64,000 bases of DNA from Petrachloros mirabilis ULC683 (lineage in GTDB: Bacteria > Cyanobacteriota > Cyanobacteriia > Thermosynechococcales > Thermosynechococcaceae). Of the stretch, positions 1-64,000 are shown one piece after another. The position numbers and the translations under genes were made by a program. The DNA lies in NCBI RefSeq assembly GCF_009939295.1, contig NZ_WVIC01000005.1:1-64000 (forward strand). Direction: 5' to 3'. The notes under the pieces are model-generated. The model ran no database searches and was not told the DNA's origin. It worked only from the letters and a program-made list of their open reading frames with translations. Position 1 is the stretch's first letter; each line of letters opens with the position of its first letter.

Positions 1-18
1 GGGGGGCTAATGCAGGGT
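1..18. repeat. Left-edge copy of a dispersed G-rich repeat
   Basis: The first 18 bases are identical to 27842-27859, so the window probably opens inside a dispersed repeat. Positions 60-81 are identical over 22 bp to 40869-40890, inside the MITE described below. The rest of 19-140 holds no gene that I can see; it is the 3' flank of the FHA/kinase gene. Confidence 0.6.
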
Positions 19-140
19 GGAATGGGTTTATCCAGAGATGTGTGTACACCGTAGCCCAGATTGGGAGAGGGGTTGGGGTGAAGGCATTCCGAGTACTCCC
101 CAATCAAATAGAGGTCGCACTCAGTTAAAGTGCCAATGGC

Positions 141-1508
141 CTAAAGTAACTGCTGCAAATCTCTGACGACCGCCTGAACCGACCTATACCGATCTTCTGG
201 GCGGGGATGGGTCAGTTGCTCAATGATGCCCTGCATCGCCGGACTCAACCGAGCCATATCCTGAATCTGAAGCCGAAAGACTTGATCCACCAAGCGATAA
301 AAAGCATCGGGTTCTTGCCCCGTGAGCAGGTATACCAAGATGCCGCCCAAAGAATACAGGTTAGAGGCCGGGGTGGCCTTGCCAGTCTGCTGCTCTGGGG
401 CGGCATAGCCCACTGCCCCCACCAGCGTACCCGCTTCTGGCGTCACCTGTTTAACCTCCCCAAAATCTACCAGAACCACTGGGTTATACCCGTGAGGAAT
501 GGTTGGACGGATCAAATTACTGGGTTTGAGGCTGGGATGCACAATGGGAGGATCCTGCTGCTGTAGATATTGCAGTAGATCGCAAAGATCTAGAATCCAG
601 CTCACTGCCTGTACCTCAGATAATGGCCCCCGCAAGGCCACCCACTGTTTGAGGGTTTGACCATAAATTAAATCACTGACCACAAAGGATTGCCCGCCCG
701 CCTCAAAGGCTTCATAGATTTTGGGCATACCGGGGTGACTCAACTGACAGAGCGCCTCAGCTTGATGCTGAAAATTCCCGATCGCCTCCGCTTGACCAGC
801 CCAGTCGGGTTTGAGGGTTTTGAGCACAACAGTATGCCCCTCTCGCCAGCCAACGAAGGTGTTTTCGCTGGTTCCCAGGCGCTTGAGGAGGGTATAGGCG
901 GCGATGGTGCGCCACACTTTCAACGGATGGCCACACTCCACACAAAACAGGTCGCCGTCTTTGGCTCGTTCGTGGGCACAGGGCTGCGGCAACTGCACCG
1001 CCGAGGGGAATGGATGAATTCCCTGCACTGAGAAGCCCTGGGATTCATCTGGTGGGGAAGCGGATGTGCCGGATGGGTCTACTGCCGCAACGGGCTCTTC
1101 GGATGGAGCGGGGGCGTCTTCAGAGTCAACGAATGCCTCAGGGCTGGCCAATGGCTCGGCCACTTGTGGATCTGTCAGGGTTGCAGGGTTTGAGGCTGGG
1201 GAGGTTCCCGTCTGAATCTGAATCTGAATGTTGGGGCCAGATCGAGCCAGGCGCATCACGTTGCCACTGCTGAGGGGAGCCTGATGCACGCGCTTGCCAT
1301 CTAGGTAGGTGCCATTGGTGCCGATGTTAACCACATCCCACTGCTGCCCAACCTTGCGAAGTTCTACATGGTAGCGGGACACCACCGCGCTATAGAGCAC
1401 CACATGATTATCGACTGCTCGACCAATGCGAATCACCGGGTCTTGATCAAAGCTCCAGCTTTGAACCGGTGTCGATTGGACAGGATGCAGGAGGGTTAGA
1501 GTAATCAC
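141..1508 (-). CDS. FHA domain protein with C-terminal protein-kinase-like domain (probable pseudokinase)
   Basis: 455 aa. Residues 1-100 form an FHA phosphothreonine-binding domain with IGR near 28-30, SRYH near 44-47, and NGT. A low-complexity Pro/Ala/Glu linker follows, then a short Cys/His cluster near 177-196 (CxH and CxxC, zinc-ribbon-like). Residues from about 203 to the end match a Ser/Thr kinase fold. The VAIK-type lysine (VVLK), DFG (VDFGE) and APE (AAPE) are present. The catalytic HRD loop reads HPSLKPSN, so the catalytic Asp is Ser and the Arg is Pro. It lies 3 bp downstream of another FHA gene, presumably in one operon. A phosphopeptide-binding scaffold is likely; catalysis is doubtful. 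Confidence 0.85.
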   Translation of the reverse strand: MITLTLLHPVQSTPVQSWSFDQDPVIRIGRAVDNHVVLYSAVVSRYHVELRKVGQQWDVVNIGTNGTYLDGKRVHQAPLSSGNVMRLARSGPNIQIQIQTGTSPASNPATLTDPQVAEPLASPEAFVDSEDAPAPSEEPVAAVDPSGTSASPPDESQGFSVQGIHPFPSAVQLPQPCAHERAKDGDLFCVECGHPLKVWRTIAAYTLLKRLGTSENTFVGWREGHTVVLKTLKPDWAGQAEAIGNFQHQAEALCQLSHPGMPKIYEAFEAGGQSFVVSDLIYGQTLKQWVALRGPLSEVQAVSWILDLCDLLQYLQQQDPPIVHPSLKPSNLIRPTIPHGYNPVVLVDFGEVKQVTPEAGTLVGAVGYAAPEQQTGKATPASNLYSLGGILVYLLTGQEPDAFYRLVDQVFRLQIQDMARLSPAMQGIIEQLTHPRPEDRYRSVQAVVRDLQQLL

Positions 1509-1511
1509 GGG

Positions 1512-2204
1512 TTATTTAAGCTGAAATAAGAATGTGACCAAATCCCCCTTGCCCAGGGAAATGCGATCGCCAGGGCGCAGCCGATGGCGATGACCAGGCA
1601 TCAAAAATGTGCCATTAATATAGGTACCATTGGCGCTACTGGCATCTTCGAGAAAAAACTGTCCTTCATCCACATAGATATCTGCATGAATCCGGGAAAC
1701 AACTTCAGCACTGGGCAAGGGTGCAATGTCAATATCGGGAGGAATGCGTTCATTGGGCTTACCCAGATGAATGACTTGCAAGTTGGCCGGCAGCTCATAG
1801 GGAGTGTTGGTTTGCACATGCAGTAAATGATAGGCCGGCTGAAGATGGGTGGAGGGATTCTCGGATAGGTCTTCAGGATAGTCTGATGCGGATGGGGCAG
1901 GAATGTTGTAGCTTGCCCCATCCCCCGGGGCTTGTTGCAGCTCTGGACTCACAACTTGGGGGGCGGGGGGCATGGGTTCTAGCATCTCTAACCCTGGGGG
2001 GGAAGAGGCTTTGGCAGCGAATGCGACTTGAGTTTCGGTGGCGGGGGGTAACTTAAAGCCACATTGACCACAAAAGCGGGCATGGGCTTGGAGGGGTGCC
2101 CCACAATTGGGGCAACTATGGGTGTCAGGCAAGACGGTATAACATGCCTCGCAGTTCGCTGCACCATCTGGATTTTGATAAAGACAGTTGGGGCAAACGA
2201 TCAT
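1512..2204 (-). CDS. Zinc-ribbon and FHA domain protein
   Basis: 230 aa. The N-terminus has several CxxC pairs (CPNC, CEAC, CPNC, CGQC) forming double zinc-ribbon modules within residues 1-55. A disordered Pro-rich linker follows, then a C-terminal FHA domain from about 130 with SRIH and NGTY. The usual GR of the FHA domain is GK here. It starts at an ATG at 2204 and ends 3 bp before the FHA/kinase-like gene, so the two are probably co-transcribed and may work together in phosphothreonine-dependent signalling. The partner is unknown. Confidence 0.85.
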   Translation of the reverse strand: MIVCPNCLYQNPDGAANCEACYTVLPDTHSCPNCGAPLQAHARFCGQCGFKLPPATETQVAFAAKASSPPGLEMLEPMPPAPQVVSPELQQAPGDGASYNIPAPSASDYPEDLSENPSTHLQPAYHLLHVQTNTPYELPANLQVIHLGKPNERIPPDIDIAPLPSAEVVSRIHADIYVDEGQFFLEDASSANGTYINGTFLMPGHRHRLRPGDRISLGKGDLVTFLFQLK

Positions 2205-2393
2205 AGTAAAAGCTTTACTCCCAGCAACCCGAGGCAGAAGATGATTTTAAGTTTGGTGATGACGCCAAGTCCATTGCTCATGAGTTCAGTGATGAGGTGA
2301 CAATGACGGGATTTGGAGTCGTTCTCAGTATAGAGTTGATTAATCCTAAATGGTACAAGATGCCTGAAAGAACCCAACTATGGAGGCATCGGT

Positions 2394-3128
2394 TCACAAT
2401 TTTTCGGGCATTGGTAGCTTCTGTCCCGCTGCTGCATCCAGCAGCCATGTCAGCGATCCTTGGGGATGAATGAATCGGGCTGGATAAGCTCTGGGATTTC
2501 CTGTTTCTGCAAAAATTTGATCCAGTGCTGATTGTTTATTTTCACCAGTGACGAGAAGCAATACGGCATGAGCCTGGTTAATCAGCGGAATGGTGAAGGT
2601 GAGTCGGGGCTGTCCTGATTTTTCACCCACGGTAATTAGGCGATCGCAGACCTCTAGGGCGGCGGTTTCTGGAAACAATGAGGCGGTATGGCCGTCATCC
2701 CCTAGGCCAAGCAAAATTAGATCAAAGGCGGGAAATTCACCGGGCGGACAGCCGAAAAAATCTCGCAGATGTTGCTCATAGGCGAGGGCGGCTTGGGCTG
2801 GATCTGTGGCATGGGTAGGCATCGGATGCAGATTTTCGGCGGGGATGGGGACGTGGCTGAGCCAGGCTTGGGTGGCCATGCCCATGTTGCTTTGGGGGTC
2901 GGTGTGAGGAACATAGCGTTCGTCGCCCCAGAATACCTGGATTTTTGACCAGGGTAGGTCTTGGTGGGCTAGCTGTTCGTAGAGGGCTTTGGGGGTGCTA
3001 CCCCCTGCAAGCACGAACCGGAACTGGTCGTGATCTGCGATCGCAGCCTCTATATGATTCAACACCAGGATTAGCGCCCGCTCAGTCACCGCAGCACCAC
3101 TCGGAAGCACTTCTACCGTTCGATTCAT
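2394..3128 (-). CDS. pgl: 6-phosphogluconolactonase
   Basis: 244 aa, normal length for the Pgl/DevB family. It hydrolyses 6-phosphogluconolactone to 6-phosphogluconate in the oxidative pentose phosphate pathway in the cytoplasm. Family motifs are FVLAGGSTP (about 38-46), FWGDERYVP (about 66-74), and LGLGDDGHTASLFP (about 140-153). The gene is 11 bp downstream of the DUF3370 gene on the same strand, so it may be read from the same transcript. KDPG aldolase of the related Entner-Doudoroff route is encoded at 25 kb, but the two genes are not linked. Confidence 0.95.
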   Translation of the reverse strand: MNRTVEVLPSGAAVTERALILVLNHIEAAIADHDQFRFVLAGGSTPKALYEQLAHQDLPWSKIQVFWGDERYVPHTDPQSNMGMATQAWLSHVPIPAENLHPMPTHATDPAQAALAYEQHLRDFFGCPPGEFPAFDLILLGLGDDGHTASLFPETAALEVCDRLITVGEKSGQPRLTFTIPLINQAHAVLLLVTGENKQSALDQIFAETGNPRAYPARFIHPQGSLTWLLDAAAGQKLPMPEKL

Positions 3129-3139
3129 GGCGTTTCCTT

Positions 3140-4654
3140 TTAAGAGCGTCGGGTTTGAACTGTCAAGACCTGGGGGGGAGTGGCATCCGGCGGATAGAGA
3201 TAATCCACCATCACCAAGCGGCGTTCACCAGGCTGGAGTGTCACTGTGATCAAGGGATCTCCCTGCTGGCCACGATGCTGCACGATATGAAAATAGCGCT
3301 GCTGTACCTGAGCTTGATCATCCCGATAGCGAACCCGCACCGTGCCTCGGAAAAACACATTTTCGTTGGGAGCCCGCAAAAACCGGAGGCCGCGATCGGC
3401 AATATCCTGCTTAATGGGCGTCTGAATCGAGAGGGTCACGGTTTGGGGCGATGGGCTAGGGTTATGCAGAGGCATGGCCAGGTTGTAATGTACCCCATAG
3501 TTGCCGTGAGCCAGGTAGGCGGTATCTGGGTAACGGGCAATCATGGGCGCACTTTGAATTTGCCCCGTGCCAAAGGTACCCCGCTGCAGGGTGCTCAATC
3601 CATAGGAAAACGCCTCACCAGCCCGAGGAATGGTCAAGCGATCTGTACCGGGGCCATCGGTCACCTGGGCAGTCCACTGAGATCCACGACTGACTCCCGC
3701 CACCCGTCCATAGAAAAATCGACTGCCTGAGGTGGCTCGCAAGGGCGATGGGGCAATATCTCGGGGAGAGAGCAGGGAGCCATTGACCAGGAGACGTTCC
3801 CAATCTTGCTTGGTGGGAATTCCTTCAGTGCCATCGGCTTGTCGAGGGGCAATCATGGACATGCTGGCAATGTAGACTGGGCCATTGCTGTGGAGCCGTG
3901 CCAGAGTAGAGCGGGCATTGGAGGAAGTGGCGGTATTGCGTGGCAAGTTGTTTTGAGATTGAGCCAGGGCTTGGGGGCCTCGAACTGGACCTTGGGCGGC
4001 GGCTGTGCGGGGGACGGGGATGGGTAAATTGATCAACATTTCTGAGTGCCCCGGGCGCAGGGTCATTCGAGCAGGCCAGTGGGTTTGGCGCTGTCCCCGT
4101 AACACTTGATCCACCACTCGACTCCCTGGGCCAGAAAACACCCGACCCAGATCATTGGCGACAAGGGTGGGCAAGCTCACAAAGGGGGCATCTGGGGTAC
4201 CTAAAAAACTAGCTGCTTGCAAAATATCAATGGTGACACTCTGACTGCGGCTGGGATTGTAGAGCAGAATGCCGTTGTAAATGGTGGGGGTATCATCTGG
4301 CCGATCGGCACGGGCCACATGATGGGCAAACACATCAAATCGACCCCGAAAGGGGTAGTTGAGGTGAGCTTGGGGATGACGCTTGCCTTGGGGCGGAAAC
4401 GTCGAGAGCAAAATCCCAGACTGGCGTACCACTTCGGGACTGTTGCTGTTAAACACTGGGACTGTATCGAGTTCTCCCGGTAGTGCCCGCACCTCTTGGG
4501 GCTGAATAAACTCTTGCAACACGCGCGGTGCGCCAGGCTGGTGATGCTCTGGAGTAAAGGAGGTGCGTTCAGATTCGGGGGTATTAGCGATGGGTTGGGG
4601 CGATGGCAGTATGGGTTTCTGAGCCAATACAACACTTGCAAATAAAGACAGCAT
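3140..4654 (-). CDS. DUF3370 family exported protein
   Basis: 504 aa, matching the cyanobacterial DUF3370 family. The strongest stretch is the N-terminal PQEVRALPGELDTVPVFNSN region (about 51-70). A short hydrophobic N-terminus (MLSLFASVVLAQ) suggests export; it is unusually brief, so the true start might lie slightly upstream. Blocks with alternating hydrophobic residues and many Asn, Thr and Gly suggest beta-sandwich domains outside the cytoplasm. No catalytic motif is recognised and the function is unknown. It precedes pgl by 11 bp. Confidence 0.85.
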   Translation of the reverse strand: MLSLFASVVLAQKPILPSPQPIANTPESERTSFTPEHHQPGAPRVLQEFIQPQEVRALPGELDTVPVFNSNSPEVVRQSGILLSTFPPQGKRHPQAHLNYPFRGRFDVFAHHVARADRPDDTPTIYNGILLYNPSRSQSVTIDILQAASFLGTPDAPFVSLPTLVANDLGRVFSGPGSRVVDQVLRGQRQTHWPARMTLRPGHSEMLINLPIPVPRTAAAQGPVRGPQALAQSQNNLPRNTATSSNARSTLARLHSNGPVYIASMSMIAPRQADGTEGIPTKQDWERLLVNGSLLSPRDIAPSPLRATSGSRFFYGRVAGVSRGSQWTAQVTDGPGTDRLTIPRAGEAFSYGLSTLQRGTFGTGQIQSAPMIARYPDTAYLAHGNYGVHYNLAMPLHNPSPSPQTVTLSIQTPIKQDIADRGLRFLRAPNENVFFRGTVRVRYRDDQAQVQQRYFHIVQHRGQQGDPLITVTLQPGERRLVMVDYLYPPDATPPQVLTVQTRRS

Positions 4655-4688
4655 TCTGCTTTACATCTCAAAAACTCCAGACTGACGA

Positions 4689-4714
4689 TGCTGAAGCCCT
4701 TATGCGCTTCAGCA
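4689..4714. terminator. Hairpin between the ABC exporter and DUF3370 genes
   Basis: A perfect 9-bp stem (TGCTGAAGC / GCTTCAGCA) with an 8-nt loop lies 3' of the ABC permease stop and 5' of the DUF3370 start. No strong T-run follows in the minus direction, so it is a weak terminator candidate or a 5' leader hairpin. Confidence 0.4.
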
Positions 4715-4827
4715 CCAATCGTAAACCCAAGTATACCCTATGATTTTGTTACATTCCTGGGGGTTACATTTTGGGTAAACTCGTAGATTCTTGCGTTTTT
4801 TAGCTATTTTTGGGCATTTTGGCCATA

Positions 4828-5616
4828 CTAAGCCCCCATGCCCGAATAATGTTTTAGCCCTCGTCTCCATAGCCAACGATTGACCCCAAAGCTGAGGAGA
4901 CACCAGAACAAAATGACGCCCAACCCTTGATAGAGATTGACGTTTAAGCCGCTCAAGAGTCCGGCGGGAAAGTACACCAGGTAGGGAAAGGGAGTCCACA
5001 AGATCACGGTGCGCACGGCATCAGGAAATAACTCTAGGGGAGCAATCATGCCCGAGAGAAACAGATAAAACAAAAACCAGACCTGCTCGATGGCTGTGGC
5101 TCGCTCTGTCCAAAAGGCAAACATAGAGAAGGTGTACTGAATTAAAAACCGCAAAATGAAGGCAGCCAAAATTGCGATCGCAGCCAACCCCACCTGCCCC
5201 AGGGAGGGAACCCAAACCGCTTGGGGATAGAGAACAAAAAACAAGACCAGTAGCACCACCGTAAAGGGCAGCCGCGCCAGTCGTTCAGAGATATGACCCG
5301 CGACATGGTGCCACACCGGATCAATGGGTTGTAAAAGACGAGGGGAAAGCTTGCCCTCAACCACCTCTTTTTCAAATTCCCAGACCACCCAGACAATTGT
5401 GAGTTGACGCACAAAAAAGACACTAATAAAGTAGCGGGCAAACTGAATGGGGTCGAGGTCAAATTGACCCCCTTGAGAGGCTTCTACCCAAATGCCCATC
5501 ATGATCAGGGGCAAGGAGTTGGCCAGCACCCACAAGACAAGCTCGGCTCGATATTCCACCATGTAGGCATAGTAAACCGACAAAAAGACACGGATTTGCC
5601 GCCAGATCAAGGCCAT
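4828..5616 (-). CDS. ABC-2 family transporter permease
   Basis: 262 aa with about six hydrophobic segments (roughly 25-45, 62-80, 115-135, 145-170, 180-200, 215-240). It resembles the cyanobacterial ABC-2 permeases paired with NatA-like ATPases. The substrate is not deducible. Its start directly abuts the stop of the ATPase gene, a tight operon. Such exporters often have two permease genes; only one is present here, so it either works as a homodimer or has a partner elsewhere. Confidence 0.88.
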   Translation of the reverse strand: MALIWRQIRVFLSVYYAYMVEYRAELVLWVLANSLPLIMMGIWVEASQGGQFDLDPIQFARYFISVFFVRQLTIVWVVWEFEKEVVEGKLSPRLLQPIDPVWHHVAGHISERLARLPFTVVLLVLFFVLYPQAVWVPSLGQVGLAAIAILAAFILRFLIQYTFSMFAFWTERATAIEQVWFLFYLFLSGMIAPLELFPDAVRTVILWTPFPYLVYFPAGLLSGLNVNLYQGLGVILFWCLLSFGVNRWLWRRGLKHYSGMGA

Positions 5617-6597
5617 CTAAATTTTTCCTGCCTGAAACACGCGACCAATAATTTCTTCTACGGGTGGGTCGGTAATGGTCATATCTAAAACCGCCAGATC
5701 AGCCAAAATTTGGGTAATGCTTTGGGTCAGCTCTGAGCGCTGCACAATCAAACGCACGTCCCGACCGGTGATGTCTTCAATTTCGCCATAAATAGCGAGA
5801 CGCTCTGGGGGTTCTGGCTGCGCTAGCTCCAGGCGCACTTGGCGATAGGGGGCAAATCGATCGAGAAGGCCATGCAGATTTCCGTCGTAGATGAGCTGTC
5901 CTTGGTGAATGAGTAGGACGCGATCGCACAGCGCCGTAATGTCGGCCATGTAGTGACTCGTCAGCAAAATTGTGGCATCAAAGCGACGATTGTACTCCCG
6001 CAGAAACTCCCGCACACTCACCTGGGCATTGACATCCAGGCCCAGGGTGGGTTCATCTAAAAACAACACCTGAGGCTGGTGCAGCAGGGCCGCCAGCAAC
6101 TCCGCCTTCATCCGCTCCCCCAAAGACAGCTTCCGCACCGGTTGCTGCAGCTTGCCGTGCAACGAGAGCATCTCGGTTAGCTCATCCACCCGCCGTCGAA
6201 ACTCCCGGTCGGGGATGCCATAGACCGCTGCATTGATTCGCAGGGAGTCCAGAGCCGGCAGATCCCAGAGAAGCTGCTGTTTCTGCCCCATCACCAGGGT
6301 AATTTTTTCCAGGAAAGCAGGGTGCCTCTGAAAGGGCTCCTGCCCTGCGACACGCACCTGACCACCAGAGGGATGAATTAAGCCCGTGAGCATTTTGAGG
6401 GTGGTGGTTTTGCCTGCCCCGTTGGGGCCGAGGAACCCCACCACCTCCCCCGGTTGAATTTGAAAGGAAATGTCCTTGACCGCTTCGATTTGGCGAAACT
6501 GTCGTCGCCAAAAGTGAGAGAGCGTTCCCCGTAGTCCGGGCTGCTTCAGGGCAACGGGATACACCTTGCCCAGATGTTCAACAGTGATCATTGACAT
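5617..6597 (-). CDS. ABC transporter ATP-binding protein
   Basis: 326 aa nucleotide-binding subunit of the exporter with the downstream permease. Visible are Walker A GPNGAGKTTTLKM (about 60-72), a Q-loop in VMGQKQQLLWDLP, an ABC signature variant LSLGERMKAEL, Walker B VLFLDEPTLGLD, and the switch histidine in TILLTSH. A C-terminal extension of about 90 residues after the NBD is typical of the NatA-like/COG4586 type. The substrate is unknown. Confidence 0.92.
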   Translation of the reverse strand: MSMITVEHLGKVYPVALKQPGLRGTLSHFWRRQFRQIEAVKDISFQIQPGEVVGFLGPNGAGKTTTLKMLTGLIHPSGGQVRVAGQEPFQRHPAFLEKITLVMGQKQQLLWDLPALDSLRINAAVYGIPDREFRRRVDELTEMLSLHGKLQQPVRKLSLGERMKAELLAALLHQPQVLFLDEPTLGLDVNAQVSVREFLREYNRRFDATILLTSHYMADITALCDRVLLIHQGQLIYDGNLHGLLDRFAPYRQVRLELAQPEPPERLAIYGEIEDITGRDVRLIVQRSELTQSITQILADLAVLDMTITDPPVEEIIGRVFQAGKI

Positions 6598-6615
6598 GGC
6601 AATTATCGGCTTTGG

Positions 6616-7491
6616 TTAAACCTGAGTTTGCAGCCAGCGATGTAGATCCTGTAGCGAAGAAAAATCCAGCAGTGCTTCTCCTAGCGCTTCAACCTGAGGT
6701 AAAGCCAAAGAGCGAATCTGCGCCTGAGTATCAGGGGAAAGCTCCCCCACACGCCGGGAAAGCAGTCTGAGGACTAGAGATAGTTCCCCCTTCGCAACGC
6801 CCTTCTGTTCAATTTCCTGATACCAAGGCGACTCCTGAAGGACAGCCATATCCCACCTCATAACTTGACGAACGAGATCCGACTCTAAAACAAAGCTAGC
6901 AAAAAACGCCAAAAGTGGCTCCAGTTCCGAGATCGCCTGATCCTGTCGCAATTGCAAAAGCGCCTGCTGAATTACCGGCACCTGGTCGCCACCTTGTAGC
7001 ACCGGCACAAAGGGCAGCAGCGTCGATAGCGACTGCTCAAAGACCAGATTAGCTGGCACCTGCCAAAGATTGATCACCCGAAAATCCTGACGAGCATGAA
7101 GCCCTAGAAATTCAGACTCAAAGCGACTTGGAATCAGCACCGACTCTGGGGGTGGCAAGATATTGATCAGCACCGGATAGACCGGCAAATCAAACTTTTC
7201 CTGAGCCAGCGCCGCATAAGCCCGTAGACGAAGCGGCATCCTGGCAGAAAAGCGTAACTGCAACTCATTGGGAATGAGGAAGTGTCCCAGGGTAGGGCTA
7301 TACGCCCGAATCAGGACATCATTTTGGCGACTGACCCATTGAAACTCAGCATCAAGGAAATCTAGTGAAACGACATCCGGGGACTGAGTGACCCATTTGA
7401 CCCAGGCATCCGGAGCCAAAGAAATGAGACGCTTACCACCAATATCAGCAGACTTGGGCACAGAGGCACTTGAGAGAAAGATCAGCCTCAT
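6616..7491 (-). CDS. Rpn-like PD-(D/E)XK nuclease with DUF4351
   Basis: About 291 aa from the ATG at 7491; an in-frame TTG at 7521 would add 10 residues. The central block (LDAEFQWVS ... NELQLRFSARMPLRLRAYA) matches cyanobacterial Rpn/transposase-like nucleases, with Asp and the ExQ of ELQ as likely metal-binding residues. The C-terminus (SLVLRLLSRRVGEL onward) is DUF4351. Rpn proteins are DNA nucleases implicated in recombination and horizontal transfer. It lies back-to-back with the AT-rich island, but its base composition is host-like. Confidence 0.85.
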   Translation of the reverse strand: MRLIFLSSASVPKSADIGGKRLISLAPDAWVKWVTQSPDVVSLDFLDAEFQWVSRQNDVLIRAYSPTLGHFLIPNELQLRFSARMPLRLRAYAALAQEKFDLPVYPVLINILPPPESVLIPSRFESEFLGLHARQDFRVINLWQVPANLVFEQSLSTLLPFVPVLQGGDQVPVIQQALLQLRQDQAISELEPLLAFFASFVLESDLVRQVMRWDMAVLQESPWYQEIEQKGVAKGELSLVLRLLSRRVGELSPDTQAQIRSLALPQVEALGEALLDFSSLQDLHRWLQTQV

Positions 7492-7566
7492 TGTAGAAGA
7501 GAGCGAAACTTCCTCATCCAAGAGTTAGCCAGAGCACCAGCAGTCGAATCCCCAAGTTCATCTTTT

Positions 7567-7578
7567 ACGTGAGTTCGA
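7567..7578 (+). repeat. Solitary MITE-type terminal repeat
   Basis: The 12 bases ACGTGAGTTCGA equal the left terminal repeat of the MITE at 40764-40919. No opposite terminal repeat was found nearby, so this looks like a remnant. It sits in the gap just upstream of the AT-rich island. Confidence 0.5.
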
Positions 7579-7697
7579 CAGGGGGAAGTGTTAGAGGCTA
7601 TGAGAGAGGCGGCCAAGACGACTGAGAGAGTCCCGTTACCAGGCTTGTAGCATCTGCTTGCTCTGAACCCATTGCAATTTTCTGTGTAGGGGTGTTT

Positions 7698-7714
7698 ACT
7701 AGTCCAGTAAATAT
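7698..7714. promoter_or_regulatory. Possible operator upstream of the island
   Basis: A small inverted repeat, TTTACT-5 nt-AGTAAA, lies about 110 bp upstream of the vWA start in the 7522-7822 intergenic region. It could be an operator or part of a promoter. Nothing else recognisable is in that gap except the solitary MITE end. Confidence 0.25.
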
Positions 7715-7822
7715 GGGAAAACTGGGTAAATTGGTAAGTGTAGTCTCTGTAAATAGTCTCTCTTGGAAGTAAATTGCCAAACAATAGCTCCCAGTAGCCA
7801 GGCACTCTCTTCGCTTCAGCAG

Positions 7823-8884
7823 ATGGGACTAAGGCTAGTATCTGCTTTTCAGGGGAGAGATATTGTTTTTGCGATTGATCTAACCCAAAGTGTAGGCTTA
7901 AGCGATGAAGGCCGTTTGCGATTACGCCAAATTATTCAGGATAGTCTCCAAAAAGGAGACTCAGTTTATATTGTTCCTTTTGCCTCTACGATTAATCCAC
8001 TAAGTCCAACGATTGATCCAATTTCAGCAGAAACTGCTCTGTTGTATAAAGGTAGTGATCAAGATATTGATCAAATTTTACAAGCAGTTCCGCTTCAGTC
8101 AGATTCTGCTCTACAGAATACAGATATTCAGAAAGCCGAGTCTGTAGTCTATAAAAAATTAGCTGAACTCAATCAATGTCGCTTAGCAGAGAACCAGGGT
8201 ATTAGGTTTCAGGCAGTTGTATGGTTGACAGATGCTCCACTACTAACGGAACCGGGAATTTCTTCGGATGTTTGGGTGGAAACCCCAGCCGACAGTTCAT
8301 TCCGCCAGCAAGATTCTCAACCAAGCCTGGAACGCCAAAGTTGGATTGACGCCCTGCCGATTGACATCAGATCGCAAGCCATTGACAACTACAAGCTCAG
8401 TGTTGTAGACATTCAGCCGACAGTACAGGAATTTTGTACTCCGGCACCCGGTGGGCGTGAAACCTGCTTGGTCAATGCCTACCTCGTTCAACAACTTTGG
8501 TTGCCAGGTCTAGTCAGTAGTGTTTGCCTAGTGGGAATACTGGGTTTAGGAATATGGGGGATTCGATATTGGCGAAGCTTGAACCAAACCTGGAAGCTTC
8601 AGATTAAAGGCGGGGATGATGATGAAGCACTAATTAAACATTTGAAGAATGGTCAGAAGATAAGCATTGGAGGCGACATCGAATGTCCTGGGCCAGATGT
8701 AAGAGGCTATCTAAGACGAGAAGGAAATCAACTTTTTTTAGATGTTGTAAGCAGTAGTGAATATCCCATCTACTATAAAAACACTCGGGTCACTCAACGA
8801 ACAGCATTAAAAGGTCATTATGTTCACTTAAATTGCCCTAATAATTCTCGTGACTTTGAGTTAACGATTCGTATTAATACTTAG
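7823..8884 (+). CDS. von Willebrand factor A domain membrane protein
   Basis: 353 aa from the ATG at 7823; the reading frame is open back to a TTG at 7763. The vWA domain begins almost at the N-terminus (GRDIVFAIDLTQS), with a MIDAS variant DxTxS in place of DxSxS and a later Asp in WLTDAP. One membrane helix (LWLPGLVSSVCLVGILGLGI, about 225-245) is followed by Arg/Lys residues and a C-terminal beta-rich domain (NGQKISIGG, GYLRREGNQLFL) that could be FHA-like. Two Cys just before the helix and the positive residues after it suggest an exported vWA domain. No signal peptide is present and the frame is closed upstream, so the 5' end may be truncated. It heads an AT-rich operon with the tubulin-like gene 19 bp downstream. 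Confidence 0.8.
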   Translation: MGLRLVSAFQGRDIVFAIDLTQSVGLSDEGRLRLRQIIQDSLQKGDSVYIVPFASTINPLSPTIDPISAETALLYKGSDQDIDQILQAVPLQSDSALQNTDIQKAESVVYKKLAELNQCRLAENQGIRFQAVVWLTDAPLLTEPGISSDVWVETPADSSFRQQDSQPSLERQSWIDALPIDIRSQAIDNYKLSVVDIQPTVQEFCTPAPGGRETCLVNAYLVQQLWLPGLVSSVCLVGILGLGIWGIRYWRSLNQTWKLQIKGGDDDEALIKHLKNGQKISIGGDIECPGPDVRGYLRREGNQLFLDVVSSSEYPIYYKNTRVTQRTALKGHYVHLNCPNNSRDFELTIRINT

Positions 8885-8903
8885 CTTTAGGAGAAAAATA
8901 ACT

Positions 8904-11900
8904 ATGTCTGAATCAAAACATGAATCCCGAACAATCAAGCGAACGCTTTGCATTGGTTTGGGTGGTACAGGGCGAGATGTGCTCATGCAGATTCGCAAAC
9001 TCATCATTGATCAACATGGTAAACTCAGCAATCTTCCAATTGTCAGCTTTGTTCATATTGATACAGATAGAGGTGCAGGCGGGATTTCAGGATTGAAAAC
9101 TGGCAATACCTACCGAGGAGAAAATATTCTATTTCATGAATCCGAGAAAGTTACAGCATCAATGACAAGTCATGAGATCGATGATCTTATCAAAGGCTTG
9201 AAAGAAAAAGAAATTTATGGGCACCATAATCCCTACAATTATATTCGGAATTGGCTCTCTCCTCACCTGCTCGATAGCATTAGCGCCATTGAAGACGGAG
9301 CAAGTGGAATTCGGCCTATAGGTCGACTGGCATTCTTTTATAATTATGGAAAAATTCAGGAAGCCATCCAAACGGCAGAAAATAACACTATAAATCATGA
9401 AGAATTCCTGATTAACCAAGGACTCATAGTTGAGCCAGGATTAAATATATTTGTGGTGGGTTCACTCTGTGGTGGCACTGGCAGCGGCATGTTTTTAGAT
9501 GTTGCCTATGCACTGCGAAAAAAATACTTTAATAATACTCAATTGAAAGGCTATTTGATTATTAGTCCGGAACTCTATGGTGATGCACCCAGCATGTATG
9601 CCAATGTCTATGCAGCACTAAAAGAGCTAAATCATTATTCAGCTAATAATTTTAGAGCCTGTTATGATCCAGAAAACATAGTTCAGATAGACGAACAACG
9701 AGCTCCATTTGACTTTGCGTATATCATATCTAATAAAAATTCAGAAGACTATAAAATTTTGGATAAAAATAAGCTCAACAACGTAATTGCCAACAAAATA
9801 TATTTAGATTTTGGACATGAATTAACACCGCGCATCAAAGAACAAGAGAGTGATTTTCTGTTACAAATGACTCTATTAGATCGACATCCTCGTCGAAATA
9901 TTCAGAAATATTCAACATTTGGATTGGCCAAAATATATTTTCCAAATGAACGCATTATTCAAGCTGCCTTGAATCAAATCAAACATAACTTAATTCAATT
10001 TTGGATTAAGGGTGACAGTCAAAGCCCTGATTCGAAAATGTTATTAGATAAATTTTTACTAAAATGGGAAGTCGGACAAGGGAATAAAGCACCTTTCATG
10101 CAACAGCTCAAATCAATGTCTCCAGAAAAGAGTAAAACTTTTTCGCAGTCATTGAAGATCTGGAGTAGTCAAATTGAAGCAAGCATAAATTCATTGCAAA
10201 AATCAAATGATCGACAGCAATTTCTAGATCAAATTTTCAGTGATATAAGTTTACAGTTTCGCAAAGTGCAACCTGGAGAGACTGAAAGCAAAAGAGGAGC
10301 ATGGCTCAATCATGTGCAAGAAAGCAGGTATGAATTAGTTCACGAACGAAAAAAAGATATTGAAGAATTCTTGATAGAATTACTCCAACCATCTTCTCAG
10401 TACTTTTCATTAGAATGTGCAAATTTATGGCTTGAGGCTTTAAAAACACAATTGAATGTTTGGACAAGAGAATTAGAAGAAGACTTAAAGTCTGTCGAAG
10501 GCTTAAGTGATCTTGACGATATAGATAAAATACGAAAAAATGCAAGTCAAAGGCTAGAAGATATTGAAAACCAATTTGACTTCCTAGGATTCAAAAGAAA
10601 GAAGAAAAATCGCCAGTTTCAAGAAGAATCCCTAAAATATTTGAAATCTAGCATAAAACTTATTCGTCAAAACTTTGATTATGTCACAGTAAAAGAAAGT
10701 CTCCATGTTTTAAAAGAACTGCAACAGACAGTTCAGGAACTAATTAGTCATTGTCAGAATTTCAAATCTTTTCTAGAAAATATGAGTGTAAATCATGAAA
10801 ACCAACATGATAATTTATTACACCTGAACCAAGATGAAATTACTGGAGAAGCACTTTTTACTAAGGGAGATACTGAAGCCTGTTATAAAATATTTATATC
10901 TGACAAAGATCATGAGAATATATTAGTTGAAGTTAGCAAGCAAATTATTGAGCAAGTTAGTATTCATCGTTCGCTTTTTTATCTTTTAGTGCAAGAAAAC
11001 AATTTGGATGAGCATACACTGAGAAATGGAATTGATTCTATTTGCGATAAACAATTTGGTCATAAAATTGATTCTGTTCAGCAGTCTGCGATTCAGCGAT
11101 TCATGGAAAAATACCCCTTTGCAAAAGCCGAACAACGGATGAACCAGGTTCTGCGGGAAGCAGAACCACTATTGCCGCTTAATCTAGGTGATCATTACTT
11201 TGAAAATCACAAACGCAAAGAAATGAAAATCATTGCATTTAAGCAATCAAATAATCCTTTAGATCAACATTTTCAAAATCTCTTGACTCAAAATCTTGGT
11301 ATTAACAAATCTATACTAAAGCCTATTCAAAGTGGAAATGAAGTTTTTATTGTAAATGAATATGCAGCTTTCCCATTGCGATTAATTAATGGATTAGAGA
11401 AAATGCGAATGCATTATGATCGCCAGTGTCACTTGGATATATCTCTAATTCATAATAATTTCACTGAGATTTTTACGGAAATTATCCCACCTGCACCTAA
11501 AGTCATAGAAAAAATCCAGAATGGATTTTATGCCTGTCTTGCGTTTGGAAAGCTGGACAAAACGAGTGAGGGGTATCTCTATCCTATTTATGATGATTTT
11601 TTCAACCGTCATGAAAATATAATACTTGAACCTACTTGGACAGCAGCGCTTGAGCAAATTTCAAAAAATGCAACTCTTGCTGAAGAATTATTTCAAGCTA
11701 AACAAGACGTTATCGAGGAAATAAGGCGCGATAATTCCCGTTGGGAACATCACTACGAGCCTAAGTTGCAAGAATTTATTAATTATGTAGAAGAACTTCC
11801 TGAGACTGATCCAAATTATAAAGAAAGAGTAACGGTTATTGGAGAGAGAGCTACACTTGAGAAACCTAAACGACCTGGAATCCTCACTAAAATTTCTGAT

Positions 11901-12002
11901 TATATTAAGCAAGAAGTCCTAGGATCAAAGTTGATTGCACCAACAGACAAACATTTGCTCGAAGCTAATTCTCAAAAATCGACAGAAGAAATTGACAGCT
12001 AA
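8904..12002 (+). CDS. Tubulin-like (Tubulin_2 / FtsZ-like) GTPase with long C-terminal region
   Basis: 1032 aa. The N-terminal third is a tubulin/FtsZ-type GTPase: a Rossmann start (CIGLGGTGRDVLMQIRK, about 16-32) and the tubulin signature variant SLCGGTGSGMFLDVA near 187-201, where the usual GGGTGSG reads CGGTGSG. It matches the Tubulin_2-type families seen beside vWA genes rather than cell-division FtsZ. The remaining 650 residues are largely Lys/Glu/Gln-rich helices with probable coiled coils and no membrane helix. AGGAG lies about 10 bp before the ATG. It is probably a cytoplasmic polymerising or scaffold GTPase for the downstream stator-like proteins. Composition is AT-rich. Confidence 0.88.
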   Translation: MSESKHESRTIKRTLCIGLGGTGRDVLMQIRKLIIDQHGKLSNLPIVSFVHIDTDRGAGGISGLKTGNTYRGENILFHESEKVTASMTSHEIDDLIKGLKEKEIYGHHNPYNYIRNWLSPHLLDSISAIEDGASGIRPIGRLAFFYNYGKIQEAIQTAENNTINHEEFLINQGLIVEPGLNIFVVGSLCGGTGSGMFLDVAYALRKKYFNNTQLKGYLIISPELYGDAPSMYANVYAALKELNHYSANNFRACYDPENIVQIDEQRAPFDFAYIISNKNSEDYKILDKNKLNNVIANKIYLDFGHELTPRIKEQESDFLLQMTLLDRHPRRNIQKYSTFGLAKIYFPNERIIQAALNQIKHNLIQFWIKGDSQSPDSKMLLDKFLLKWEVGQGNKAPFMQQLKSMSPEKSKTFSQSLKIWSSQIEASINSLQKSNDRQQFLDQIFSDISLQFRKVQPGETESKRGAWLNHVQESRYELVHERKKDIEEFLIELLQPSSQYFSLECANLWLEALKTQLNVWTRELEEDLKSVEGLSDLDDIDKIRKNASQRLEDIENQFDFLGFKRKKKNRQFQEESLKYLKSSIKLIRQNFDYVTVKESLHVLKELQQTVQELISHCQNFKSFLENMSVNHENQHDNLLHLNQDEITGEALFTKGDTEACYKIFISDKDHENILVEVSKQIIEQVSIHRSLFYLLVQENNLDEHTLRNGIDSICDKQFGHKIDSVQQSAIQRFMEKYPFAKAEQRMNQVLREAEPLLPLNLGDHYFENHKRKEMKIIAFKQSNNPLDQHFQNLLTQNLGINKSILKPIQSGNEVFIVNEYAAFPLRLINGLEKMRMHYDRQCHLDISLIHNNFTEIFTEIIPPAPKVIEKIQNGFYACLAFGKLDKTSEGYLYPIYDDFFNRHENIILEPTWTAALEQISKNATLAEELFQAKQDVIEEIRRDNSRWEHHYEPKLQEFINYVEELPETDPNYKERVTVIGERATLEKPKRPGILTKISDYIKQEVLGSKLIAPTDKHLLEANSQKSTEEIDS

Positions 12003-12029
12003 AGGAATCATTTTGACCATTAAAGTCAG

Positions 12030-12047
12030 CTCAATTTATGAATTGAG
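12030..12047. other. Small hairpin between tubulin-like and stator genes
   Basis: CTCAATT-tatg-AATTGAG forms a perfect 7-bp stem in the 111-bp spacer. It lacks a T-run and may be an attenuating or processing hairpin. Confidence 0.3.
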
Positions 12048-12095
12048 GAACTTTCCTGTAAAAAATCTAATTGATTTAATTGATGACCTATAATA

Positions 12096-12133
12096 TTACC
12101 CAAATTGACTGTAATGTTACCCAAATTGACTGT
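12096..12133 (+). repeat. 17-bp tandem repeat at the stator gene start
   Basis: TTACCCAAATTGACTGT occurs at 12096-12112 and 12117-12133. The second copy lies inside the coding region just after the ATG at 12114. The duplication creates a spare in-frame TTG (12105). It may be a translation or transcription control element or a replication-slippage scar. Confidence 0.7.
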
Positions 12134-14426
12134 CCTCTTCCCTTTACCTTTGTTAGCACTGACTATAATTTTAGTCATTCTTCCAACTGTGGCTGCAATT
12201 TGGCTCCGCATTCTTTTGCATCAAAACCTTGTTCATAAAAATAAGATTGTTTCACGTTTACTAAGTCATAACCCGCCAGGTATAAAACCTGATATCTTAA
12301 CCAATGTTGAATTGCGATATAAGTCAACTAGTGATGACATGGAAAATGTCAACACTATTGCACTAATCAGCAGTGCTTATGGTCAAGAAGAAATAACATT
12401 TTTGGGGATCAATGTTAGTTGCGAACAAGCCGAATACTTTAGCCGAATTTTACCTAACTTACTCCTCGCTCTTGGTCTTCTTGGAACCTTTTTAGGTATC
12501 ACGGGTAACTTATACAATATTGGCGATGCCATTCGAGACGCGAATCAACCTGGCGTAGACATCTCTGTCCTAGTTCAGCAACTTCTTCCGCAACTGCAAG
12601 GCATGGGTATTGCTTTTTTTAGTAGCCTTATTGCCCTTGTTTGTAGCTCTCTTTTAACAATCGTTAACTTCTTCTACAATACTGCTTGGGAAAAATATCA
12701 ATTAATTAGTTCATTAGAAGACTATCTCGACAATATTTATAAGTCAAAAGTTCAAGGACAAACTCGCCTTGATAAAGCTGTTGATCGGATGGTTAAGCAG
12801 CAAGAAGAGTTTTTGCTGCGATTCCATGAAAAAGTTGGGCAAGTTCTCGAAGAAACTTTTGGCAAAGCTGCGAATCAAATCGCTAACGAATCCAGCAAAT
12901 TAAGTCATTTGGCTGAGCAGGTATACTCTAATTTTTCTCAAGCTTCCGGAACTATCCGCACTGGAGCTGATATGTTTCGGGTGGCAGCGCGATCTTTAGA
13001 ATCACAGACTCAAACTCTGGCTAATCTCTTACCTCATTTTGAATATAGTTCACAACAGTTAATTTTAGGGAGTACTCAGTTTCTATCTGCCGCTGAAAAA
13101 ATTGAAAATGCTAATATAATCGATAACCTAGAAAGAATTACTTCTAGCTTGTCAGGCACTCAAGAAGCATTTACACAGTCAACGATGAGTTTAGAGTCTG
13201 GGCTGGAGATCATCATGAGCAGTAATGTAGAAGCGGCTCAGTTGGCTGAGAAAGTTTATAGTGAGCTTTATGCTTCAATATCTGAAATGCAACAGGGTTC
13301 AGCAAAGTTCTTGAAAGCAGCTAATATTATTGACAATGCATCACTCGCATTGGCTCTAGACGAAGCCGCCATCAAATGGACTTCAGCTCAGCAAGATTTT
13401 TCAGACTCTACATCTTTGTTTTGCCAATCTACACAATCTCTACAGCCAGCAGTACAATCGCTGCACGAGTCTAGCCAATCTATCAATTCGTTAAGTAGTC
13501 ATATTTCTTCTTTAGAACAAGAAGCCCTGGAGGTTTCCTTATCAATAAAGGAAAATATTACCTCAAGAGATAATCAATTTATTGCCAGTCAGCAGTCTTT
13601 GACAAGTTCAATTGACACTCTGAATGTTCAACTTTGCAAATTTGAATCTGACTTCGAAAGAATTGCAAAAATTTATATAAACGAATCTTCCAAACTTTTT
13701 GAAGAGCATTCTCGAAGAAATATTCATTTTACTGATCTTTTTAATCAATACTTTGATGGGTTTTCAAATAATCAACAAAATTTACTGACTTTCATAGAAT
13801 CACAAAATAAAGTCAATGATGATTTAACTAAAACCTTCCACGATACACATCTGAAGTTTCTAGAAAAATTTGAAACCATATCTAGCAAGATAGAATTTAT
13901 CATTGATTCCCCCAAAAACAGCACACCTGAAATAAAAAACCATGCTGTTATAGGCTCTCCAATTCCTGAATACCTAGAATCAGATTTTGAAATACTATCT
14001 AGTCACTTAGCTTCAGACAATTGGCGCGAAGCTGATCTTTCAACATTCAAACTTATTTTGAAGGCAATTGGGCAATCTCCTGACACTTCACTAACAGATT
14101 CTAAGGTTGATCAAGTGCCTGCAGATTTGCTTGTATCAATTGATCAACTCTGGATGCAATTTAGTCAAGAAAAATTTGGATTGTCTGCTCAGCATCAAAT
14201 TTGGCAAGATTGCATTGATTCAGGTGTTTCTGATAACTTAGCGCAACGAGTTGGTAGTTTGCTAGGTTGGCATCATGAAAACGACTGGCTTTACTATGAC
14301 AAGCTAAATTTTAAAAATATCCATGAAGCTCCCAAGGGGCACTTTCCTGCTCGCATCTATGATTCGTGGGATGGCAACGGAGTTGTATTCAAACCTAATT
14401 GGGTTCTAAAACTAAAAAACTCTTGA
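12114..14426 (+). CDS. MotA/TolQ/ExbB (ZorA-like) stator protein with coiled-coil tail and C-terminal GUN4 domain
   Basis: 770 aa from the ATG at 12114; a TTG at 12105 would add three. Hydrophobic segments lie near 6-30, 115-140 and 165-190. The second and third carry ExbB/MotA signatures (LGLLGTFLGITGNLYNIG; GIAFFSSLIALVCSSLL). About 430 residues of amphipathic Ser/Gln/Glu-rich helix follow, as in the long cytoplasmic tail of ZorA. The last 145 residues are a GUN4 domain: NWREAD, SIDQLWMQFSQEKFGLSAQ, LGWHHENDWLYYDKLNF, and APKGHFPA all match. GUN4 binds porphyrins and assists Mg-chelatase in chlorophyll synthesis; its role here is unknown. The neighbours are a tubulin-like GTPase upstream and an OmpA-type partner downstream. 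Confidence 0.88.
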   Translation: MLPKLTVLFPLPLLALTIILVILPTVAAIWLRILLHQNLVHKNKIVSRLLSHNPPGIKPDILTNVELRYKSTSDDMENVNTIALISSAYGQEEITFLGINVSCEQAEYFSRILPNLLLALGLLGTFLGITGNLYNIGDAIRDANQPGVDISVLVQQLLPQLQGMGIAFFSSLIALVCSSLLTIVNFFYNTAWEKYQLISSLEDYLDNIYKSKVQGQTRLDKAVDRMVKQQEEFLLRFHEKVGQVLEETFGKAANQIANESSKLSHLAEQVYSNFSQASGTIRTGADMFRVAARSLESQTQTLANLLPHFEYSSQQLILGSTQFLSAAEKIENANIIDNLERITSSLSGTQEAFTQSTMSLESGLEIIMSSNVEAAQLAEKVYSELYASISEMQQGSAKFLKAANIIDNASLALALDEAAIKWTSAQQDFSDSTSLFCQSTQSLQPAVQSLHESSQSINSLSSHISSLEQEALEVSLSIKENITSRDNQFIASQQSLTSSIDTLNVQLCKFESDFERIAKIYINESSKLFEEHSRRNIHFTDLFNQYFDGFSNNQQNLLTFIESQNKVNDDLTKTFHDTHLKFLEKFETISSKIEFIIDSPKNSTPEIKNHAVIGSPIPEYLESDFEILSSHLASDNWREADLSTFKLILKAIGQSPDTSLTDSKVDQVPADLLVSIDQLWMQFSQEKFGLSAQHQIWQDCIDSGVSDNLAQRVGSLLGWHHENDWLYYDKLNFKNIHEAPKGHFPARIYDSWDGNGVVFKPNWVLKLKNS

Positions 14427-14750
14427 TTTGGAGGATGCAGTGTAAGGCGGGACAGTTTGATACGAGTCTTAGGGGCTGCACAAAGGTTTTTCTATGCTCT
14501 ACCTTCGCCCCTAACCCCCCATTCGGGGGGGTAAAGAATTCTCAAAGTCCCCCAGAATGGGGGATTTAGGGAGCAGGTGCAAAGCGTTAGACACTTTTCA
14601 AACCGCCACTTACCTGGCCAAAAGAGCTATAAGGCTTACTTTGTCGGACAAAAGCTAAAATCCTTGTGGGACAAGCTGTCTCACCTTAAGCTGATACCCT
14701 GATTTGGTGATTATTAAATTGCTAACTATATAAGAAATTAAGTGAATTTT
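14427..14750. repeat. Intergenic insertion with inverted C/G-rich repeat
   Basis: This 324-bp gap separates the two stator genes. An imperfect inverted repeat has arms 14508-14531 (CCCCTAACCCCCCATTC...) and 14547-14571 (...GAATGGGGGATTTAGGG), a pattern dispersed in many cyanobacterial genomes. The rest, 14572-14750, shows no gene; it may carry a secondary promoter for the downstream gene. Confidence 0.65.
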
Positions 14751-15392
14751 ATGAATAGATATTCTAACAGGATTTTAGATCAAGAGTCATTAAATGTATT
14801 CAGGCCATTTACTGATTTGATGTCTAATGCCTTTATGATTATGACTTTCTTTCTTTTGCTGAGTTTGTTTCAAGCAATGGCATTAAATAGAGATCTTCAA
14901 TCAGCAAATGAAAGTCTTCAATCCGCTACACCTATCATTATTGATGAGCAGTCTGGTGATTTCAAGTTTCAATCCGGCAGCGCCCAATTGACATCTGAAT
15001 TAAAGAAATATATTGAGACAGATATTATTGTAAACATACAAAATATTACGCAAAAGCACAATATTGAATTCATCCAAGTTATTGGTCACACAGATGGCCA
15101 AACAATTAATCGTTCCAGTAATCTTGATGAGAAACTGGAACTTGCTGCCTTAGGCCAGCAGCCTGTTGCTCAACTTGCTCCTGGTTCAAATGCTGATCTG
15201 GGACTTATGAGGGCTATCGCCGTAATTCAATTACTTCAAACCTCAGAGCAACTGAAAGATATTGATTTTCGAGCTTATTCTGCTGCTCAGCTCTACTTAC
15301 CCTCAGGTAAGTTGGCCACTGTCAATCGAAGTGATGATGAATCTCGTCGCCGCATTGAAATTCGATTTGTACCCCCAGGTCAGCAACGTTAA
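14751..15392 (+). CDS. MotB/OmpA (ZorB-like) stator partner
   Basis: 213 aa from the ATG at 14751; a GTG at 14742 would add three. One N-terminal membrane helix (DLMSNAFMIMTFFLLLSLFQ, about 22-41) begins with an Asp placed like the proton-binding Asp of MotB and ZorB. The C-terminal half is an OmpA-type peptidoglycan-binding domain (VIGHTDGQ, SRRRIEIRFVP). The domain order and size match ZorB. It presumably forms an ion-driven complex with the MotA/ZorA-like protein encoded upstream. Its stop TAA overlaps the next ATG by one base. Base composition is AT-rich, like the rest of the island. Confidence 0.88.
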   Translation: MNRYSNRILDQESLNVFRPFTDLMSNAFMIMTFFLLLSLFQAMALNRDLQSANESLQSATPIIIDEQSGDFKFQSGSAQLTSELKKYIETDIIVNIQNITQKHNIEFIQVIGHTDGQTINRSSNLDEKLELAALGQQPVAQLAPGSNADLGLMRAIAVIQLLQTSEQLKDIDFRAYSAAQLYLPSGKLATVNRSDDESRRRIEIRFVPPGQQR

Positions 15393-15874
15393 TGTTTGCA
15401 ATTGAGAAGGTTTGGCCAACGAGCGAACACTACTTTCAGGCACAAAAGCACGTCGGGAGTCCACTGGAGGAAGATATCCGGAGGGCTGTGGGGCCACGGG
15501 CAGCCTTCAAGCTTGGTCGGTCACAACAGCCACGTTCCGACTGGGCGAAGGTTAAAGACACCGTGATGTATCGCGCGGTACGAGCAAAGTTCGAGCAGAA
15601 TCGCAAGCTTCGGGAAATGCTGCTCTCAACAGGCGATGCGGAACTGATCGAGCACACGGTGAACGATGACTACTGGGGGGACGGTAGCGGCCGCAACATG
15701 CTGGGTTGCATCCTGATGCTGATTCGTGAGGAGATGCGTGATTCAGGCACCGAACTAGGCGATGAGTCTGATCGGGGCTGTACCGTTATGATGTCTTGGA
15801 GAGTTCCGTTATTTGCATTCTTCCTAACGGAGATTACGAGCTATGACCCACTTAGACCTGACTTCTCTGACTAA
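15392..15874 (+). CDS. NADAR (YbiA-like) family protein, N-terminally truncated
   Basis: 160 aa. From residue 8 it matches YbiA/NADAR strongly: WPTSEHYFQAQK, RSDWAKVKDTVMYRAVRAKF, and DDYWGDGSGRNMLG. NADAR proteins are N-glycosidases acting on ADP-ribose or riboflavin-intermediate substrates; some reverse guanine ADP-ribosylation in toxin systems. The first about 40 residues of the family, including the YGxFSNF segment, are missing and are replaced by seven unrelated residues. About 40 extra residues follow the normal C-terminus. The ATG overlaps the upstream stop as TAATG. Composition is GC-richer than the island. It may be inactive, or a remnant marking the island edge. Confidence 0.75.
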   Translation: MFAIEKVWPTSEHYFQAQKHVGSPLEEDIRRAVGPRAAFKLGRSQQPRSDWAKVKDTVMYRAVRAKFEQNRKLREMLLSTGDAELIEHTVNDDYWGDGSGRNMLGCILMLIREEMRDSGTELGDESDRGCTVMMSWRVPLFAFFLTEITSYDPLRPDFSD

Positions 15875-16055
15875 GCAGCAGCTCACTGCCTTGCTTTGGG
15901 AGCTTAAGGGCACTCCTGCTGCTTATCCAGTCTATCAAGAATTCAGAACTCGATCTCCCAAGGTGACGATCAAGATCTCGGATTCAGACTGGGAAAGCAA
16001 AACTGATGAGGCATTAAAGCAGACACTTGGCATAGCCCAACCCTCAGATCAATAA
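15843..16055 (+). CDS. Small hypothetical protein
   Basis: 70 aa, not recognised. The sequence is helix-prone at first (LTSLTKQQLTALLWELKG), then charged. A plausible ribosome-binding site (ACGGAG) lies 9-14 bp before the ATG. It overlaps the odd C-terminal extension of the NADAR gene by 32 bp, which suggests that extension is not functional sequence. It is the last gene that could belong to the island operon. Confidence 0.5.
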   Translation: MTHLDLTSLTKQQLTALLWELKGTPAAYPVYQEFRTRSPKVTIKISDSDWESKTDEALKQTLGIAQPSDQ

Positions 16056-16067
16056 GTGTAGTGTTGC

Positions 16068-16340
16068 CTAACCAGGTTTTGCTGCGGACGGACTCAACAC
16101 TCTGGTGCGACCTAAAAAATTTGTACCACCGCTGAAAACCGAGCCGATATTCACCAATATGGACAGGATGCGATGGAGTTCGTAAAGGGCATGAATATGG
16201 AAGACGGACATCCACAATAGCGTCGTTGCCAGTCTTCGGTTTGACGTTCCCCTCTGACCTGGGGGACAGAGTGAGATTCCTAGCTTCACTAGCTCACGCC
16301 TAGATACCCAAGCAAGCCTGAATACCCCCTGTCAGAACGC
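16068..16340 (-). pseudogene. Possible remnant of an IS200/IS605-type TnpB 3' end
   Basis: In the minus strand, short open pieces read ACGGV, SEARNLTL and SEGNVKP, interrupted by stops. These resemble the end of TnpB-type transposase genes followed by their IS tail. No intact frame exists. The remaining intergenic part (16341-16483) shows nothing recognisable. The identification rests on short matches only. Confidence 0.3.
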
Positions 16341-16483
16341 CTCCACAGGCCATTTGTTTTTTATGTCGAACCTTGCCCGAAACGTCTACGATGCGCCCTA
16401 CCACAGGAGTTCAATCGGTGTCATAGCGTTACCATGCTAATCGGTTCCCCATATTTGAGGCGATTGCGAGTCCAGTCGATCAC

Positions 16484-17311
16484 TCAGGACGGAACTGACA
16501 GCGTTTCGGTTCGAGCCGCAGTCAGATTCACAAAATCATAGAGCTGGGGGTCTGCCAGATGGGACGGAGTCACATTTTGGAGGCTGCTCAAGAGGCGATC
16601 AATCCGACCTGGAGCCTCTCGTTCCCAGGCTTGCAGCATTTGTTTGATTTGTACTCGCTGCAAATTTTCTTGGGAGCCACACAGGTTGCAGGGAATAATC
16701 GGAAACTGGCGCAGTTCGGCGTAACGGGCAATGTCTGCTTCGGAGCAGTAGACCAGGGGACGGATCACCACATGCTGGCCATCATCACTCACCAGTTTGG
16801 GGGGCATGGCTTTCAGTTTGCCCGCGTAGAACATATTTAAAAACAGGGTTTCCACAATGTCGTCGCGGTGATGCCCCAAGGCCACCTTGGTGGCTCCCTC
16901 TTCAGTCGCCACCCGATAGAGAATGCCCCGTCGCAGCCGGGAGCAAAGCCCACACATGGTTTTCCCTTCAGGAATGACGCGGGTGACGGTGCTGTAGGTG
17001 TCTGCTTCTACGATGCGGTAGGGAACCCCCAGTTTATCTAAGTATGCAGGCAGAACCTGAGCCGGAAAGCCGGGCTGTTTTTGATCCAGGTTGACGGCCA
17101 GAATTTCAAAGTCGATGGGGGCACTGCGCTGTAGCCCTAGCAGCAAATCCAGCAGGGTATAGGAGTCTTTGCCCCCCGAGAGGCAAACCATGACCCGATC
17201 GCCCGCTTCAATCAGGTTATAGTCGCGAATGGCTCGACCCACCTGCCCCCGCAATCGAGCCTGGAGTTTTTTGAGGGTTTTGGAGGGGCTGAGGGTTAGG
17301 GTGGTGTCCAT
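16484..17311 (-). CDS. ttcA: tRNA 2-thiocytidine biosynthesis protein TtcA
   Basis: 275 aa. ATP-dependent, Fe-S cluster enzyme that thiolates cytidine 32 of certain tRNAs. Visible are the PP-loop SGGKDS (about 45-50), the CGLC motif near 120, the RRGILYRVA and [10 protein letters not shown] blocks, and CNLC near 210, the cysteine pairs that bind the cluster in TtcA. Length and motif spacing are normal. It is transcribed divergently from the dynamin gene, with a 104-bp shared spacer. Confidence 0.93.
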
Positions 17312-17415
17312 TCGATGCGTCTTGGTAAGAAGAATTCAATGCCCATTGTACGGTGGCAAACTCTGGGATCAGGCGGGAACCCTAGAAATTGACCCGCTAA
17401 AGTGAGCCTTGCACC

Positions 17416-19941
17416 ATGACTGCATTCCCTGACCCCTCCAGTTTTGATCTACAACCCCCCGTCCATCAGTTACTGGAGCTGTCTCGGCAAGATCCAATGC
17501 TGCGATCGCAAGATACCGCAGCCATCCAAAATTCCCTGCGAAAGGCGCTCTCACCGACCTTTGAAATTGTGTTTGCGGGGGCCTTTAGTGCGGGCAAATC
17601 CATGCTGATCAATGCCCTGCTCAAGCGCAAATTACTCTACAGCGCCGAGGGCCACGCCACGGGCACCGAATGTCAAATTGCCTACGCAGAACCAGATCAA
17701 GAGCGGGTGGTGCTCACCTTTTTAAGCCAAACCGAAATTCACGACCAGGCCACGTTGCTGAGTCAGCGGCTAGGGCTGAACGCGCCCATGCAACTGGATC
17801 AACTTGACGGCCTGGGGGCACTACGCCAAGCCTGTCAGGCGATTATCCAAGCCGAAGGGGGCGAGAACCGCTCTGAACGGGCTAAGCAGGCCAGTGCCCT
17901 CAATTTCTTGCTGGAAGGCTACGAAAATAACCGCGATCGCATCCAGCCTCAGGACAACGCCACCTATCCCATGGAGCAATTTCACTTTTCCACGCTCCAA
18001 GAGGCCGCTAGCTATGCCCGCCGTGGAGCCAACAGCGCCGTCCTTAAGCGGATTGAGTATGCCTGCCATGACGATCTCCTCCGAGACGGCAACATTTTGG
18101 TGGATACCCCCGGCATCGATGCTCCGGTACAAAAAGATGCCGCCCTCACTTACGACAAAATTAAGGATCCCGACACCTCTGCGGTCATCTGCGTGTTCAA
18201 GCCTGCGGAAACAGGAGAGCTGACCACCGAGGAAACGGAGCTACTGGAAACCATTCGCGCCAATCCGGCGATTCGCGATCGCGTCTTCTATGTGTTTAAC
18301 CGAGTCGATAAAACCTGGTACAACACCCAACTGCGACAGCGCCTCGATCGCCTCATTCAAGATCAGTTTCGAGACACCACCCGCCTCTACAAAACCAGCG
18401 GCCTTCTGGGCTTCTACGGCAGCGAGATCAAAAGCACCAGCCGCAGCGATCGCTTTGGACTCGACTCCATTTTTGCCGAGGATGTACACAACCATGGTTC
18501 CCAAGAAGAAGCCCCCCTATTTGTCACTGAGTTCAACAACTACTGCGCCTCCGGCAAACTGATAGACAGCCTCTTCCGCCCGGAAATTCGCGGCTACGAG
18601 CGTCCCAACGAAAACTATGTGCGCATTCTGTCCGAATATGGCACCCCGCTCATGGATCGCTTAATCCAGGACAGCGGCGTTGATGAATTCCGCACCGCGA
18701 TTACCCGTTATCTCACCGAAGAAAAACGCCCCCTCCTGTTTGCCAACCTGGCCGATGACCTCCAGCCCCTGTGCATTAATCTGCGCAAGCACCTGATTGA
18801 AACTTGGCAACACCTAGACAGTCAGCCCCGTGATATTGAAGCGATTCAAGAGCAAGAACTGCGACTGCTCAACCAAGAGCTAAAAGATATTGGCGATCAG
18901 CTGTGCACACATGTGGAGCATACGCTCAATTGTGTTATTGCCAGCAACAACAACCGCGCCTTTGAAGAAGACTTTCGCAAGCTGCAATCTCGTATGGTCA
19001 GCCGTCTCGATGAACTGCTACAGGGCTTCTCAGTCGCTGCTGTGCATCAACAGGCCCAGGCCAGCCATAAGCGCAATTCCGTGGTGCCCCTGCTCGGCAT
19101 TCTGGCCGAGGCTTTTTACCATCTCGCCAACGGCTTGGAAGAGGTTTTGGCCGCAGCCGCCCAGGAAGTGGTCAACAACTTTTTCCAGCAGTTGCTGGAT
19201 CAGGTGAAGCAACAAGACTACTACCGGGAACTGTACCGGCTGCTGGGGCATGACAGCGGTATTGAGCAGCGGCTATTGCAGCTTCAGGACTGGGTGTGTC
19301 GTGCCATCCGTAACGAAGCTCAAACCGAGTGCGATCGCTACGTGCGTGAGCGGCCCGAATTTTACGCCGAGGGCAGTGTCACAATCTGGCAATTGCGTCA
19401 AACCCTTCAGCAAGCCTGCCGGGGTTACGATTACCAGAGCATGATCGAAGCCGAGCCGGCCATTCGCCAACTGCTGAAGCTGGACTTTGAGCAAAAAGTA
19501 AAAGAGACGGTCATGCGCACCTTCCGGCAAACCATTAACCAAACCCTAAATGACCACCTGCTCAAAGAAACCGATGCCCTGGCGCTTGGCGTTCTCCAGC
19601 AATATGACCAGGCTCGAACCTATCTTGCCAAAACCCTGGCGAAAGAAGCTGAGCAAAAGATTCGCGCCAACCAGCAACAACAGACAGCAGTCCAGCGGCA
19701 GATTGAAGCCTACAATCAGGCAACCACCAGCTTCAATGCCTGCCTAGAAGCGATGCAGCTCGATCGCAAGCGACTCCCTGGGATTCAGCCCACTGATCTG
19801 GAGTTACTACCCACGCCCACTGTACCCAGCAAAGACCAGCCCCTAGAGACCGTCGAGGGTGAATTGATTGAAGGCCACCTACCACAGCCCTCAGTCGAAG
19901 CAAGCCTGGATTGGGCTTTCGTGGCCAACAGTGCTGGCTAA
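17416..19941 (+). CDS. Bacterial dynamin-like GTPase
   Basis: 841 aa. A large GTPase domain has G1 GAFSAGKS (55-62), G3 VDTPGID (about 230), and G4 FNRVDK (about 295). A long helical region suggests the stalk, with a hydrophobic stretch (LLGILAEAFYHLANGLEEVLAAA, about 556-578) that could be a membrane paddle. The family remodels or surveys membranes; cyanobacterial BDLP is the prototype. GC content and HIP1 sites are host-like, unlike the nearby island. The last 40 residues are acidic and probably disordered. Confidence 0.9.
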   Translation: MTAFPDPSSFDLQPPVHQLLELSRQDPMLRSQDTAAIQNSLRKALSPTFEIVFAGAFSAGKSMLINALLKRKLLYSAEGHATGTECQIAYAEPDQERVVLTFLSQTEIHDQATLLSQRLGLNAPMQLDQLDGLGALRQACQAIIQAEGGENRSERAKQASALNFLLEGYENNRDRIQPQDNATYPMEQFHFSTLQEAASYARRGANSAVLKRIEYACHDDLLRDGNILVDTPGIDAPVQKDAALTYDKIKDPDTSAVICVFKPAETGELTTEETELLETIRANPAIRDRVFYVFNRVDKTWYNTQLRQRLDRLIQDQFRDTTRLYKTSGLLGFYGSEIKSTSRSDRFGLDSIFAEDVHNHGSQEEAPLFVTEFNNYCASGKLIDSLFRPEIRGYERPNENYVRILSEYGTPLMDRLIQDSGVDEFRTAITRYLTEEKRPLLFANLADDLQPLCINLRKHLIETWQHLDSQPRDIEAIQEQELRLLNQELKDIGDQLCTHVEHTLNCVIASNNNRAFEEDFRKLQSRMVSRLDELLQGFSVAAVHQQAQASHKRNSVVPLLGILAEAFYHLANGLEEVLAAAAQEVVNNFFQQLLDQVKQQDYYRELYRLLGHDSGIEQRLLQLQDWVCRAIRNEAQTECDRYVRERPEFYAEGSVTIWQLRQTLQQACRGYDYQSMIEAEPAIRQLLKLDFEQKVKETVMRTFRQTINQTLNDHLLKETDALALGVLQQYDQARTYLAKTLAKEAEQKIRANQQQQTAVQRQIEAYNQATTSFNACLEAMQLDRKRLPGIQPTDLELLPTPTVPSKDQPLETVEGELIEGHLPQPSVEASLDWAFVANSAG

Positions 19942-20041
19942 ACGGTGGCTTGGTTTCCCACGCCCAACTGGGTATTACCCAGTCGGGAGAGGAACTTTTC
20001 TGATGACCAAGTTGTTCTCAGTTACACTATCCCATTTACCC

Positions 20042-20392
20042 ATGTCGAATTCCTTCAAACCCCTCGAAGATAGCAACACCGCTATTTCGCTTCCCCACAA
20101 CATGTTTAAGCAGCAAGAGTTCTTGAAATTCGTGATCACAGCCTTTCAATGGGATGGTCTCAATCTGCTCGGAAAAACCCTATGGGATAAAGGACGAGGC
20201 AAGATTCCTATCGAGAAATCTGAAGACAGCCGCATGGCTTGGTTTGACGACGGTATTGACTGCGAAATTTTGCGCCCTCATTCCGGATTTTGGCAAAAGG
20301 GTAAGCTGCGTCTAAAAGTCACCCTGGAATTTTGCCCCGAGGATCCTGGGCAAGCTTCCGACCTCGATCCGCTGCGGCAGCCAGAGGCATAG
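20042..20392 (+). CDS. KGK domain protein
   Basis: 116 aa from the ATG at 20042. An upstream in-frame ATG (20003) exists, but the extra residues look non-coding. The C-terminal half matches the cyanobacterial KGK domain: GFWQKGKLRLKVTLEFCPE near 82-100. Function is unknown. It is a small soluble acidic protein, probably a single transcription unit downstream of the dynamin gene. Confidence 0.8.
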   Translation: MSNSFKPLEDSNTAISLPHNMFKQQEFLKFVITAFQWDGLNLLGKTLWDKGRGKIPIEKSEDSRMAWFDDGIDCEILRPHSGFWQKGKLRLKVTLEFCPEDPGQASDLDPLRQPEA

Positions 20393-20407
20393 AGCCGCCA
20401 GACTTCA

Positions 20408-20557
20408 ATGGCCAAAACTCCTCGAATTCCTATCCCAGCCCCAGTGCGGCAATACGTTCTCGAACGCGATCAATGTCGCTGCCGTAGCTGTGGCCAATCG
20501 CAAACGGCATCAGCCCTGGAAATTGATCACATTGTTCCGTTGCCAGAAATCAAGTGA
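20408..20557 (+). pseudogene. Truncated HNH endonuclease
   Basis: An ATG at 20408 opens a 49-codon frame reading VRQYVLERDQCRCRSCG, then ALEIDHIVPL, the exact N-terminal half of a standard HNH domain with its CxxC and DH. It stops at TGA right after. The expected second half (Asn, CxxCN) is absent from all frames downstream. The break is at about 20543. It follows the KGK gene by 15 bp. Confidence 0.75.
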
Positions 20558-20602
20558 TCTAACGGCTTGGGTTTCAGCGGTGGTAAAGGTTTTTGAGTCA
20601 TT

Positions 20603-20638
20603 ACCAGAGTGTTGTGGCCATCCGCTGCAAACTCTGGT
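20603..20638. terminator. Hairpin 3' of a minus-strand small gene
   Basis: ACCAGAGT and ACTCTGGT form an 8-bp stem with a 20-nt loop just beyond the 76-aa gene stop at 20658. There is no T-run, so this is only a possible terminator. Confidence 0.3.
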
Positions 20639-20657
20639 TAGCTTTCAGCGAAGGAAA

Positions 20658-20888
20658 CTAAGCTGTTGCCAACAAAACTTCTTCTACATTTTGTGGTAAC
20701 TCAACAGGGTAAAAGCGTTGTGTAGAAAAGGCATAGTCCTCGCCACTCTCATCAACAATACGGATAAGTCCACTGGCTTGGGCTTGTTCATCATTTATGA
20801 CACGGTATAACTTCCCAATTTCTAGTGAAGCCTCGTATCCTTGATTATTGAGACATACTGCAAAGTGTGTTAATGCTTTTTGCTTCAT
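20658..20888 (-). CDS. Conserved small protein (pair partner 2)
   Basis: 76 aa. The sequence KLYRVINDEQAQASGLIRIVDESGEDY, seen here in two pieces around residues 26-52, resembles small cyanobacterial proteins of unknown function that pair with the gene just upstream. The two genes are separated by 2 bp, so they are surely co-transcribed. The arrangement would suit a two-component toxin-antitoxin or regulatory pair, but no catalytic motif is visible. Confidence 0.65.
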   Translation of the reverse strand: MKQKALTHFAVCLNNQGYEASLEIGKLYRVINDEQAQASGLIRIVDESGEDYAFSTQRFYPVELPQNVEEVLLATA

Positions 20889-20890
20889 GG

Positions 20891-21127
20891 CTAATCCAGG
20901 AATGGCAACTTCAATTTGAACTCTCTTTTTCCAATACCATGAGCTTCATACCAATGTATTTCAGCTAATCGTATCATATCGTTTGGAAGGCGCACTTGTG
21001 CAACCCCCTTCAACTTTCTCCATTTACCCCTTCCATAGTACTTTTGTAGACGCGCACGATCACGAATACCTTTTCCCACAGCAATAGTCTCAATATCTGA
21101 GATTTCGCCAATAATTTCAAAATCCAC
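20891..21127 (-). CDS. Conserved small basic protein (pair partner 1)
   Basis: 78 aa, rich in Lys and Arg. The core RARLQKYYGRGKWRKLKG followed by AEIHWYEAHGIGKREFK resembles a small protein family common in cyanobacteria. Function is unknown. It is the first gene of a two-gene unit with the 76-aa gene. Basic charge and small size fit a nucleic-acid-binding or toxin role, which is inference only. Confidence 0.65.
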   Translation of the reverse strand: MDFEIIGEISDIETIAVGKGIRDRARLQKYYGRGKWRKLKGVAQVRLPNDMIRLAEIHWYEAHGIGKREFKLKLPFLD

Positions 21128-21213
21128 TTTTACAAAGAAATAATTGAGTTCTACTCGATACTAGAGGAAAAGGCATCCCTAAACGCATTCATCTGTTGCA
21201 TTGGCACACAAGC

Positions 21214-21450
21214 TTATTTTTCCTTATGCGCTTGCTCCAGGGATTGAAAGGCTTTTAGCATCGCAGTCTCACCGCCCCAAGCTCGTCTAACGTCATCAGG
21301 ATCTAGTATTCGGCAGTTGCCAAACACCCAATTTCTTTGAAGCCCCTATCCGTTAATGTTAGCCACGTCAGTCCAGAAAACAGGGTCGCCCATTGTTGGG
21401 GTTGGGAGATTTGGCATCGAATCCATCTGTTCTAGCAATTTTCCAAACAT
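21214..21450 (-). pseudogene. Small cyanobacterial gene with an internal stop codon
   Basis: From an ATG at 21450 a 79-codon frame runs to TAA at 21214, broken only by TAG at codon 35 (21346-21348). It reads MFGKLLEQMDSMPNLPTPTM, then GDPVFWTDVANING, stop, then GLQRNWVFGNCRILDPDDVR and AWGGETAMLKAFQSLEQ. The pattern (PNLPTPTMG, VFW, RILDPDDVR, AWGGETAM) reads as one continuous protein with a TGG-to-TAG change. It resembles small cyanobacterial proteins of unknown function. The remaining intergenic parts (21128-21213 and 21451-21684) show nothing recognisable. Confidence 0.65.
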
Positions 21451-21684
21451 TTAAGAATCTTGTGCAATTAGAGTTCTCGCTCTAATTGCTAACTGCTCTG
21501 GAATACTCACATATTTTTGCCCTCAGTTTAGATATTTAAACTGAGAATTCCCAAATTGGTCTAGGAAGCTAACTAGATATATCAAGGCTTTCAATAACCC
21601 GCGCAGGCGAGTTTTGTTTCTATAGCTGCGCTTTTAACCGTCTAGGAAAAGCTTTGTCAGTGAACCAGATGTACATCTTATCTC

Positions 21685-23490
21685 TTAAGGATTGGGAGGC
21701 GTAATAAAAACACCGATGCCGTTTTGCACCCGCGCAGCGGTCACAGGATGGCGATCAATCAATTGTCCCCCCAAAAACAGGGTGGTGGAACTGCCCCCGT
21801 CTAGATTTAAGGCTTGAACTGCCCCCATCGATCGCAGAATTTCAGCCCATTCGCGTAAAGTTGGGCCAGCGCCCCCAACGCGATTGTGGCTTGCCGCCAA
21901 GAGAATGGTGCCATCTCCAAGTTGGGCAATGCCGCTGCGCGGAGCGACTTGGGTGCCAAAGGGGGGGCGAAAACTTTCTGCTTCTGCATTGAGGACGACG
22001 CGGCCATTCTCAATCAAGAGTGGCCCCCCGCCTAAAATTTCGGAAAACCCACTAAAGTCACCAGGGGTGGGACTGGCCTGATGCTGAACCTGGGTGCCCG
22101 CCGTTAGGGCAGGAGCCTCAACGTCACGGAGCACCAACAGATATCCATTACTGGGAATTGGAATTGCTGTGCTGGCTGCTCGCTGCTGGCGGGTGACCCG
22201 ATCACTTTCTACCGTAATGATTTGTTCGTTTTGGAGAATGGGCGTATAGGTTGACCCCCACAGCCGAGTATAGCGGGCAATACCCCGCTGGGGATAGCCA
22301 CTATCGCTTGAAGCCACGCTCAGGGTTTGTCCGCTGGCTGTGGTTAGGGTTTCGCGCAGGGCTAGACGTCCCACTCGAAATTGTCCCTGTTGATTCCAGG
22401 CAATCACCCCCCGATTCAGAATGGGACTCGAAATCCACTGTCCGTTGCGGCGAATGGCTCCCAGGGGAGTTTGGCGATCGCGGGTGAAATACCCCCCATT
22501 GATGGCCGCTGCCGCCTGGGATTGGGTCGCAATTGTGGTTAAGGGCTGGAGGCCAACCAGGGCATTGGGGTTGCCCCAAATAGGCTGTAGCCGAGCTTGT
22601 CGCGGGTCAACAGCCAGCCAAGTGACCGGGTACTGGCGACCGCCCACCCCAATCATTTGTTCCCGCCAGCGCAGGCCGGGGGCCCAGGCAATATCGCGGC
22701 TACCTGCCAGGTCTGGGCGCAGATCAATCACCAAGCGATTGGGGTTGGGCAACATCCAAATGTGGGGGCGAACATTGCCAGCAAAGGTGCCTTCAATCAC
22801 GGTTTGGTTTGCCGCTCGGTTCACTTTTAAGGTACGCAGGGCATTGCCCGCAGCCAGATTGGTGTTTTGCACCGCCCCAGGCAACGCGGCTGCATTCACC
22901 GTGAGGGTAAACTCGCGTAGGGTATTGCCATCACGACTATTGGTAAGGCGAGTGGTTTGCCAAGGGGCGGGTTGATCAAGTTCCACCACCACGCGATTGC
23001 CCCAGGGTTGCCGCCCCACGCGGACGGCTTGGGTGCGAGCGGCGGGGGCACTGATTTGCAACACATTCCCCACGGGTTGGACTTGCCAGCCTTGCTGCTG
23101 GGCCAAGGGGCTAATATCCAGGTAACGAAGGGTGCCACTGGGGTGAAACCGGGTTGCTGCCACTGTGGGTTGCTCGGTAAACCAGCGCAGGGGTTGCTGA
23201 CGATAGTCATTGCTATTGAGTAGGTCAACTCCTAACTGCTGCATGAGGCTGCTATCACTCATGCCAATGGCTGGCCGACCGGCGCTGTCTTGCCAGCGGG
23301 CCCAAGGGGCGCTGTAGGTTTGACCATTAAACTGCACTTGAGTGCCCTGCCCCAAAAATGAACCTGACCCTTGAGCAACCGTCAACTCGGCTTGAGCAGG
23401 GGGACTTATCAGCATCGGCAAGCCCAGCGCCATGAGGACTACACATCCCAGCGCCGAAGATTGAAACATTAGAGACATAGAGACAATCAA
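21685..23490 (-). CDS. Exported phosphodiester glycosidase (NAGPA) family protein
   Basis: 601 aa. A signal peptide (ALGCVVLMALGLPMLISPPA) ends near residue 33 at AQA. The middle (about 100-260) has two AMIN-like beta-rich blocks (RTQAVRVGRQPWGNRVVVEL; PNRLVIDLRPD). The C-terminal 300 residues are a NAGPA-type domain: AINGGYFTRD, GGGPLLIENG, and ALNLDGGSSTTLFLGG. The family cleaves or binds glycan phosphodiesters, and AMIN domains target peptidoglycan or envelope sites, so a cell-envelope function is likely. An alternative start at residue 5 is possible. It lies 35 bp after a small exported protein gene on the same strand. Confidence 0.88.
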   Translation of the reverse strand: MIVSMSLMFQSSALGCVVLMALGLPMLISPPAQAELTVAQGSGSFLGQGTQVQFNGQTYSAPWARWQDSAGRPAIGMSDSSLMQQLGVDLLNSNDYRQQPLRWFTEQPTVAATRFHPSGTLRYLDISPLAQQQGWQVQPVGNVLQISAPAARTQAVRVGRQPWGNRVVVELDQPAPWQTTRLTNSRDGNTLREFTLTVNAAALPGAVQNTNLAAGNALRTLKVNRAANQTVIEGTFAGNVRPHIWMLPNPNRLVIDLRPDLAGSRDIAWAPGLRWREQMIGVGGRQYPVTWLAVDPRQARLQPIWGNPNALVGLQPLTTIATQSQAAAAINGGYFTRDRQTPLGAIRRNGQWISSPILNRGVIAWNQQGQFRVGRLALRETLTTASGQTLSVASSDSGYPQRGIARYTRLWGSTYTPILQNEQIITVESDRVTRQQRAASTAIPIPSNGYLLVLRDVEAPALTAGTQVQHQASPTPGDFSGFSEILGGGPLLIENGRVVLNAEAESFRPPFGTQVAPRSGIAQLGDGTILLAASHNRVGGAGPTLREWAEILRSMGAVQALNLDGGSSTTLFLGGQLIDRHPVTAARVQNGIGVFITPPNP

Positions 23491-23525
23491 TCCAAAAGGG
23501 CAAGTGTGGAAGCGAGTGATCTTCC

Positions 23526-23894
23526 CTAGGGGGCAGGCACTAAGGCTGGGGCTGGTTCTGTAAAGGAGGGTTGCTCAAGCTGGAGTTGCTGTTTTTGCCG
23601 AAATTCTTCCGCAGCGGATTGGAGGTTGTTGTGCACATCGTCTCGAAACTCAGCGCCAGAACGCCCTCCCATCAGTTGTAACTGGTTGAGCAGATTCATC
23701 AGAGAGCCAGCCCCCCCCTGGTTATTAAACAGATTTACGGGATTATTAGGGTCTTCAGCTTCTGGCCGTGGGGACAGTCCCGGTGTGGGCGTTCCCAGTT
23801 GTGCCCAAGTCGCAGGTGCAACTGTGAGCAGCAGTGTGCCTGCCAGGCCCAGACTTAAGAAAATGGGACGCAATAGGTTTGATCTTGACATCAT
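23526..23894 (-). CDS. Small exported protein, function unknown
   Basis: About 122 aa from the ATG at 23894; an upstream in-frame start at 23921 would add nine. A clear signal peptide (LLRPIFLSLGLAGTLLLTVA) with an AxA-like site (TWA-Q) precedes a short Pro/Asn-rich mature protein with a helical segment (FRDDVHNNLQSAAEEFRQKQ). No domain is recognised. It is upstream of the NAGPA-family gene and probably in one operon with it. Confidence 0.65.
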   Translation of the reverse strand: MMSRSNLLRPIFLSLGLAGTLLLTVAPATWAQLGTPTPGLSPRPEAEDPNNPVNLFNNQGGAGSLMNLLNQLQLMGGRSGAEFRDDVHNNLQSAAEEFRQKQQLQLEQPSFTEPAPALVPAP

Positions 23895-24220
23895 TCGGCT
23901 TACCTCATGTTGGGAACCCATGGAAATGCAGGAGCAAATTGAACAGCGGTTGTGTGATCTAGGACAGTGTATTTAGGAGAGCTTGTGTTTAAGCTGAGAG
24001 TCAAGGCGACTTTGAGCACCCTATGAATCAACAGCGTTAGGCTGGGAATATCCCAGAGCGGTTGGCGAGGGGCGATGGGGGCGTTGACGATGATGTCCCC
24101 TGTTGTACTCAAAATAACCCAGATGAATTCGCTATGCTAAAAACTGACTAATCTGGTGCGAAAAGGTTTCAGCTCAGGTGTTTGTTCAGGGGCTCTATGT
24201 CATTGTCGTAAAGTTTCACG

Positions 24221-25048
24221 ATGAAGATGTCGAAAATCCTTTCAAAAATGGGAAACCCTAAATATAGTCAACCTTTGAACTCGGCAGGATTGATCTTCAT
24301 GCACTCGCAGTTTGCTCCAGGCAATTCAGATGCTTTGCTGATGGCTATCGCAGAGGCTCCCACTGCGCCCGAGCGAGGGGCGATAAGAGGGGAGGTGATT
24401 CCTTTTCCCACTGCTCAAGACGCTGCTGCAGAACCAGGGTTGACCCATTTTCAGAGCCATTTTGTGGGAACGATGGCTCTTCAAGGAGATGTTCAGACGG
24501 TGATGAACTATCTGGATGCCCATCGGGGATGGTTCTGTCGCTGCGCTCATCCGATGCAGGTTGAGCCGGTGGAAACCCATGGCTATATTCTGACCATCGG
24601 GCACTTTGGAGCCCATGGTTTTGAGGTTGAGCCCAAAATTGGCCTGCGTTTGTTGCCCCAAGAAGCTGGTATCTATCGCATTGAGACGATTCCGGTGGTG
24701 TCGGAGCTGTCCCAGGTCTATGAGGTGGACTTTCAGGCAGAGCTTCAATTGTTGCAGTCTGCTCTTGCTACAGGCACGGCTGGGGAGGACTCTTTAACCC
24801 AGGTGGAGTGGCAGCTTGATCTCACAGTTGCCATCCAGTTTCCTCGGTTTATTCATCGGTTGCCTAAGAGTTTGATTCAAGGCACCGGAGATGCCCTTTT
24901 GGCTCGGATTGTGCGGCAGGTTTCCCGTCGGCTGACGGCTAGGGTTCAGGATGATTTTCATCAAACTTTGGGTATTACGCCGCTCCAGGGAAGACGTCGC
25001 CGCGTTGCTGCTGTGCTGTCGCCGTTCAATAAGCCGGTTGAGCCTTAA
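24221..25048 (+). CDS. DUF1997 domain protein
   Basis: 275 aa at most; the start may be the ATG at 24299, since the first 26 residues look unstructured. Residues 85-270 match DUF1997, a cyanobacterial and plastid family (VMNYLDAHRGWFCRCAHPM; YEVDFQAEL; FIHRLPKSLIQGTGDALL). Function is unknown; there is a START/SRPBCC-like feel to the beta and helix pattern. The 3' end overlaps the convergent KDPG aldolase gene by 4 bp. Confidence 0.82.
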   Translation: MKMSKILSKMGNPKYSQPLNSAGLIFMHSQFAPGNSDALLMAIAEAPTAPERGAIRGEVIPFPTAQDAAAEPGLTHFQSHFVGTMALQGDVQTVMNYLDAHRGWFCRCAHPMQVEPVETHGYILTIGHFGAHGFEVEPKIGLRLLPQEAGIYRIETIPVVSELSQVYEVDFQAELQLLQSALATGTAGEDSLTQVEWQLDLTVAIQFPRFIHRLPKSLIQGTGDALLARIVRQVSRRLTARVQDDFHQTLGITPLQGRRRRVAAVLSPFNKPVEP

Positions 25049-25707
25049 TCTTCTGGGTCTGAATGTCCTGGGTCTTGATGTCTTAAATGCTGTCGCAGTG
25101 CACGGGCGCGGGCTGTGATTGCTTCCCAGTCTTGGTTTTGGACGAGGGCTGGGGGAAATAAGTCTCCGGCGAGTCCGACGGCAATGGCACCTGCGTTGAG
25201 AAAGTGAGCCGCATTGGCGAGGGTGACTCCTCCGGTGGGAATGAGGGGGATTTGCCCTAGGGGACCTTGTAAGGCTTGAATATAAGTCGCGCCTCCGAGG
25301 CATTGGGCTGGAAAGATCTTGATGGCGGTGGCTCCGGCTTGCCAGGCTGTCACGATTTCTGTGGGAGAAAGTGCCCCTGGAATGATGGGAATGCCTTGCT
25401 GGCAGCCATGATGAATCAGGTCTGGATGGGTATGGGGGGTAAAACAAAACTGAGCGGAGGCTGCGATCGCACTCCTTAAGTCTGCCACCGTCATCAACGT
25501 GCCACAGCCCACAACACAGTGGGGCAGTGTGGCGCGCACCTGAGTCAAGAGTTGAGCCGGATCAGTGCTGTTCCAGGTAATTTCAATAAACTCAATGCCT
25601 GCTGCGGCCACAGCCTGAGCCATGGACAGACCCGCTGCCAGATTCGTTGTCCGAATCACCGCAATGATCTGTTGTCTGCGCAGATGGTCAAGCCAGGTTA
25701 AACTCAC
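25045..25707 (-). CDS. eda: KDPG/KHG aldolase
   Basis: 220 aa. Class I aldolase that splits 2-keto-3-deoxy-6-phosphogluconate to pyruvate and glyceraldehyde-3-phosphate in the Entner-Doudoroff pathway; it may also act on 4-hydroxy-2-oxoglutarate. Visible are the catalytic Glu in EITWNS (about 42), GCGTLM (about 68-73), the Schiff-base Lys in AIKIFPAQ (about 131), and PTGGV (phosphate binding). The gene is 8 bp downstream of the DUF362 gene. Confidence 0.93.
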   Translation of the reverse strand: MSLTWLDHLRRQQIIAVIRTTNLAAGLSMAQAVAAAGIEFIEITWNSTDPAQLLTQVRATLPHCVVGCGTLMTVADLRSAIAASAQFCFTPHTHPDLIHHGCQQGIPIIPGALSPTEIVTAWQAGATAIKIFPAQCLGGATYIQALQGPLGQIPLIPTGGVTLANAAHFLNAGAIAVGLAGDLFPPALVQNQDWEAITARARALRQHLRHQDPGHSDPED

Positions 25708-25715
25708 GTCTGACC

Positions 25716-26681
25716 CTAAGTGCGCTGGGTGTAGGCCGCCATCGGTTCCTTAATCCAGCGAATATACAAGTGCTTAAACGTAGAGCGCAAGACACGGGGG
25801 GCTCCAAAATCAATCGGCACCAACTTCGCTGGCAACTGCCAGTCTGAGATCTGGAGTTCTGTGGGCGTGCAGAGTGGAAAGATTAGATGCTCCAGGCTCG
25901 CACAGAGACCCAGACGCTCAGCCCCCCGCACGGTCGGGATAGTCTGAGGATCCACCTGCAAGACCGCTACGATGGCGCGATCCAGGGCAAAGACATCCCG
26001 AGCCGCCCCTAGCAGCCCCAGGGAGCGTGGTTCACCCCCACTAGGGCCATTGCCTTCATGGGCGATAATGCCATCCGCGATGGTGAGATCCGGTGCGATC
26101 GCTCGTGCCGTTTCCACTAACATTTCCCCAAAGCGATCGGCATCTTTCCCAGCCTCTAAGTGCCACCAAGCCTTCATTTTGCCGGGTACACAACCAAACA
26201 AATTTTTGACCCCCAGAGTCAGAGTCAACTGAACATGAGACTTGACCTTCGGTAAGTTAATGACCACATCAGCATCCATCGCTTCCTTAGAAAGCCGCAA
26301 GTGATCAAAAGATTCACTCACAGTTTGGTAGCGCTGGCCATGAAATTCCACAATCGGCAGATTGAGGGCTTCAATCAGCGGTAGATATCCATTGGCCTTG
26401 GCCACCCCACGAGCGCTACCAAAGGCTGGGCCATCCCCCAAAAAGGGATAGCCGCCAACTGCTTGAACCATCTCAGCCACGCAATAGACAAGTTCAGGTC
26501 GGGTGGTACACTCCTTTCCTGGCTTTGCCCCCGTCAGCAAGTTGGGCTTGAGCAAAACTCGATCACCAGGCTGCACAAAGGCACCCATGCCCCCCAATGG
26601 CTCTAATAGCGCCGTCAGACTTGCCCGTAGGGCTGTCAAATCATAGGTTTGGGCAGGCAACAAGCTCACGGTTGCAGTCAT
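25716..26681 (-). CDS. DUF362 family protein
   Basis: 321 aa. Matches DUF362 throughout: DRVLLKPNLLTG (about 43-54), ADVVINLPKVKSHVQLTLTL (about 137-156), GVKNLFGCVPG, and the C-terminal IADGIIAHEGNGPSGGE. No CxxCxxC ferredoxin motif is seen, so this is the form without an attached 4Fe-4S domain. Function is unknown. It precedes eda by 8 bp, suggesting co-transcription. Confidence 0.88.
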   Translation of the reverse strand: MTATVSLLPAQTYDLTALRASLTALLEPLGGMGAFVQPGDRVLLKPNLLTGAKPGKECTTRPELVYCVAEMVQAVGGYPFLGDGPAFGSARGVAKANGYLPLIEALNLPIVEFHGQRYQTVSESFDHLRLSKEAMDADVVINLPKVKSHVQLTLTLGVKNLFGCVPGKMKAWWHLEAGKDADRFGEMLVETARAIAPDLTIADGIIAHEGNGPSGGEPRSLGLLGAARDVFALDRAIVAVLQVDPQTIPTVRGAERLGLCASLEHLIFPLCTPTELQISDWQLPAKLVPIDFGAPRVLRSTFKHLYIRWIKEPMAAYTQRT

Positions 26682-26736
26682 TGAAGTTCTCCGACCTTCT
26701 CTGTTGAACGTCTAGATATCTGCCCCTGAAGATCAA

Positions 26737-27468
26737 TCAGGTTGTCGATTCATCTTCAGGGGTCGGAATGGGCGATCCTGGTGCTAAGGTTGGATCTTGG
26801 GCAGCGGCCTTCTGTTGCTCACGGCGCTTGCGTTCGGCCTGCAAAATATCATCCATGGCCTGCTTCGCTTGGGCTATTTTTTCGAGATTGCTAGCATAAA
26901 GCTCTAAATCTTTACTGAGCTTGGCTTGGGGCAGGTTTAGGGCTTCACAAATTTGGGTCAAAATGGCTTGCAAGCGCTCTTCATCTTTAATCACAGATGA
27001 GTCTGACTGTTCGAGGAGTGTGAACAACCCCACACCAAAGAGGCGGCTATACTTGAAGCGCTGATTTTGAGCAATGGCTTGAAACGTTTGGGCTAACTCA
27101 TCTGCCCCCGAATTAACAGCTTCTTGGATCCAATCGGCAAGGGCAGACACAGATTGAGACTGAGCAAATTCTGAGAGCTTATGAGCATCGTGGCGATACT
27201 GCTTGGGGTCGGTATCTTGGGATTTGCAGAGCGCGACGAAAATAGAAGACTGATCTTCAGCCGGTTGATAGCCTTCCATAAACCGGTCAAAGGTCGTGAC
27301 AACGCCTAGGGCGAAAACGGAGTCGTACCGGAATTCTTCATTGACACGCAATAAATGCATTTCAACGAGGAGTTCTTCCACCACACGGCGATAAATAGAG
27401 TTGATTGGCCGCGTATGCAGAGTATAAAAGGCGCGTTTAGTATCGGAAACAGTACGAACGTTATTCAC
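26737..27468 (-). CDS. thf1: Photosystem II biogenesis protein Thf1/Psb29
   Basis: 243 aa. Cyanobacterial and chloroplast Thf1/Psb29 family, required for normal photosystem II repair, reported to act with FtsH. The typical N-terminus (TVSDTKRAFYTLHTRPINSI) and FGVGLFTLLE are present. The last 40 residues are a charged coiled coil (AQAKQAMDDILQAERKRREQ). All-helical, no membrane segment. An ftsH gene lies 2.3 kb further on, on the same strand but not in the same operon. Confidence 0.95.
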   Translation of the reverse strand: MNNVRTVSDTKRAFYTLHTRPINSIYRRVVEELLVEMHLLRVNEEFRYDSVFALGVVTTFDRFMEGYQPAEDQSSIFVALCKSQDTDPKQYRHDAHKLSEFAQSQSVSALADWIQEAVNSGADELAQTFQAIAQNQRFKYSRLFGVGLFTLLEQSDSSVIKDEERLQAILTQICEALNLPQAKLSKDLELYASNLEKIAQAKQAMDDILQAERKRREQQKAAAQDPTLAPGSPIPTPEDESTT

Positions 27469-27526
27469 AAGTAATTAGAGAAGCGGCAACACCAGCTCCA
27501 TTCTCTCATTTATAGGGAAATCTCGT

Positions 27527-27625
27527 GCGGCTGACCCCAAGTCTTGACGCCAGAGGCGCTCAATAGGGTGCCCCTGGCGTTATCAGCGATTGGTAGCCTG
27601 GAGTAAGTGCCTTCTGGTCAGCCGC
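27527..27625. other. Structured inverted-repeat element upstream of thf1
   Basis: A 10-bp perfect inverted repeat (GCGGCTGACC at 27527, GGTCAGCCGC at 27616) encloses an inner 12-bp stem with one mismatch (GACGCCAGAGGC / GCCCCTGGCGTT). It lies 59-157 bp upstream of the thf1 start. It may be an RNA leader or small foldback element. No target duplication was found. Confidence 0.4.
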
Positions 27626-27737
27626 GATCGCTTCAGTCGAGTTTCCCTGCTTGGCCGAGGCAGAACCCAAGGTGACTTGAATACAATCGGGATTTTCCTC
27701 TAAGAGAGTGTTTGAGAAGGTGCTTAGATCTTGCACT

Positions 27738-27860
27738 CGCCCCCCTAGCCCCCCTCGCGCAGCGTGCCCGCAGGGCGTAATTCTGGGGGGAATAAATAGG
27801 GTCAGAGTTCTCGCCTTTCTCCCCCCAAACTTGGGGGGTTGGGGGGGCTAATGCAGGGTT
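27738..27860. repeat. C/G-rich dispersed repeat
   Basis: Runs of CCCCCCTAGCCCCCC and GGGGGGTTGGGGGGGCTAA form a foldback with an insert carrying GCGTGCCCGCAGGGCG. Its right end (27842-27859) repeats at the window's first bases. The pattern is common in cyanobacterial intergenic DNA. The rest of the 27469-28052 gap contains the structured element and the repeat listed next. Confidence 0.7.
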
Positions 27861-27951
27861 GATGAGACTTTTAAAATGCACTCTAAGGCTTGCTAGGTCG
27901 CTCCAGCCCGTTTCTCCTCTTCAATTGACAATCTCCTCGCCTGTAGCTACA

Positions 27952-27963
27952 ATGTAATTACAT
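27952..27963. promoter_or_regulatory. Palindrome upstream of mazE, possible operator
   Basis: ATGTAATTACAT is a perfect 12-bp palindrome about 90 bp before the mazE start. MazE-type antitoxins repress their own operon by binding palindromes, so it is a candidate operator. Confidence 0.35.
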
Positions 27964-28049
27964 TGCTGACATGATGATGACATGGGCTATACAGAACGAG
28001 CGAATAGAGGCTTCAGATTCTCTCTGCTTAGAGTGACAAAAAAGGGATA
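27956..28049 (+). repeat. 94-bp dispersed repeat, copy 1
   Basis: This segment aligns without gaps to 57996-58089, with about 11 mismatches. It includes a shared 10-bp run CGAATAGAGG followed by CTTCAGATTC. It ends 3 bp before the mazE start, so it forms the mazEF leader. Confidence 0.8.
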
Positions 28050-28052
28050 GTT

Positions 28053-28313
28053 ATGGGTGCAGTTATTAGAACCCGAATTGTAAAAATTGGCAATTCTCAA
28101 GGTATTCGTATTCCCAAACTGCTCTTGGAGCAAAGCGGTATTCATGCAGAAGTCGAAATTGAAGTGCAGGGCGATCATTTAACCATTCGTACAGCCCCAC
28201 ATTTACGAGCTGGATGGGATACAGCCTTTGCCACAATGGCTGAGCAACATGATGATGTTCTTTTGGATGAAAGCAACGGTACTGATTGGGATCAAGCTGA
28301 ATGGGACTGGTAG
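28053..28313 (+). CDS. mazE: MazE-like antitoxin (AbrB/SpoVT fold)
   Basis: 86 aa. N-terminal swapped-hairpin DNA-binding domain (TRIVKIGNSQGIRIPKLLLE, about 7-26) and an acidic C-terminus (VLLDESNGTDWDQAEWDW) that would bind and neutralise the toxin. It overlaps the downstream mazF by 13 bp, the usual TA arrangement. The whole leader is the 94-bp dispersed repeat. Confidence 0.88.
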   Translation: MGAVIRTRIVKIGNSQGIRIPKLLLEQSGIHAEVEIEVQGDHLTIRTAPHLRAGWDTAFATMAEQHDDVLLDESNGTDWDQAEWDW

Positions 28314-28630
28314 GCAGGCGTTTCGATGTTTTCCTGGTCAATCTTGACCCCACTGTTGGAAGTGAAATTCAGAAAACACGACCTTGTGTTGTCATTTCAC
28401 CAGATGAGATGAACCGTTATATTGCTACAGTTATAATTGCTCCAATGACTACGAAAGGGAAAGCGTACCCTACTCGTGTTGTTTGTCGTTTCCAGGACAA
28501 AGATGGACAAATTGTCCTGGATCAAATCCGCACAATAGATAAGACTCGATTGGTCAAAAAGCTTGGTCAAATCAATCAAAATGAGCAAAGATTGGTTCTT
28601 GATACCTTAGCTGAGATGTTTGCCGAGTAA
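28301..28630 (+). CDS. mazF: MazF/PemK-family toxin
   Basis: 109 aa. Ribosome-independent mRNA interferase. Family blocks are FDVFLVNLDPTVGSEIQKTR (the GSEIxKTRP loop with its catalytic Arg), PCVVIS, APMTTK (the Thr and beta strand), and DQIRTIDKTRL. Length is normal and no frame break is seen, so it is probably active. It overlaps the antitoxin gene. Confidence 0.92.
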   Translation: MGLVGRRFDVFLVNLDPTVGSEIQKTRPCVVISPDEMNRYIATVIIAPMTTKGKAYPTRVVCRFQDKDGQIVLDQIRTIDKTRLVKKLGQINQNEQRLVLDTLAEMFAE

Positions 28631-28808
28631 GCTACCTATCAATTGGCTGTACTCGGAACGGCTCGTTATATTTATCCAAATCGCCATCAAAGCCTGTGCC
28701 TGCCTATAGCGGTTCTCACCTGAGTGAGGATGGCACTCGTGCCACAATGGGCTTAGCTGGGATGATTAGCTGTGATCTGCTGTTGGCCTGAATCCGCTTG
28801 TATCTGGA

Positions 28809-29729
28809 GTGGTGGCGATGTTGAGTGCCAAACATTCTGCCCGTACTTATATGCGGATCTCCATTGGAGCGGCGGTGCTAACCATGGGGCTGAAATTTTG
28901 GGCCTATGTGCTCACCGGATCGGTAGGATTATTTTCCGATGCGGCTGAAAGCAGTGTGAATCTGATTGGCTCCTTGGTGGGGCTGTGGATGTTAACAGTA
29001 GCGGCTCAGCCCCCTGACCAAGAGCACCGCTATGGCCATTCCAAGGCTGAATATTTTTCGAGCGCCCTTGAGGGGGCATTGATTTTAGTGGCTGCTTGTG
29101 GCATTGCCTTCACTGCCATTGAACGGTTGATCAATCCACAACCCCTAGAGCAGTTGGATGTGGGTCTAGGGCTGTCCCTAGTTGCAGCCCTGGTTAATGC
29201 AGGAGTTGCGATGCTTTTGCTGCGAGCGGGGCAGCGGTTACGCTCGATTGCGCTGCGAGCGGACGCTCATCACTTGCTGACCGATGTGTGGACTTCAGTG
29301 GGCGTGATTGCAGGACTCATTGCAGTTCGCCTAACCGGATGGACAATGGTAGACCCCATTATTGCCATCTTGTTGACCCTCAATATTGCCTGGGTGGCAA
29401 TCAAGCTTTTGCGAGAATCTGCTGGGGGTCTAATGGATCAAGCCTTGCCCGCCCCAGATTTGCAATGTATTCAGGAGGTCTTGGACTACTATCGGCAACA
29501 GGGCATTGTGTTCCATGCCCTGCGAACCCGCATGGCGGGCTCCCGAAGTTTTATTTCGATGCATGTCTTGGTTCCCGGTGACTGGACTGTACAGCATGGT
29601 CACCACCTGTGTGAGTCTATCGAACTCGGTATTATGCAACGCTTGCCTGGGTCGAATGTGATCACTCACTTGGAGCCGGTGGAGGATCTGGTGTCTTGGC
29701 AAGATCAAGATCTAGATCGTTCTCCGTGA
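28809..29729 (+). CDS. Cation diffusion facilitator family transporter
   Basis: 306 aa with about six membrane helices. It exports divalent metals (Zn, Fe, Mn or Co) in exchange for protons. The metal site in helix 2 reads FSDAAESSVN, placing Glu and Asn at the two ligand positions; helix 5 has DAHHLLTD, with His and Asp. A C-terminal cytoplasmic domain (about 205-295) carries HGHHLCE. Alternative starts: GTG 28809 or ATG 28818. The Glu/Asn pair differs from the Asp/Asp of YiiP, so the metal cannot be named. It is convergent with ftsH across a bidirectional terminator. Confidence 0.9.
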   Translation: MVAMLSAKHSARTYMRISIGAAVLTMGLKFWAYVLTGSVGLFSDAAESSVNLIGSLVGLWMLTVAAQPPDQEHRYGHSKAEYFSSALEGALILVAACGIAFTAIERLINPQPLEQLDVGLGLSLVAALVNAGVAMLLLRAGQRLRSIALRADAHHLLTDVWTSVGVIAGLIAVRLTGWTMVDPIIAILLTLNIAWVAIKLLRESAGGLMDQALPAPDLQCIQEVLDYYRQQGIVFHALRTRMAGSRSFISMHVLVPGDWTVQHGHHLCESIELGIMQRLPGSNVITHLEPVEDLVSWQDQDLDRSP

Positions 29730-29750
29730 CTTCTCCCTATAAGTACAAAA

Positions 29751-29776
29751 AAAGAGGAGGTGCTAACCTCCTCTTT
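29751..29776. terminator. Bidirectional intrinsic terminator
   Basis: An 11-bp perfect stem (AAAGAGGAGGT / ACCTCCTCTTT) with loop GCTA, preceded by A-run and followed by T-run on each strand, lies between the convergent CDF transporter and ftsH genes. Confidence 0.9.
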
Positions 29777-29812
29777 TATGTTCTCTAAATTATCGCCGGT
29801 GGATTGAGTTGG

Positions 29813-31651
29813 TTATGCGATCGCAGCCATCTTGACATTGCTATGGTTGAGAATCTCCTGCAACTCATCTGAATCGACCGTTTCCTGGTCAACGAGCTTT
29901 TGAGCAATCTCATCGAGAACGTGGCGGTTGCTCACCAGCACCTCCTTGGCACGACGGTAGGCTTGCTCCACCAAATTGCGCACCTCGTCGTCAATGGTGG
30001 CCGCCGTTTCTTCTGAGAAGTCCCGCTCCGACATAATATCCCGACCCAGGAAGGGATTGCCCTGCTGGCGACCCAAAGCCACCGGGCCAAGGCGATCACT
30101 CATGCCAAACCGAGTAATCATCTGGCGAGCTACCCGTGCCACCTGTTGCAAGTCATTGGAGGCTCCTGTCGTCACCTCTTCTTCACCAAAGATAATTTCT
30201 TCGGCAATGCGACCGCCCAGGGCTACCGCCATCTGATTTTGCAGATAAGAGCGGCTGTAGAGACCCGAATCCATCTGATCTTCGTTGGGAGTGAACCAGG
30301 TTAGTCCACCCGCCCGACCTCGCGGAATAATGCTGATTTTCTGCACCGGGTCATAGTCAGGCATCAGCGCCCCCACCAGAGCATGACCCGCTTCGTGATA
30401 AGCCACCAGAGACTTGCGCTTCTCGCTCATCACCCGATCCTTCTTCTCAGGGCCAGCTAAAACGCGGTCAATAGCGTCATTAACTTCATCCATGGAAATC
30501 TCGCTCAAGTTCCGGCGCGCCGCCAGAATTGCAGCTTCATTAAGCAGATTGGACAGATCAGCCCCGGTAAAACCAGGAGTACGGCGGGCAATCTTTTCGA
30601 GATCTACATCCTTAGAAAGGGTCTTGCCCCGGGCATGAACATTAAGAATTTCCAGCCGACCCTTGTAGTCAGGCCGATCCACCACCACCTGGCGATCAAA
30701 TCGACCCGGACGCATCAGCGCTGCATCCAGCACATCCGGACGGTTGGTAGCAGCAATAATGATAATGCCAGTATTGCCTTCAAACCCATCCATTTCAGTG
30801 AGCAACTGGTTCAGGGTTTGCTCCCGCTCATCGTTGCCGCCGCCGAGACCCGCCCCCCGTTGACGACCCACCGCATCAATTTCGTCGATGAACACAATAC
30901 AAGGAGCATTAGACTTGGCCTGCTCAAACAGATCCCGCACCCGTGAGGCCCCCACCCCCACGAACATTTCCACAAACTCAGACCCCGAGATCGAGAAGAA
31001 AGGAACGCCCGCCTCTCCAGCCACCGCCCGAGCCAAGAGGGTTTTCCCAGTTCCAGGAGGACCAACCAGCAGCACCCCCTTGGGAATTTTGGCACCCACC
31101 GCCGTAAAGCGATCAGCATTTTTAAGAAAGTCCACCACCTCTGTCAGTTCCAGCTTGGCTTGCTCAATCCCAGCCACATCATTAAAGGTGACTTGGGTTT
31201 GAGGCTCCATCTGCACCCGTGCCTTCGACTTGCCAAAGTTCATGGCCTGACTGCCGGGGCCACTTTGAGCCCGACGAAACAGAAAAAACAAACCGGCGAG
31301 CAGGGCAATGGGAACCAAGAAGGTGCTGAGGGCTCGGAACCAGAAACCATCATCGCTCGGGGGCAACACCTGAATGTCCACATTGTTTTCGGTGAACAGG
31401 TCAATCAGCCCTGGATCGTTGGGCAGGTTCACCTGTACCCGGGTTCCATCTTGAGTAATCACCTGGGCTTGGCTGCGATCCGCACTAATGCCAATCTTTT
31501 CAACCCGCTGCCCCTGTACTTCCTCGATTAGTTGGCTATAGCTCCAAGTCTGCTTAGCGGGCGGCTGCCGGTCAAAAAAAGCCGTCGCTAAGGCCACTAC
31601 GACAATTGCCAACAGCACATATAGCCCTGTATTTCTCCACCGTTTATTCAC
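29813..31651 (-). CDS. ftsH: ATP-dependent zinc metalloprotease FtsH
   Basis: 612 aa, membrane AAA protease; in cyanobacteria FtsH degrades damaged D1 during photosystem II repair. Two N-terminal membrane helices (about 8-24 and 104-122) flank a periplasmic/lumenal domain of about 80 aa. The AAA module has Walker A GPPGTGKT, Walker B IVFIDEID, and the SRH around [19 protein letters not shown]; a phenylalanine in the FVG pore loop (EMFVGVGAS) is present. The protease has HEAGH (about 420) and a downstream Asp. No defect is seen. The paralogue type cannot be assigned. Confidence 0.96.
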
Positions 31652-31775
31652 CGGGTTTAATCCTCCTGGATTCAGAATGTCTGACTAAGGGGTTTTGATC
31701 TCACAAACTTAACTTTATTAACTAATGTTAACTTATCTGAGAAGATCTGCCCATCACCCCAATCTATAAATGACC

Positions 31776-33029
31776 CTAGCCAGTATGGATCATGCTGCCG
31801 TCAGGATTAACCAACCGCAGTAGCTTTTGCTTAATCTGAGTGTCATAGACGTTCCACTTCAGCTTGGCAAACTCCCCATTTTCATTCAGCCCCGAGAGAA
31901 ATCCCATGGGAATCTCAAAGCCCCCCGCGAGGGAGCGTCCCCCGCCAAAGAACTGGCCATGGGGATCTTGACCAAAAGCTTCTTTGATAAACTCGTCTGG
32001 ATCCAGGGTAATTTTGCTGGTGCGCAGAGAGCCAACGACCAGCTCTAGGTCTTCATCTTCATCGTGGACAATGCCGTAAACAACCGCCGTGTGGACATTT
32101 TCTTCGGTAACTAAAAAATCAGCGGCTTGAGGGATGGCATCTCGATCGTCGTAGCGCAAGTAGCCCACCCCCGCAATCGTGACGTTATTGTAGACGCAGC
32201 GATTCTTGAGGGCGCGCTCAATCACATCCATCACCTGCTTTGAGCGCGCGGATTGCAGCACTGTATTTAGCATTTGGCTATCAAAAAATCGACTTAGAAA
32301 GGCCGCTGCCATGAAGTCATCTTCCTGAGCCTGCATGAGCTGATTGGTATCCGAGCGAATGCCATGAATAAGGGCTGTGGCGCACTTCACATGAACCCCA
32401 TTACTGCTATCTAGGTCGAGTAATCCGCCCTGGATGTACTGCACCATCATGGTGGCCGTGGCTCGGGCACTGGTGCGAATATCTACATATTCGGCTTTGA
32501 GATTACTTTGGGGACTGTGATGATCAATGATAACCAGCACCGGAATCTCAGCGGGCTCCATCAAGTCGGTCAGTTGACTGGTACTGCCCTGGTTATCAAT
32601 AAACACACAGCCTTGATAGATCGACAAATCCCGCCCTTGCGCTTTAGCAGACTGGTAACTCCAGCGCTGCACGGGTAAACCGGTCAACTTGACGAGGGCA
32701 ATATTTTCCTGATGACTAAGGGTTCCGGCATAGCAAATATCACACTGAATCTCAAATTCCTGAGCCATCAATTTGTAGGCCCAAGCAGAAGAGAGGGCAT
32801 CGGGATCCGGAAAGTCTTGCAAAATTACCAACTGGCGCTCGCCGTGATGCTGACTTAAGCACTGCTTTAGTGCTTCTACCCGTTGCTCTTGTGTTTTACT
32901 GTTGTTGGGGGGTGAAGCACGCTGGGCCTCGCCATCAGTAAGCTTGACATTGCCGTTTTCCCCATTGGATTCACGATCCGTTTTGGGTTCAGCAAAGGCA
33001 TCCAGAGATTTTAGAGAATTTGGAATCAT
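31776..33029 (-). CDS. DHH-family phosphoesterase (NrnA-like)
   Basis: 417 aa. Catalytic motifs are DFPDPDALSS (about 69-78), FIDNQG (metal binding), and IIDHHSPQS with the eponymous DHH. The C-terminal DHHA1 domain ends in the GGGRSLAGGFEIP block. These enzymes cleave nanoRNA or 3'-phosphoadenosine-5'-phosphate. The first 60 residues are polar and disordered, longer than usual for NrnA. The gene follows the HNH gene on the same strand, but a 310-bp structured spacer separates them. Confidence 0.88.
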   Translation of the reverse strand: MIPNSLKSLDAFAEPKTDRESNGENGNVKLTDGEAQRASPPNNSKTQEQRVEALKQCLSQHHGERQLVILQDFPDPDALSSAWAYKLMAQEFEIQCDICYAGTLSHQENIALVKLTGLPVQRWSYQSAKAQGRDLSIYQGCVFIDNQGSTSQLTDLMEPAEIPVLVIIDHHSPQSNLKAEYVDIRTSARATATMMVQYIQGGLLDLDSSNGVHVKCATALIHGIRSDTNQLMQAQEDDFMAAAFLSRFFDSQMLNTVLQSARSKQVMDVIERALKNRCVYNNVTIAGVGYLRYDDRDAIPQAADFLVTEENVHTAVVYGIVHDEDEDLELVVGSLRTSKITLDPDEFIKEAFGQDPHGQFFGGGRSLAGGFEIPMGFLSGLNENGEFAKLKWNVYDTQIKQKLLRLVNPDGSMIHTG

Positions 33030-33339
33030 AGGTAAGGGCCTAAATTAATCGCAGGGGTGATTCAGTGTTACTGGGTGCTCAGCAAAGGTTAAATCTGCTA
33101 CTGAGCACACCACATTCAAGGGTCGTCAAAGTGAGGCCAACGGGATAGAGCCTATCCTCACTTAGCGTAAATAGACTCAGGAGCACAAGCCAAGCCATAC
33201 AAAAGCCAGATGAGAAGGGCTCGGAGGCAATTCTCGACAGGGGATCTCAAAATGAAACGCCTCCTTACTCCACTTTAAGGTTTGTGTGCTAGGGACGGCT
33301 GGCAGTGCATCTTCAAAGGTTGTTCCTCAGGTCTTGGCA
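33030..33339 (-). other. Structured 310-bp intergenic region, possible RNA leader or sRNA
   Basis: No open gene. Two stems stand out: GTGCTCAG (33075) with CTGAGCAC (33101), 8 bp; and AGTGA (33130) / GGATAG (33143)-agc-CTATCC / TCACT, an 11-bp stem with an internal 8-nt bulge. They lie between the HNH stop and the DHH phosphoesterase start, and so could be a 5' leader, a terminator or a small RNA. No known RNA family is recognised. Confidence 0.4.
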
Positions 33340-33837
33340 CTACATGCCAATTACGTACTTGCGCCACTCCTGGTGAACACCACTACGCAAGTGTTTCGTG
33401 ACTTCAAAATAAAGACTGCTGTAGGGTTTTCGCGGAGAGGTTCGTAGCAACATTCTAGCTTCTGAGGGGGTACGGTTGCCTTTTCTGACGTTACAGCGCA
33501 CGCAGGCAGTGACCATATTTTCCCAAGAATCTTCTCCGCCGCGAGATCTGGGCAATACGTGATCCAGGGTCAGATCGTCTCCAGTGTAACCACAGTATTG
33601 ACAGGCATGACTATCTCGATGTAGAAGATTCCGCCGAGTCAGGGGAATCTCTTTGTACGGAATGCGGACATATTGACGTAGGCGAATCACGGTGGGCAGT
33701 GGAAAGTCGGCGTAGAGAAGCTTACCGTTGTGTTCTACTTGTTCTGCTTTGTCCTTCAGGAGCAAAACTACAGCACGACGCCAGCTTGTGATGTTAAGCG
33801 GCTCGTAGGAAGCATTCAGAACTAGAACTTTGCCCAT
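33340..33837 (-). CDS. HNH endonuclease
   Basis: 165 aa. N-terminal alpha/beta region (KVLVLNASYEPLNITSWRRA) of the cyanobacterial HNH family. HNH core: CQYCG (about 79-83), LTLDHVLPRSRGGEDSWENM, and CVRCNVRKGNRTP with the last Asn. All zinc-binding and catalytic residues are visible. These genes are widespread in cyanobacteria and may function in DNA repair or as degraded homing nucleases. It appears to be intact and is preceded by 480 bp of sparse sequence. Confidence 0.88.
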   Translation of the reverse strand: MGKVLVLNASYEPLNITSWRRAVVLLLKDKAEQVEHNGKLLYADFPLPTVIRLRQYVRIPYKEIPLTRRNLLHRDSHACQYCGYTGDDLTLDHVLPRSRGGEDSWENMVTACVRCNVRKGNRTPSEARMLLRTSPRKPYSSLYFEVTKHLRSGVHQEWRKYVIGM

Positions 33838-34117
33838 GAATACTTGACAATGGGAATTTTTACAGATACTAACATAGCTCGGGCACCCGTGCCTTTTGCC
33901 CCCAGCATAAGCGGTACTGACGCGATGGCCGTTGCTTGTTGTTCAGAGGACATAGACCGGCCTTCCGACCATTTCACCCTTGCTATAGGTCATAAGGCTC
34001 ATTTCCGGGGGTATATCTATGGAGGGTGTGCTTACCGGGAGGGGACAGCGATGGATCCAGCACTGTGGGGATTGACATCACCCCTAGATTTTGGGGAGTC
34101 ATGACCCCAAATTCCTA
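33838..34117. other. Intergenic region with a hairpin
   Basis: I see no convincing gene. A hairpin TTTGGGG-8 nt-CCCCAAA lies at 34090-34111, just past the stop of the small ORF listed next, with no T-run. Confidence 0.4.
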
Positions 34118-34258
34118 TCATCTTTCTTGAATCACGCCATAAACATCATGGTTGTCTGTGGGCAACCCCGCAGCATTGGAGGCGAAGTTATCGGTCAGGC
34201 GCTTGAGAGCAGTTCCTATCCGGCTCGCAACTCTAATCAGCACCGCTCCCAGGGACAT
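34118..34258 (-). CDS. Possible 46-aa small protein
   Basis: An ATG at 34258 opens 46 codons to TGA, reading MSLGAVLIRVASRIGTALKR and then LTDNFASNAAGLPTDNHDVY. It has a protein-like amphipathic start and polar end, and is followed by a hairpin. No ribosome-binding site is obvious and I do not recognise a family. It lies downstream of the SH3-like gene. Confidence 0.3.
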   Translation of the reverse strand: MSLGAVLIRVASRIGTALKRLTDNFASNAAGLPTDNHDVYGVIQER

Positions 34259-34317
34259 TAGGGTTATTGTTATTGGGGCGGGGTTGCAGCAGGTTGATTA
34301 CCCGAGAAAACCCCAGG

Positions 34318-34719
34318 CTACTGACCAGAATAGGGAGCATTTTGAGAACGCGACTGCTTCTTGACAGGTGCCTGATTTGGGGTCTCTGGCAGAGATACAA
34401 AGTCTTCCTGCACCCAACCTTCATCTTGGGGAGACTTCTCAAGGCGAATGCGATTCCAGACTTTACCCTGGTTGCTGCTGACCTGATCCAAAATGGTGAT
34501 GCGATCGCCGCTGGTGCCGGAGCCGCTCTGGGGTTGACGGGTTCCAGGCTGCTGATAAATGGCAATTTCAGACTCTGAATTCGGGGCTGTTAGGTAGGCG
34601 GGTTGGTTGATGGCTTGATTTCCAGAATTGTCAGCCGCCCAACCAACTGACCCGAAACTCAGGGCTGCGATCGCGGCTATTAACAGGATGGCCATCAGGC
34701 TCAATACAGTTTTTTTCAT
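34318..34719 (-). CDS. Small exported SH3-like domain protein
   Basis: 133 aa from the ATG at 34719; an upstream in-frame ATG (34749) would add ten. The N-terminus is a signal peptide (MKKTVLSLMAILLIAAIAAL) with GWA-A as a likely cleavage site. The mature protein has a bacterial SH3-type core (RITILDQVSSNQGKVWNRI, then DEGWVQEDFVSL). Such domains bind cell-wall peptides or other proteins in the periplasm. The Gln/Ser-rich tail is likely disordered. Function unknown. Confidence 0.75.
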   Translation of the reverse strand: MKKTVLSLMAILLIAAIAALSFGSVGWAADNSGNQAINQPAYLTAPNSESEIAIYQQPGTRQPQSGSGTSGDRITILDQVSSNQGKVWNRIRLEKSPQDEGWVQEDFVSLPETPNQAPVKKQSRSQNAPYSGQ

Positions 34720-34899
34720 ATTTATAGTGCTTTGAGCAATGGTATTCATATCAGTGAAAGCCTGCGGCGGCCAATACCTTGTGAGACGTGATCAGAGACT
34801 TCGTCCGTCTGCTGCGCTGAGGTGTTATGTGGCTGGCTGACCACTGACTGCTCGTCACAGGGCTATTTCATTCCAAATTTTGACACTTTATGCGTCTAT

Positions 34900-34927
34900 G
34901 AACATACACCATTGAACATACACCATT
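34900..34927 (+). repeat. Two tandem 14-bp repeats
   Basis: GAACATACACCATT occurs twice with no spacer. It lies in the spacer upstream of the SH3-like gene. Confidence 0.85.
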
Positions 34928-35008
34928 ATAGGCGGCGGGGACTTGATCGCTCTGTGGCTAAAATCACCTAAACTCGTTGCCTAAACCTAGAATGAAATGA
35001 CCCTGCTG

Positions 35009-35413
35009 CTAATCAAATAGTTCTAAGAAGTCTCTTGCATTAAGTATTTGGGCACCACTATATATCTTCAAAACAAGCAAGTCATCATCTCCAGTTACAA
35101 TGTAATTAGCCATCCCACTTGATGCGAGATTTAAGAATTTGTCATCTTTAGGATCTCTACAAATTTTTAAGTTTTCCAGAACTTCGACAATCTCAGCTTT
35201 GACCAGAAGTGATTCCAAGAATTCTTCCCGTTCTTCAACAGTCAAATACTTGTCAAATTTTCGACGGCTGATGACCTCAATTAATTCCTCAGTAGTTTCC
35301 AGAGACATTAAGATGGCTCCATGAGCCATAGCTCAATAAAGTGCCTTTCCAGGAACTGAATCTTTGAAAAAAAGAGCACTAATGATAGTGTTGGTGTCAA
35401 AAATGCAACGCAA
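35009..35413 (-). pseudogene. PIN-domain toxin broken by a nonsense codon
   Basis: Reading from TTG at 35413, right after the antitoxin stop, the frame gives LRCIFDTNTIISALFFKDSV and PGKALY, then TGA at 35333-35335, then AMAHGAIL and the rest of a PIN domain (CRDPKDDKFLNLA; IVTGDDDLL). It matches the COG1569-type PIN toxin family over the full 134 codons. One CGA-to-TGA style change separates the catalytic DTN Asp from the other acidic residues. Translation restarting at the ATG at 35329 would give a 106-aa protein without the first catalytic Asp. Confidence 0.8.
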
Positions 35414-35414
35414 T

Positions 35415-35642
35415 TTACGACTCGGCTAAAATGGATTCAAGGATTTCTAGAGTCAAGCCCCTCTCCTGAGCCTTACGACTGATCTCCTCCATCACTTCTT
35501 CTAAAGGTCGAATTTTCTTGACAACCTCTCTAAGTTTTAGATTGAGTAAAAAATCAATTTTTCTACGATCCGATTCTGATGATGACTCATAGGCATCTGC
35601 TGTCTCGGCATCTACACGGACTGCAATGGTACGAACTTCCAT
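35415..35642 (-). CDS. Antitoxin of a PIN-type toxin-antitoxin locus
   Basis: 75 aa from the ATG at 35642, chosen because AGGAGG lies 8 bp upstream; an in-frame start at 35660 lies on the far side of it. The sequence EVRTIAVRVDAETADAYESS and the helical remainder match small cyanobacterial antitoxins found ahead of PIN toxins. It is followed 1 bp after its stop by the nonsense-mutated toxin. With the toxin broken, it may be a relic still under expression. Confidence 0.7.
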   Translation of the reverse strand: MEVRTIAVRVDAETADAYESSSESDRRKIDFLLNLKLREVVKKIRPLEEVMEEISRKAQERGLTLEILESILAES

Positions 35643-35683
35643 GTGATTAGCCTCCTGCAAGTCCTTTCAAGAGTTTTCCTAAA

Positions 35684-35959
35684 TCAATTCATTTCTATTT
35701 CGCTAGCAGGTTCTAGAATCAAATATCCATCAATTGCTTCCGATTCTGCAATTGATGCTATTTTAGCTTCAAACTCCATAGGAGTGGTACCTGATGCTTC
35801 TAGCAACCTGTATTGCTCAACATAGCCTTCTAAAAAATTGTTGCGGGCTACAAGTTTCTGGAAAGATGGGAGCACCTTGAATTGCTGTCGATCTATAACT
35901 TGGGCATGAAGACTGGGGAATGGGTGGTGGTATCCACACCCCATGGCAGCGGGATGCAA
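35684..35959 (-). CDS. Hypothetical small protein
   Basis: Up to 91 aa. The C-terminal 65 residues (FKVLPSFQKLVARNNFLEGY onward) are helix-rich and protein-like; the first 25 residues look doubtful, so the start may be internal or the gene a 5'-truncated remnant. Not recognised. It lies just upstream of the antitoxin gene on the same strand. Confidence 0.4.
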   Translation of the reverse strand: MHPAAMGCGYHHPFPSLHAQVIDRQQFKVLPSFQKLVARNNFLEGYVEQYRLLEASGTTPMEFEAKIASIAESEAIDGYLILEPASEIEMN

Positions 35960-36181
35960 GGGCGTAAAGGCTTCAACAATGACTAAAATGATCGTAAAAT
36001 ATTCGGCCTGAAAGTCTTAATCATGTCTAAGTCGTCCACTGCCCGCTCAGCCTCAGAACTACTGAATGCTCGTCTCTGGGGCAGGCTGGGACACCCCCTC
36101 CGAATAGGGAATCACAAATAGCGCTCAATCGTCGCCAATGCCAGATGGTAAGGTTCTCTCAGTTCAATCTCTGCAACATCC

Positions 36182-37507
36182 GTGAGTCAAGATCCTCTCA
36201 AGGCCATTCGGGGGTCATTTTTAGATTTTGTCGATGACCCCTTTTATATACCCGAAACAGATAGCGTCCGCTATCTGAGCGATGGCCTCTTAGTGCTCGA
36301 AAACGGCAAAATCAAAGCCTTTGGCCCCTACGCTGAGTTGCAGGCTGAGTATGATCACCTGCCCACAACCGTCTACTCAGAGCAGTTAATCGTCCCTGGG
36401 TTCATCGATACCCACGTTCACTACCCCCAGACGGAAATGATTGCCGCTTACGGTGAGCAACTGCTGGCGTGGCTAAACCGCTACACCTTTCCCACCGAAA
36501 GTAAATTTGCCGACAAATCCTATGCCCGCACCATTGCTAACTTTTTCCTAGAGCAACTGCTTCACCATGGCACCACCACCGCTCTGGTGTTTGCAGCCGT
36601 TTTCCCCCAGTCTGTAGATGCATTTTTTGAGGCAGCGGAGCAGCTTAATCTCTGTATGATTGCAGGCAAAGTGATGATGGATCGCAATGCCCCTGAAGCA
36701 GTTTGCGACACAGCAGAGTCTTCGTATCAGGAAACCCGAGCCCTGATCCAGAAATGGCATAAAAAAGGCCGCTTGCGCTACGCGGTGACGCCGCGATTTG
36801 CCATTACTTCTACCGAGGCGCAACTGCGGTATGCGGGACAGTTGCTTCAAGAGTTTCCCGATGTCTATCTGCACACTCACCTATCCGAAAATGTCGATGA
36901 AGTCGCGGCTGTCAAGCAGCTTTATCCTGACTGTGCGGGCTACCTAGATGTTTACGACCAGGCCGGACTGGTCACCGATCGCTCGATTTTTGCCCACGGG
37001 GTGCAGTTGAGTGATGCTGAATTTCGGCGCTTGTCGGCGGCTCAGTCTGCCATTGCCTTCTGCCCCACCTCAAATCTCTTTCTGGGCAGTGGGCTGTTTA
37101 AGATCGAGCAGGCTAAATCCCCGGACTATCCCGTTAAGGTGGGGCTGGGCACCGATGTGGGGGCAGGCACCAGCTTTTCTCTGTTGCAGACTGCCAATGA
37201 AGCCTACAAGGTAGCCCAACTGCGTCGTCAACAGCTTTCTCCCTTTAAGGCGCTGTTTTTGGCCACCCTAGGAGGAGCCAGGGCGCTGAACTTGGAAACC
37301 CTATTGGGGAGTTTTGACCTAGGCAAAGAGGCCGACTTTATCGTGCTGAATCCTCGGGCCACACCGCTGTTGGCTCTGCGCAGTGGGGAGGCTACACCGA
37401 CGTCTCTCGATGAGCTGGCGGATCAGTTGTTTGCTTTGATGATGCTTGGCGATGATCGAGCCGTCCACGCGACCTACATTATGGGGGAATTGGTCTTCCA
37501 ACCGTGA
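36182..37507 (+). CDS. guaD: Guanine deaminase
   Basis: 441 aa, GTG start. Zinc amidohydrolase converting guanine to xanthine for purine salvage. Visible are PGFIDTHVHYPQTE (zinc HxH, about 73-86), LHTHLSEN with the metal His and Glu, FAHGVQL, and GLGTDVGAG with the metal Asp. Length and motifs are normal. It is followed by 270 bp before dnaK. No regulatory element is evident. Confidence 0.93.
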   Translation: MSQDPLKAIRGSFLDFVDDPFYIPETDSVRYLSDGLLVLENGKIKAFGPYAELQAEYDHLPTTVYSEQLIVPGFIDTHVHYPQTEMIAAYGEQLLAWLNRYTFPTESKFADKSYARTIANFFLEQLLHHGTTTALVFAAVFPQSVDAFFEAAEQLNLCMIAGKVMMDRNAPEAVCDTAESSYQETRALIQKWHKKGRLRYAVTPRFAITSTEAQLRYAGQLLQEFPDVYLHTHLSENVDEVAAVKQLYPDCAGYLDVYDQAGLVTDRSIFAHGVQLSDAEFRRLSAAQSAIAFCPTSNLFLGSGLFKIEQAKSPDYPVKVGLGTDVGAGTSFSLLQTANEAYKVAQLRRQQLSPFKALFLATLGGARALNLETLLGSFDLGKEADFIVLNPRATPLLALRSGEATPTSLDELADQLFALMMLGDDRAVHATYIMGELVFQP

Positions 37508-37778
37508 TCCGACGGAGCCAGTACAACGGAGCCAGGACAAGACGAGGCCAATCAAAGCCATCCTTTCAGGAAGCTTTACTTTTTGATCAGAATGCCTGAA
37601 CCTTGCCCCGCCGCTGCATCTTTACGGCTAGGTTCGGTAAATACCCCTTCATGATTGTGGAGGTGAATCGCAGTATAGAGATGTGAGTGTTGCCGCCGCT
37701 TGGCGGTTTTGCAGCACTTGCCCACCCGGTTCAAGCTGAGTGTGCAAACGATAGCGATCAAGGAGCCAGATTAATCCC

Positions 37779-39686
37779 ATGGCAAAAGTAGTTGGAATTG
37801 ACTTAGGAACCACGAACTCCTGCGTTGCCGTGATGGAAGGGGGCAAACCCACAGTCATTGCCAATGCAGAAGGGTTTCGCACCACGCCATCGGTGGTGGC
37901 GTTCGCCAAAAATGGCGACCGTTTGGTGGGACAGATTGCCAAACGGCAAGCGGTGATGAACCCCGAAAATACGTTTTATTCCGTGAAACGGTTTATTGGT
38001 CGTCGCTTTGATGAGGTGACCCATGAAACTACAGAGGTTTCTTACAAAGTTCTCAATGTCAGTGGCAATGTCAAACTAGACTGTCCATCTGCTCAGAAGC
38101 AGTTTGCTCCAGAAGAAATTTCGGCTCAAGTTTTACGAAAGCTGGTCGATGACGCAAGTAAGTACCTGGGTGAAAAGGTGACCCAGGCCGTGATTACCGT
38201 ACCGGCCTACTTCAATGATTCCCAGCGCCAAGCCACCAAAGATGCTGGGAAAATTGCTGGGGTTGAAGTTCTCCGGATTATCAACGAGCCAACCGCCGCC
38301 TCTCTTGCCTATGGTTTGGACAAGAAGAGCAATGAAACCATCCTGGTGTTTGACCTTGGGGGCGGCACCTTTGACGTTTCCATCCTAGAAGTGGGCGATG
38401 GCGTCTTTGAAGTGTTGTCTACCTCCGGTGATACTCACTTAGGTGGGGACGACTTTGACAAAAAGATTGTCGATTACCTGTCCGGAGAGTTTCAGAAAGT
38501 CGAAGGCATTGATCTGCGTAAGGACAAGCAGGCTCTCCAAAGGCTGACAGAAGCGGCTGAAAAAGCCAAAATTGAACTGTCCAATGTGACTCAAGCGGAT
38601 ATCAATCTGCCCTTTATCACTGCTACGCAAGACGGCCCCAAGCATCTTGATACCACATTGACTCGAGCCAAGTTTGAAGAGCTATGCTCTGATCTCATCG
38701 ATCGCTGCAGGATTCCGGTTGAAAATGCGGTTCGTGATGCCAAAATCGACAAGAGTGCCCTAGACGAAGTGGTGATGGTGGGGGGGTCTACTCGGATTCC
38801 TGCCGTACTGGATGTGGTGAAGCGGGTGTTGGGCAAAGAGCCCAACCAGTCTGTCAACCCAGATGAGGTGGTAGCCGTGGGCGCTGCCATCCAAGCTGGG
38901 GTACTCGCAGGTGAAGTGAAAGACATTCTGCTGTTGGACGTGACACCGCTATCTCTGGGGGTTGAAACCCTGGGCGGTGTGATGACTAAGTTGATTCCTC
39001 GCAACACTACGATTCCGACCAAAAAGTCAGAGGTGTTTTCCACGGCTGTGGATGGCCAAACCAATGTGGAAATTCACGTTCTTCAAGGGGAGCGGGAAAT
39101 GGCCAACGACAACAAGAGCTTGGGAACGTTTCGGCTTGACGGTATTCCCCCTGCGCCTCGGGGTGTGCCCCAAATTGAGGTGATCTTTGACATTGATGCC
39201 AATGGTATTCTCAATGTCACCGCCAAGGACAAGGGCACGGCCAAGGAGCAATCCATCAGCATCACCGGTGCTTCAACGCTCTCTGACAATGAGGTGGAGC
39301 GTATGGTCAAGGATGCCGAAGCCAATTCAGCCGCAGACAAAGAGCGTCGTGAAAAAATTGAGACTAAAAATCAGGCGGATGCCCTTGTGTATCAGTCTGA
39401 GAAGCAACTCAGTGAATTTGGGGATAAAGTCTCTGCTGCGGATAAGGAAAAGGTCGAAGGTCTGGTTGCCAGCCTCAAAGAGGCCATTGCGAGCGATAAT
39501 GCTGAGCAAATTAAGTCTCTGTCTACCGATCTACAGCAAGCCCTCTACAGCATCAGCGCTAACCTGTATCAGCAGAGTGCTGCTGAAGGCGGTGACGCAG
39601 GAGTATCTAGCCCTGAGGGTGAAGCTCCCAGTTCCAGTGGTGGGGAAGATGATGTGATTGATGCAGAGTTTTCCGAAACCAAGTAG
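37779..39686 (+). CDS. dnaK: Molecular chaperone DnaK
   Basis: 635 aa, Hsp70. N-terminal ATPase starts [13 protein letters not shown], with [13 protein letters not shown] and GGSTRIPAV phosphate loops; the substrate-binding domain follows, and the C-terminus ends in the typical VIDAEF. AAGGAG lies 12 bp before the ATG. It resembles the main cyanobacterial DnaK. No grpE or dnaJ is adjacent, so it is a single unit closed by an intrinsic terminator at 39757-39788. No CIRCE heat-shock element was spotted upstream. Confidence 0.97.
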
Positions 39687-39756
39687 GAAACGGATCTAAC
39701 TTCTGCCCATCAGAAGTCAACGACCTCAGGATGATATCTGTTGCTCCTTTATAGCT

Positions 39757-39788
39757 AAACCCCTCGGCTAAGTCCGAGGGGTTTTTTT
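39757..39788 (+). terminator. Intrinsic terminator of dnaK
   Basis: CCCCTCGG / CCGAGGGG stem, 6-nt loop, flanked by AAA and followed by seven T residues, 71 bp after the dnaK stop. Confidence 0.92.
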
Positions 39789-39930
39789 GGCTCGGATATG
39801 GATGGCAGCTATGGCTTTCAGGGGAATGGAAAGATGACCAAGAGTGGGTTGGTCGCTAAAATGCCAGAGATGGCATTGGCACAGAACTGTGAATCCAACG
39901 ATAGCTAGCTCGATTTTGTTGCAGGATAGG

Positions 39931-40743
39931 ATGGCACCTCAAAGCCCTTCTTGGCTGGAAGTGGTGCCTGGGCGGGGTGGGCTCATTACTCAATGGCAGG
40001 TGCAGGGGCAAGATCTGCTGTATCTGGATCGGGAACGTTTTGCTGATTTAAGTCTGAGTGTGCGGGGAGGCATTCCGATTCTGTTTCCCATTTGTGGGAA
40101 TATGCCGGACAATGTTTACGAGGTTGAGGGGCGCTCATTCCAACTTAAGCAACATGGTTTTGCCCGAGATCTACCCTGGCAGGTGCAGGAGCAAACGCCC
40201 ACTCAACTTAGGCTTACTTTAGAAAGCCAGCCTGCTACTTTGGTGCAGTATCCGTTTCCTTTTCAACTTCAGGTGACCTATACCTTGGCTGGCAACGCTC
40301 TGATTCTGAACCAGCGAGTTCTGAATCGGGGAGCACAGCCGATGCCATTTTGTTGGGGATTACATCCTTATTTTGCGGTGGCAGAGAAAACGGGTTTGAG
40401 GGTTGAGATTCCGGCCACTGAGTTTCAAGATCAAATCACCCAGCAACGACATGCTTTTGAGGGGCATTTAGATTGGGAGGCTGAGGAACTGGATCTGGCT
40501 TTTGCGCCACTGACAGCCTCTACAGCGGCCTTGGTCGATCCTCACCGAAATTTAAAAATAACGCTCTCTTTCGATGCTGACTTTTCGACCCTTGTGGTGT
40601 GGGCGGTGAAGGGCAAACCCTACTGTTGCCTGGAACCCTGGAGCGCACCTCGAAATGCGCTCAATACAAGACAGCAGCTTTTAACCGTGCCGCCATGGGG
40701 GGCTTGGGAGGCTGGTATAACCCTCACTGTCTCTGCCTTGTAG
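39931..40743 (+). CDS. Aldose 1-epimerase family protein
   Basis: 270 aa from the ATG at 39931, preceded by an AGGA-like site; an upstream in-frame GTG (39889) or earlier start is possible. Galactose-mutarotase-like beta-sandwich: GGIPILFPICGN (about 42-53), KQHGFARDLPW with the substrate His, and FCWGLHPYFAV with the second His. It interconverts sugar anomers, possibly phosphorylated hexoses. Its true substrate is unknown. Not part of an operon. Confidence 0.88.
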   Translation: MAPQSPSWLEVVPGRGGLITQWQVQGQDLLYLDRERFADLSLSVRGGIPILFPICGNMPDNVYEVEGRSFQLKQHGFARDLPWQVQEQTPTQLRLTLESQPATLVQYPFPFQLQVTYTLAGNALILNQRVLNRGAQPMPFCWGLHPYFAVAEKTGLRVEIPATEFQDQITQQRHAFEGHLDWEAEELDLAFAPLTASTAALVDPHRNLKITLSFDADFSTLVVWAVKGKPYCCLEPWSAPRNALNTRQQLLTVPPWGAWEAGITLTVSAL

Positions 40744-40763
40744 CCAAGGAAAATGGCTGGAAT

Positions 40764-40919
40764 AACGTGAGTTCGAGGACTTATCCGCCCTCACCCCCTA
40801 GCCCCCTCTCCCAACATTGGGAGAGGGGGAACAGAGCACAAATTCAAGGTTTTAGCCCCTCTCCCAACATTGGGAGAGGGGTTGGGGTGAGGGCAGACGA
40901 GAGCTGTCGAACTCACGTT
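40764..40919. mobile_element. MITE with 13-bp TIRs and GGAAT target duplication
   Basis: Terminal inverted repeats AACGTGAGTTCGA (40764-40776) and TCGAACTCACGTT (40907-40919) are perfect. GGAAT flanks both ends (40759-40763 and 40920-40924). Inside is an inverted pair GCCCTCACCCC / GGGGTGAGGGC and two palindromes CTCCCAACATTGGGAG. There is no coding capacity, so it needs a transposase supplied elsewhere. The rest of the 40744-41149 gap shows nothing recognisable. Confidence 0.88.
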
Positions 40920-41149
40920 GGAATAGAATCAGGACGTGATTTTTTTGAGCAGCCAGTTGAATTTGGTTCTGAGGTGATCAAAATCACAGGCTAGGTTGAA
41001 TGGCAATGATATAAGCAGGAATCAACAGATGAAGCCATTGAAATCTGGTGCTCTGCTATGCCAAATTTTGGCCTGACGTCAGTGCCATTCCAGGCTGGGT
41101 TGGTCAATGTATGGATAGACAACTGAAATACGATTGCTGAAGTGAGGCT

Positions 41150-42010
41150 ATGCAGGAGACATTGATCGTCCGTTTTTGGGGAGTGCGGGGCAGTATTCCC
41201 AGTCCGGGATTTTCGACCCTGCGCTATGGCGGGAATACCCCTTGTGTTGAGGTTCATGCGGGAGCAACTCGACTCATTTTTGATGGGGGAACTGGATTAC
41301 GGGTATTGGGACAAGCCTTATTAAAGCAAATGCCGCTGGAGGCGCATCTTTTTTTTGGCCATACCCACTGGGATCATATTCAGGGATTTCCGTTTTTTAC
41401 CCCAGCGTTTATTGAGGGAAATCGATTTCATATCTATGGCACCTTGGGGCCTCAGGGGCAGACGATTGAGCAGCGGCTCACAGATCAGATGTTGCACCCC
41501 AATTTCCCGGTTCCGTTGCAGGTTATGGGCGGAGAGTTGAAGTTCTATGATCTGGAGGTTGGGCAAACGCTGGTGTTGGGAGCGGTCACGGTTCGCAATG
41601 GGCCGCTGAATCATCCCGGTGGGGCGGTGGGGTATCGGGTAGAGTGGCAGGGGCGCGTGGTTAGCTATATTACGGATACGGAACATCCCCCGGATGGTCT
41701 TGACCTCAATGTTCTTGCTTTGGCGCAGGGTGCGGATGTGCTCATTTACGATGCAACTTACACGGATGCGGAGTACCAAGATTCATATCACAGCAAGGTG
41801 GGGTGGGGTCACTCGACTTGGCAGGTGGCCATCCAGGTGGCTCAGGCGGCGGCGGCGGAACGATTGGTGTTGTTTCACCACGATCCGCTCCATGATGATG
41901 GGTTTCTAGATCAGGTGGCGGCAGCCGCTCAGGCGAAGTTTGCCTCTACCATGGTGGCTCATGAGGGGTTAACCCTGTGTTTGTTGCCTCGCGCTTGTCT
42001 CGGTACTTAA
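41150..42010 (+). CDS. Metallo-beta-lactamase fold hydrolase
   Basis: 286 aa. Metal motif HTHWDH (about 72-77), then DTEH and DATY, and a final FHHDPLHDD. N-terminal FWGVRGSIPSPG is typical of the phosphodiesterase/PhnP-like MBL branch. It is probably a cytoplasmic nucleotide phosphodiesterase or phosphonate-type hydrolase; the substrate cannot be set. It is followed 108 bp later by ribF. Confidence 0.9.
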   Translation: MQETLIVRFWGVRGSIPSPGFSTLRYGGNTPCVEVHAGATRLIFDGGTGLRVLGQALLKQMPLEAHLFFGHTHWDHIQGFPFFTPAFIEGNRFHIYGTLGPQGQTIEQRLTDQMLHPNFPVPLQVMGGELKFYDLEVGQTLVLGAVTVRNGPLNHPGGAVGYRVEWQGRVVSYITDTEHPPDGLDLNVLALAQGADVLIYDATYTDAEYQDSYHSKVGWGHSTWQVAIQVAQAAAAERLVLFHHDPLHDDGFLDQVAAAAQAKFASTMVAHEGLTLCLLPRACLGT

Positions 42011-42118
42011 GGCTGTGACCTCCATGACCCAATGGCTATTTAATGAACTGCCATCGTTGTTCACGGTAGCTGTGATCCTGAGTTTCTGTTGTGATCTAAA
42101 TCTGTCAAACTGGAATCT

Positions 42119-43036
42119 GTGAGGCTCGTTCATCTTCAAGACTGGATTCTGCAACCCACTGCGATCGCACTGGGTAATTTTGACGGTGTTCACTTAGGCC
42201 ACCGCTGCGTCATCGAGACTTTGCCAGCCGACCCTCACCTTCATTCCACGGTGGTCTCTTTTGACCCCCATCCCCAAGCTTTTTTTAGCGGACAGCCTCG
42301 ACAACTGCTCACCCCACTGCCCGACAAACTGCCTTTGTTAGAGCAGTTGGGTGTGCATCAGTTGGTGTTGCTGCCCTTTGATCGTGACTTGGTTTGTTTA
42401 AGTCCCCAAGCCTTTGTAGAAGAAATCCTTGTGGACAAGTTGGGAGCCAAGGCCATTAGCGTTGGCTTTAACTTTTGCTTTGGGTATCAGCGTACTGGGA
42501 CGGCAACGGATTTAGGTGCGATCGCCAGTCAATTTAATATTCCCGTAACCATTGTGCCGCCCCAAGATAGCCTGGGCGAGCCGATCAGCAGCTCCACGAT
42601 TCGCCAAGCCCTAGAGCAGGGCGACCTCAGCCGCGCCCACCGCCTTTTGGGACGCCCCTATGACCTCACAGGTACCGTCGTGCATGGCCAAAAATTGGGT
42701 CGCACCCTAGGGTTTCCCACCGCCAACCTAGACTTACCCGCCGATAAATTTTTGCCCCGACTGGGGGTTTATCAAGTGGCCGTTAGCAGCGATTTGTGGC
42801 CAGACCTGCAACCAGGGGTAATGAATTTGGGCTGGCGTCCCACCGTATCCGGGACGCAACTCATACCCGAAGTTCATCTCCTCGATTGGTCAGGGGATTT
42901 ATATGGGCACACTGTAACCGTGTCTCTTGCGCAATTTCTCAGGCCCGAGCAAACCTTTGCCTCCTTAGAGGCGCTCAAAACTCAGATTCAGGCTGACTGC
43001 GCCGCCGCCCGAGCGGCCCTAGCCTCTATCGTTTAA
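42119..43036 (+). CDS. ribF: Bifunctional riboflavin kinase / FAD synthetase
   Basis: 305 aa, GTG start. The N-terminal adenylyltransferase (ALGNFDGVHLGH, about 17-28; SSSTIRQAL) makes FAD from FMN; the C-terminal flavokinase (GRTLGFPTANL, about 195-205) makes FMN from riboflavin. Both domains are complete. It is followed 53 bp later by the MoxR gene on the same strand, so the two may share a transcript although the functions are unrelated. Confidence 0.95.
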   Translation: MRLVHLQDWILQPTAIALGNFDGVHLGHRCVIETLPADPHLHSTVVSFDPHPQAFFSGQPRQLLTPLPDKLPLLEQLGVHQLVLLPFDRDLVCLSPQAFVEEILVDKLGAKAISVGFNFCFGYQRTGTATDLGAIASQFNIPVTIVPPQDSLGEPISSSTIRQALEQGDLSRAHRLLGRPYDLTGTVVHGQKLGRTLGFPTANLDLPADKFLPRLGVYQVAVSSDLWPDLQPGVMNLGWRPTVSGTQLIPEVHLLDWSGDLYGHTVTVSLAQFLRPEQTFASLEALKTQIQADCAAARAALASIV

Positions 43037-43089
43037 GCTCAGCACCTGGGTGCGTCTGACCGTTTTGCCCCTTCCCCCAGAGGTGTCCC

Positions 43090-44019
43090 ATGACCCTGAC
43101 TGTGACCCATTCACGCCCCCAAGTCGAACGCCTGATTGCCAACCTTAACCAAGCCATTGTTGGCAAAGCGGCCGCGATTCGGCTGGTTTTGGTGGCACTG
43201 CTCTCCGGGGGGCATGCCCTGCTCGAAGATGTGCCGGGGGTGGGCAAAACCCTCTTGGCCAAGTCCCTAGCGCGCTCAATTGAGGGCAAGTTTCAACGGA
43301 TTCAGTGCACCCCTGATCTGCTGCCCAGTGACCTCACGGGCACCAATATTTGGAATCCCCAAAACGGTGGTTTTGAGTTCCTAGCCGGCCCAGTGTTTGC
43401 CAATGTGCTGCTGGCCGACGAAATTAACCGGGCAACACCACGCACCCAATCGGCTCTGCTAGAGGTCATGGAAGAAGCCCAGGTCACCATTGACGGGGTG
43501 TCTTACCCGGTTCCTGAACCCTTCTTTGTCATTGCCACCCAAAACCCGGTGGAATATCAGGGCACCTTTCCCTTACCCGAAGCTCAACTCGATCGGTTTG
43601 CCTTGTCCCTGAGCTTGGGATATCCCAGTGCCACAGAAGAACTGCAAATGTTGCAGCACATTCAGGCCGGACAGAATGTGCAATCTTTGCAGCCCTGTAT
43701 CTCGTTGCAGGAAGTCCAGATGCTGCGGCAGCAATGTGCCCAAGTGCGAGTTGAGCCATCCTTACAGCAATACATCATTGACCTAGTGCGCGCCACCCGC
43801 CAAGACGATGAAGTCAGTCTTGGGGTCAGCCCTCGGGGCACCGTGAGCTTGCAACGCGCCACCCAGGTTTTCGCTTTTTTGCAAAACCGAGACTATGCCA
43901 TTCCTGATGATGTCAAGTTTCTGGCACCCCATGTGCTCTGTCACCGCATGATTCCTGCTGGGGGGCGCAGTGCCAAAGCTATTATGGAGCGACTGCTGAA
44001 TACCGTTGCGATCTCGTGA
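43090..44019 (+). CDS. MoxR-family AAA ATPase
   Basis: 309 aa. Walker A DVPGVGKTLLAKSLA (about 47-61), Walker B VLLADEINRATP, sensor 1 FVIATQNPVE, and an Arg-rich C-terminal lid. MoxR ATPases help vWA partners mature metal centres or assemble envelope complexes. A vWA/DUF58 gene normally sits beside it but is absent here. The vWA protein of the island at 7.8 kb is not linked to it. Confidence 0.92.
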   Translation: MTLTVTHSRPQVERLIANLNQAIVGKAAAIRLVLVALLSGGHALLEDVPGVGKTLLAKSLARSIEGKFQRIQCTPDLLPSDLTGTNIWNPQNGGFEFLAGPVFANVLLADEINRATPRTQSALLEVMEEAQVTIDGVSYPVPEPFFVIATQNPVEYQGTFPLPEAQLDRFALSLSLGYPSATEELQMLQHIQAGQNVQSLQPCISLQEVQMLRQQCAQVRVEPSLQQYIIDLVRATRQDDEVSLGVSPRGTVSLQRATQVFAFLQNRDYAIPDDVKFLAPHVLCHRMIPAGGRSAKAIMERLLNTVAIS

Positions 44020-44135
44020 CAGACGGATGTAACCTCTACTCGTACTCGATAGGAAGAGGTTAGACAATGGTTCGACCGGATATTATCTTCTCAAGTTGAA
44101 CAGGAGCTACATCCCAAGCAGATTAGAAAATCCAT

Positions 44136-44393
44136 ATGAGAGTAGAAGTCATGCAAATCACGATCGATCTACCCCCTGATCTTGAGCAGAATCTGATTCG
44201 CCAAGCAGCAGAAACCAATACTCCGCTAAAGACCTTGATTCTTCGGGCATTGCGTCAGATTATTCAGACGCCTGCAAATTCGGCTTCCAACTGGCCAAAG
44301 GTAATCTTGTCCTACGAAGGGATTCCTGATTTCCCCGCATTTGAGTCCTACCGGAACGAACTTCTCTCACCGTGTGAACCAGAGCTGTTTTGA
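44136..44393 (+). CDS. Antitoxin of a VapBC-type locus
   Basis: 85 aa at most; an internal ATG at 44151 (MQITIDLPPDLEQNLIRQA) is a likely alternative start. The N-terminal strand followed by helices fits a ribbon-helix-helix DNA-binding fold. It overlaps the following PIN toxin gene by one base (TGATG), the usual coupling. Confidence 0.78.
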   Translation: MRVEVMQITIDLPPDLEQNLIRQAAETNTPLKTLILRALRQIIQTPANSASNWPKVILSYEGIPDFPAFESYRNELLSPCEPELF

Positions 44394-44806
44394 TGCGTTA
44401 TCTTCTCGATACCTGCGTCATCAGTGACTTCATCAAAGGCGAGGTGGGAACCATTGCCCGGTTCAAGCAAACCTCGCCCTCAGATGTAGCCATCTCAGCA
44501 ATTACCGTCATGGAATTGTGCTACGGGTTGGCACTCAATCCGCAGCGTGCTCAGAAGGTTGAACCTGCGATCGCCAGTATTCTATCCTTTGTAACTATTC
44601 TGCCGTTTGACACTGTAGAAGCTGAACAAACGGCTCAAATCCGTGCTTCTCTTAAAGCTCAAGGGCAACCCATTGGTGCGTACGATGTTCTAATTGCAGC
44701 CACTGCACTTCACCATAGCCTAATTATGGTTACAGCAAACCAACGAGAGTTTGATCGAGTTCCTGATTTGCAGATCGAAAATTGGCGACAAACCCAAACC
44801 TGCTGA
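44393..44806 (+). CDS. vapC: VapC-type PIN-domain toxin
   Basis: 137 aa from ATG 44393. Mg-dependent RNase of the PIN family. The catalytic acidic residues are in YLLDTCVISD (first Asp), VMELCYG (Glu), GAYDVLIAATA (third Asp), and the final VTANQREFDRV (fourth, Asp/Glu). All are present and the frame is intact, unlike the PIN locus at 35 kb, so this locus is probably active. Confidence 0.9.
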   Translation: MRYLLDTCVISDFIKGEVGTIARFKQTSPSDVAISAITVMELCYGLALNPQRAQKVEPAIASILSFVTILPFDTVEAEQTAQIRASLKAQGQPIGAYDVLIAATALHHSLIMVTANQREFDRVPDLQIENWRQTQTC

Positions 44807-45041
44807 GATTGATGCAAAGCGCAAATCAAGCACTGGACTATTGCGATCGCCTAAGCTATCCCCTGGAACCGACTTCTGTCCACCCACGTCTAACCACACA
44901 GTAACTTGTCCTGTCGGCCATCTTGATCAGGGAAGTTGTCATGAAAACATACCCTCAGGCACAGGCTTCGCGCTTTCGAGCTAACAATGCTGGCCGGAGT
45001 TACACGGCTCCTATTACGCTTTAGGATGAACACAAGTTTCA

Positions 45042-46604
45042 ATGAATTGCTCTGTGTTATTGGATCGCTCTGCTTCATCTCAATATCCCCGCATGGGGCG
45101 CTGGATAGGTCTTTTGTTGAGTGGCTTGGGTTTGGGAACCCCCTGGATGGCTGCTGTCAACCCAGTACAGGCACAAGTTGCCGGCTTTTGCCAACTCCCG
45201 AATCAAGTCCTTCTAGAAAAAGAATCGCTGCTACGGGCTGCCTCCCAAGGGGATCGAGGCGCTCAAGAGCGCTATCAAGCCCTGGTACGCCAACATGCCC
45301 AGCAGCTCGCGCAATGTCGGGCGCGAACCTGGCCCCAAACCCAAGCCATTTGGTTGCGCTTGTACGAGTGTGACCTGAATCCTGGGGTATTAGACAACAT
45401 CATGGATCGAGTTGTCAGTCGAGGGTACAACCAGGTTTATGTAGAAGTGTTTTATAACGGCCAGGTTCTGTTGCCCGCCAACGATGTTCCTAGCCTCTGG
45501 CAGCCCGTAGTGCGACGCCCTGAATTTGCCCAGCGCGATCTGCTTGCCGAAGCAATTCAAAAAGGGCGCGAACGAGGTATCAAGGTCTATGCCTGGACCT
45601 TTGCCATGAATTTTGGCTATAGCTATGGGCAACGACCCGACCGCCAAGCTGCCTTGGCTCGCAATGGCCGGGGGCAAACGAGTGCGGGTCTTGTAGACAC
45701 CAACCGCACCGATGTTGACATTGCTAAAGGGGATGTCGATCGGGTGTTCATCGACCCCTACAGCCCCCAGGCCCGCCAAGATTTCGCTCAAATGTTGCAG
45801 CGGGTTTTGCAACGGCGACCGGATGGGGTCTTGTTTGACTACATTCGCTATCCTCGCCAAACCGGTAGCGCTTCAGTGGCCACCCGCCCCACAGATTTTT
45901 GGATCTACGGGAATGGGGCACGCCAAACCTTGATTGCTCGAGCACTGAATCAAAAGGGGCGGGCAGTGATTGAGCAGTTTTTAAGTCAGGGATCTTTATC
46001 TGCGACTGATTTAGCGGCGGTGGATCGCCAGTTCCCTTCTGAAGGGGAACCACTGTGGCAGGGACGGCTGGTCGCAAGTCCGAATCCCAGCCCATTGCCC
46101 CCCGCTTCAGCTCGGATTAATCGTCTCCAAAATGATCTGTGGCTTTTGAGTGCCGCCCATGCCTATCAGGGGGTGGTAGATTTTTTGGTGGCCGGGGCAA
46201 CTCAGGTTCAGCGCCAGGGGATTCCATCCGGGGCGGCCTTTTTCCCAGATGCCAATCGTCGCATCGGTCAGGGCTTTGATTCTCGGATGCAGCCCTGGGA
46301 TCGATTTCCGCGCTCCATTGAGTGGCATCCCATGGCCTACGCAGTCTGTGGCAACACCAGTTGCATTGTTGATCAAGTTCGAGAGGTGCTGGCGAAGGCT
46401 TCTGGGGTTCGCCTCAGTCCAGTTTTAGCGGGGAATTGGGGGGGCTTTGCCTACGATCGCCCCTCTTTAGAGGCGCAAATGAACGCGATTCGACAGGCTA
46501 CCCCTCAGGTCAACTCGGTCAGCCACTTCGACTTTTCCTGGCAAGAAGCCCAATTTAGTAATGCCCGTCGGTCTTGTCGGGTCAACTTTGCCAGCTCTCG
46601 CTAG
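45042..46604 (+). CDS. Exported family 10-like glycosyl hydrolase (GHL10)
   Basis: 520 aa. N-terminal signal region (MGRWIGLLLSGLGLGTPWMA) ends near VQAQ; the ORF may begin at the ATG for MGRW rather than 45042. The TIM-barrel starts at AIWLRLYECDLNPGVL (about 104) and contains YVEVFYNGQ, KVYAWTFAMNFG, VLFDYIRYP with an acidic residue, and SHFDFSW. GHL10 proteins are envelope polysaccharide hydrolases. It is followed by a copy of a dispersed repeat directly at its stop codon. Confidence 0.88.
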   Translation: MNCSVLLDRSASSQYPRMGRWIGLLLSGLGLGTPWMAAVNPVQAQVAGFCQLPNQVLLEKESLLRAASQGDRGAQERYQALVRQHAQQLAQCRARTWPQTQAIWLRLYECDLNPGVLDNIMDRVVSRGYNQVYVEVFYNGQVLLPANDVPSLWQPVVRRPEFAQRDLLAEAIQKGRERGIKVYAWTFAMNFGYSYGQRPDRQAALARNGRGQTSAGLVDTNRTDVDIAKGDVDRVFIDPYSPQARQDFAQMLQRVLQRRPDGVLFDYIRYPRQTGSASVATRPTDFWIYGNGARQTLIARALNQKGRAVIEQFLSQGSLSATDLAAVDRQFPSEGEPLWQGRLVASPNPSPLPPASARINRLQNDLWLLSAAHAYQGVVDFLVAGATQVQRQGIPSGAAFFPDANRRIGQGFDSRMQPWDRFPRSIEWHPMAYAVCGNTSCIVDQVREVLAKASGVRLSPVLAGNWGGFAYDRPSLEAQMNAIRQATPQVNSVSHFDFSWQEAQFSNARRSCRVNFASSR

Positions 46605-46697
46605 TGATCTGTCAAGAATTGTTGTGGGAGTTGAAACCCCCAAATAATCACCCCTTCTCTATCCCAGACTCATAAATTCAAGGCTGATAAAGCATTA
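46601..46697 (+). repeat. About 97-bp dispersed repeat, copy 1
   Basis: It starts at the GHL10 stop codon and aligns with one small indel to 47497-47593. The best conserved parts are CTGTCAAGAATT and CCCCTTCTCTATCCCAGACTC, then TAAATTCAAGGCTG. It may be a terminator-associated repeat or one end of a lost element. Confidence 0.75.
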
Positions 46698-46722
46698 GAC
46701 AGATCTCCTGCGCTGGCAGGGG

Positions 46723-46881
46723 TTAATCGCCAAATAGCCAGGCGAAAACCCCTACCATGGCAACCAGCAACAGACTGCGCGGTATATTGATCCAATGTGC
46801 TAGATCAATGGGGGTCAGAAGAATCACCTGGGTGAGCCAAAGGCTCAGGACAAAGGCAACAAGAAACATGACAACTGACAT
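46723..46881 (-). CDS. Small two-helix membrane protein
   Basis: 52 aa, too short for standard ORF thresholds. ATG at 46881, stop at 46723. GAGGTGG sits 7 bp before the ATG, a good ribosome-binding site. The sequence has two hydrophobic helices (MSVVMFLVAFVLSLWL; RSLLLVAMVGVFAWLF) joined by a short polar loop. No family is recognised. It points away from the gene it follows and is probably independent. Confidence 0.6.
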   Translation of the reverse strand: MSVVMFLVAFVLSLWLTQVILLTPIDLAHWINIPRSLLLVAMVGVFAWLFGD

Positions 46882-46923
46882 CTGGCCACCTCAACAGGAC
46901 TGGAGTGATGAATACTTTGTCTT

Positions 46924-47146
46924 ATGGGTGTGATTGGGGCGGGCGCTTGCCACTCATCCTTGACATCACGGCCTATGCCGTGGGTTATGAGCTAGCCTAC
47001 CGCAACTATGGTCTTATTTGCGGCGGGCTGGGGGAGTTATGGCACCTGCCAGGGCAGCGACAGGGGTCACCGAAGGAATTTTGCCAGGAACCGATCCCCA
47101 GTTCCTCAATCCCTGGGTAGATGTCACGATTTGGAAGCTTATTTGA
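46924..47146 (+). pseudogene. Decayed Rossmann-fold (TIGR00725/LOG-like) gene with two frameshifts
   Basis: Three frames join into one protein. Frame one: MGVIGAGACHSSLT (from 46924). Frame two: AYAVGYELAYRNYGLICGGL. Frame three: GGVMAPARAATGVTEGILPG, then TDPQFLNPWVDVTI to a stop at 47146. The order matches the nucleotide-binding family with motif GVIG, AYELA, LICGGLGGVM and GILPGTDP. The second break is in a run of five G where six are expected. The C-terminus is also cut short. No function is retained. Confidence 0.7.
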
Positions 47147-47284
47147 GTGACTTAGGGTTCCGTCAGGAAAATCTTGAGGGGTCGCAGACCCCTCAAAATT
47201 TAACCCCCATCAACTTCTGGGTACTTATCGATCTTTCAAGGCAAAGTTGACAGACTACTGAGACTAGCTTTTCCGCTGAGATCG

Positions 47285-47500
47285 TTGTTCATTGAGACCA
47301 AAAATGTGAAAAAACAAACCAAAGTCCTGGGACTTATTTTATTATTTTTGTTGGGAAGCAGCTATTTCTCAGCTTTTTCAAACCTAGAAGTTCCCTTGCC
47401 CTGGCTGAAAGGATTTGCAGTGCTACTGCCAGTACAAGTAGGAGTTTTAATCTACTTTGCCTATCGTGCCTACAGCTCAAAACTACCGCCGCAACACTAG
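47285..47500 (+). CDS. Small membrane protein
   Basis: 71 aa from TTG, or about 64 aa from GTG at 47306. Two hydrophobic helices (VLGLILLFLLGSSYFSAF; GFAVLLPVQVGVLIYFAYRA) separated by a short loop, with basic ends. No family recognised. It is located between the decayed Rossmann gene and the second copy of the dispersed repeat, which begins at its stop codon. Confidence 0.55.
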   Translation: MFIETKNVKKQTKVLGLILLFLLGSSYFSAFSNLEVPLPWLKGFAVLLPVQVGVLIYFAYRAYSSKLPPQH

Positions 47501-47593
47501 TAGTCTGTCAAGAATTATTTTGTAGATTGAAAATCCCAGAAAAATAACCCCTTCTCTATCCCAGACTCCTAAATTCAAGGCTGGCAAAGCACT
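47497..47593 (+). repeat. About 97-bp dispersed repeat, copy 2
   Basis: It begins at the stop codon of the 71-aa gene, just as copy 1 (46601) begins at the GHL10 stop codon. The two copies bracket 800 bp that contain the small membrane genes and the decayed Rossmann gene. Confidence 0.75.
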
Positions 47594-47644
47594 AGGTAGC
47601 CCAAAGCTGCCGCCCTGCTCACATTCGTTGAAAGGGTCAACACC

Positions 47645-48676
47645 ATGCTCTCCAGAACCATCAGTTTCACAAGTTTTAACCTTTACAACCTGAACGAGCC
47701 CAATTTGCCCATGTATGGCAACCAAAGCGGATGGACGCCCGAGATGGTAGAGCGCAAGGTCATCTGGTCTGCGGCCATGTTGCAGCGAGCGAAGGCAGAT
47801 GTGTTTGGTTTTCAGGAATTGTGGCACATCGACACACTGGCTCGGGCTATGGATCAAGCGGGACTTGTCGAGGACTATTTAATGATTGTGCCCAAGGGTC
47901 ATAGTGGACAGGGAATTGTATGTGCCGGAGCTGTTCGACGCGACATGCTTGAGGGTGACCCCGAATGGATCGCAGACTTTCCGTCTGCTTTCCGTTTGCA
48001 AAGCAAAGGGGAGGATAGGCAGACTGCGGCTATGTTTGTTGAAATCTCGACGTTTTCGAGACCCGTTCTACATTTCCGTGTTAAGCCTCGGCGAAATCAA
48101 CCAGGGATTCATGTCTATGTATGTCATTTCAAGTCAAAGGGGCCAACCAGAGTCACCGCAGATGCCTGGTATCGAAAGCAACCAGACCTCTACAAGCCGC
48201 ATTTAGGCGCTATCGGGGCGGCGCTCTCGACTATCCGCCGCACTGCCGAGGCGTTAGCACTGCGAATGATCGTGACAGAGGCCACCAAAAACACCAACAC
48301 GCCGGTTATCGTGTTGGGTGATCTCAATGATGGGCAGGAGTCAAACACCCTCGACATCTTGACAGAGCAGCCCCGATTTTTACAGCCCCTCTCCGTTGGA
48401 GGACGGGATACGTCTTTATATTCAGCTCAAAGCCTTCAGCAACTTCGTAGCTTACGGGACGTCTATTACACCTATATCCATCAAGATATTCATGGCTCTT
48501 TAGATCATATTTTGGTGAGTGAAGAATTCTATGACAATTCGGATCAGCGGATCTGGAAATTTGACAGGCTCGATATTTTCAATGATCACTTGAACGACGA
48601 GAGTCTGAGAAAGGTGGAGGGGGCTAGCGATCACGGGTTGGTGCGGGCTCAGTTTTCGTTCCGCCCAGCACGGTGA
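47645..48676 (+). CDS. Endonuclease/exonuclease/phosphatase family protein
   Basis: 343 aa. DNase I-like fold: SFNLYNLNE (active Asn, about 10-18), FGFQELWH (metal Glu), CHFKSKGP, VLGDLND with Asp and Asn, SLDHILVSE, and the terminal ASDHGLVRAQF with the catalytic His. No signal peptide. It may act on DNA or phosphoinositide-like substrates. The gene is 29 bp upstream of the GUN4-protein frame and could be co-transcribed. Confidence 0.88.
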   Translation: MLSRTISFTSFNLYNLNEPNLPMYGNQSGWTPEMVERKVIWSAAMLQRAKADVFGFQELWHIDTLARAMDQAGLVEDYLMIVPKGHSGQGIVCAGAVRRDMLEGDPEWIADFPSAFRLQSKGEDRQTAAMFVEISTFSRPVLHFRVKPRRNQPGIHVYVCHFKSKGPTRVTADAWYRKQPDLYKPHLGAIGAALSTIRRTAEALALRMIVTEATKNTNTPVIVLGDLNDGQESNTLDILTEQPRFLQPLSVGGRDTSLYSAQSLQQLRSLRDVYYTYIHQDIHGSLDHILVSEEFYDNSDQRIWKFDRLDIFNDHLNDESLRKVEGASDHGLVRAQFSFRPAR

Positions 48677-48728
48677 GCCTGATGCACTCTATTTTCTGTC
48701 ATGTTTGGGAGAGCCGCTATATTCGCTT

Positions 48729-49817
48729 ATGCCTAAGATGTGGATTCTGAAGCAGTTGAGCTGTGCGTTGACAGTGGCTCTGATCACAACGCCGATGCGA
48801 CCCGTGACTCCCCAGACCCATTTCTACCGGGTCACTTGTCAAGCGCGGGTTTCTTTGGGTCAGGGTGTGAGTTTGACCTACCGACTCAGGGGCAGGCTGC
48901 CAGAGCGCACTGGGGCAGAAATTCCTCAAAACTCGGCTGGGGCAGCCTTAACCCTTACGGTGCAGCGGCAAGATCAAAATGGCCGGGTTCAAACTTTGCT
49001 CAATGCTTCTACGTTGAGGGATTATCAGCAGTTAGCTCCCGATGCTGACTATGCTCAATTGCCCTTTGAAGAAATGTTTCGCGCTCAGCCCCACAATGCC
49101 GATTATCTTTATGGGACACCCGCTTCGGTGCATGGACTTTACGTCAGTCTGCGCCCTATCAGCGGACAGCCCCAGCAAATGCAGATTGTCCACTACCTGC
49201 GCCTTGGCGAGTCTGTACGATCGACGGTGGGCACCTGTCAGACTGAGAATGGGGATCTTGACGCGGCTGTTGAGGAACAGTTGGCATTGTTACAAGACCG
49301 ACTCCAGGCTGGGGACTGGGGCGGTGCTGATCGAGAAACCCGGCGGCTGCTTGCACCGGAGTCGGCCTCGCTGCTACCCTTTAATCCTGGGTTGGTGCAG
49401 CCGAAGCTGATTCGTGCCATTGATCAGGTGTGGCTAACAGCCAGTAAGGGACGGTTTGGCCTCAGTGTTCAGTTGCGTCTTTGGCAGGAAGCACTGGCAG
49501 AGCATCCCAATAATCATGAGGCGGCTGTCAATGCCTTGCGCGATCGCGTTGGCTGGAAACTCGCTGCCCCCCGCGCTGAGGTTGACTTCATCAGTAGTGA
49601 CTGGCTTAATGAGTCGGAGTTGAGCTACTCCTTGCAAGCCCCAGAGGGACATCTACCCTGGGTTGGGGTGTCGGATGAAATAGTGCAAGGGGTGGCCATT
49701 CCACCACCAGGGGTACATTGTGGTAGTTGCACGGTCGATGCCATGCAGCTCCGCCACGAACGCTTCTATCTCTACATTCCCCAACTGATGTCACGGGTGG
49801 CGTTGGCCTTGGAGTGA
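48729..49817 (+). CDS. GUN4-domain protein with an N-terminal signal sequence
   Basis: 362 aa from the ATG at 48729 (an upstream TTG at 48705 or ATG at 48738 is possible). The N-terminus has a signal-like segment (ILKQLSCALTVALITTP). A beta-rich middle (about 30-160) is unrecognised. Residues about 180-310 are a GUN4 domain: LQDRLQAGDWGGADRETRRL, AIDQVWLTASKGRFGLSVQL, DRVGW, and APEGHLPWVG. GUN4 normally binds protoporphyrin and Mg-protoporphyrin in the cytoplasm or on thylakoids. Export to periplasm or lumen would be unusual. A C-terminal segment with CGSC follows. Confidence 0.85.
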   Translation: MPKMWILKQLSCALTVALITTPMRPVTPQTHFYRVTCQARVSLGQGVSLTYRLRGRLPERTGAEIPQNSAGAALTLTVQRQDQNGRVQTLLNASTLRDYQQLAPDADYAQLPFEEMFRAQPHNADYLYGTPASVHGLYVSLRPISGQPQQMQIVHYLRLGESVRSTVGTCQTENGDLDAAVEEQLALLQDRLQAGDWGGADRETRRLLAPESASLLPFNPGLVQPKLIRAIDQVWLTASKGRFGLSVQLRLWQEALAEHPNNHEAAVNALRDRVGWKLAAPRAEVDFISSDWLNESELSYSLQAPEGHLPWVGVSDEIVQGVAIPPPGVHCGSCTVDAMQLRHERFYLYIPQLMSRVALALE

Positions 49818-49958
49818 TTGGCATCTGAGACTGCGAGATCGTTGAGGTCGTTCCAGATACTAGACTTTCATCCATCACTCGTGAATTACAGCGATGGCCA
49901 TTTTGCTTAGGACATTACCTCCCCTTCCAGTTTCAAAACTGGGACAGCGCAATGGCGG

Positions 49959-50015
49959 TATAGCCATCGCTCCAAGGCTACAGATCACGTCCTAACCGTT
50001 CTAGCGATGGCTATA
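49959..50015. repeat. Inverted repeat, 13-bp arms
   Basis: TATAGCCATCGCT (49959-49971) and AGCGATGGCTATA (50003-50015) are perfect inverted arms with a 31-bp loop. It is between the convergent GUN4 and decarboxylase genes and may act as a terminator or small mobile repeat. Confidence 0.75.
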
Positions 50016-50103
50016 AACCCCCTAGGAGGCGAACAAGCCGGAAATCCCTGGGGTGACTCAAGGACTTTCCATTTCCTACCCGTAAGGTTGGGTGGAGAGG
50101 ATG

Positions 50104-51870
50104 TCAACTGCTCAGATCAACCAGTTCTGAGGTCAACGCTTGATCTGCCAGCATTGCTTTAAGTTGCGTTGGTTCAGCCGAAGCTAATTCAACGATGGCT
50201 TTCTCCTTTCCACGCCACAGCAAACGTACACTTCGGATCGAGATTTGCTTTTCATGGCATTTTTTCATCAAGGTGGCTAGGCTGCCAGCTTTATCCTCTA
50301 ACTCAACCAGTAATGCGTCACCGCTGACGGCTTGATACTCAACCTGGCTTAGAATCTGAGCGGCTTCCTCTGTATTAAAGGGACGAGACTGTCCATAGCA
50401 TCGGCCAATATCTAAGGTCTGGTTTAGGATCTGGAGGGCGCGATCGCGGTCATTGACTCTCAGCCTCAGCATTGTACCTTCCTCAACTTTTACGGCTATG
50501 AGTCCCTCAATGGATATGCCCACAGAAGCCAGTGCTGCCGAAACATCCGTGAGCAGATGCCCATCGGTGCCACCCACAATAATGATTTCTTGGGTATTGT
50601 TTTCAGCCAAGGTTTCGCAGGCAGTAAAGGGTTGAGACCGAGCAATGATTTGGGGTTGCGCTGCGCGAATATCTGCCATAAAACGATCAATGTGAGCTAC
50701 CGTCACATGAGGCATGGCAATCAAATGAGACAGTGAGCCCTGGCAGGCAATCTGCCAATTCTGGGTAACGGGTGCTGGGGGTCGGTCAAATACCACAGTA
50801 TTTGAGTAGGGATGTCTCCAGGCGTGATGATCTAGTTTATTCAGCTCTTGAATTGAGTAGTCAGCCACTTGCAGACACCGAGGAATAATATCTTTGAAGC
50901 CTCTGACCCCAATAGTTTGAAATGCATACCATAAAAACAAGGGAGTAATTGCATTCCGGGAACCACTTAGGGTTGTGTCCAAGGTGCCAATATATTCAAC
51001 ACTCTGAGCAATTCGATCTACATTTCTTTTTTTAGCGAGGACGATCCCACAAGGGATAGGAGAGCCGATCATTTTGTGACCACTAATTGAAATGCTATCG
51101 ATCCCAGATGTAAAGTTCCAAGGGGGCGGATTGTCCATAAACGGCAAAATCATACCCCCAAGCGCTGCATCAGCATGAAGGTAGTGACGGCTTAAGGCTA
51201 AATCCTTAAAGATTTCTTGAATCCCTAGAATGTCATCAACTGCACCCTTCATAGTTGTACCAATAGTGGCACAAACAATCGGAGGAATATCTCGATGAAT
51301 TCGCAGTGCCTCTCGCAAATCTTCTAAGTCCATGCAGCCATTGGGCTGACTGCGAATCATGATGCTGTGTAGGTTTAGGCATCGTAGGATCTTATCTATA
51401 GAATAATGGGCATCCTGGGAGTAATACACCATCCCTTCTGGAAACAGCTCCCGAGACAAAAACAAACCGTAATGATTTCCCTCTGTACCACCATTGGTTA
51501 CATAGCCCCAAGTCGTTCCTGCCGGTGCTTGAGCTAACTGCTGAAAAATACTGATGACCTCACACTCAAAGTCATGGGTATTAAGATGGTAATTACTGGG
51601 CAAGTATGGATCCCCTGCATTATTGAGGGGAAACTGTAAAAAGCGATAGAGGGCAGAATAATCAAACACACTACTGCACGGATACCCAAGAAAGTGCTCA
51701 GATTCTTTTTGAATCTCTTGGTATAGCTTTTCCAGTCGTTGCTCGTTTTCGGTGGAGAGCGAATATTCAGAGAGCCAGTGTGAACGCATAACGCACCTCT
51801 GAGAAAGAATAGGATTAGCCAACATAGGAGTCTCCAAAAGCGCCTCAGGAGCTGGGGTGTTGGCATGCAA
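50104..51870 (-). CDS. PLP-dependent (histidine-decarboxylase-like) decarboxylase with C-terminal ACT-like domains
   Basis: 588 aa; the start could be at an internal Met (16 or 28). Residues 35-400 are a group II PLP decarboxylase: GTTWGYVTNGGTEGN, LHADAALGGM, and the PLP Lys in SISGHKMIGSPIPCG (about 265). The best likeness is histidine decarboxylase, which would make histamine; the substrate is not proven. Residues about 425-490 and 515-575 look like two ACT or ACT-like ligand-binding modules (EIIIVGGTDGHLLTDVSAAL; DALLVELEDKAGSLATLMKK), unusual for this family. The 5' end faces the glycosyltransferase gene. Confidence 0.85.
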   Translation of the reverse strand: MHANTPAPEALLETPMLANPILSQRCVMRSHWLSEYSLSTENEQRLEKLYQEIQKESEHFLGYPCSSVFDYSALYRFLQFPLNNAGDPYLPSNYHLNTHDFECEVISIFQQLAQAPAGTTWGYVTNGGTEGNHYGLFLSRELFPEGMVYYSQDAHYSIDKILRCLNLHSIMIRSQPNGCMDLEDLREALRIHRDIPPIVCATIGTTMKGAVDDILGIQEIFKDLALSRHYLHADAALGGMILPFMDNPPPWNFTSGIDSISISGHKMIGSPIPCGIVLAKKRNVDRIAQSVEYIGTLDTTLSGSRNAITPLFLWYAFQTIGVRGFKDIIPRCLQVADYSIQELNKLDHHAWRHPYSNTVVFDRPPAPVTQNWQIACQGSLSHLIAMPHVTVAHIDRFMADIRAAQPQIIARSQPFTACETLAENNTQEIIIVGGTDGHLLTDVSAALASVGISIEGLIAVKVEEGTMLRLRVNDRDRALQILNQTLDIGRCYGQSRPFNTEEAAQILSQVEYQAVSGDALLVELEDKAGSLATLMKKCHEKQISIRSVRLLWRGKEKAIVELASAEPTQLKAMLADQALTSELVDLSS

Positions 51871-51912
51871 TCAAAAGCGTCAACTGTATGCCGAGGCTGT
51901 CTTACCTCGATC

Positions 51913-53262
51913 GTAATGGAAGTAGCATCTAACCTTCAGACTAGGCGACGATTGAAGCTGACTTTTCGATCAGTTATTGTGGGATGGGTCATAGCGTCCG
52001 ACCTGGGGCCTAGGCTCGAATTGAATATCTGGAGCCGTACCTTGCGCATCGCCTATGTCCTCAATACCTATCCCGCCCCCTCCCACAGCTTCATCCGGCG
52101 CGAAATCCGGGCGCTAGAGCGCCGGGGGATTACAGTGTACCGGATCGCCATGCGACCCCACGGTGAGCCCCTAGCCGATGCAGGTGACCGCGAGGAAGCG
52201 GCACTGACCGAATACGTGTTAGCCGCCGGAATCGGAGCATTACTGGGCGGGCTACTCTCTGGCTTGCGCCACCAACCTCTGGGCTTAATGTCGGCGCTGG
52301 GCCTGACGCTGCGACTGGGTTGGCCATCGGAGGCTGGCCTTTTTCGGCACCTGATCTACTGGCTAGAGGCAGCATATCTGACCCGGCGAGCCCGAATACT
52401 AGGGGTGGAGCGCCTGCATGCTCATTTTGGCACCAATGCTACGACGGTGGCCATGCTAGCTCAGGAAATGGGTGCCCCCCCCTTTAGCCTGACCGTCCAT
52501 GGCCCCGAGGAATTTGACAAGCCCGGGTTGATTGGCTTAACCCAAAAGCTGGAACGTGCCGATTTCGTGGTGGGGGTGTCTTCCTACGGGTGGAGTCAGC
52601 TCAGCCGATGGATTTCACCGTGCCACTGGTCGAAGCTGCATGTTGTTCACTGTGGCATTGAGCCGGAACGATTCCCCTACTTTGAACCCGTTCCTGAGAG
52701 CCGCCCGTTGCAATTGATCTGCATCGGGCGGCTGGCCGAGCAAAAGGGGCATCTAGTGCTGATCGAGGCCATGGCCGCAGTGGCACGGCGCGGGGTCGAG
52801 GCTCGTTTGGTTTTGGTCGGGGATGGCCCGTTGCGATCGCTCATTGAGCAAGCCATTGCCAAGTTTGAGCTGGGCGAGACAATCCGGCTGGCTGGCTGGC
52901 TAGACGAGGACAGTGTGCGTGCCGAGATTGCAGCGGCTCATGGGATGGTTCTGCCTTCTTTCGCTGAGGGACTGCCAGTGGTTCTGATGGAGGCCATGGT
53001 CTCGGCTCGGCCAGTGATTGCTACCTGGATTGCTGGCATTCCCGAGCTGGTGCAGCCAGGCAAGAACGGCTGGCTGGTTCCGCCGGGCGACCCCCAGGGT
53101 CTAGCCGAGGCGATCCTTGACTTGGCTGCGACTTCGCAGAAAACGCTGGTGCAAATGGGCAAAAATGCTCGCACTCAGGCGTTGAGTCGGCACAGCATCG
53201 ACACTGAGGCTGGTAAGCTAGCCCAACTCTTTGCTCAGCGTCCCCGGCCCCAGCCGGACTGA
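51913..53262 (+). CDS. Glycosyltransferase family 4 protein
   Basis: About 449 aa from the ATG at 51913. The start is uncertain: the frame opens at 51865 and the recognisable domain begins near LRIAYVLNTYPAPSHSF (about 52042). GT-B fold, retaining: N-terminal acceptor domain, C-terminal domain with LICIGRLAEQKG, LVGDGPLRS, and PSFAEGLPVVLMEAM (the E-x7-E motif). It likely adds hexoses to exopolysaccharide. The 3' end overlaps the opposite GT2 gene by 28 bp. Confidence 0.88.
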   Translation, partial: VMEVASNLQTRRRLKLTFRSVIVGWVIASDLGPRLELNIWSRTLRIAYVLNTYPAPSHSFIRREIRALERRGITVYRIAMRPHGEPLADAGDREEAALTEYVLAAGIGALLGGLLSGLRHQPLGLMSALGLTLRLGWPSEAGLFRHLIYWLEAAYLTRRARILGVERLHAHFGTNATTVAMLAQEMGAPPFSLTVHGPEEFDKPGLIGLTQKLERADFVVGVSSYGWSQLSRWISPCHWSKLHVVHCGIEPERFPYFEPVPESRPLQLICIGRLAEQKGHLVLIEAMAAVARRGVEARLVLVGDGPLRSLIEQAIAKFELGETIRLAGWLDEDSVRAEIAAAHGMVLPSFAEGLPVVLMEAMVSARPVIATWIAGIPELVQPGKNGWLVPPGDPQGLAEAILDLAATSQKTLVQMGKNARTQALSRHSIDTEAGKLAQLFAQRPRPQPD

Positions 53263-54077
53263 GTTCTCCAGCCTACCCGCACCGCTAGCGTTACTACAGC
53301 ATAGGTCAAGAAGGCTGCCGGATCAGCCACAAGCTGGCGCAAGAGCCAGCCTGTATCAGGACGAATTTTGTCGTCATTGGTAGGCAGATGCGGGAAAAGC
53401 TGGGCGACCTCGGCTACCCCCTGATCTTGTCTACGACGCACGCGAACCAGGGCGGCGAAACCCTCGACCATCGGCCACACATAAGTTGCAGGCAGGCGCA
53501 GCCGCTCGCTGGGTGCGAAACTTAACCGGACAAAGGTGTCGTCCGAGATGATCGCAGGGAACTCGCCCCAGCGCTTGCGTCCAGCAGCGTTCACCGCATA
53601 AAGGCCAAAGGCCGGACAACCTTGGACGACAAAGGGCAGTTGAGACCAGAAGCGGGCATAGGCTTGGGTCACAGTGCTGTGAGCAGGTGCCACCTGTGGT
53701 GTGCCCCCAGCTAGGCACGGGGTAGAAACTGCTAGTGCCCCAGCGATCTGCGCCATAAGCAACGGTGAGACGGTGACATCGGCATCCAGGTAGACTCGCA
53801 CCCCATAGCGTGCTGCCGCATCGCCCGTGTTCAGCGCCCCGGGCTTGCCCTGGGCCGGGGTCTCTAGCACACTCAACGTAAAGCCAGCCGCCGCCAGCGA
53901 CGTAGCATGAGTGCGGGCGCGAGCAGCGGTGTCGTCGGTGCAACCATTGGCGACCACTACAACTTCGCCCGCAGCCCCTTGTGACGCCGCTACCGCTTTC
54001 AGGCAGGCGTCGATCCAGCCCGCCTCGTTGCTGGCCGGGATAATGATCGAGAGAGCCGGGTTGGCGGACAAACTCAC
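53235..54077 (-). CDS. Glycosyltransferase family 2 protein
   Basis: 280 aa. GT-A fold: SIIIPASNEAGWIDACL (about 9-25), VVVANGCTDDT, the DxD-like YLDADVTVSP (about 94), and the acidic motif AIISDDTFVRL. A hydrophobic stretch near 250 may anchor it. Convergent with the GT4 gene, with overlapping 3' ends; both probably build an envelope polysaccharide. GC content is high, with no HIP1 sites seen in either of these two genes other than one in the GT4 gene. Confidence 0.88.
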   Translation of the reverse strand: MSLSANPALSIIIPASNEAGWIDACLKAVAASQGAAGEVVVVANGCTDDTAARARTHATSLAAAGFTLSVLETPAQGKPGALNTGDAAARYGVRVYLDADVTVSPLLMAQIAGALAVSTPCLAGGTPQVAPAHSTVTQAYARFWSQLPFVVQGCPAFGLYAVNAAGRKRWGEFPAIISDDTFVRLSFAPSERLRLPATYVWPMVEGFAALVRVRRRQDQGVAEVAQLFPHLPTNDDKIRPDTGWLLRQLVADPAAFLTYAVVTLAVRVGWRTQSGWGRGR

Positions 54078-54561
54078 TGCATGACAACTTGTGGTGTGTT
54101 AAACATACCTTTGTGAAAGAGTAATCCTAGTGTCCAACCTAAAATCGGGCAAAGATGAGAATTGTACCGACGCAATCTACAGTGAAAAAACATCTATAGC
54201 GGTTCATGATCGGATGAAGTACAGCAGAGCTTTTAGTACATAAGCGTTACAGGCATCCGTATGTACCTCACACTAGCGAGAACCGCTATGGCAATCCAGG
54301 GCAAGGCAGCTCCCCAAGTGCGACCATGCTCAGTTTATCAAACCCCAGGAACATAGGTGCCGCAACCGCTACATAGGCAGATTGCAAGGTCTGGTAGAAC
54401 AACCACAACTCTGTCCAAGACGTTCCAAATTTACACTCACCGTTACACGAGGTGCTCTCTCTAGCTAGCTCTGAAGAATTGAATAAAATCCGTGCGGAAA
54501 CTCCCATACTTTAGCCAGTATTATTGATGGTCGCCCCCCCATTTGTGGTAAAACACCCTGC
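54078..54561. other. Intergenic region with a short mobile-like repeat
   Basis: No supported gene. It contains the inverted-repeat element listed at 54196-54289; beyond that I see nothing recognisable. A promoter for cpcE should lie near its right end. Confidence 0.5.
54196..54289. repeat. 94-bp element with ATAGCGGTTC inverted ends
   Basis: ATAGCGGTTC (54196-54205) and GAACCGCTAT (54280-54289) are perfect 10-bp inverted ends. Related ends occur at 28705-28731 (one end only) and 59687-59788. It has no coding capacity and resembles a small non-autonomous element. Confidence 0.7.
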
Positions 54562-55443
54562 ATGAGCCTAATACGACAATCTATGTCCGCCATGAACTCA
54601 GACGCTCTTTCTCATCTTGCTGAGCCAGACAACCCTCAAGCTGGTGGTCATCTCACGCCTGCTCAGGCGATTGCCAACCTCCAGGGTCAAGATCTGGGGC
54701 TGAGAGTCTATGCGGCCTGGTGGCTCGGTCGATTTCGGGTCAGTCTCCCAGAAGCCATTGACCAGCTCATCATCGCTTTAGAGGACGAAGCAGATCAGAC
54801 CGGTGCTGGCGGGTATCCCTTGCGGCGGAATGCGGCTCGTGCCCTGGGCAAGTTGGGGGATTGCCGTGCGGTTCCAGCCCTTATTCAAGCCCTGAGCTGC
54901 TCAGATTTCTATGTGCGCGAAGCTGTGGCTCAGGCCTTGGAAATGCTTGGGGATGCTGCCAGTATTCCCCCACTGATGGCGCTGCTGCAAAATCAAATAC
55001 CAGGAACGCTTCCAGCTCCGGAACCGCCTCACTTAGAGCAGCCCTTTGACGCCATTCTAGAAGCCCTTGGCACGCTGAAGGCAACCGAGGCCGCCCCACT
55101 GATTCATCCGTTTCTAAACCACGAAGTTCCCCGAGTTCGCTTTTCAGCCGCGCGGTCACTGTACCAGCTCGCGCCAACCGAGGCGGCGGCTCAGTCTTTT
55201 GGAGATCAATTGATCCAGGAACTCAACAATGACGACTTGCAGTTGCGAAGGGCGGTGCTGGCCGACTTGGGAGCCATTGGTTATCTACCGGCGGCAGAGG
55301 CCATTGCCCAAACTCTGGCTGAAAACAGTCTCAAGCTAATTGCCCTGAAAGGGCTGCTTGAAAAACAATTGCAGGGGTCAACGCCTCCTCAACTCTCAAA
55401 AGCTGCCATTCAGGTGATGGATTTAATGGATGAGTTACTCTGA
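54562..55443 (+). CDS. cpcE: Phycocyanobilin lyase subunit CpcE-like
   Basis: 293 aa of HEAT-like repeats. The block NLQGQDLGLRVYAAWWLGRF (about 39-58), GYPLRRNAARALGKLGD and CSDFYVREAVAQALEMLGD match CpcE, which with CpcF attaches phycocyanobilin to alpha-phycocyanin. No cpcF, cpcA or cpcB is adjacent, so the partner must be elsewhere. It overlaps the Nudix gene by 14 bp. Confidence 0.88.
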   Translation: MSLIRQSMSAMNSDALSHLAEPDNPQAGGHLTPAQAIANLQGQDLGLRVYAAWWLGRFRVSLPEAIDQLIIALEDEADQTGAGGYPLRRNAARALGKLGDCRAVPALIQALSCSDFYVREAVAQALEMLGDAASIPPLMALLQNQIPGTLPAPEPPHLEQPFDAILEALGTLKATEAAPLIHPFLNHEVPRVRFSAARSLYQLAPTEAAAQSFGDQLIQELNNDDLQLRRAVLADLGAIGYLPAAEAIAQTLAENSLKLIALKGLLEKQLQGSTPPQLSKAAIQVMDLMDELL

Positions 55444-55912
55444 CTGTTGGACTAGATTGAGTCGCCTACAACGTCTATTTCAAGTTGCATTAGGTGTTGT
55501 ATTTCGCCATCCGGTTTTGGGGATCAGCCTGATTGCTCTCCAAGAAGATGGTCAGATTGTCATGGTGCGTAGACAAGATAACCAGAAATGGAGCTTGCCC
55601 GGTGGCCTTGTTGACTGGGGCGAATCTCTCCCTAGCACAATTCAGCGCGAACTTAAAGAAGAAACAGGCTTAGAGGTTGCTCAAATTGGTCGCTTGGTGG
55701 GTGTCTATTCTTCTCCCACCCGAGACCCTCGCATGCACTCCATTTGTCTGGCCATTGAGGTGAAGGTGACGGGCGAGATGGGTGTGATCGATACGCTAGA
55801 GATTCTGGAGGTCAAGTCCTTTTTGCCGGAGCAAATTGACCAGGAGTCTCTGGCTCATGACCACAGCCAGCATCTCCAAGACTATTGGCAAGGACTGACA
55901 ACCATTGCTTGA
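55430..55912 (+). CDS. Nudix hydrolase
   Basis: 160 aa. A complete Nudix box is seen, from GGLVDWGES to ELKEETGLEV (G-x5-E-x7-RELxEExGL form). It hydrolyses a nucleoside-diphosphate-linked compound of unknown identity. A hydrophobic N-terminal stretch is part of the fold rather than a membrane anchor. Its first 14 bp overlap the end of cpcE, so the two are translationally coupled. Confidence 0.9.
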   Translation: MSYSDCWTRLSRLQRLFQVALGVVFRHPVLGISLIALQEDGQIVMVRRQDNQKWSLPGGLVDWGESLPSTIQRELKEETGLEVAQIGRLVGVYSSPTRDPRMHSICLAIEVKVTGEMGVIDTLEILEVKSFLPEQIDQESLAHDHSQHLQDYWQGLTTIA

Positions 55913-55920
55913 GAGTTGGG

Positions 55921-57924
55921 TTAGGAGCGATTGCCCAGTAATCTCTGGCGCAGGGTTTTGATGCGATCGCGGTACTTAGCCGCCTCTTCAAACTCCAAAT
56001 TTTTGGCCGCCTCCTGCATTTGCGCTTCCAACTGAGTAATCAGTTCCGGAATGTCAGCCAGGGGCAGATCGTCCACCTGTTCATAGGCCAGTTCTAGCTC
56101 TTGGGCATTGAGGCGGCGTGAGACTTCCAGGAAGGCCAAAATGGCATTACTGGCTCGGCGCACAATGGGTTGGGGGGTGATGCCGTGGATCTGGTTGTAT
56201 TCCAATTGAATCTGGCGGCGGCGCTCGGTTTCCGAGATGGCCCTGTCCATGCTATCGGTGAGATTATCAGCGTAGAGAATCGCCTGACCGCGCACATGGC
56301 GAGCGGCTCGACCAATGGTTTGAATTAAAGAGCGCTCCGCCCGCAGAAACCCCTCTTTGTCGGCATCCAGGATTGCCACCAGGGATACTTCTGGCAAGTC
56401 CAAGCCCTCCCGGAGCAAATTGACGCCAATTAAAACATCAAACTCGCCCTGACGCAGATCCTGCAAGATCTCAATGCGCTGAATGGCATTAATTTCTGAG
56501 TGCAAGTAACGCACTCGCACCCCCCGCTCCTGGAAATATTCGGTAAGATCTTCGGCCATGCGTTTGGTGAGCGTAGTCACCAAGGTTCGCTCTTGGAGTA
56601 AAACCCGCTCTTGAATTTCTGCCAGCAAGTCATCCACCTGGCCCGTGGTGGGACGGACAAAGATTTCCGGATCGACGACCCCCGTGGGTCGAATCACCTG
56701 TTCAATGATCCGATCTTCTGAGATTTCTAGTTCCCAGTTCCCAGGGGTGGCTGAAACGAAGACACACTGCTGCACCTTTTGCCAAAACTCATCCGCCTGC
56801 AAAGGGCGGTTATCAGCAGCACTGGGAAGACGAAAGCCATGCTCGATCAGCACCTTTTTGCGAGCCTGGTCGCCGTTATACATGCCTCGAAGTTGGGGCA
56901 CGCTCACATGGGACTCATCCACCACCAACAGCCAGTCCTTAGGGAAATAGTCAATTAGACATTCAGGGGGTTCTCCAGCCTGGCGACCAGCCAAATGGCG
57001 GGAATAGTTTTCCACGCCGTGGCAGTAGCCCACTTCTCGCAGCATTTCTAGATCGTAGCGGGTGCGCTGGCCAATGCGCTGGGCTTCTAGGAGTTTGCCA
57101 GCGGTTTCTAGGGCTTGTACCTGCTCCTTCAGCTCGGCATCAATGGCTTCAATGGCAGCTTCCAGGCGCTCTGCTGGGGTGACAAAGTGGCGAGCCGGAT
57201 AAATATTCAGGGCTTCCAGACTTTGCAGAGTCTCTCCGGTTACGGGGTCAACGTAGCGGATGGCATCAATTTCGTCGCCAAAGAACTCGACTCGAATAAT
57301 TCGATCTTCGTAGGCTGGGCCAATTTCTAGCACGTCGCCCTTGACTCGGAAGCTGCCCCGACCCAGTTCGGTGTCATTGCGGGTGTACTGGATCGTGGCC
57401 AGGTTGCGGAGAATCTGCCGGGGATCCATCTCTTCACCCATGCGTAGGGGAATTGACGCTTTCAGGTATTCTGCCGGAATTCCTAAACCGTAGATGCAGC
57501 TAATGGAAGCCACCACAATTACATCTCGCCGCTCAAAGAGTGAGCGCGTGGCCGAGTGGCGGAGCATGTCAATTTCTTCGTTAATCGAAGCGGTTTTTTC
57601 GATGTAGGTGTCGGTGACCGGGATGTAGGCTTCCGGCTGGTAGTAGTCGTAATAGCTGATGAAATATTCCACTGCGTTGTGGGGGAAAAACTCCCGTAAC
57701 TCGTTGCAGAGTTGGGCTGCCAGGGTTTTATTGTGAGCTAACAGCAGGGTGGGCTTGCCGATTTGCTCAATCACCCGCGCCATCGTGTAGGTCTTGCCCG
57801 TCCCTGTCGCCCCTAGGAGAGTTTGGAATTGATGCCCCGATTGGAGAGATTGCGTCAGTCGTGCGATCGCACGGGGTTGATCACCTGTCGGCTCAAACGG
57901 AGCTTTGATTTGAAACGGTTTCAT
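55921..57924 (-). CDS. uvrB: Excinuclease ABC subunit UvrB
   Basis: 667 aa from the ATG at 57924; an in-frame TTG at 57945 would add seven. DNA-damage-loading helicase of nucleotide excision repair. Visible are Walker [15 protein letters not shown], the beta-hairpin [16 protein letters not shown], motif VDESHVS, and the C-terminal UVR domain ([20 protein letters not shown]) that binds UvrC. It appears to be complete. Upstream, a dispersed repeat copy lies in the spacer. Confidence 0.96.
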
Positions 57925-57995
57925 CAGATTCACACCCTCAGCCAATCAAATATCCCTCTTTTGTCAATTTCGTGAGAGAAAATCTGGAATACCCA

Positions 57996-58089
57996 AATTA
58001 CGTTGCTGGCATGACGATAGCATGGGCTATAGGGAACGAGCGAATAGAGGCTTCAGATTCTCTCTGCCTAGAGTGACAAAAGAGAGATA
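57996..58089 (+). repeat. 94-bp dispersed repeat, copy 2
   Basis: Ungapped match to 27956-28049, which is the mazEF leader. Here it lies in the 57925-58139 spacer between uvrB and xseB, without an adjacent toxin-antitoxin pair. Confidence 0.8.
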
Positions 58090-58139
58090 AAGTGATTGTC
58101 AATCTTTGTATTTTCTTGTAAACAAGCGTTTACAAATAC

Positions 58140-58391
58140 CTAGGGTAAATCATCCGTAAGCGTTTCAACTAAAATATCCATCTGGGCTTGACGATCTTCT
58201 AGAAATTGATCGCACTGGTGCAGATATTCAATTGCTTGGGTAAACTGCTCAAACATCTGCGCCAAATCTAAGTTGCCAACTTCAATGTCTTGAATAATGG
58301 CTTCAATTTGAGTCACGGTAGATTCATAGTGCCAGTCTGAGGGCAACTCCTGGGGTTCCTCTGGGGGGGAAGAAGCAGAGGCAGAACTCAT
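58140..58391 (-). CDS. xseB: Exodeoxyribonuclease VII small subunit
   Basis: 83 aa. Helical XseB family core (YESTVTQIEAIIQDIEVGNL then DLAQMFEQFTQAIEYLHQC). It binds several copies per XseA catalytic subunit for single-strand DNA degradation in repair. The ATG overlaps the xseA stop as ATGA, so the pair is coupled. Confidence 0.92.
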   Translation of the reverse strand: MSSASASSPPEEPQELPSDWHYESTVTQIEAIIQDIEVGNLDLAQMFEQFTQAIEYLHQCDQFLEDRQAQMDILVETLTDDLP

Positions 58392-59650
58392 GGGGTAGGC
58401 TCCGATGGGGGGCTGAACACATCAAGGTTGATCACCTGTACTTTAGCAAACCCATCCGCAAGCCTGAGGGTTAAGGTTTGTCGGGGATGAAGGTGCTGGA
58501 TGCTACGCACAACTGACCCATCTGGCTGCTGTACGAGGGCATATCCGCGCTGGAGAACGGCACGGGGATCGAGACTTTCGAGGGTTTGGCGCAGGAGGTG
58601 GTGGTGTTGCTGTTGCTGACTGAGGCGGTTTTGGGTGGCCAGCAGTAGTCGGCGACACAATTGAGCCAGGTGGGTTTGCTCTTGCCCTAGGCGTCGGTCG
58701 AGTTGCAGGTGCTGGAGCTGACGGTTCTGATCGTGGAGGTGTGCCCGCTGGCGCTCTAACTGCTCTCGGAGGCTGGTTCGCAGGCGCGCCTGTCGGTCTT
58801 GGTGCTGGAACCTCAGATCTGCCAGTTGGGGGATAGCCTGCTCCGCTGCTGCGGTGGGGGTATGAACATAGACATCGGCGGCTAGATCCGCTAAAGATTC
58901 ATCCCGCTGGTGGCCAATGCCAGAAATGATTGGAATTGAGCAGGCTGCGATCGCACGCACCACGCGCTCATCATCAAAGCACACCAAATCTTCTGAGGCA
59001 CCCCCCCCCCGTGCCAAGATCAGCACCTCGGCTCGACCATCCGCCTCAACCCGTTCAATAGCCGTCACAATCGATTCTGGAGCTTGTTCGCCTTGGACTA
59101 GGGTGGGAGAAAATAATACCTTCAATCCAGGGTAGCGCGATCGCAGCGTCCGACAAATGTCACCCCAAGCTGCTGCCTGGGCAGAGGTCACCACAGCAAT
59201 CGTCTGGGGGTGAAGGGGCAACGAACGCTTGCGCTCAGGGTCAAACAGTCCTTCTTGGGTCAGGCGATCTCGCAGTTGGCGATAGCGGAGGTAGCGAAGC
59301 CCCTCCCCAGCCAACAGTACTTGCCAGACCATGAGCTGATACTGCCCCCGCTGGGGGTAGAGGCGAATACGGCCTAAGACAATCACCTGCTCTCCAGATT
59401 CTGGCTCCACCGCCAGGTGATCTCGATAGCTCTTCCATACCACACAGCGCAACGTGGCCTGGGCTTCCGGATCCTGGAGCGTAAAGAAAATGCCGCTGCG
59501 GTGATGGCTGACACTGGACACCTCCCCCGTCACCCACACTTGCAGCAACTCCCCATCCTGCTCTAGGAGGTCTTGAATATAAGTGGTTAGATCGCCGACA
59601 GAGCGAACCGTAGGAGCGGTGAGTAAGTTCGGCTGAAACATGCTGGACAC
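58388..59650 (-). CDS. xseA: Exodeoxyribonuclease VII large subunit
   Basis: 420 aa. N-terminal OB-fold domain, then the catalytic region with FDPERKRSLPLHPQTIAVVT, ILARGGGASEDLVCFDDERV and SGIGHQRDESLADLAAD. A coiled-coil region (about 270-355) binds XseB. The length is normal for the family. It has the overlap with xseB noted above. Its promoter region contains an inverted-repeat element at 59687-59788. Confidence 0.95.
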   Translation of the reverse strand: MSSMFQPNLLTAPTVRSVGDLTTYIQDLLEQDGELLQVWVTGEVSSVSHHRSGIFFTLQDPEAQATLRCVVWKSYRDHLAVEPESGEQVIVLGRIRLYPQRGQYQLMVWQVLLAGEGLRYLRYRQLRDRLTQEGLFDPERKRSLPLHPQTIAVVTSAQAAAWGDICRTLRSRYPGLKVLFSPTLVQGEQAPESIVTAIERVEADGRAEVLILARGGGASEDLVCFDDERVVRAIAACSIPIISGIGHQRDESLADLAADVYVHTPTAAAEQAIPQLADLRFQHQDRQARLRTSLREQLERQRAHLHDQNRQLQHLQLDRRLGQEQTHLAQLCRRLLLATQNRLSQQQQHHHLLRQTLESLDPRAVLQRGYALVQQPDGSVVRSIQHLHPRQTLTLRLADGFAKVQVINLDVFSPPSEPTP

Positions 59651-59686
59651 TCACTTACAATGGCATTTACAAGGCTGATCGCTTAA

Positions 59687-59788
59687 TACAGCGGTTCTCA
59701 CCTGAGTGAGGTACGGGGTGTGGGTGTGGAACCCCCACGCAGGGGGCACTGCCCCATGTACTCCATTGATCTGTAAACCGCTATATAG
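59687..59788. repeat. About 100-bp inverted-end element near recA
   Basis: Ends TACAGCGGTT (59687) and AACCGCTATA (59776) differ at one base in the inverted pair. The inner sequence CACCTGAGTGAGG is shared with 28715-28731. It lies between the divergent xseA and recA genes; the remaining 59789-60000 holds the recA promoter and nothing else recognisable. Confidence 0.65.
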
Positions 59789-60000
59789 TACAATTGAATT
59801 AACTTTCAGGAGATGCTGACCTTATCGATATACCTGGCCTCATTCATAACCTGGGTGCAGGGTTGGGTTGAATGCCTAGAGACGGTTTGAAAAGTTTCTA
59901 ACGCCTTGCAAGCGCTCCTAAATCTTTTTTTTGCAGATAAACAGGCTTCCCAGCCAGACTTGGTATTATACCCTTACTCTCCTGAAGCATACGGTTAATT

Positions 60001-61065
60001 ATGGCTCCCGAAATTACCACCAATCCCGAAAAGCAAAAGGCTCTCAATGTTGTCCTCAATCAAATAGAGCGCTCCTTCGGCAAGGGGGCTATTATGCGTC
60101 TAGGCGATGCCACGCGCATGAAAATCGAAACTGTTCCCAGTGGCGCGTTAACTCTGGATTTAGCCCTGGGTGGGGGACTGCCCAAGGGGCGAGTAGTGGA
60201 ACTCTATGGCCCCGAAAGTTCCGGTAAAACCACCCTGGCGTTGCATGCGATCGCAGAAGTCCAAAAAGTCGGAGGCGTCGCCGCCTTTGTGGATGCCGAA
60301 CATGCCCTAGATCCCGCCTATGCCGCCGTCTTGGGCGTGGATATTGAAAACCTGTTGGTAGCCCAACCCGACACCGGGGAATCCGCCCTGGAAATTGTGG
60401 ATCAACTGGTGCGCTCCACCGCCGTCGATATTGTAGTCATCGACTCCGTAGCTGCCCTGGTTCCCCGCGCTGAAATTGAAGGGGAAATGGGCGATTCCCA
60501 CATGGGGCTGCAAGCGCGACTGATGAGCCAAGCCCTGCGCAAAATCACCGGCAACATCGGCAAAACCGGCACTATTGTCGTGTTCCTGAACCAGTTACGC
60601 CAGAAAATTGGCGTCACCTATGGCAACCCCGAAACCACCACCGGCGGCAATGCCCTGAAGTTTTATGCCTCCGTGCGCCTAGATATTCGCCGCATCCAAA
60701 CCCTGAAAAAAGGCACTGAAGAGTTTGGCATTCGCGCCAAGGTCAAAGTCGTCAAGAACAAAGTTGCACCGCCTTTCCGGATTGCCGAGTTTGACATTAT
60801 TTTTGGCCGGGGCATCTCCACCCTAGGCTGCATTTTAGACATGGCCGAGGAAACCAATATCATTGTCCGCAAGGGTGCCTGGTATAGCTACAACGGCGAT
60901 AACATCGGCCAAGGCCGCGACAACACGGTGAAGTACCTAGAAGAAAACCCAGACTTTGCCAAAACCGTTGAGCAACAGGTGCGGCAAAAGCTAGATACTG
61001 GTGCAGAAGTCTCGGCGAATTCCTTAAAAGCTGTAGAAATCGTCGAGGAAGAAGCTGAAGAATAA
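60001..61065 (+). CDS. recA: Recombinase RecA
   Basis: 354 aa. Walker [14 protein letters not shown] (about 70-82), the [14 protein letters not shown]-type loop ([20 protein letters not shown]), the [10 protein letters not shown]2 region, and a complete C-terminal domain with an acidic tail. Catalyses homologous pairing and, with LexA-type repressors, the DNA-damage response. A cyanobacterial LexA-like half-site (AGTACAATTGAATT, about 59787) is weak. Confidence 0.97.
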
Positions 61066-61087
61066 GCTCTGCTGCTTACAGTCGAGC

Positions 61088-61681
61088 TTACAGTCTGCCT
61101 GCCAACACTTGAGCAGCGGTCAAGGCTAAGTCTGGAAAGGTGGGGGACACAATGCGGCGGCGGTCATCCCCTTGAAATTCTGTGGAGTCGTAAAGCTCAT
61201 GATCGAGGATGCAAACGGTAATTTTCTGGGCGATGGGGTCTGCGATCCAATACTCAGGTATTTCTAGAAGTCCATATTCAGCGCGTTTTGAGCGATAGTC
61301 ATTGGTTTTGGTGGAGGGGCTGACAACTTCGACAACTAACAAAGGGGGTGGCTCGTTGAAGTTGATGATGGCTTCTAGGTCTGCCATAGCTTCCCACTGA
61401 ACAAGGGGCAAGACCGTGACATCGGGGATGCGAGAGGTGTCCCAACTGCGACCCCGGTAGGAGCGCACCCCAACGGTCATTTGTTTACAAGTCCAAGGGA
61501 GTCCTCTTTGCTTGATTTGATCGCGAAACTGCTCGTGCAAGAACTCGGTGATGCTGCCATGTTTTCCGGTGCCGAGGCTCATCGGGACGAGTTCTCCATC
61601 GACCAGTTCATAGCGGATGTCACTGCCGTTGGCATAGGTGAGGTATTCCTCAAAGGTAAGTTTTTGGGTGGTGGTGGTCAT
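61088..61681 (-). CDS. Uma2-family (DUF820) restriction-endonuclease-fold protein
   Basis: 197 aa. Restriction-endonuclease-like core: IRYELVDGELVPM, PDVTVLPLV with Asp, LLVVEVVSPSTKTNDYRSKR with Glu and Lys, and EYWIADP. Abundant in cyanobacteria, probably DNA nucleases or mobile-linked proteins. All conserved residues are present. It is convergent with recA and close to the mazEF pair on the same strand. Confidence 0.92.
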   Translation of the reverse strand: MTTTTQKLTFEEYLTYANGSDIRYELVDGELVPMSLGTGKHGSITEFLHEQFRDQIKQRGLPWTCKQMTVGVRSYRGRSWDTSRIPDVTVLPLVQWEAMADLEAIINFNEPPPLLVVEVVSPSTKTNDYRSKRAEYGLLEIPEYWIADPIAQKITVCILDHELYDSTEFQGDDRRRIVSPTFPDLALTAAQVLAGRL

Positions 61682-61716
61682 ACTTCCTCAGATTTGAAAT
61701 CTGTTGTTGACACAAG

Positions 61717-62061
61717 CTAAGAAATTAAGGGTTCTAGACGGGCTAACACTTCATTAATTATTGTAGAGGGAGCTTTCTCAATCAACACAGCCCGCCTCGT
61801 TGTACAGTCAATCGATTTAACCTGATCAACTAAAACAACGCCTGTGGTCTGCATGGTAGGGTCTAACTCAACTTCAAAGGGCCATCCTTTTTTTTGATTG
61901 GTAATGGGGCAAACTAAGATTAGCTTTGAAATCCGGTTGTAATCGACCGTTGAAATCACGATTGCAGGGCGATAGCCTGCCTGTTCATTCCCAGCCTGGG
62001 GGTTGAATTGGAGTTTGAGAATATCCCCGCGTTCTGGAGTGGTGCCATCGATTTTTACCAA
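61717..62061 (-). CDS. mazF: MazF/PemK-family toxin, second locus
   Basis: About 114 aa. No ATG is available: the family N-terminus begins at TTG 62061 (VKIDGTTPERGDILKLQFNP); TTG 62088 is the other choice. Core: GYRPAIVIS, VCPITNQKKGWPFEVELD, VVLVDQVKSIDC. The gene overlaps the antitoxin stop. The usual catalytic Arg (YRPAIVIS) and Thr (PITN) positions are kept, so it is probably active. Confidence 0.88.
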   Translation of the reverse strand: MVKIDGTTPERGDILKLQFNPQAGNEQAGYRPAIVISTVDYNRISKLILVCPITNQKKGWPFEVELDPTMQTTGVVLVDQVKSIDCTTRRAVLIEKAPSTIINEVLARLEPLIS

Positions 62062-62297
62062 GCTTCGTCTCCTAACGGTTCGCCCCAATCAACTTCACTG
62101 TGCTGCTGTTCAGGCTTTGCGTCTTTGAGAAGATCTCGCAGGGTGTATTTAGGGCTGACTGGAGAAAGTACGATTTTGTCCCCTTCAGTGGCAATTTTGA
62201 CGATGGAGCCTGCTTTTAGTCCTATCTCTTGAACCATCGCTTGAGGCAGGCGAATGCCGAGAGAGTTACCCCAGAGGGCAATTTTTTGGGTGACCAT
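62055..62297 (-). CDS. mazE: MazE-like antitoxin, second locus
   Basis: 80 aa. AbrB/MazE fold (IALWGNSLGIRLPQAMVQEI), C-terminal acidic tail (SEVDWGEPLGDEAW). The toxin gene overlaps it by 7 bp. Its sequence differs clearly from the mazE at 28 kb, so the two loci are separate acquisitions. Confidence 0.9.
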   Translation of the reverse strand: MVTQKIALWGNSLGIRLPQAMVQEIGLKAGSIVKIATEGDKIVLSPVSPKYTLRDLLKDAKPEQQHSEVDWGEPLGDEAW

Positions 62298-62455
62298 AGG
62301 GCGGTTTTTAGTGTAAAAAGCTCAAACCCGGTAGCCAGTCGTTAAACACTTCCGACGGGAGAAGCCCACATCGTATGCTTGCATTGATATCGGGAATATG
62401 TCACATGTTTATACATTAAATATACATCAGAGTTGGTTTAGTTCACACCTGTCGA

Positions 62456-64000
62456 TCAGCCTTTGACGATGGCTCCAAAGTCACCAAGGATGCGACCATG
62501 ATTGCGGAGCAGTCCTAGCAGATTGAGACGATTTTGCCGCAACGTGGGATCGTCCGCCATCACTAGGACACTATCTTCACCGTCGAAGAAGGCGCTGACA
62601 AGGGGGGCAATCTCCTGTAGCTGTTTAACTAGGCGGTGATAGTCTCGTTCTGCTTGAGCCGCCTGGGTCTCGGGCAGCAGGTTGACCAGCGCCTCATAGA
62701 ACGCCCGTTCGGAGTCTTGTTGCAGGGCTTCTGCTTGAATCGCCTCAGCCGGATCTAGACGGTGGGTGGGCAGATCGCCTTGTCGGGCTAGACGGGTGGC
62801 GCGGTTGATGGTTTCATACAAAATGTTGAGGGTGCCGTCGGCACGGAGAGATTGCCAGAAGTGGGCGCGATCGCAGGCATCCACTGCATCTGCCAAAGCT
62901 CGCTCAGCTAGTTCTGGGTCATCTTCGCCCAAGACTGCATTCACCAAGTCATAATCAACAGATTGTTCCTCTTGCAAGAGGGTCTGTAGGCGCTGCCGAA
63001 AAAAGTCTTTGAGTTGACCCACAAGCAGATCCAGCTCAGGGGCTTTGGCATAGGTCTGGGTAAAAGATTGAGCCGCTGCCATCAACACCTGAGATAGGTT
63101 CAGGGGCAGTTGGGCATCCCAGAGAATATTGACAATGCCGTTCGCGGCTCGACGTAAACCAAAGGGATCAGATGACCCTGTGGGCAACATTCCCAAGCCA
63201 AAAATACTCACCAGGGTATCGATGCGATCAGCGAGCGCCACCACCTGCCCAACCCGTGTTTGGGGGAGCGCATCATCAGCCCCTCGGGGCAAGTAATGCT
63301 CAAAGATGGCATCGGCCACTTGGGGTGGTTCTCCACTCAAGCGGGCATAGGTTTGTCCCATGCGGCCCTGCAACTCGGGAAACTCACCCACCATTTGGGT
63401 GACCAGATCTGCTTTGCACAGGTAAGCAGCCCGTTGAATCAAGGCTTGGCACTGGGGTTCAATGTGCAACTGTGTGGCAATGCTCTGGGCAATGGTTTGA
63501 ATCCGCTTGGTTTTGGCTAGAACCGAGCCTAAATCGGCCTGAAAAGTCACCGTTTCCAGTTGCGGCACATAGTCGGCCAGGGGTTTAGCCTGATCCGCTT
63601 GGTAAAAGAACTGGCCATCCGCCAACCGTGCCCGAATCACCCGCTCATTCCCAGAGGCAATATTTTGGGACTGGGCTGGATCCCCATTGGATACGGTAAT
63701 AAAGTAGGGCAGCAGTTGCTCGGGCTGATCCCCCTGATAGACAGGGAAGTAGCGCTGATGGCTGATCATCTCTGTAGTGATCACGTCCTGGGGAAGCTGC
63801 AAAAAATCTGTCTCAAAAGAGCCCACCACCGCAGTGGGCCACTCCACTAAGTCAACGACTTCGCTGAGCAGATCATCGGGGATCAGCGCTGTGCCGCCCA
63901 CGGACTTGGCCACCGCCTTGACCTGCTGCACAATCGTGTCTCTGCGAATCGCTGGGTCAACCTGAACAAAAGCAGCCCCTAGGGTGGCCACATAGTCTTG
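62456..64000 (-). CDS. glyS: Glycyl-tRNA synthetase beta subunit, 5' end beyond the window
   Basis: At least 515 codons; the frame continues through the right edge (reading [10 protein letters not shown]), so the 5' part is missing. GlyS charges tRNA-Gly as an alpha2beta2 enzyme. Visible are [51 protein letters not shown], and [11 protein letters not shown], all strong family blocks. No glyQ is in the window. The C-terminal anticodon-binding half is complete. Confidence 0.94.

What the first reader, a model, noticed from the sequence alone, without database searches (positions are those of the whole stretch)
13980..14426. GUN4 domain at the end of a ZorA-like stator tail
The last 145 residues of the stator protein match GUN4 at its diagnostic blocks (SIDQLWMQFSQEKFGLSAQ, APKGHFPA). 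GUN4 is known as a porphyrin-binding cofactor of Mg-chelatase. On a MotA-type motor it could be a tetrapyrrole, redox or light-dependent switch, or a replaceable sensor/effector end.
Basis: partly seen in the sequence, partly recalled or inferred. Interest (0 to 1): 0.85.

Follow-up and report, generated by a model that had tools for sequence, protein, structure and literature searches.

The report
GUN4-tipped ZorA-like motor tail
A cyanobacterial membrane motor resembling the anti-phage ZorA motor carries, at the tip of its long internal tail, a worn-down copy of a chlorophyll-pathway protein domain (GUN4) that has lost its pigment-binding motif and is more likely a docking module than a light or pigment sensor.

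Summary
Residues 625-749 of the stator (window 13977-14351) match Pfam GUN4 at E=2e-26; an AlphaFold model of the domain (pLDDT 92) superposes on porphyrin-bound GUN4 4XKC with Z 18.2 and 2.3 Å over 140 residues. The stator is ZorA-like: its profile finds only ZorA among motor structures. It sits in a conserved operon vWA / FtsZ-like Tubulin_2 / stator / MotB-like OmpA (all four genes in 51 of 80 related loci), the FtsZl1 operon type of Makarova & Koonin 2010, imported here as a low-GC block. GUN4 is absent from all other complete tails examined except one, in "Unicellular cyanobacterium SU2". Stator, tubulin and GUN4 trees each reject a shared origin, so it was captured at least twice. Best reading: a reused conflict/signalling docking domain on a ZorA-type tail tip. 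New combination of known parts; function untested.

The parts
7763..8884 (+). vWA-type protein (373 aa), first gene of the operon; MIDAS-type DxTxS loop; one hydrophobic C-terminal stretch that looks like a membrane helix (by eye)
   Evidence: no Pfam hit; 40-51% identity to first genes of orthologous operons; D, T and S of the loop invariant in 54/54
8904..12002 (+). Tubulin_2 / FtsZ-like-1 protein (1032 aa)
   Evidence: PF13809 E=4.8e-94; full-length relatives at 40-44% identity
12105..14426 (+). ZorA-like stator with C-terminal GUN4 domain (773 aa from TTG; 770 aa from the likely ATG at 12114)
12141..12674 (+). MotA/ExbB/ZorA-type membrane core (predicted helices aa 14-54, 106-146, 153-190; PNLLLALGLLGTFLGIT motif)
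   Evidence: AlphaFold secondary structure; 44-55% identity to the 12 closest of 18 operon orthologues, 30-34% to the other 6; ZorA/TolQ/ExbB fold, Z about 10-11
12675..13955 (+). long helical cytoplasmic tail (aa 191-617), ending in a low-confidence linker
   Evidence: nearly continuous helix aa 193-604, low pLDDT
13956..14423 (+). GUN4 domain, aa 618-773 (Pfam core 625-749); LxNxLR motif lost
14742..15392 (+). MotB/ZorB-like protein with one membrane stretch, conserved Asp25 and an OmpA-type peptidoglycan-binding domain
   Evidence: PF00691 E=4e-4 (below cut-off); ZorB E=2.3e-6; Asp25 present in all 70 gap-free rows

Best explanation
An ion-driven, ZorA/ZorB-type membrane motor belonging to a cyanobacterial FtsZl1-vWA-OmpA operon has had a degenerate GUN4 domain added to the distal end of its helical tail. 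Proposed working: stator subunits and OmpA/MotB-like subunits form a 5:2 complex; the OmpA domain anchors on peptidoglycan; ion flow past the conserved Asp turns or rearranges the stator bundle; the tail carries this into the cytoplasm, where GUN4 domains at the tip dock or release a partner protein (a component of the same operon such as the tubulin-like or vWA protein, or a cytosolic signalling or conflict protein). GUN4 acts as a protein-interaction end, not a pigment sensor. Shown here: GUN4 fold, ZorA-like core, conserved Asp, operon, order of domains, motif loss, at least two captures. Inferred from Zorya: 5:2 assembly, rotation, recruitment by the tail. Inferred only: the partner and the biological role.
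For: GUN4 fold and sequence. ZorA-like core. OmpA-protein Asp25 in 70/70 gap-free rows. Conserved operon, all four genes in 51/80 loci, stator+OmpA in 70/80. Long helical tail ahead of GUN4. In ZorAB the tail bundles five C-termini, is needed for function, and is proposed to recruit the effector (PMC11890865). LxNxLR in 22/22 canonical GUN4s, 0/17 paralogues. GUN4 paralogues are fused to kinases, caspases, NACHT, trypsin and one lies beside MoxR and DGR genes on a Microcystis plasmid. Two captures: AU test against a joint clade p=0.001 (stator), p=2e-45 (tubulin) and p=0.01 (GUN4).
Against: No partner was identified. No ZorC/D/E-type effector was found among the neighbours scanned. The full-length model is poor in the tail and GUN4 part (mean pLDDT 60), so tail geometry is inferred. 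Only two of the complete stators examined carry GUN4, so it is not essential to the system. The adaptor role is an argument from association; the published view of fused GUN4 is the opposite, a tetrapyrrole sensor (Kaur 2020, PMC7159879). Both GUN4 operons happen to lie between orthologues of the same two core genes, which would fit one shared origin, against the trees.
Confidence: 0.55

Rival explanations
1. Tetrapyrrole sensor: the GUN4 tip binds a porphyrin, heme or bilin and gates the motor according to photosynthetic or redox state.
For: True GUN4 fold close to porphyrin- and bilin-bound structures. The Phe equivalent to Arabidopsis F191 is kept in both stator GUN4s (my reading). Kaur et al. 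2020 propose that fused GUN4 domains sense tetrapyrroles (PMC7159879). Mutating the Arg weakens but does not abolish porphyrin binding (R211A 3- to 7.5-fold, PMC8967248).
Against: All four LxNxLR residues are replaced. [quoted passage not shown] The segment after GHFPA diverges completely from canonical GUN4.
Confidence: 0.2
2. A Zorya-type anti-phage system: the motor senses envelope damage during phage entry and the tail recruits effectors, with GUN4 as the effector-docking tip.
For: ZorA is the only motor family found by profile. Kinase-GUN4 proteins are inside the PADLOC model PDLC04062 of the defence kinase PD-T4-6. Low-GC imported block; patchy distribution, 70/386 genomes with any match.
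Against: No ZorC, ZorD or ZorE-like gene among the neighbours scanned. Constant partners are vWA and a tubulin-like protein, not a Zorya set. No phage data.
Confidence: 0.15
3. Neutral or accidental fusion: a GUN4 module landed at the 3' end of the stator gene and adds nothing.
For: Rare, 1 of 78 complete stators in the named loci plus the window; tail ends vary freely in length; many GUN4 modules are available in cyanobacterial genomes.
Against: Gained twice independently at the same place; open frame and confident fold kept despite about 28% identity between the two copies; composition already matches the operon, GC3 0.28, so not a fresh accident.
Confidence: 0.15
4. A gliding or cell-envelope remodelling motor in which tubulin-like filaments are moved or positioned by the stator tail.
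For: FtsZl1/vWA/OmpA operons were predicted to remodel membranes (PMC2875224); stator homologues drive gliding in Myxococcus (PMC13104615).
Against: Cyanobacterial gliding is attributed to type IV pili (PMC13104615). Nothing ties GUN4 to such a role.
Confidence: 0.15

Closest known systems
Zorya ZorA/ZorB (5:2 anti-phage motor; PDB 8QYD, 8QYK, 8VVN)
   Same: ZorA-like membrane core, MotB-like partner with membrane Asp and peptidoglycan-type domain, long helical cytoplasmic tail
   Different: Operon partners are vWA and a tubulin-like protein; no ZorC/D/E found nearby; a GUN4 domain at the tail end
FtsZl1 / vWA / OmpA operons (Makarova & Koonin 2010, PMC2875224)
   Same: Tubulin_2 gene with vWA and OmpA-type genes in one operon
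   Different: In the passages read, that paper names no MotA/ZorA stator; here the gene between FtsZl1 and OmpA is one, and in this genome it is fused to GUN4
GUN4 fused to kinases, caspases, trypsin, TIR (PMC1262709, PMC2853523, PMC7159879)
   Same: C-terminal GUN4; the fused copies examined here also lack the LxNxLR motif
   Different: Partner is a membrane motor subunit instead of an enzyme or NTPase; the papers read do not list it
Canonical GUN4, Mg-chelatase cofactor (4XKC, 7E2T)
   Same: Fold: 2.3 A over 140 residues, 24% identity
   Different: LxNxLR motif lost, different C-terminal segment, no N-terminal helical domain, fused to a stator

Membership tests
GUN4 domain family (PF05419) | Score above Pfam's curated cut-off | tested here: met
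   93-96 bits against 29.2
GUN4 domain family (PF05419) | GUN4 fold | tested here: met
   Z 18.2, 2.3 A, 140 residues to 4XKC
Canonical GUN4 (tetrapyrrole-binding Mg-chelatase cofactor) | LxNxLR ligand-binding motif | tested here: not met
   All four residues replaced; present in 22/22 canonical GUN4s, 0/17 paralogues
Canonical GUN4 (tetrapyrrole-binding Mg-chelatase cofactor) | Binds porphyrin or bilin; binds ChlH | not testable with these tools
   Needs purified protein
ZorA | ZorA-like MotA/ExbB membrane core | tested here: met
   PADLOC ZorA1 7.8e-15; profile to 8QYK 1.3e-8, no other motor family at E<=1
ZorA | Long helical cytoplasmic tail | tested here: met
   Predicted helix aa 193-604, low pLDDT
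ZorA | 5:2 assembly with a MotB/ZorB partner, ion-driven | not testable with these tools
   Partner gene present; membrane Asp in all 70 gap-free rows; assembly not modelled
Zorya system | ZorC/ZorD or ZorE effector genes | tested here: not met
   None among the window genes and recurrent neighbours scanned with PADLOC; rest of genome not scanned
FtsZl1-vWA-OmpA operon | Tubulin_2, vWA and OmpA-type genes together | tested here: met
   the vWA gene is assigned by its MIDAS loop and orthology, without a Pfam hit

The most novel reading that the evidence does not exclude
Degenerate GUN4 domains form a shared adaptor system of cyanobacterial conflict and signalling proteins, and this motor has been plugged into it: envelope-sensing rotation at the membrane is relayed by the GUN4 tail tip to GUN4-bearing kinases, caspases or NACHT proteins, or to the operon's tubulin-like filaments, linking an ion-driven motor to a death or defence response.
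Probability: 0.2. Interest if true: 0.8.

Novelty: new variant of a known kind. Interest (0 to 1): 0.5.

Why it matters
It shows, twice independently, that the far end of a ZorA-type motor tail tolerates and acquires a folded domain, which fits the view of the tail as an output arm with an exchangeable head. It adds a membrane motor to the known carriers of cyanobacterial GUN4 paralogues, and the motif loss argues against reading every GUN4 fusion as a pigment sensor. It also places a ZorA/ZorB-like motor in the FtsZl1-vWA-OmpA operons, predicted in 2010 to remodel membranes and still without a mechanism in the papers read here.

Tried and rejected
Viral contigs with the whole stator: no relative. 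Plasmids: 14 records match; the best places lie in the tail-end/GUN4 part and none covers 80% of the stator. G010 coiled-coil-GUN4 protein (L007), nearest to the window GUN4: not accepted as a stator, because no MotA-core match was seen in that genome and no OmpA gene follows; its N-terminus is cut by the contig end. NADAR gene as an operon member: rejected, it lacks its first ~28 residues and starts where GC jumps; the missing piece was not found at the left flank. Other fused domains on long stator tails (up to 1108 aa): no convincing Pfam domain. OmpA protein against PDB sequences: no hit. GUN4 segment as a late graft by composition: its GC3 equals the operon's. A stop loss joining the stator to a downstream gun4-like gene was considered and not tested. 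Hu et al. 2025 Zorya paper not held.

Full report
CHECK. The reading frame 12105-14426 (+) is open and codes 773 aa from TTG, 770 from the in-frame ATG at 12114. Pfam GUN4 matches residues 625-749 with E=2e-26, and the significant PDB sequence hits to the last 148 residues are GUN4 proteins. An AlphaFold model of residues 618-773, built on 29 GUN4 sequences fetched here, has pLDDT 91.6; it aligns to Synechocystis GUN4 with bound Mg-deuteroporphyrin (4XKC) over 140 residues at 2.3 Å, Z 18.2, and no unrelated chain scores above Z 3.5.

THE HOST PROTEIN. Its N-terminal part is a MotA/ExbB-type core. Against PADLOC it scores as ZorA1 (7.8e-15), and a profile of 19 orthologous cores finds ZorA structures and no flagellar MotA, TolQ or ExbB chain at E<=1. 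The whole-protein model shows membrane helices at 14-54, 106-146 and 153-190, then almost continuous helix to about residue 604, a low-confidence linker, and GUN4; confidence is fair in the core and low in the tail. The core superposes on TolQ, ExbB and ZorA at Z about 10-11, so fold alone does not single out ZorA; the sequence profile does. After a 315-bp gap, the gene 14742-15392 is MotB/ZorB-like with a membrane aspartate (Asp25) present in all 70 gap-free rows of the family alignment.

THE OPERON. Upstream lie a vWA-type gene (no Pfam hit, but D, T and S of a DxTxS MIDAS loop invariant in 54 of 54 homologues) and a Tubulin_2 gene (E=4.8e-94). The tubulin gene brought in relatives at 40-44% identity from other cyanobacterial families, most with the same order vWA-tubulin-stator-OmpA. 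A scan of GTDB genomes gave 80 named stator loci: 70 have the OmpA gene, 59 a tubulin gene and 51 all four. Makarova and Koonin (PMC2875224) described FtsZl1 genes with vWA and OmpA-type genes and predicted membrane remodelling; the passages read do not name a stator. The window copy is a low-GC block (GC 0.35-0.43 per gene against 0.507 for the window), so it was probably imported, and the GUN4 part shares its composition (GC3 0.28).

HOW RARE AND HOW OFTEN GAINED. Of the 78 loci with an uncut stator among the 80 named ones, one carries GUN4: L140, 'Unicellular cyanobacterium SU2' (E=8.8e-41). In 386 genomes sampled over the phylum no other GUN4 place coincides with a stator place (compared by eye on the listed rows; one search checked the fetched loci by HMM). 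The window stator groups with Geminocystis, Hydrococcus and Gomphosphaeria stators, SU2 with Prochloron and Laspinema. Holding window and SU2 together is rejected for the stator core (AU p=0.001), the tubulin (p=2e-45) and the GUN4 domain (p=0.01). So GUN4 was captured at least twice. One oddity remains: in both genomes the operon lies between orthologues of a dynamin-like GTPase and an ABC-2 permease (62% and 59% identity), genes that were on different contigs or far apart in the other genomes where both were listed. I cannot explain this; the coincidence was noticed after the fact.

THE POCKET. Rockwell and Lagarias define LxNxLR (Synechocystis L209, N211, L213, R214) as the bilin-contacting motif, show that its Asn is essential in Chlamydomonas GUN4, and report its loss in cyanobacterial paralogues (PMC10156173). 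The Arabidopsis residues F191 and R211 matter for porphyrin binding (PMC8967248); from the numbering of 7E2R I place them at Synechocystis F196 and R214 (inference). The motif is present in 22 of 22 canonical GUN4s, including this genome's own, and in 0 of 17 paralogues, including both stator GUN4s. In a gapless reading the window has A, I, D, S at the four motif positions; the Phe is kept. Bilin binding is therefore unlikely and porphyrin binding at best weakened; neither was measured.

THE COMPANY GUN4 KEEPS. Paralogues scanned here end in GUN4 after Ser/Thr kinase, caspase, NACHT and trypsin domains: in a set of 27, 14 kinases, 2 caspases, 1 NACHT, 1 trypsin. Kinase-GUN4 proteins match the PADLOC model PDLC04062 of the defence kinase PD-T4-6, and a Microcystis plasmid carries a GUN4-bearing protein next to a MoxR ATPase and a diversity-generating retroelement gene. 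Such fusions were published before (PMC1262709, PMC2853523, PMC7159879), with the proposal that they sense tetrapyrroles; the motif loss argues against that for the copies seen here.

MECHANISM. Zorya tails bundle five ZorA C-termini, are required for function, and are proposed to recruit nucleases after envelope damage sensed by ZorB (PMC11890865). By analogy, not by test: peptidoglycan-anchored OmpA subunits, ion flow at Asp25, movement of the stator bundle, and GUN4 heads at the tail tip that bind or release a partner. I put 0.55 on a docking role and 0.2 on a tetrapyrrole switch; the rivals about the purpose of the whole system (defence, envelope remodelling) can be true together with either, so the numbers do not sum to one.

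STATUS. New variant of a known kind: known domain, known motor type, known operon type, in a combination not found in the papers searched (ten full-text searches; most subscription papers are not held).

Noticed in passing
window 15392-15874 (+): NADAR ORF directly after the OmpA gene lacks about 28 N-terminal residues kept by homologues and begins where GC rises from about 0.38 to 0.55; probably a remnant at the right edge of the imported operon.
   Followed up: partly
window 14427-14741: The gap between stator and OmpA genes holds a copy of CCCCCAGAATGGGGGATTTAGGG, a dispersed repeat with 162 matches (up to 2 mismatches) in this genome and 0 for the reversed control.
   Followed up: partly
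window 48705-49817 (+) and G000:C10:64753-65172 (-): Two further GUN4 genes on the same contig: a 370-aa paralogue with an unassigned N-terminal half, and the canonical gun4 just beyond the window. All three GUN4s of the genome lie within about 51 kb.
   Followed up: partly
L137:10456-12075, L124:10300-12903, L097:9681-11696: A 539-867 aa gene directly downstream of the stator/OmpA genes in about 10 loci has no Pfam or PADLOC match; possible unrecognised component.
   Followed up: partly
L113, L116, L119, L123, L129, L139, L141: In seven Nostoc-type loci the canonical gun4 gene lies roughly 1.5-4 kb downstream of the OmpA gene on the opposite strand.
   Followed up: no
window 4828-5616 and 17416-19941; L140:11081-11869 and 583-3027: Both GUN4-stator operons lie between orthologues of an ABC-2 permease and a dynamin-like GTPase, although the operons are distant in the trees.
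   Followed up: partly
G583:C49:229154-229816 (L221), about 3.8 kb before the L140 operon: In SU2 the OmpA/MotB-like gene is not downstream of the stator but upstream on the other strand.
   Followed up: partly
L140:10100-10184: The end of the SU2 GUN4 domain has a local triplication GGHLPV around the GHLP motif.
   Followed up: no
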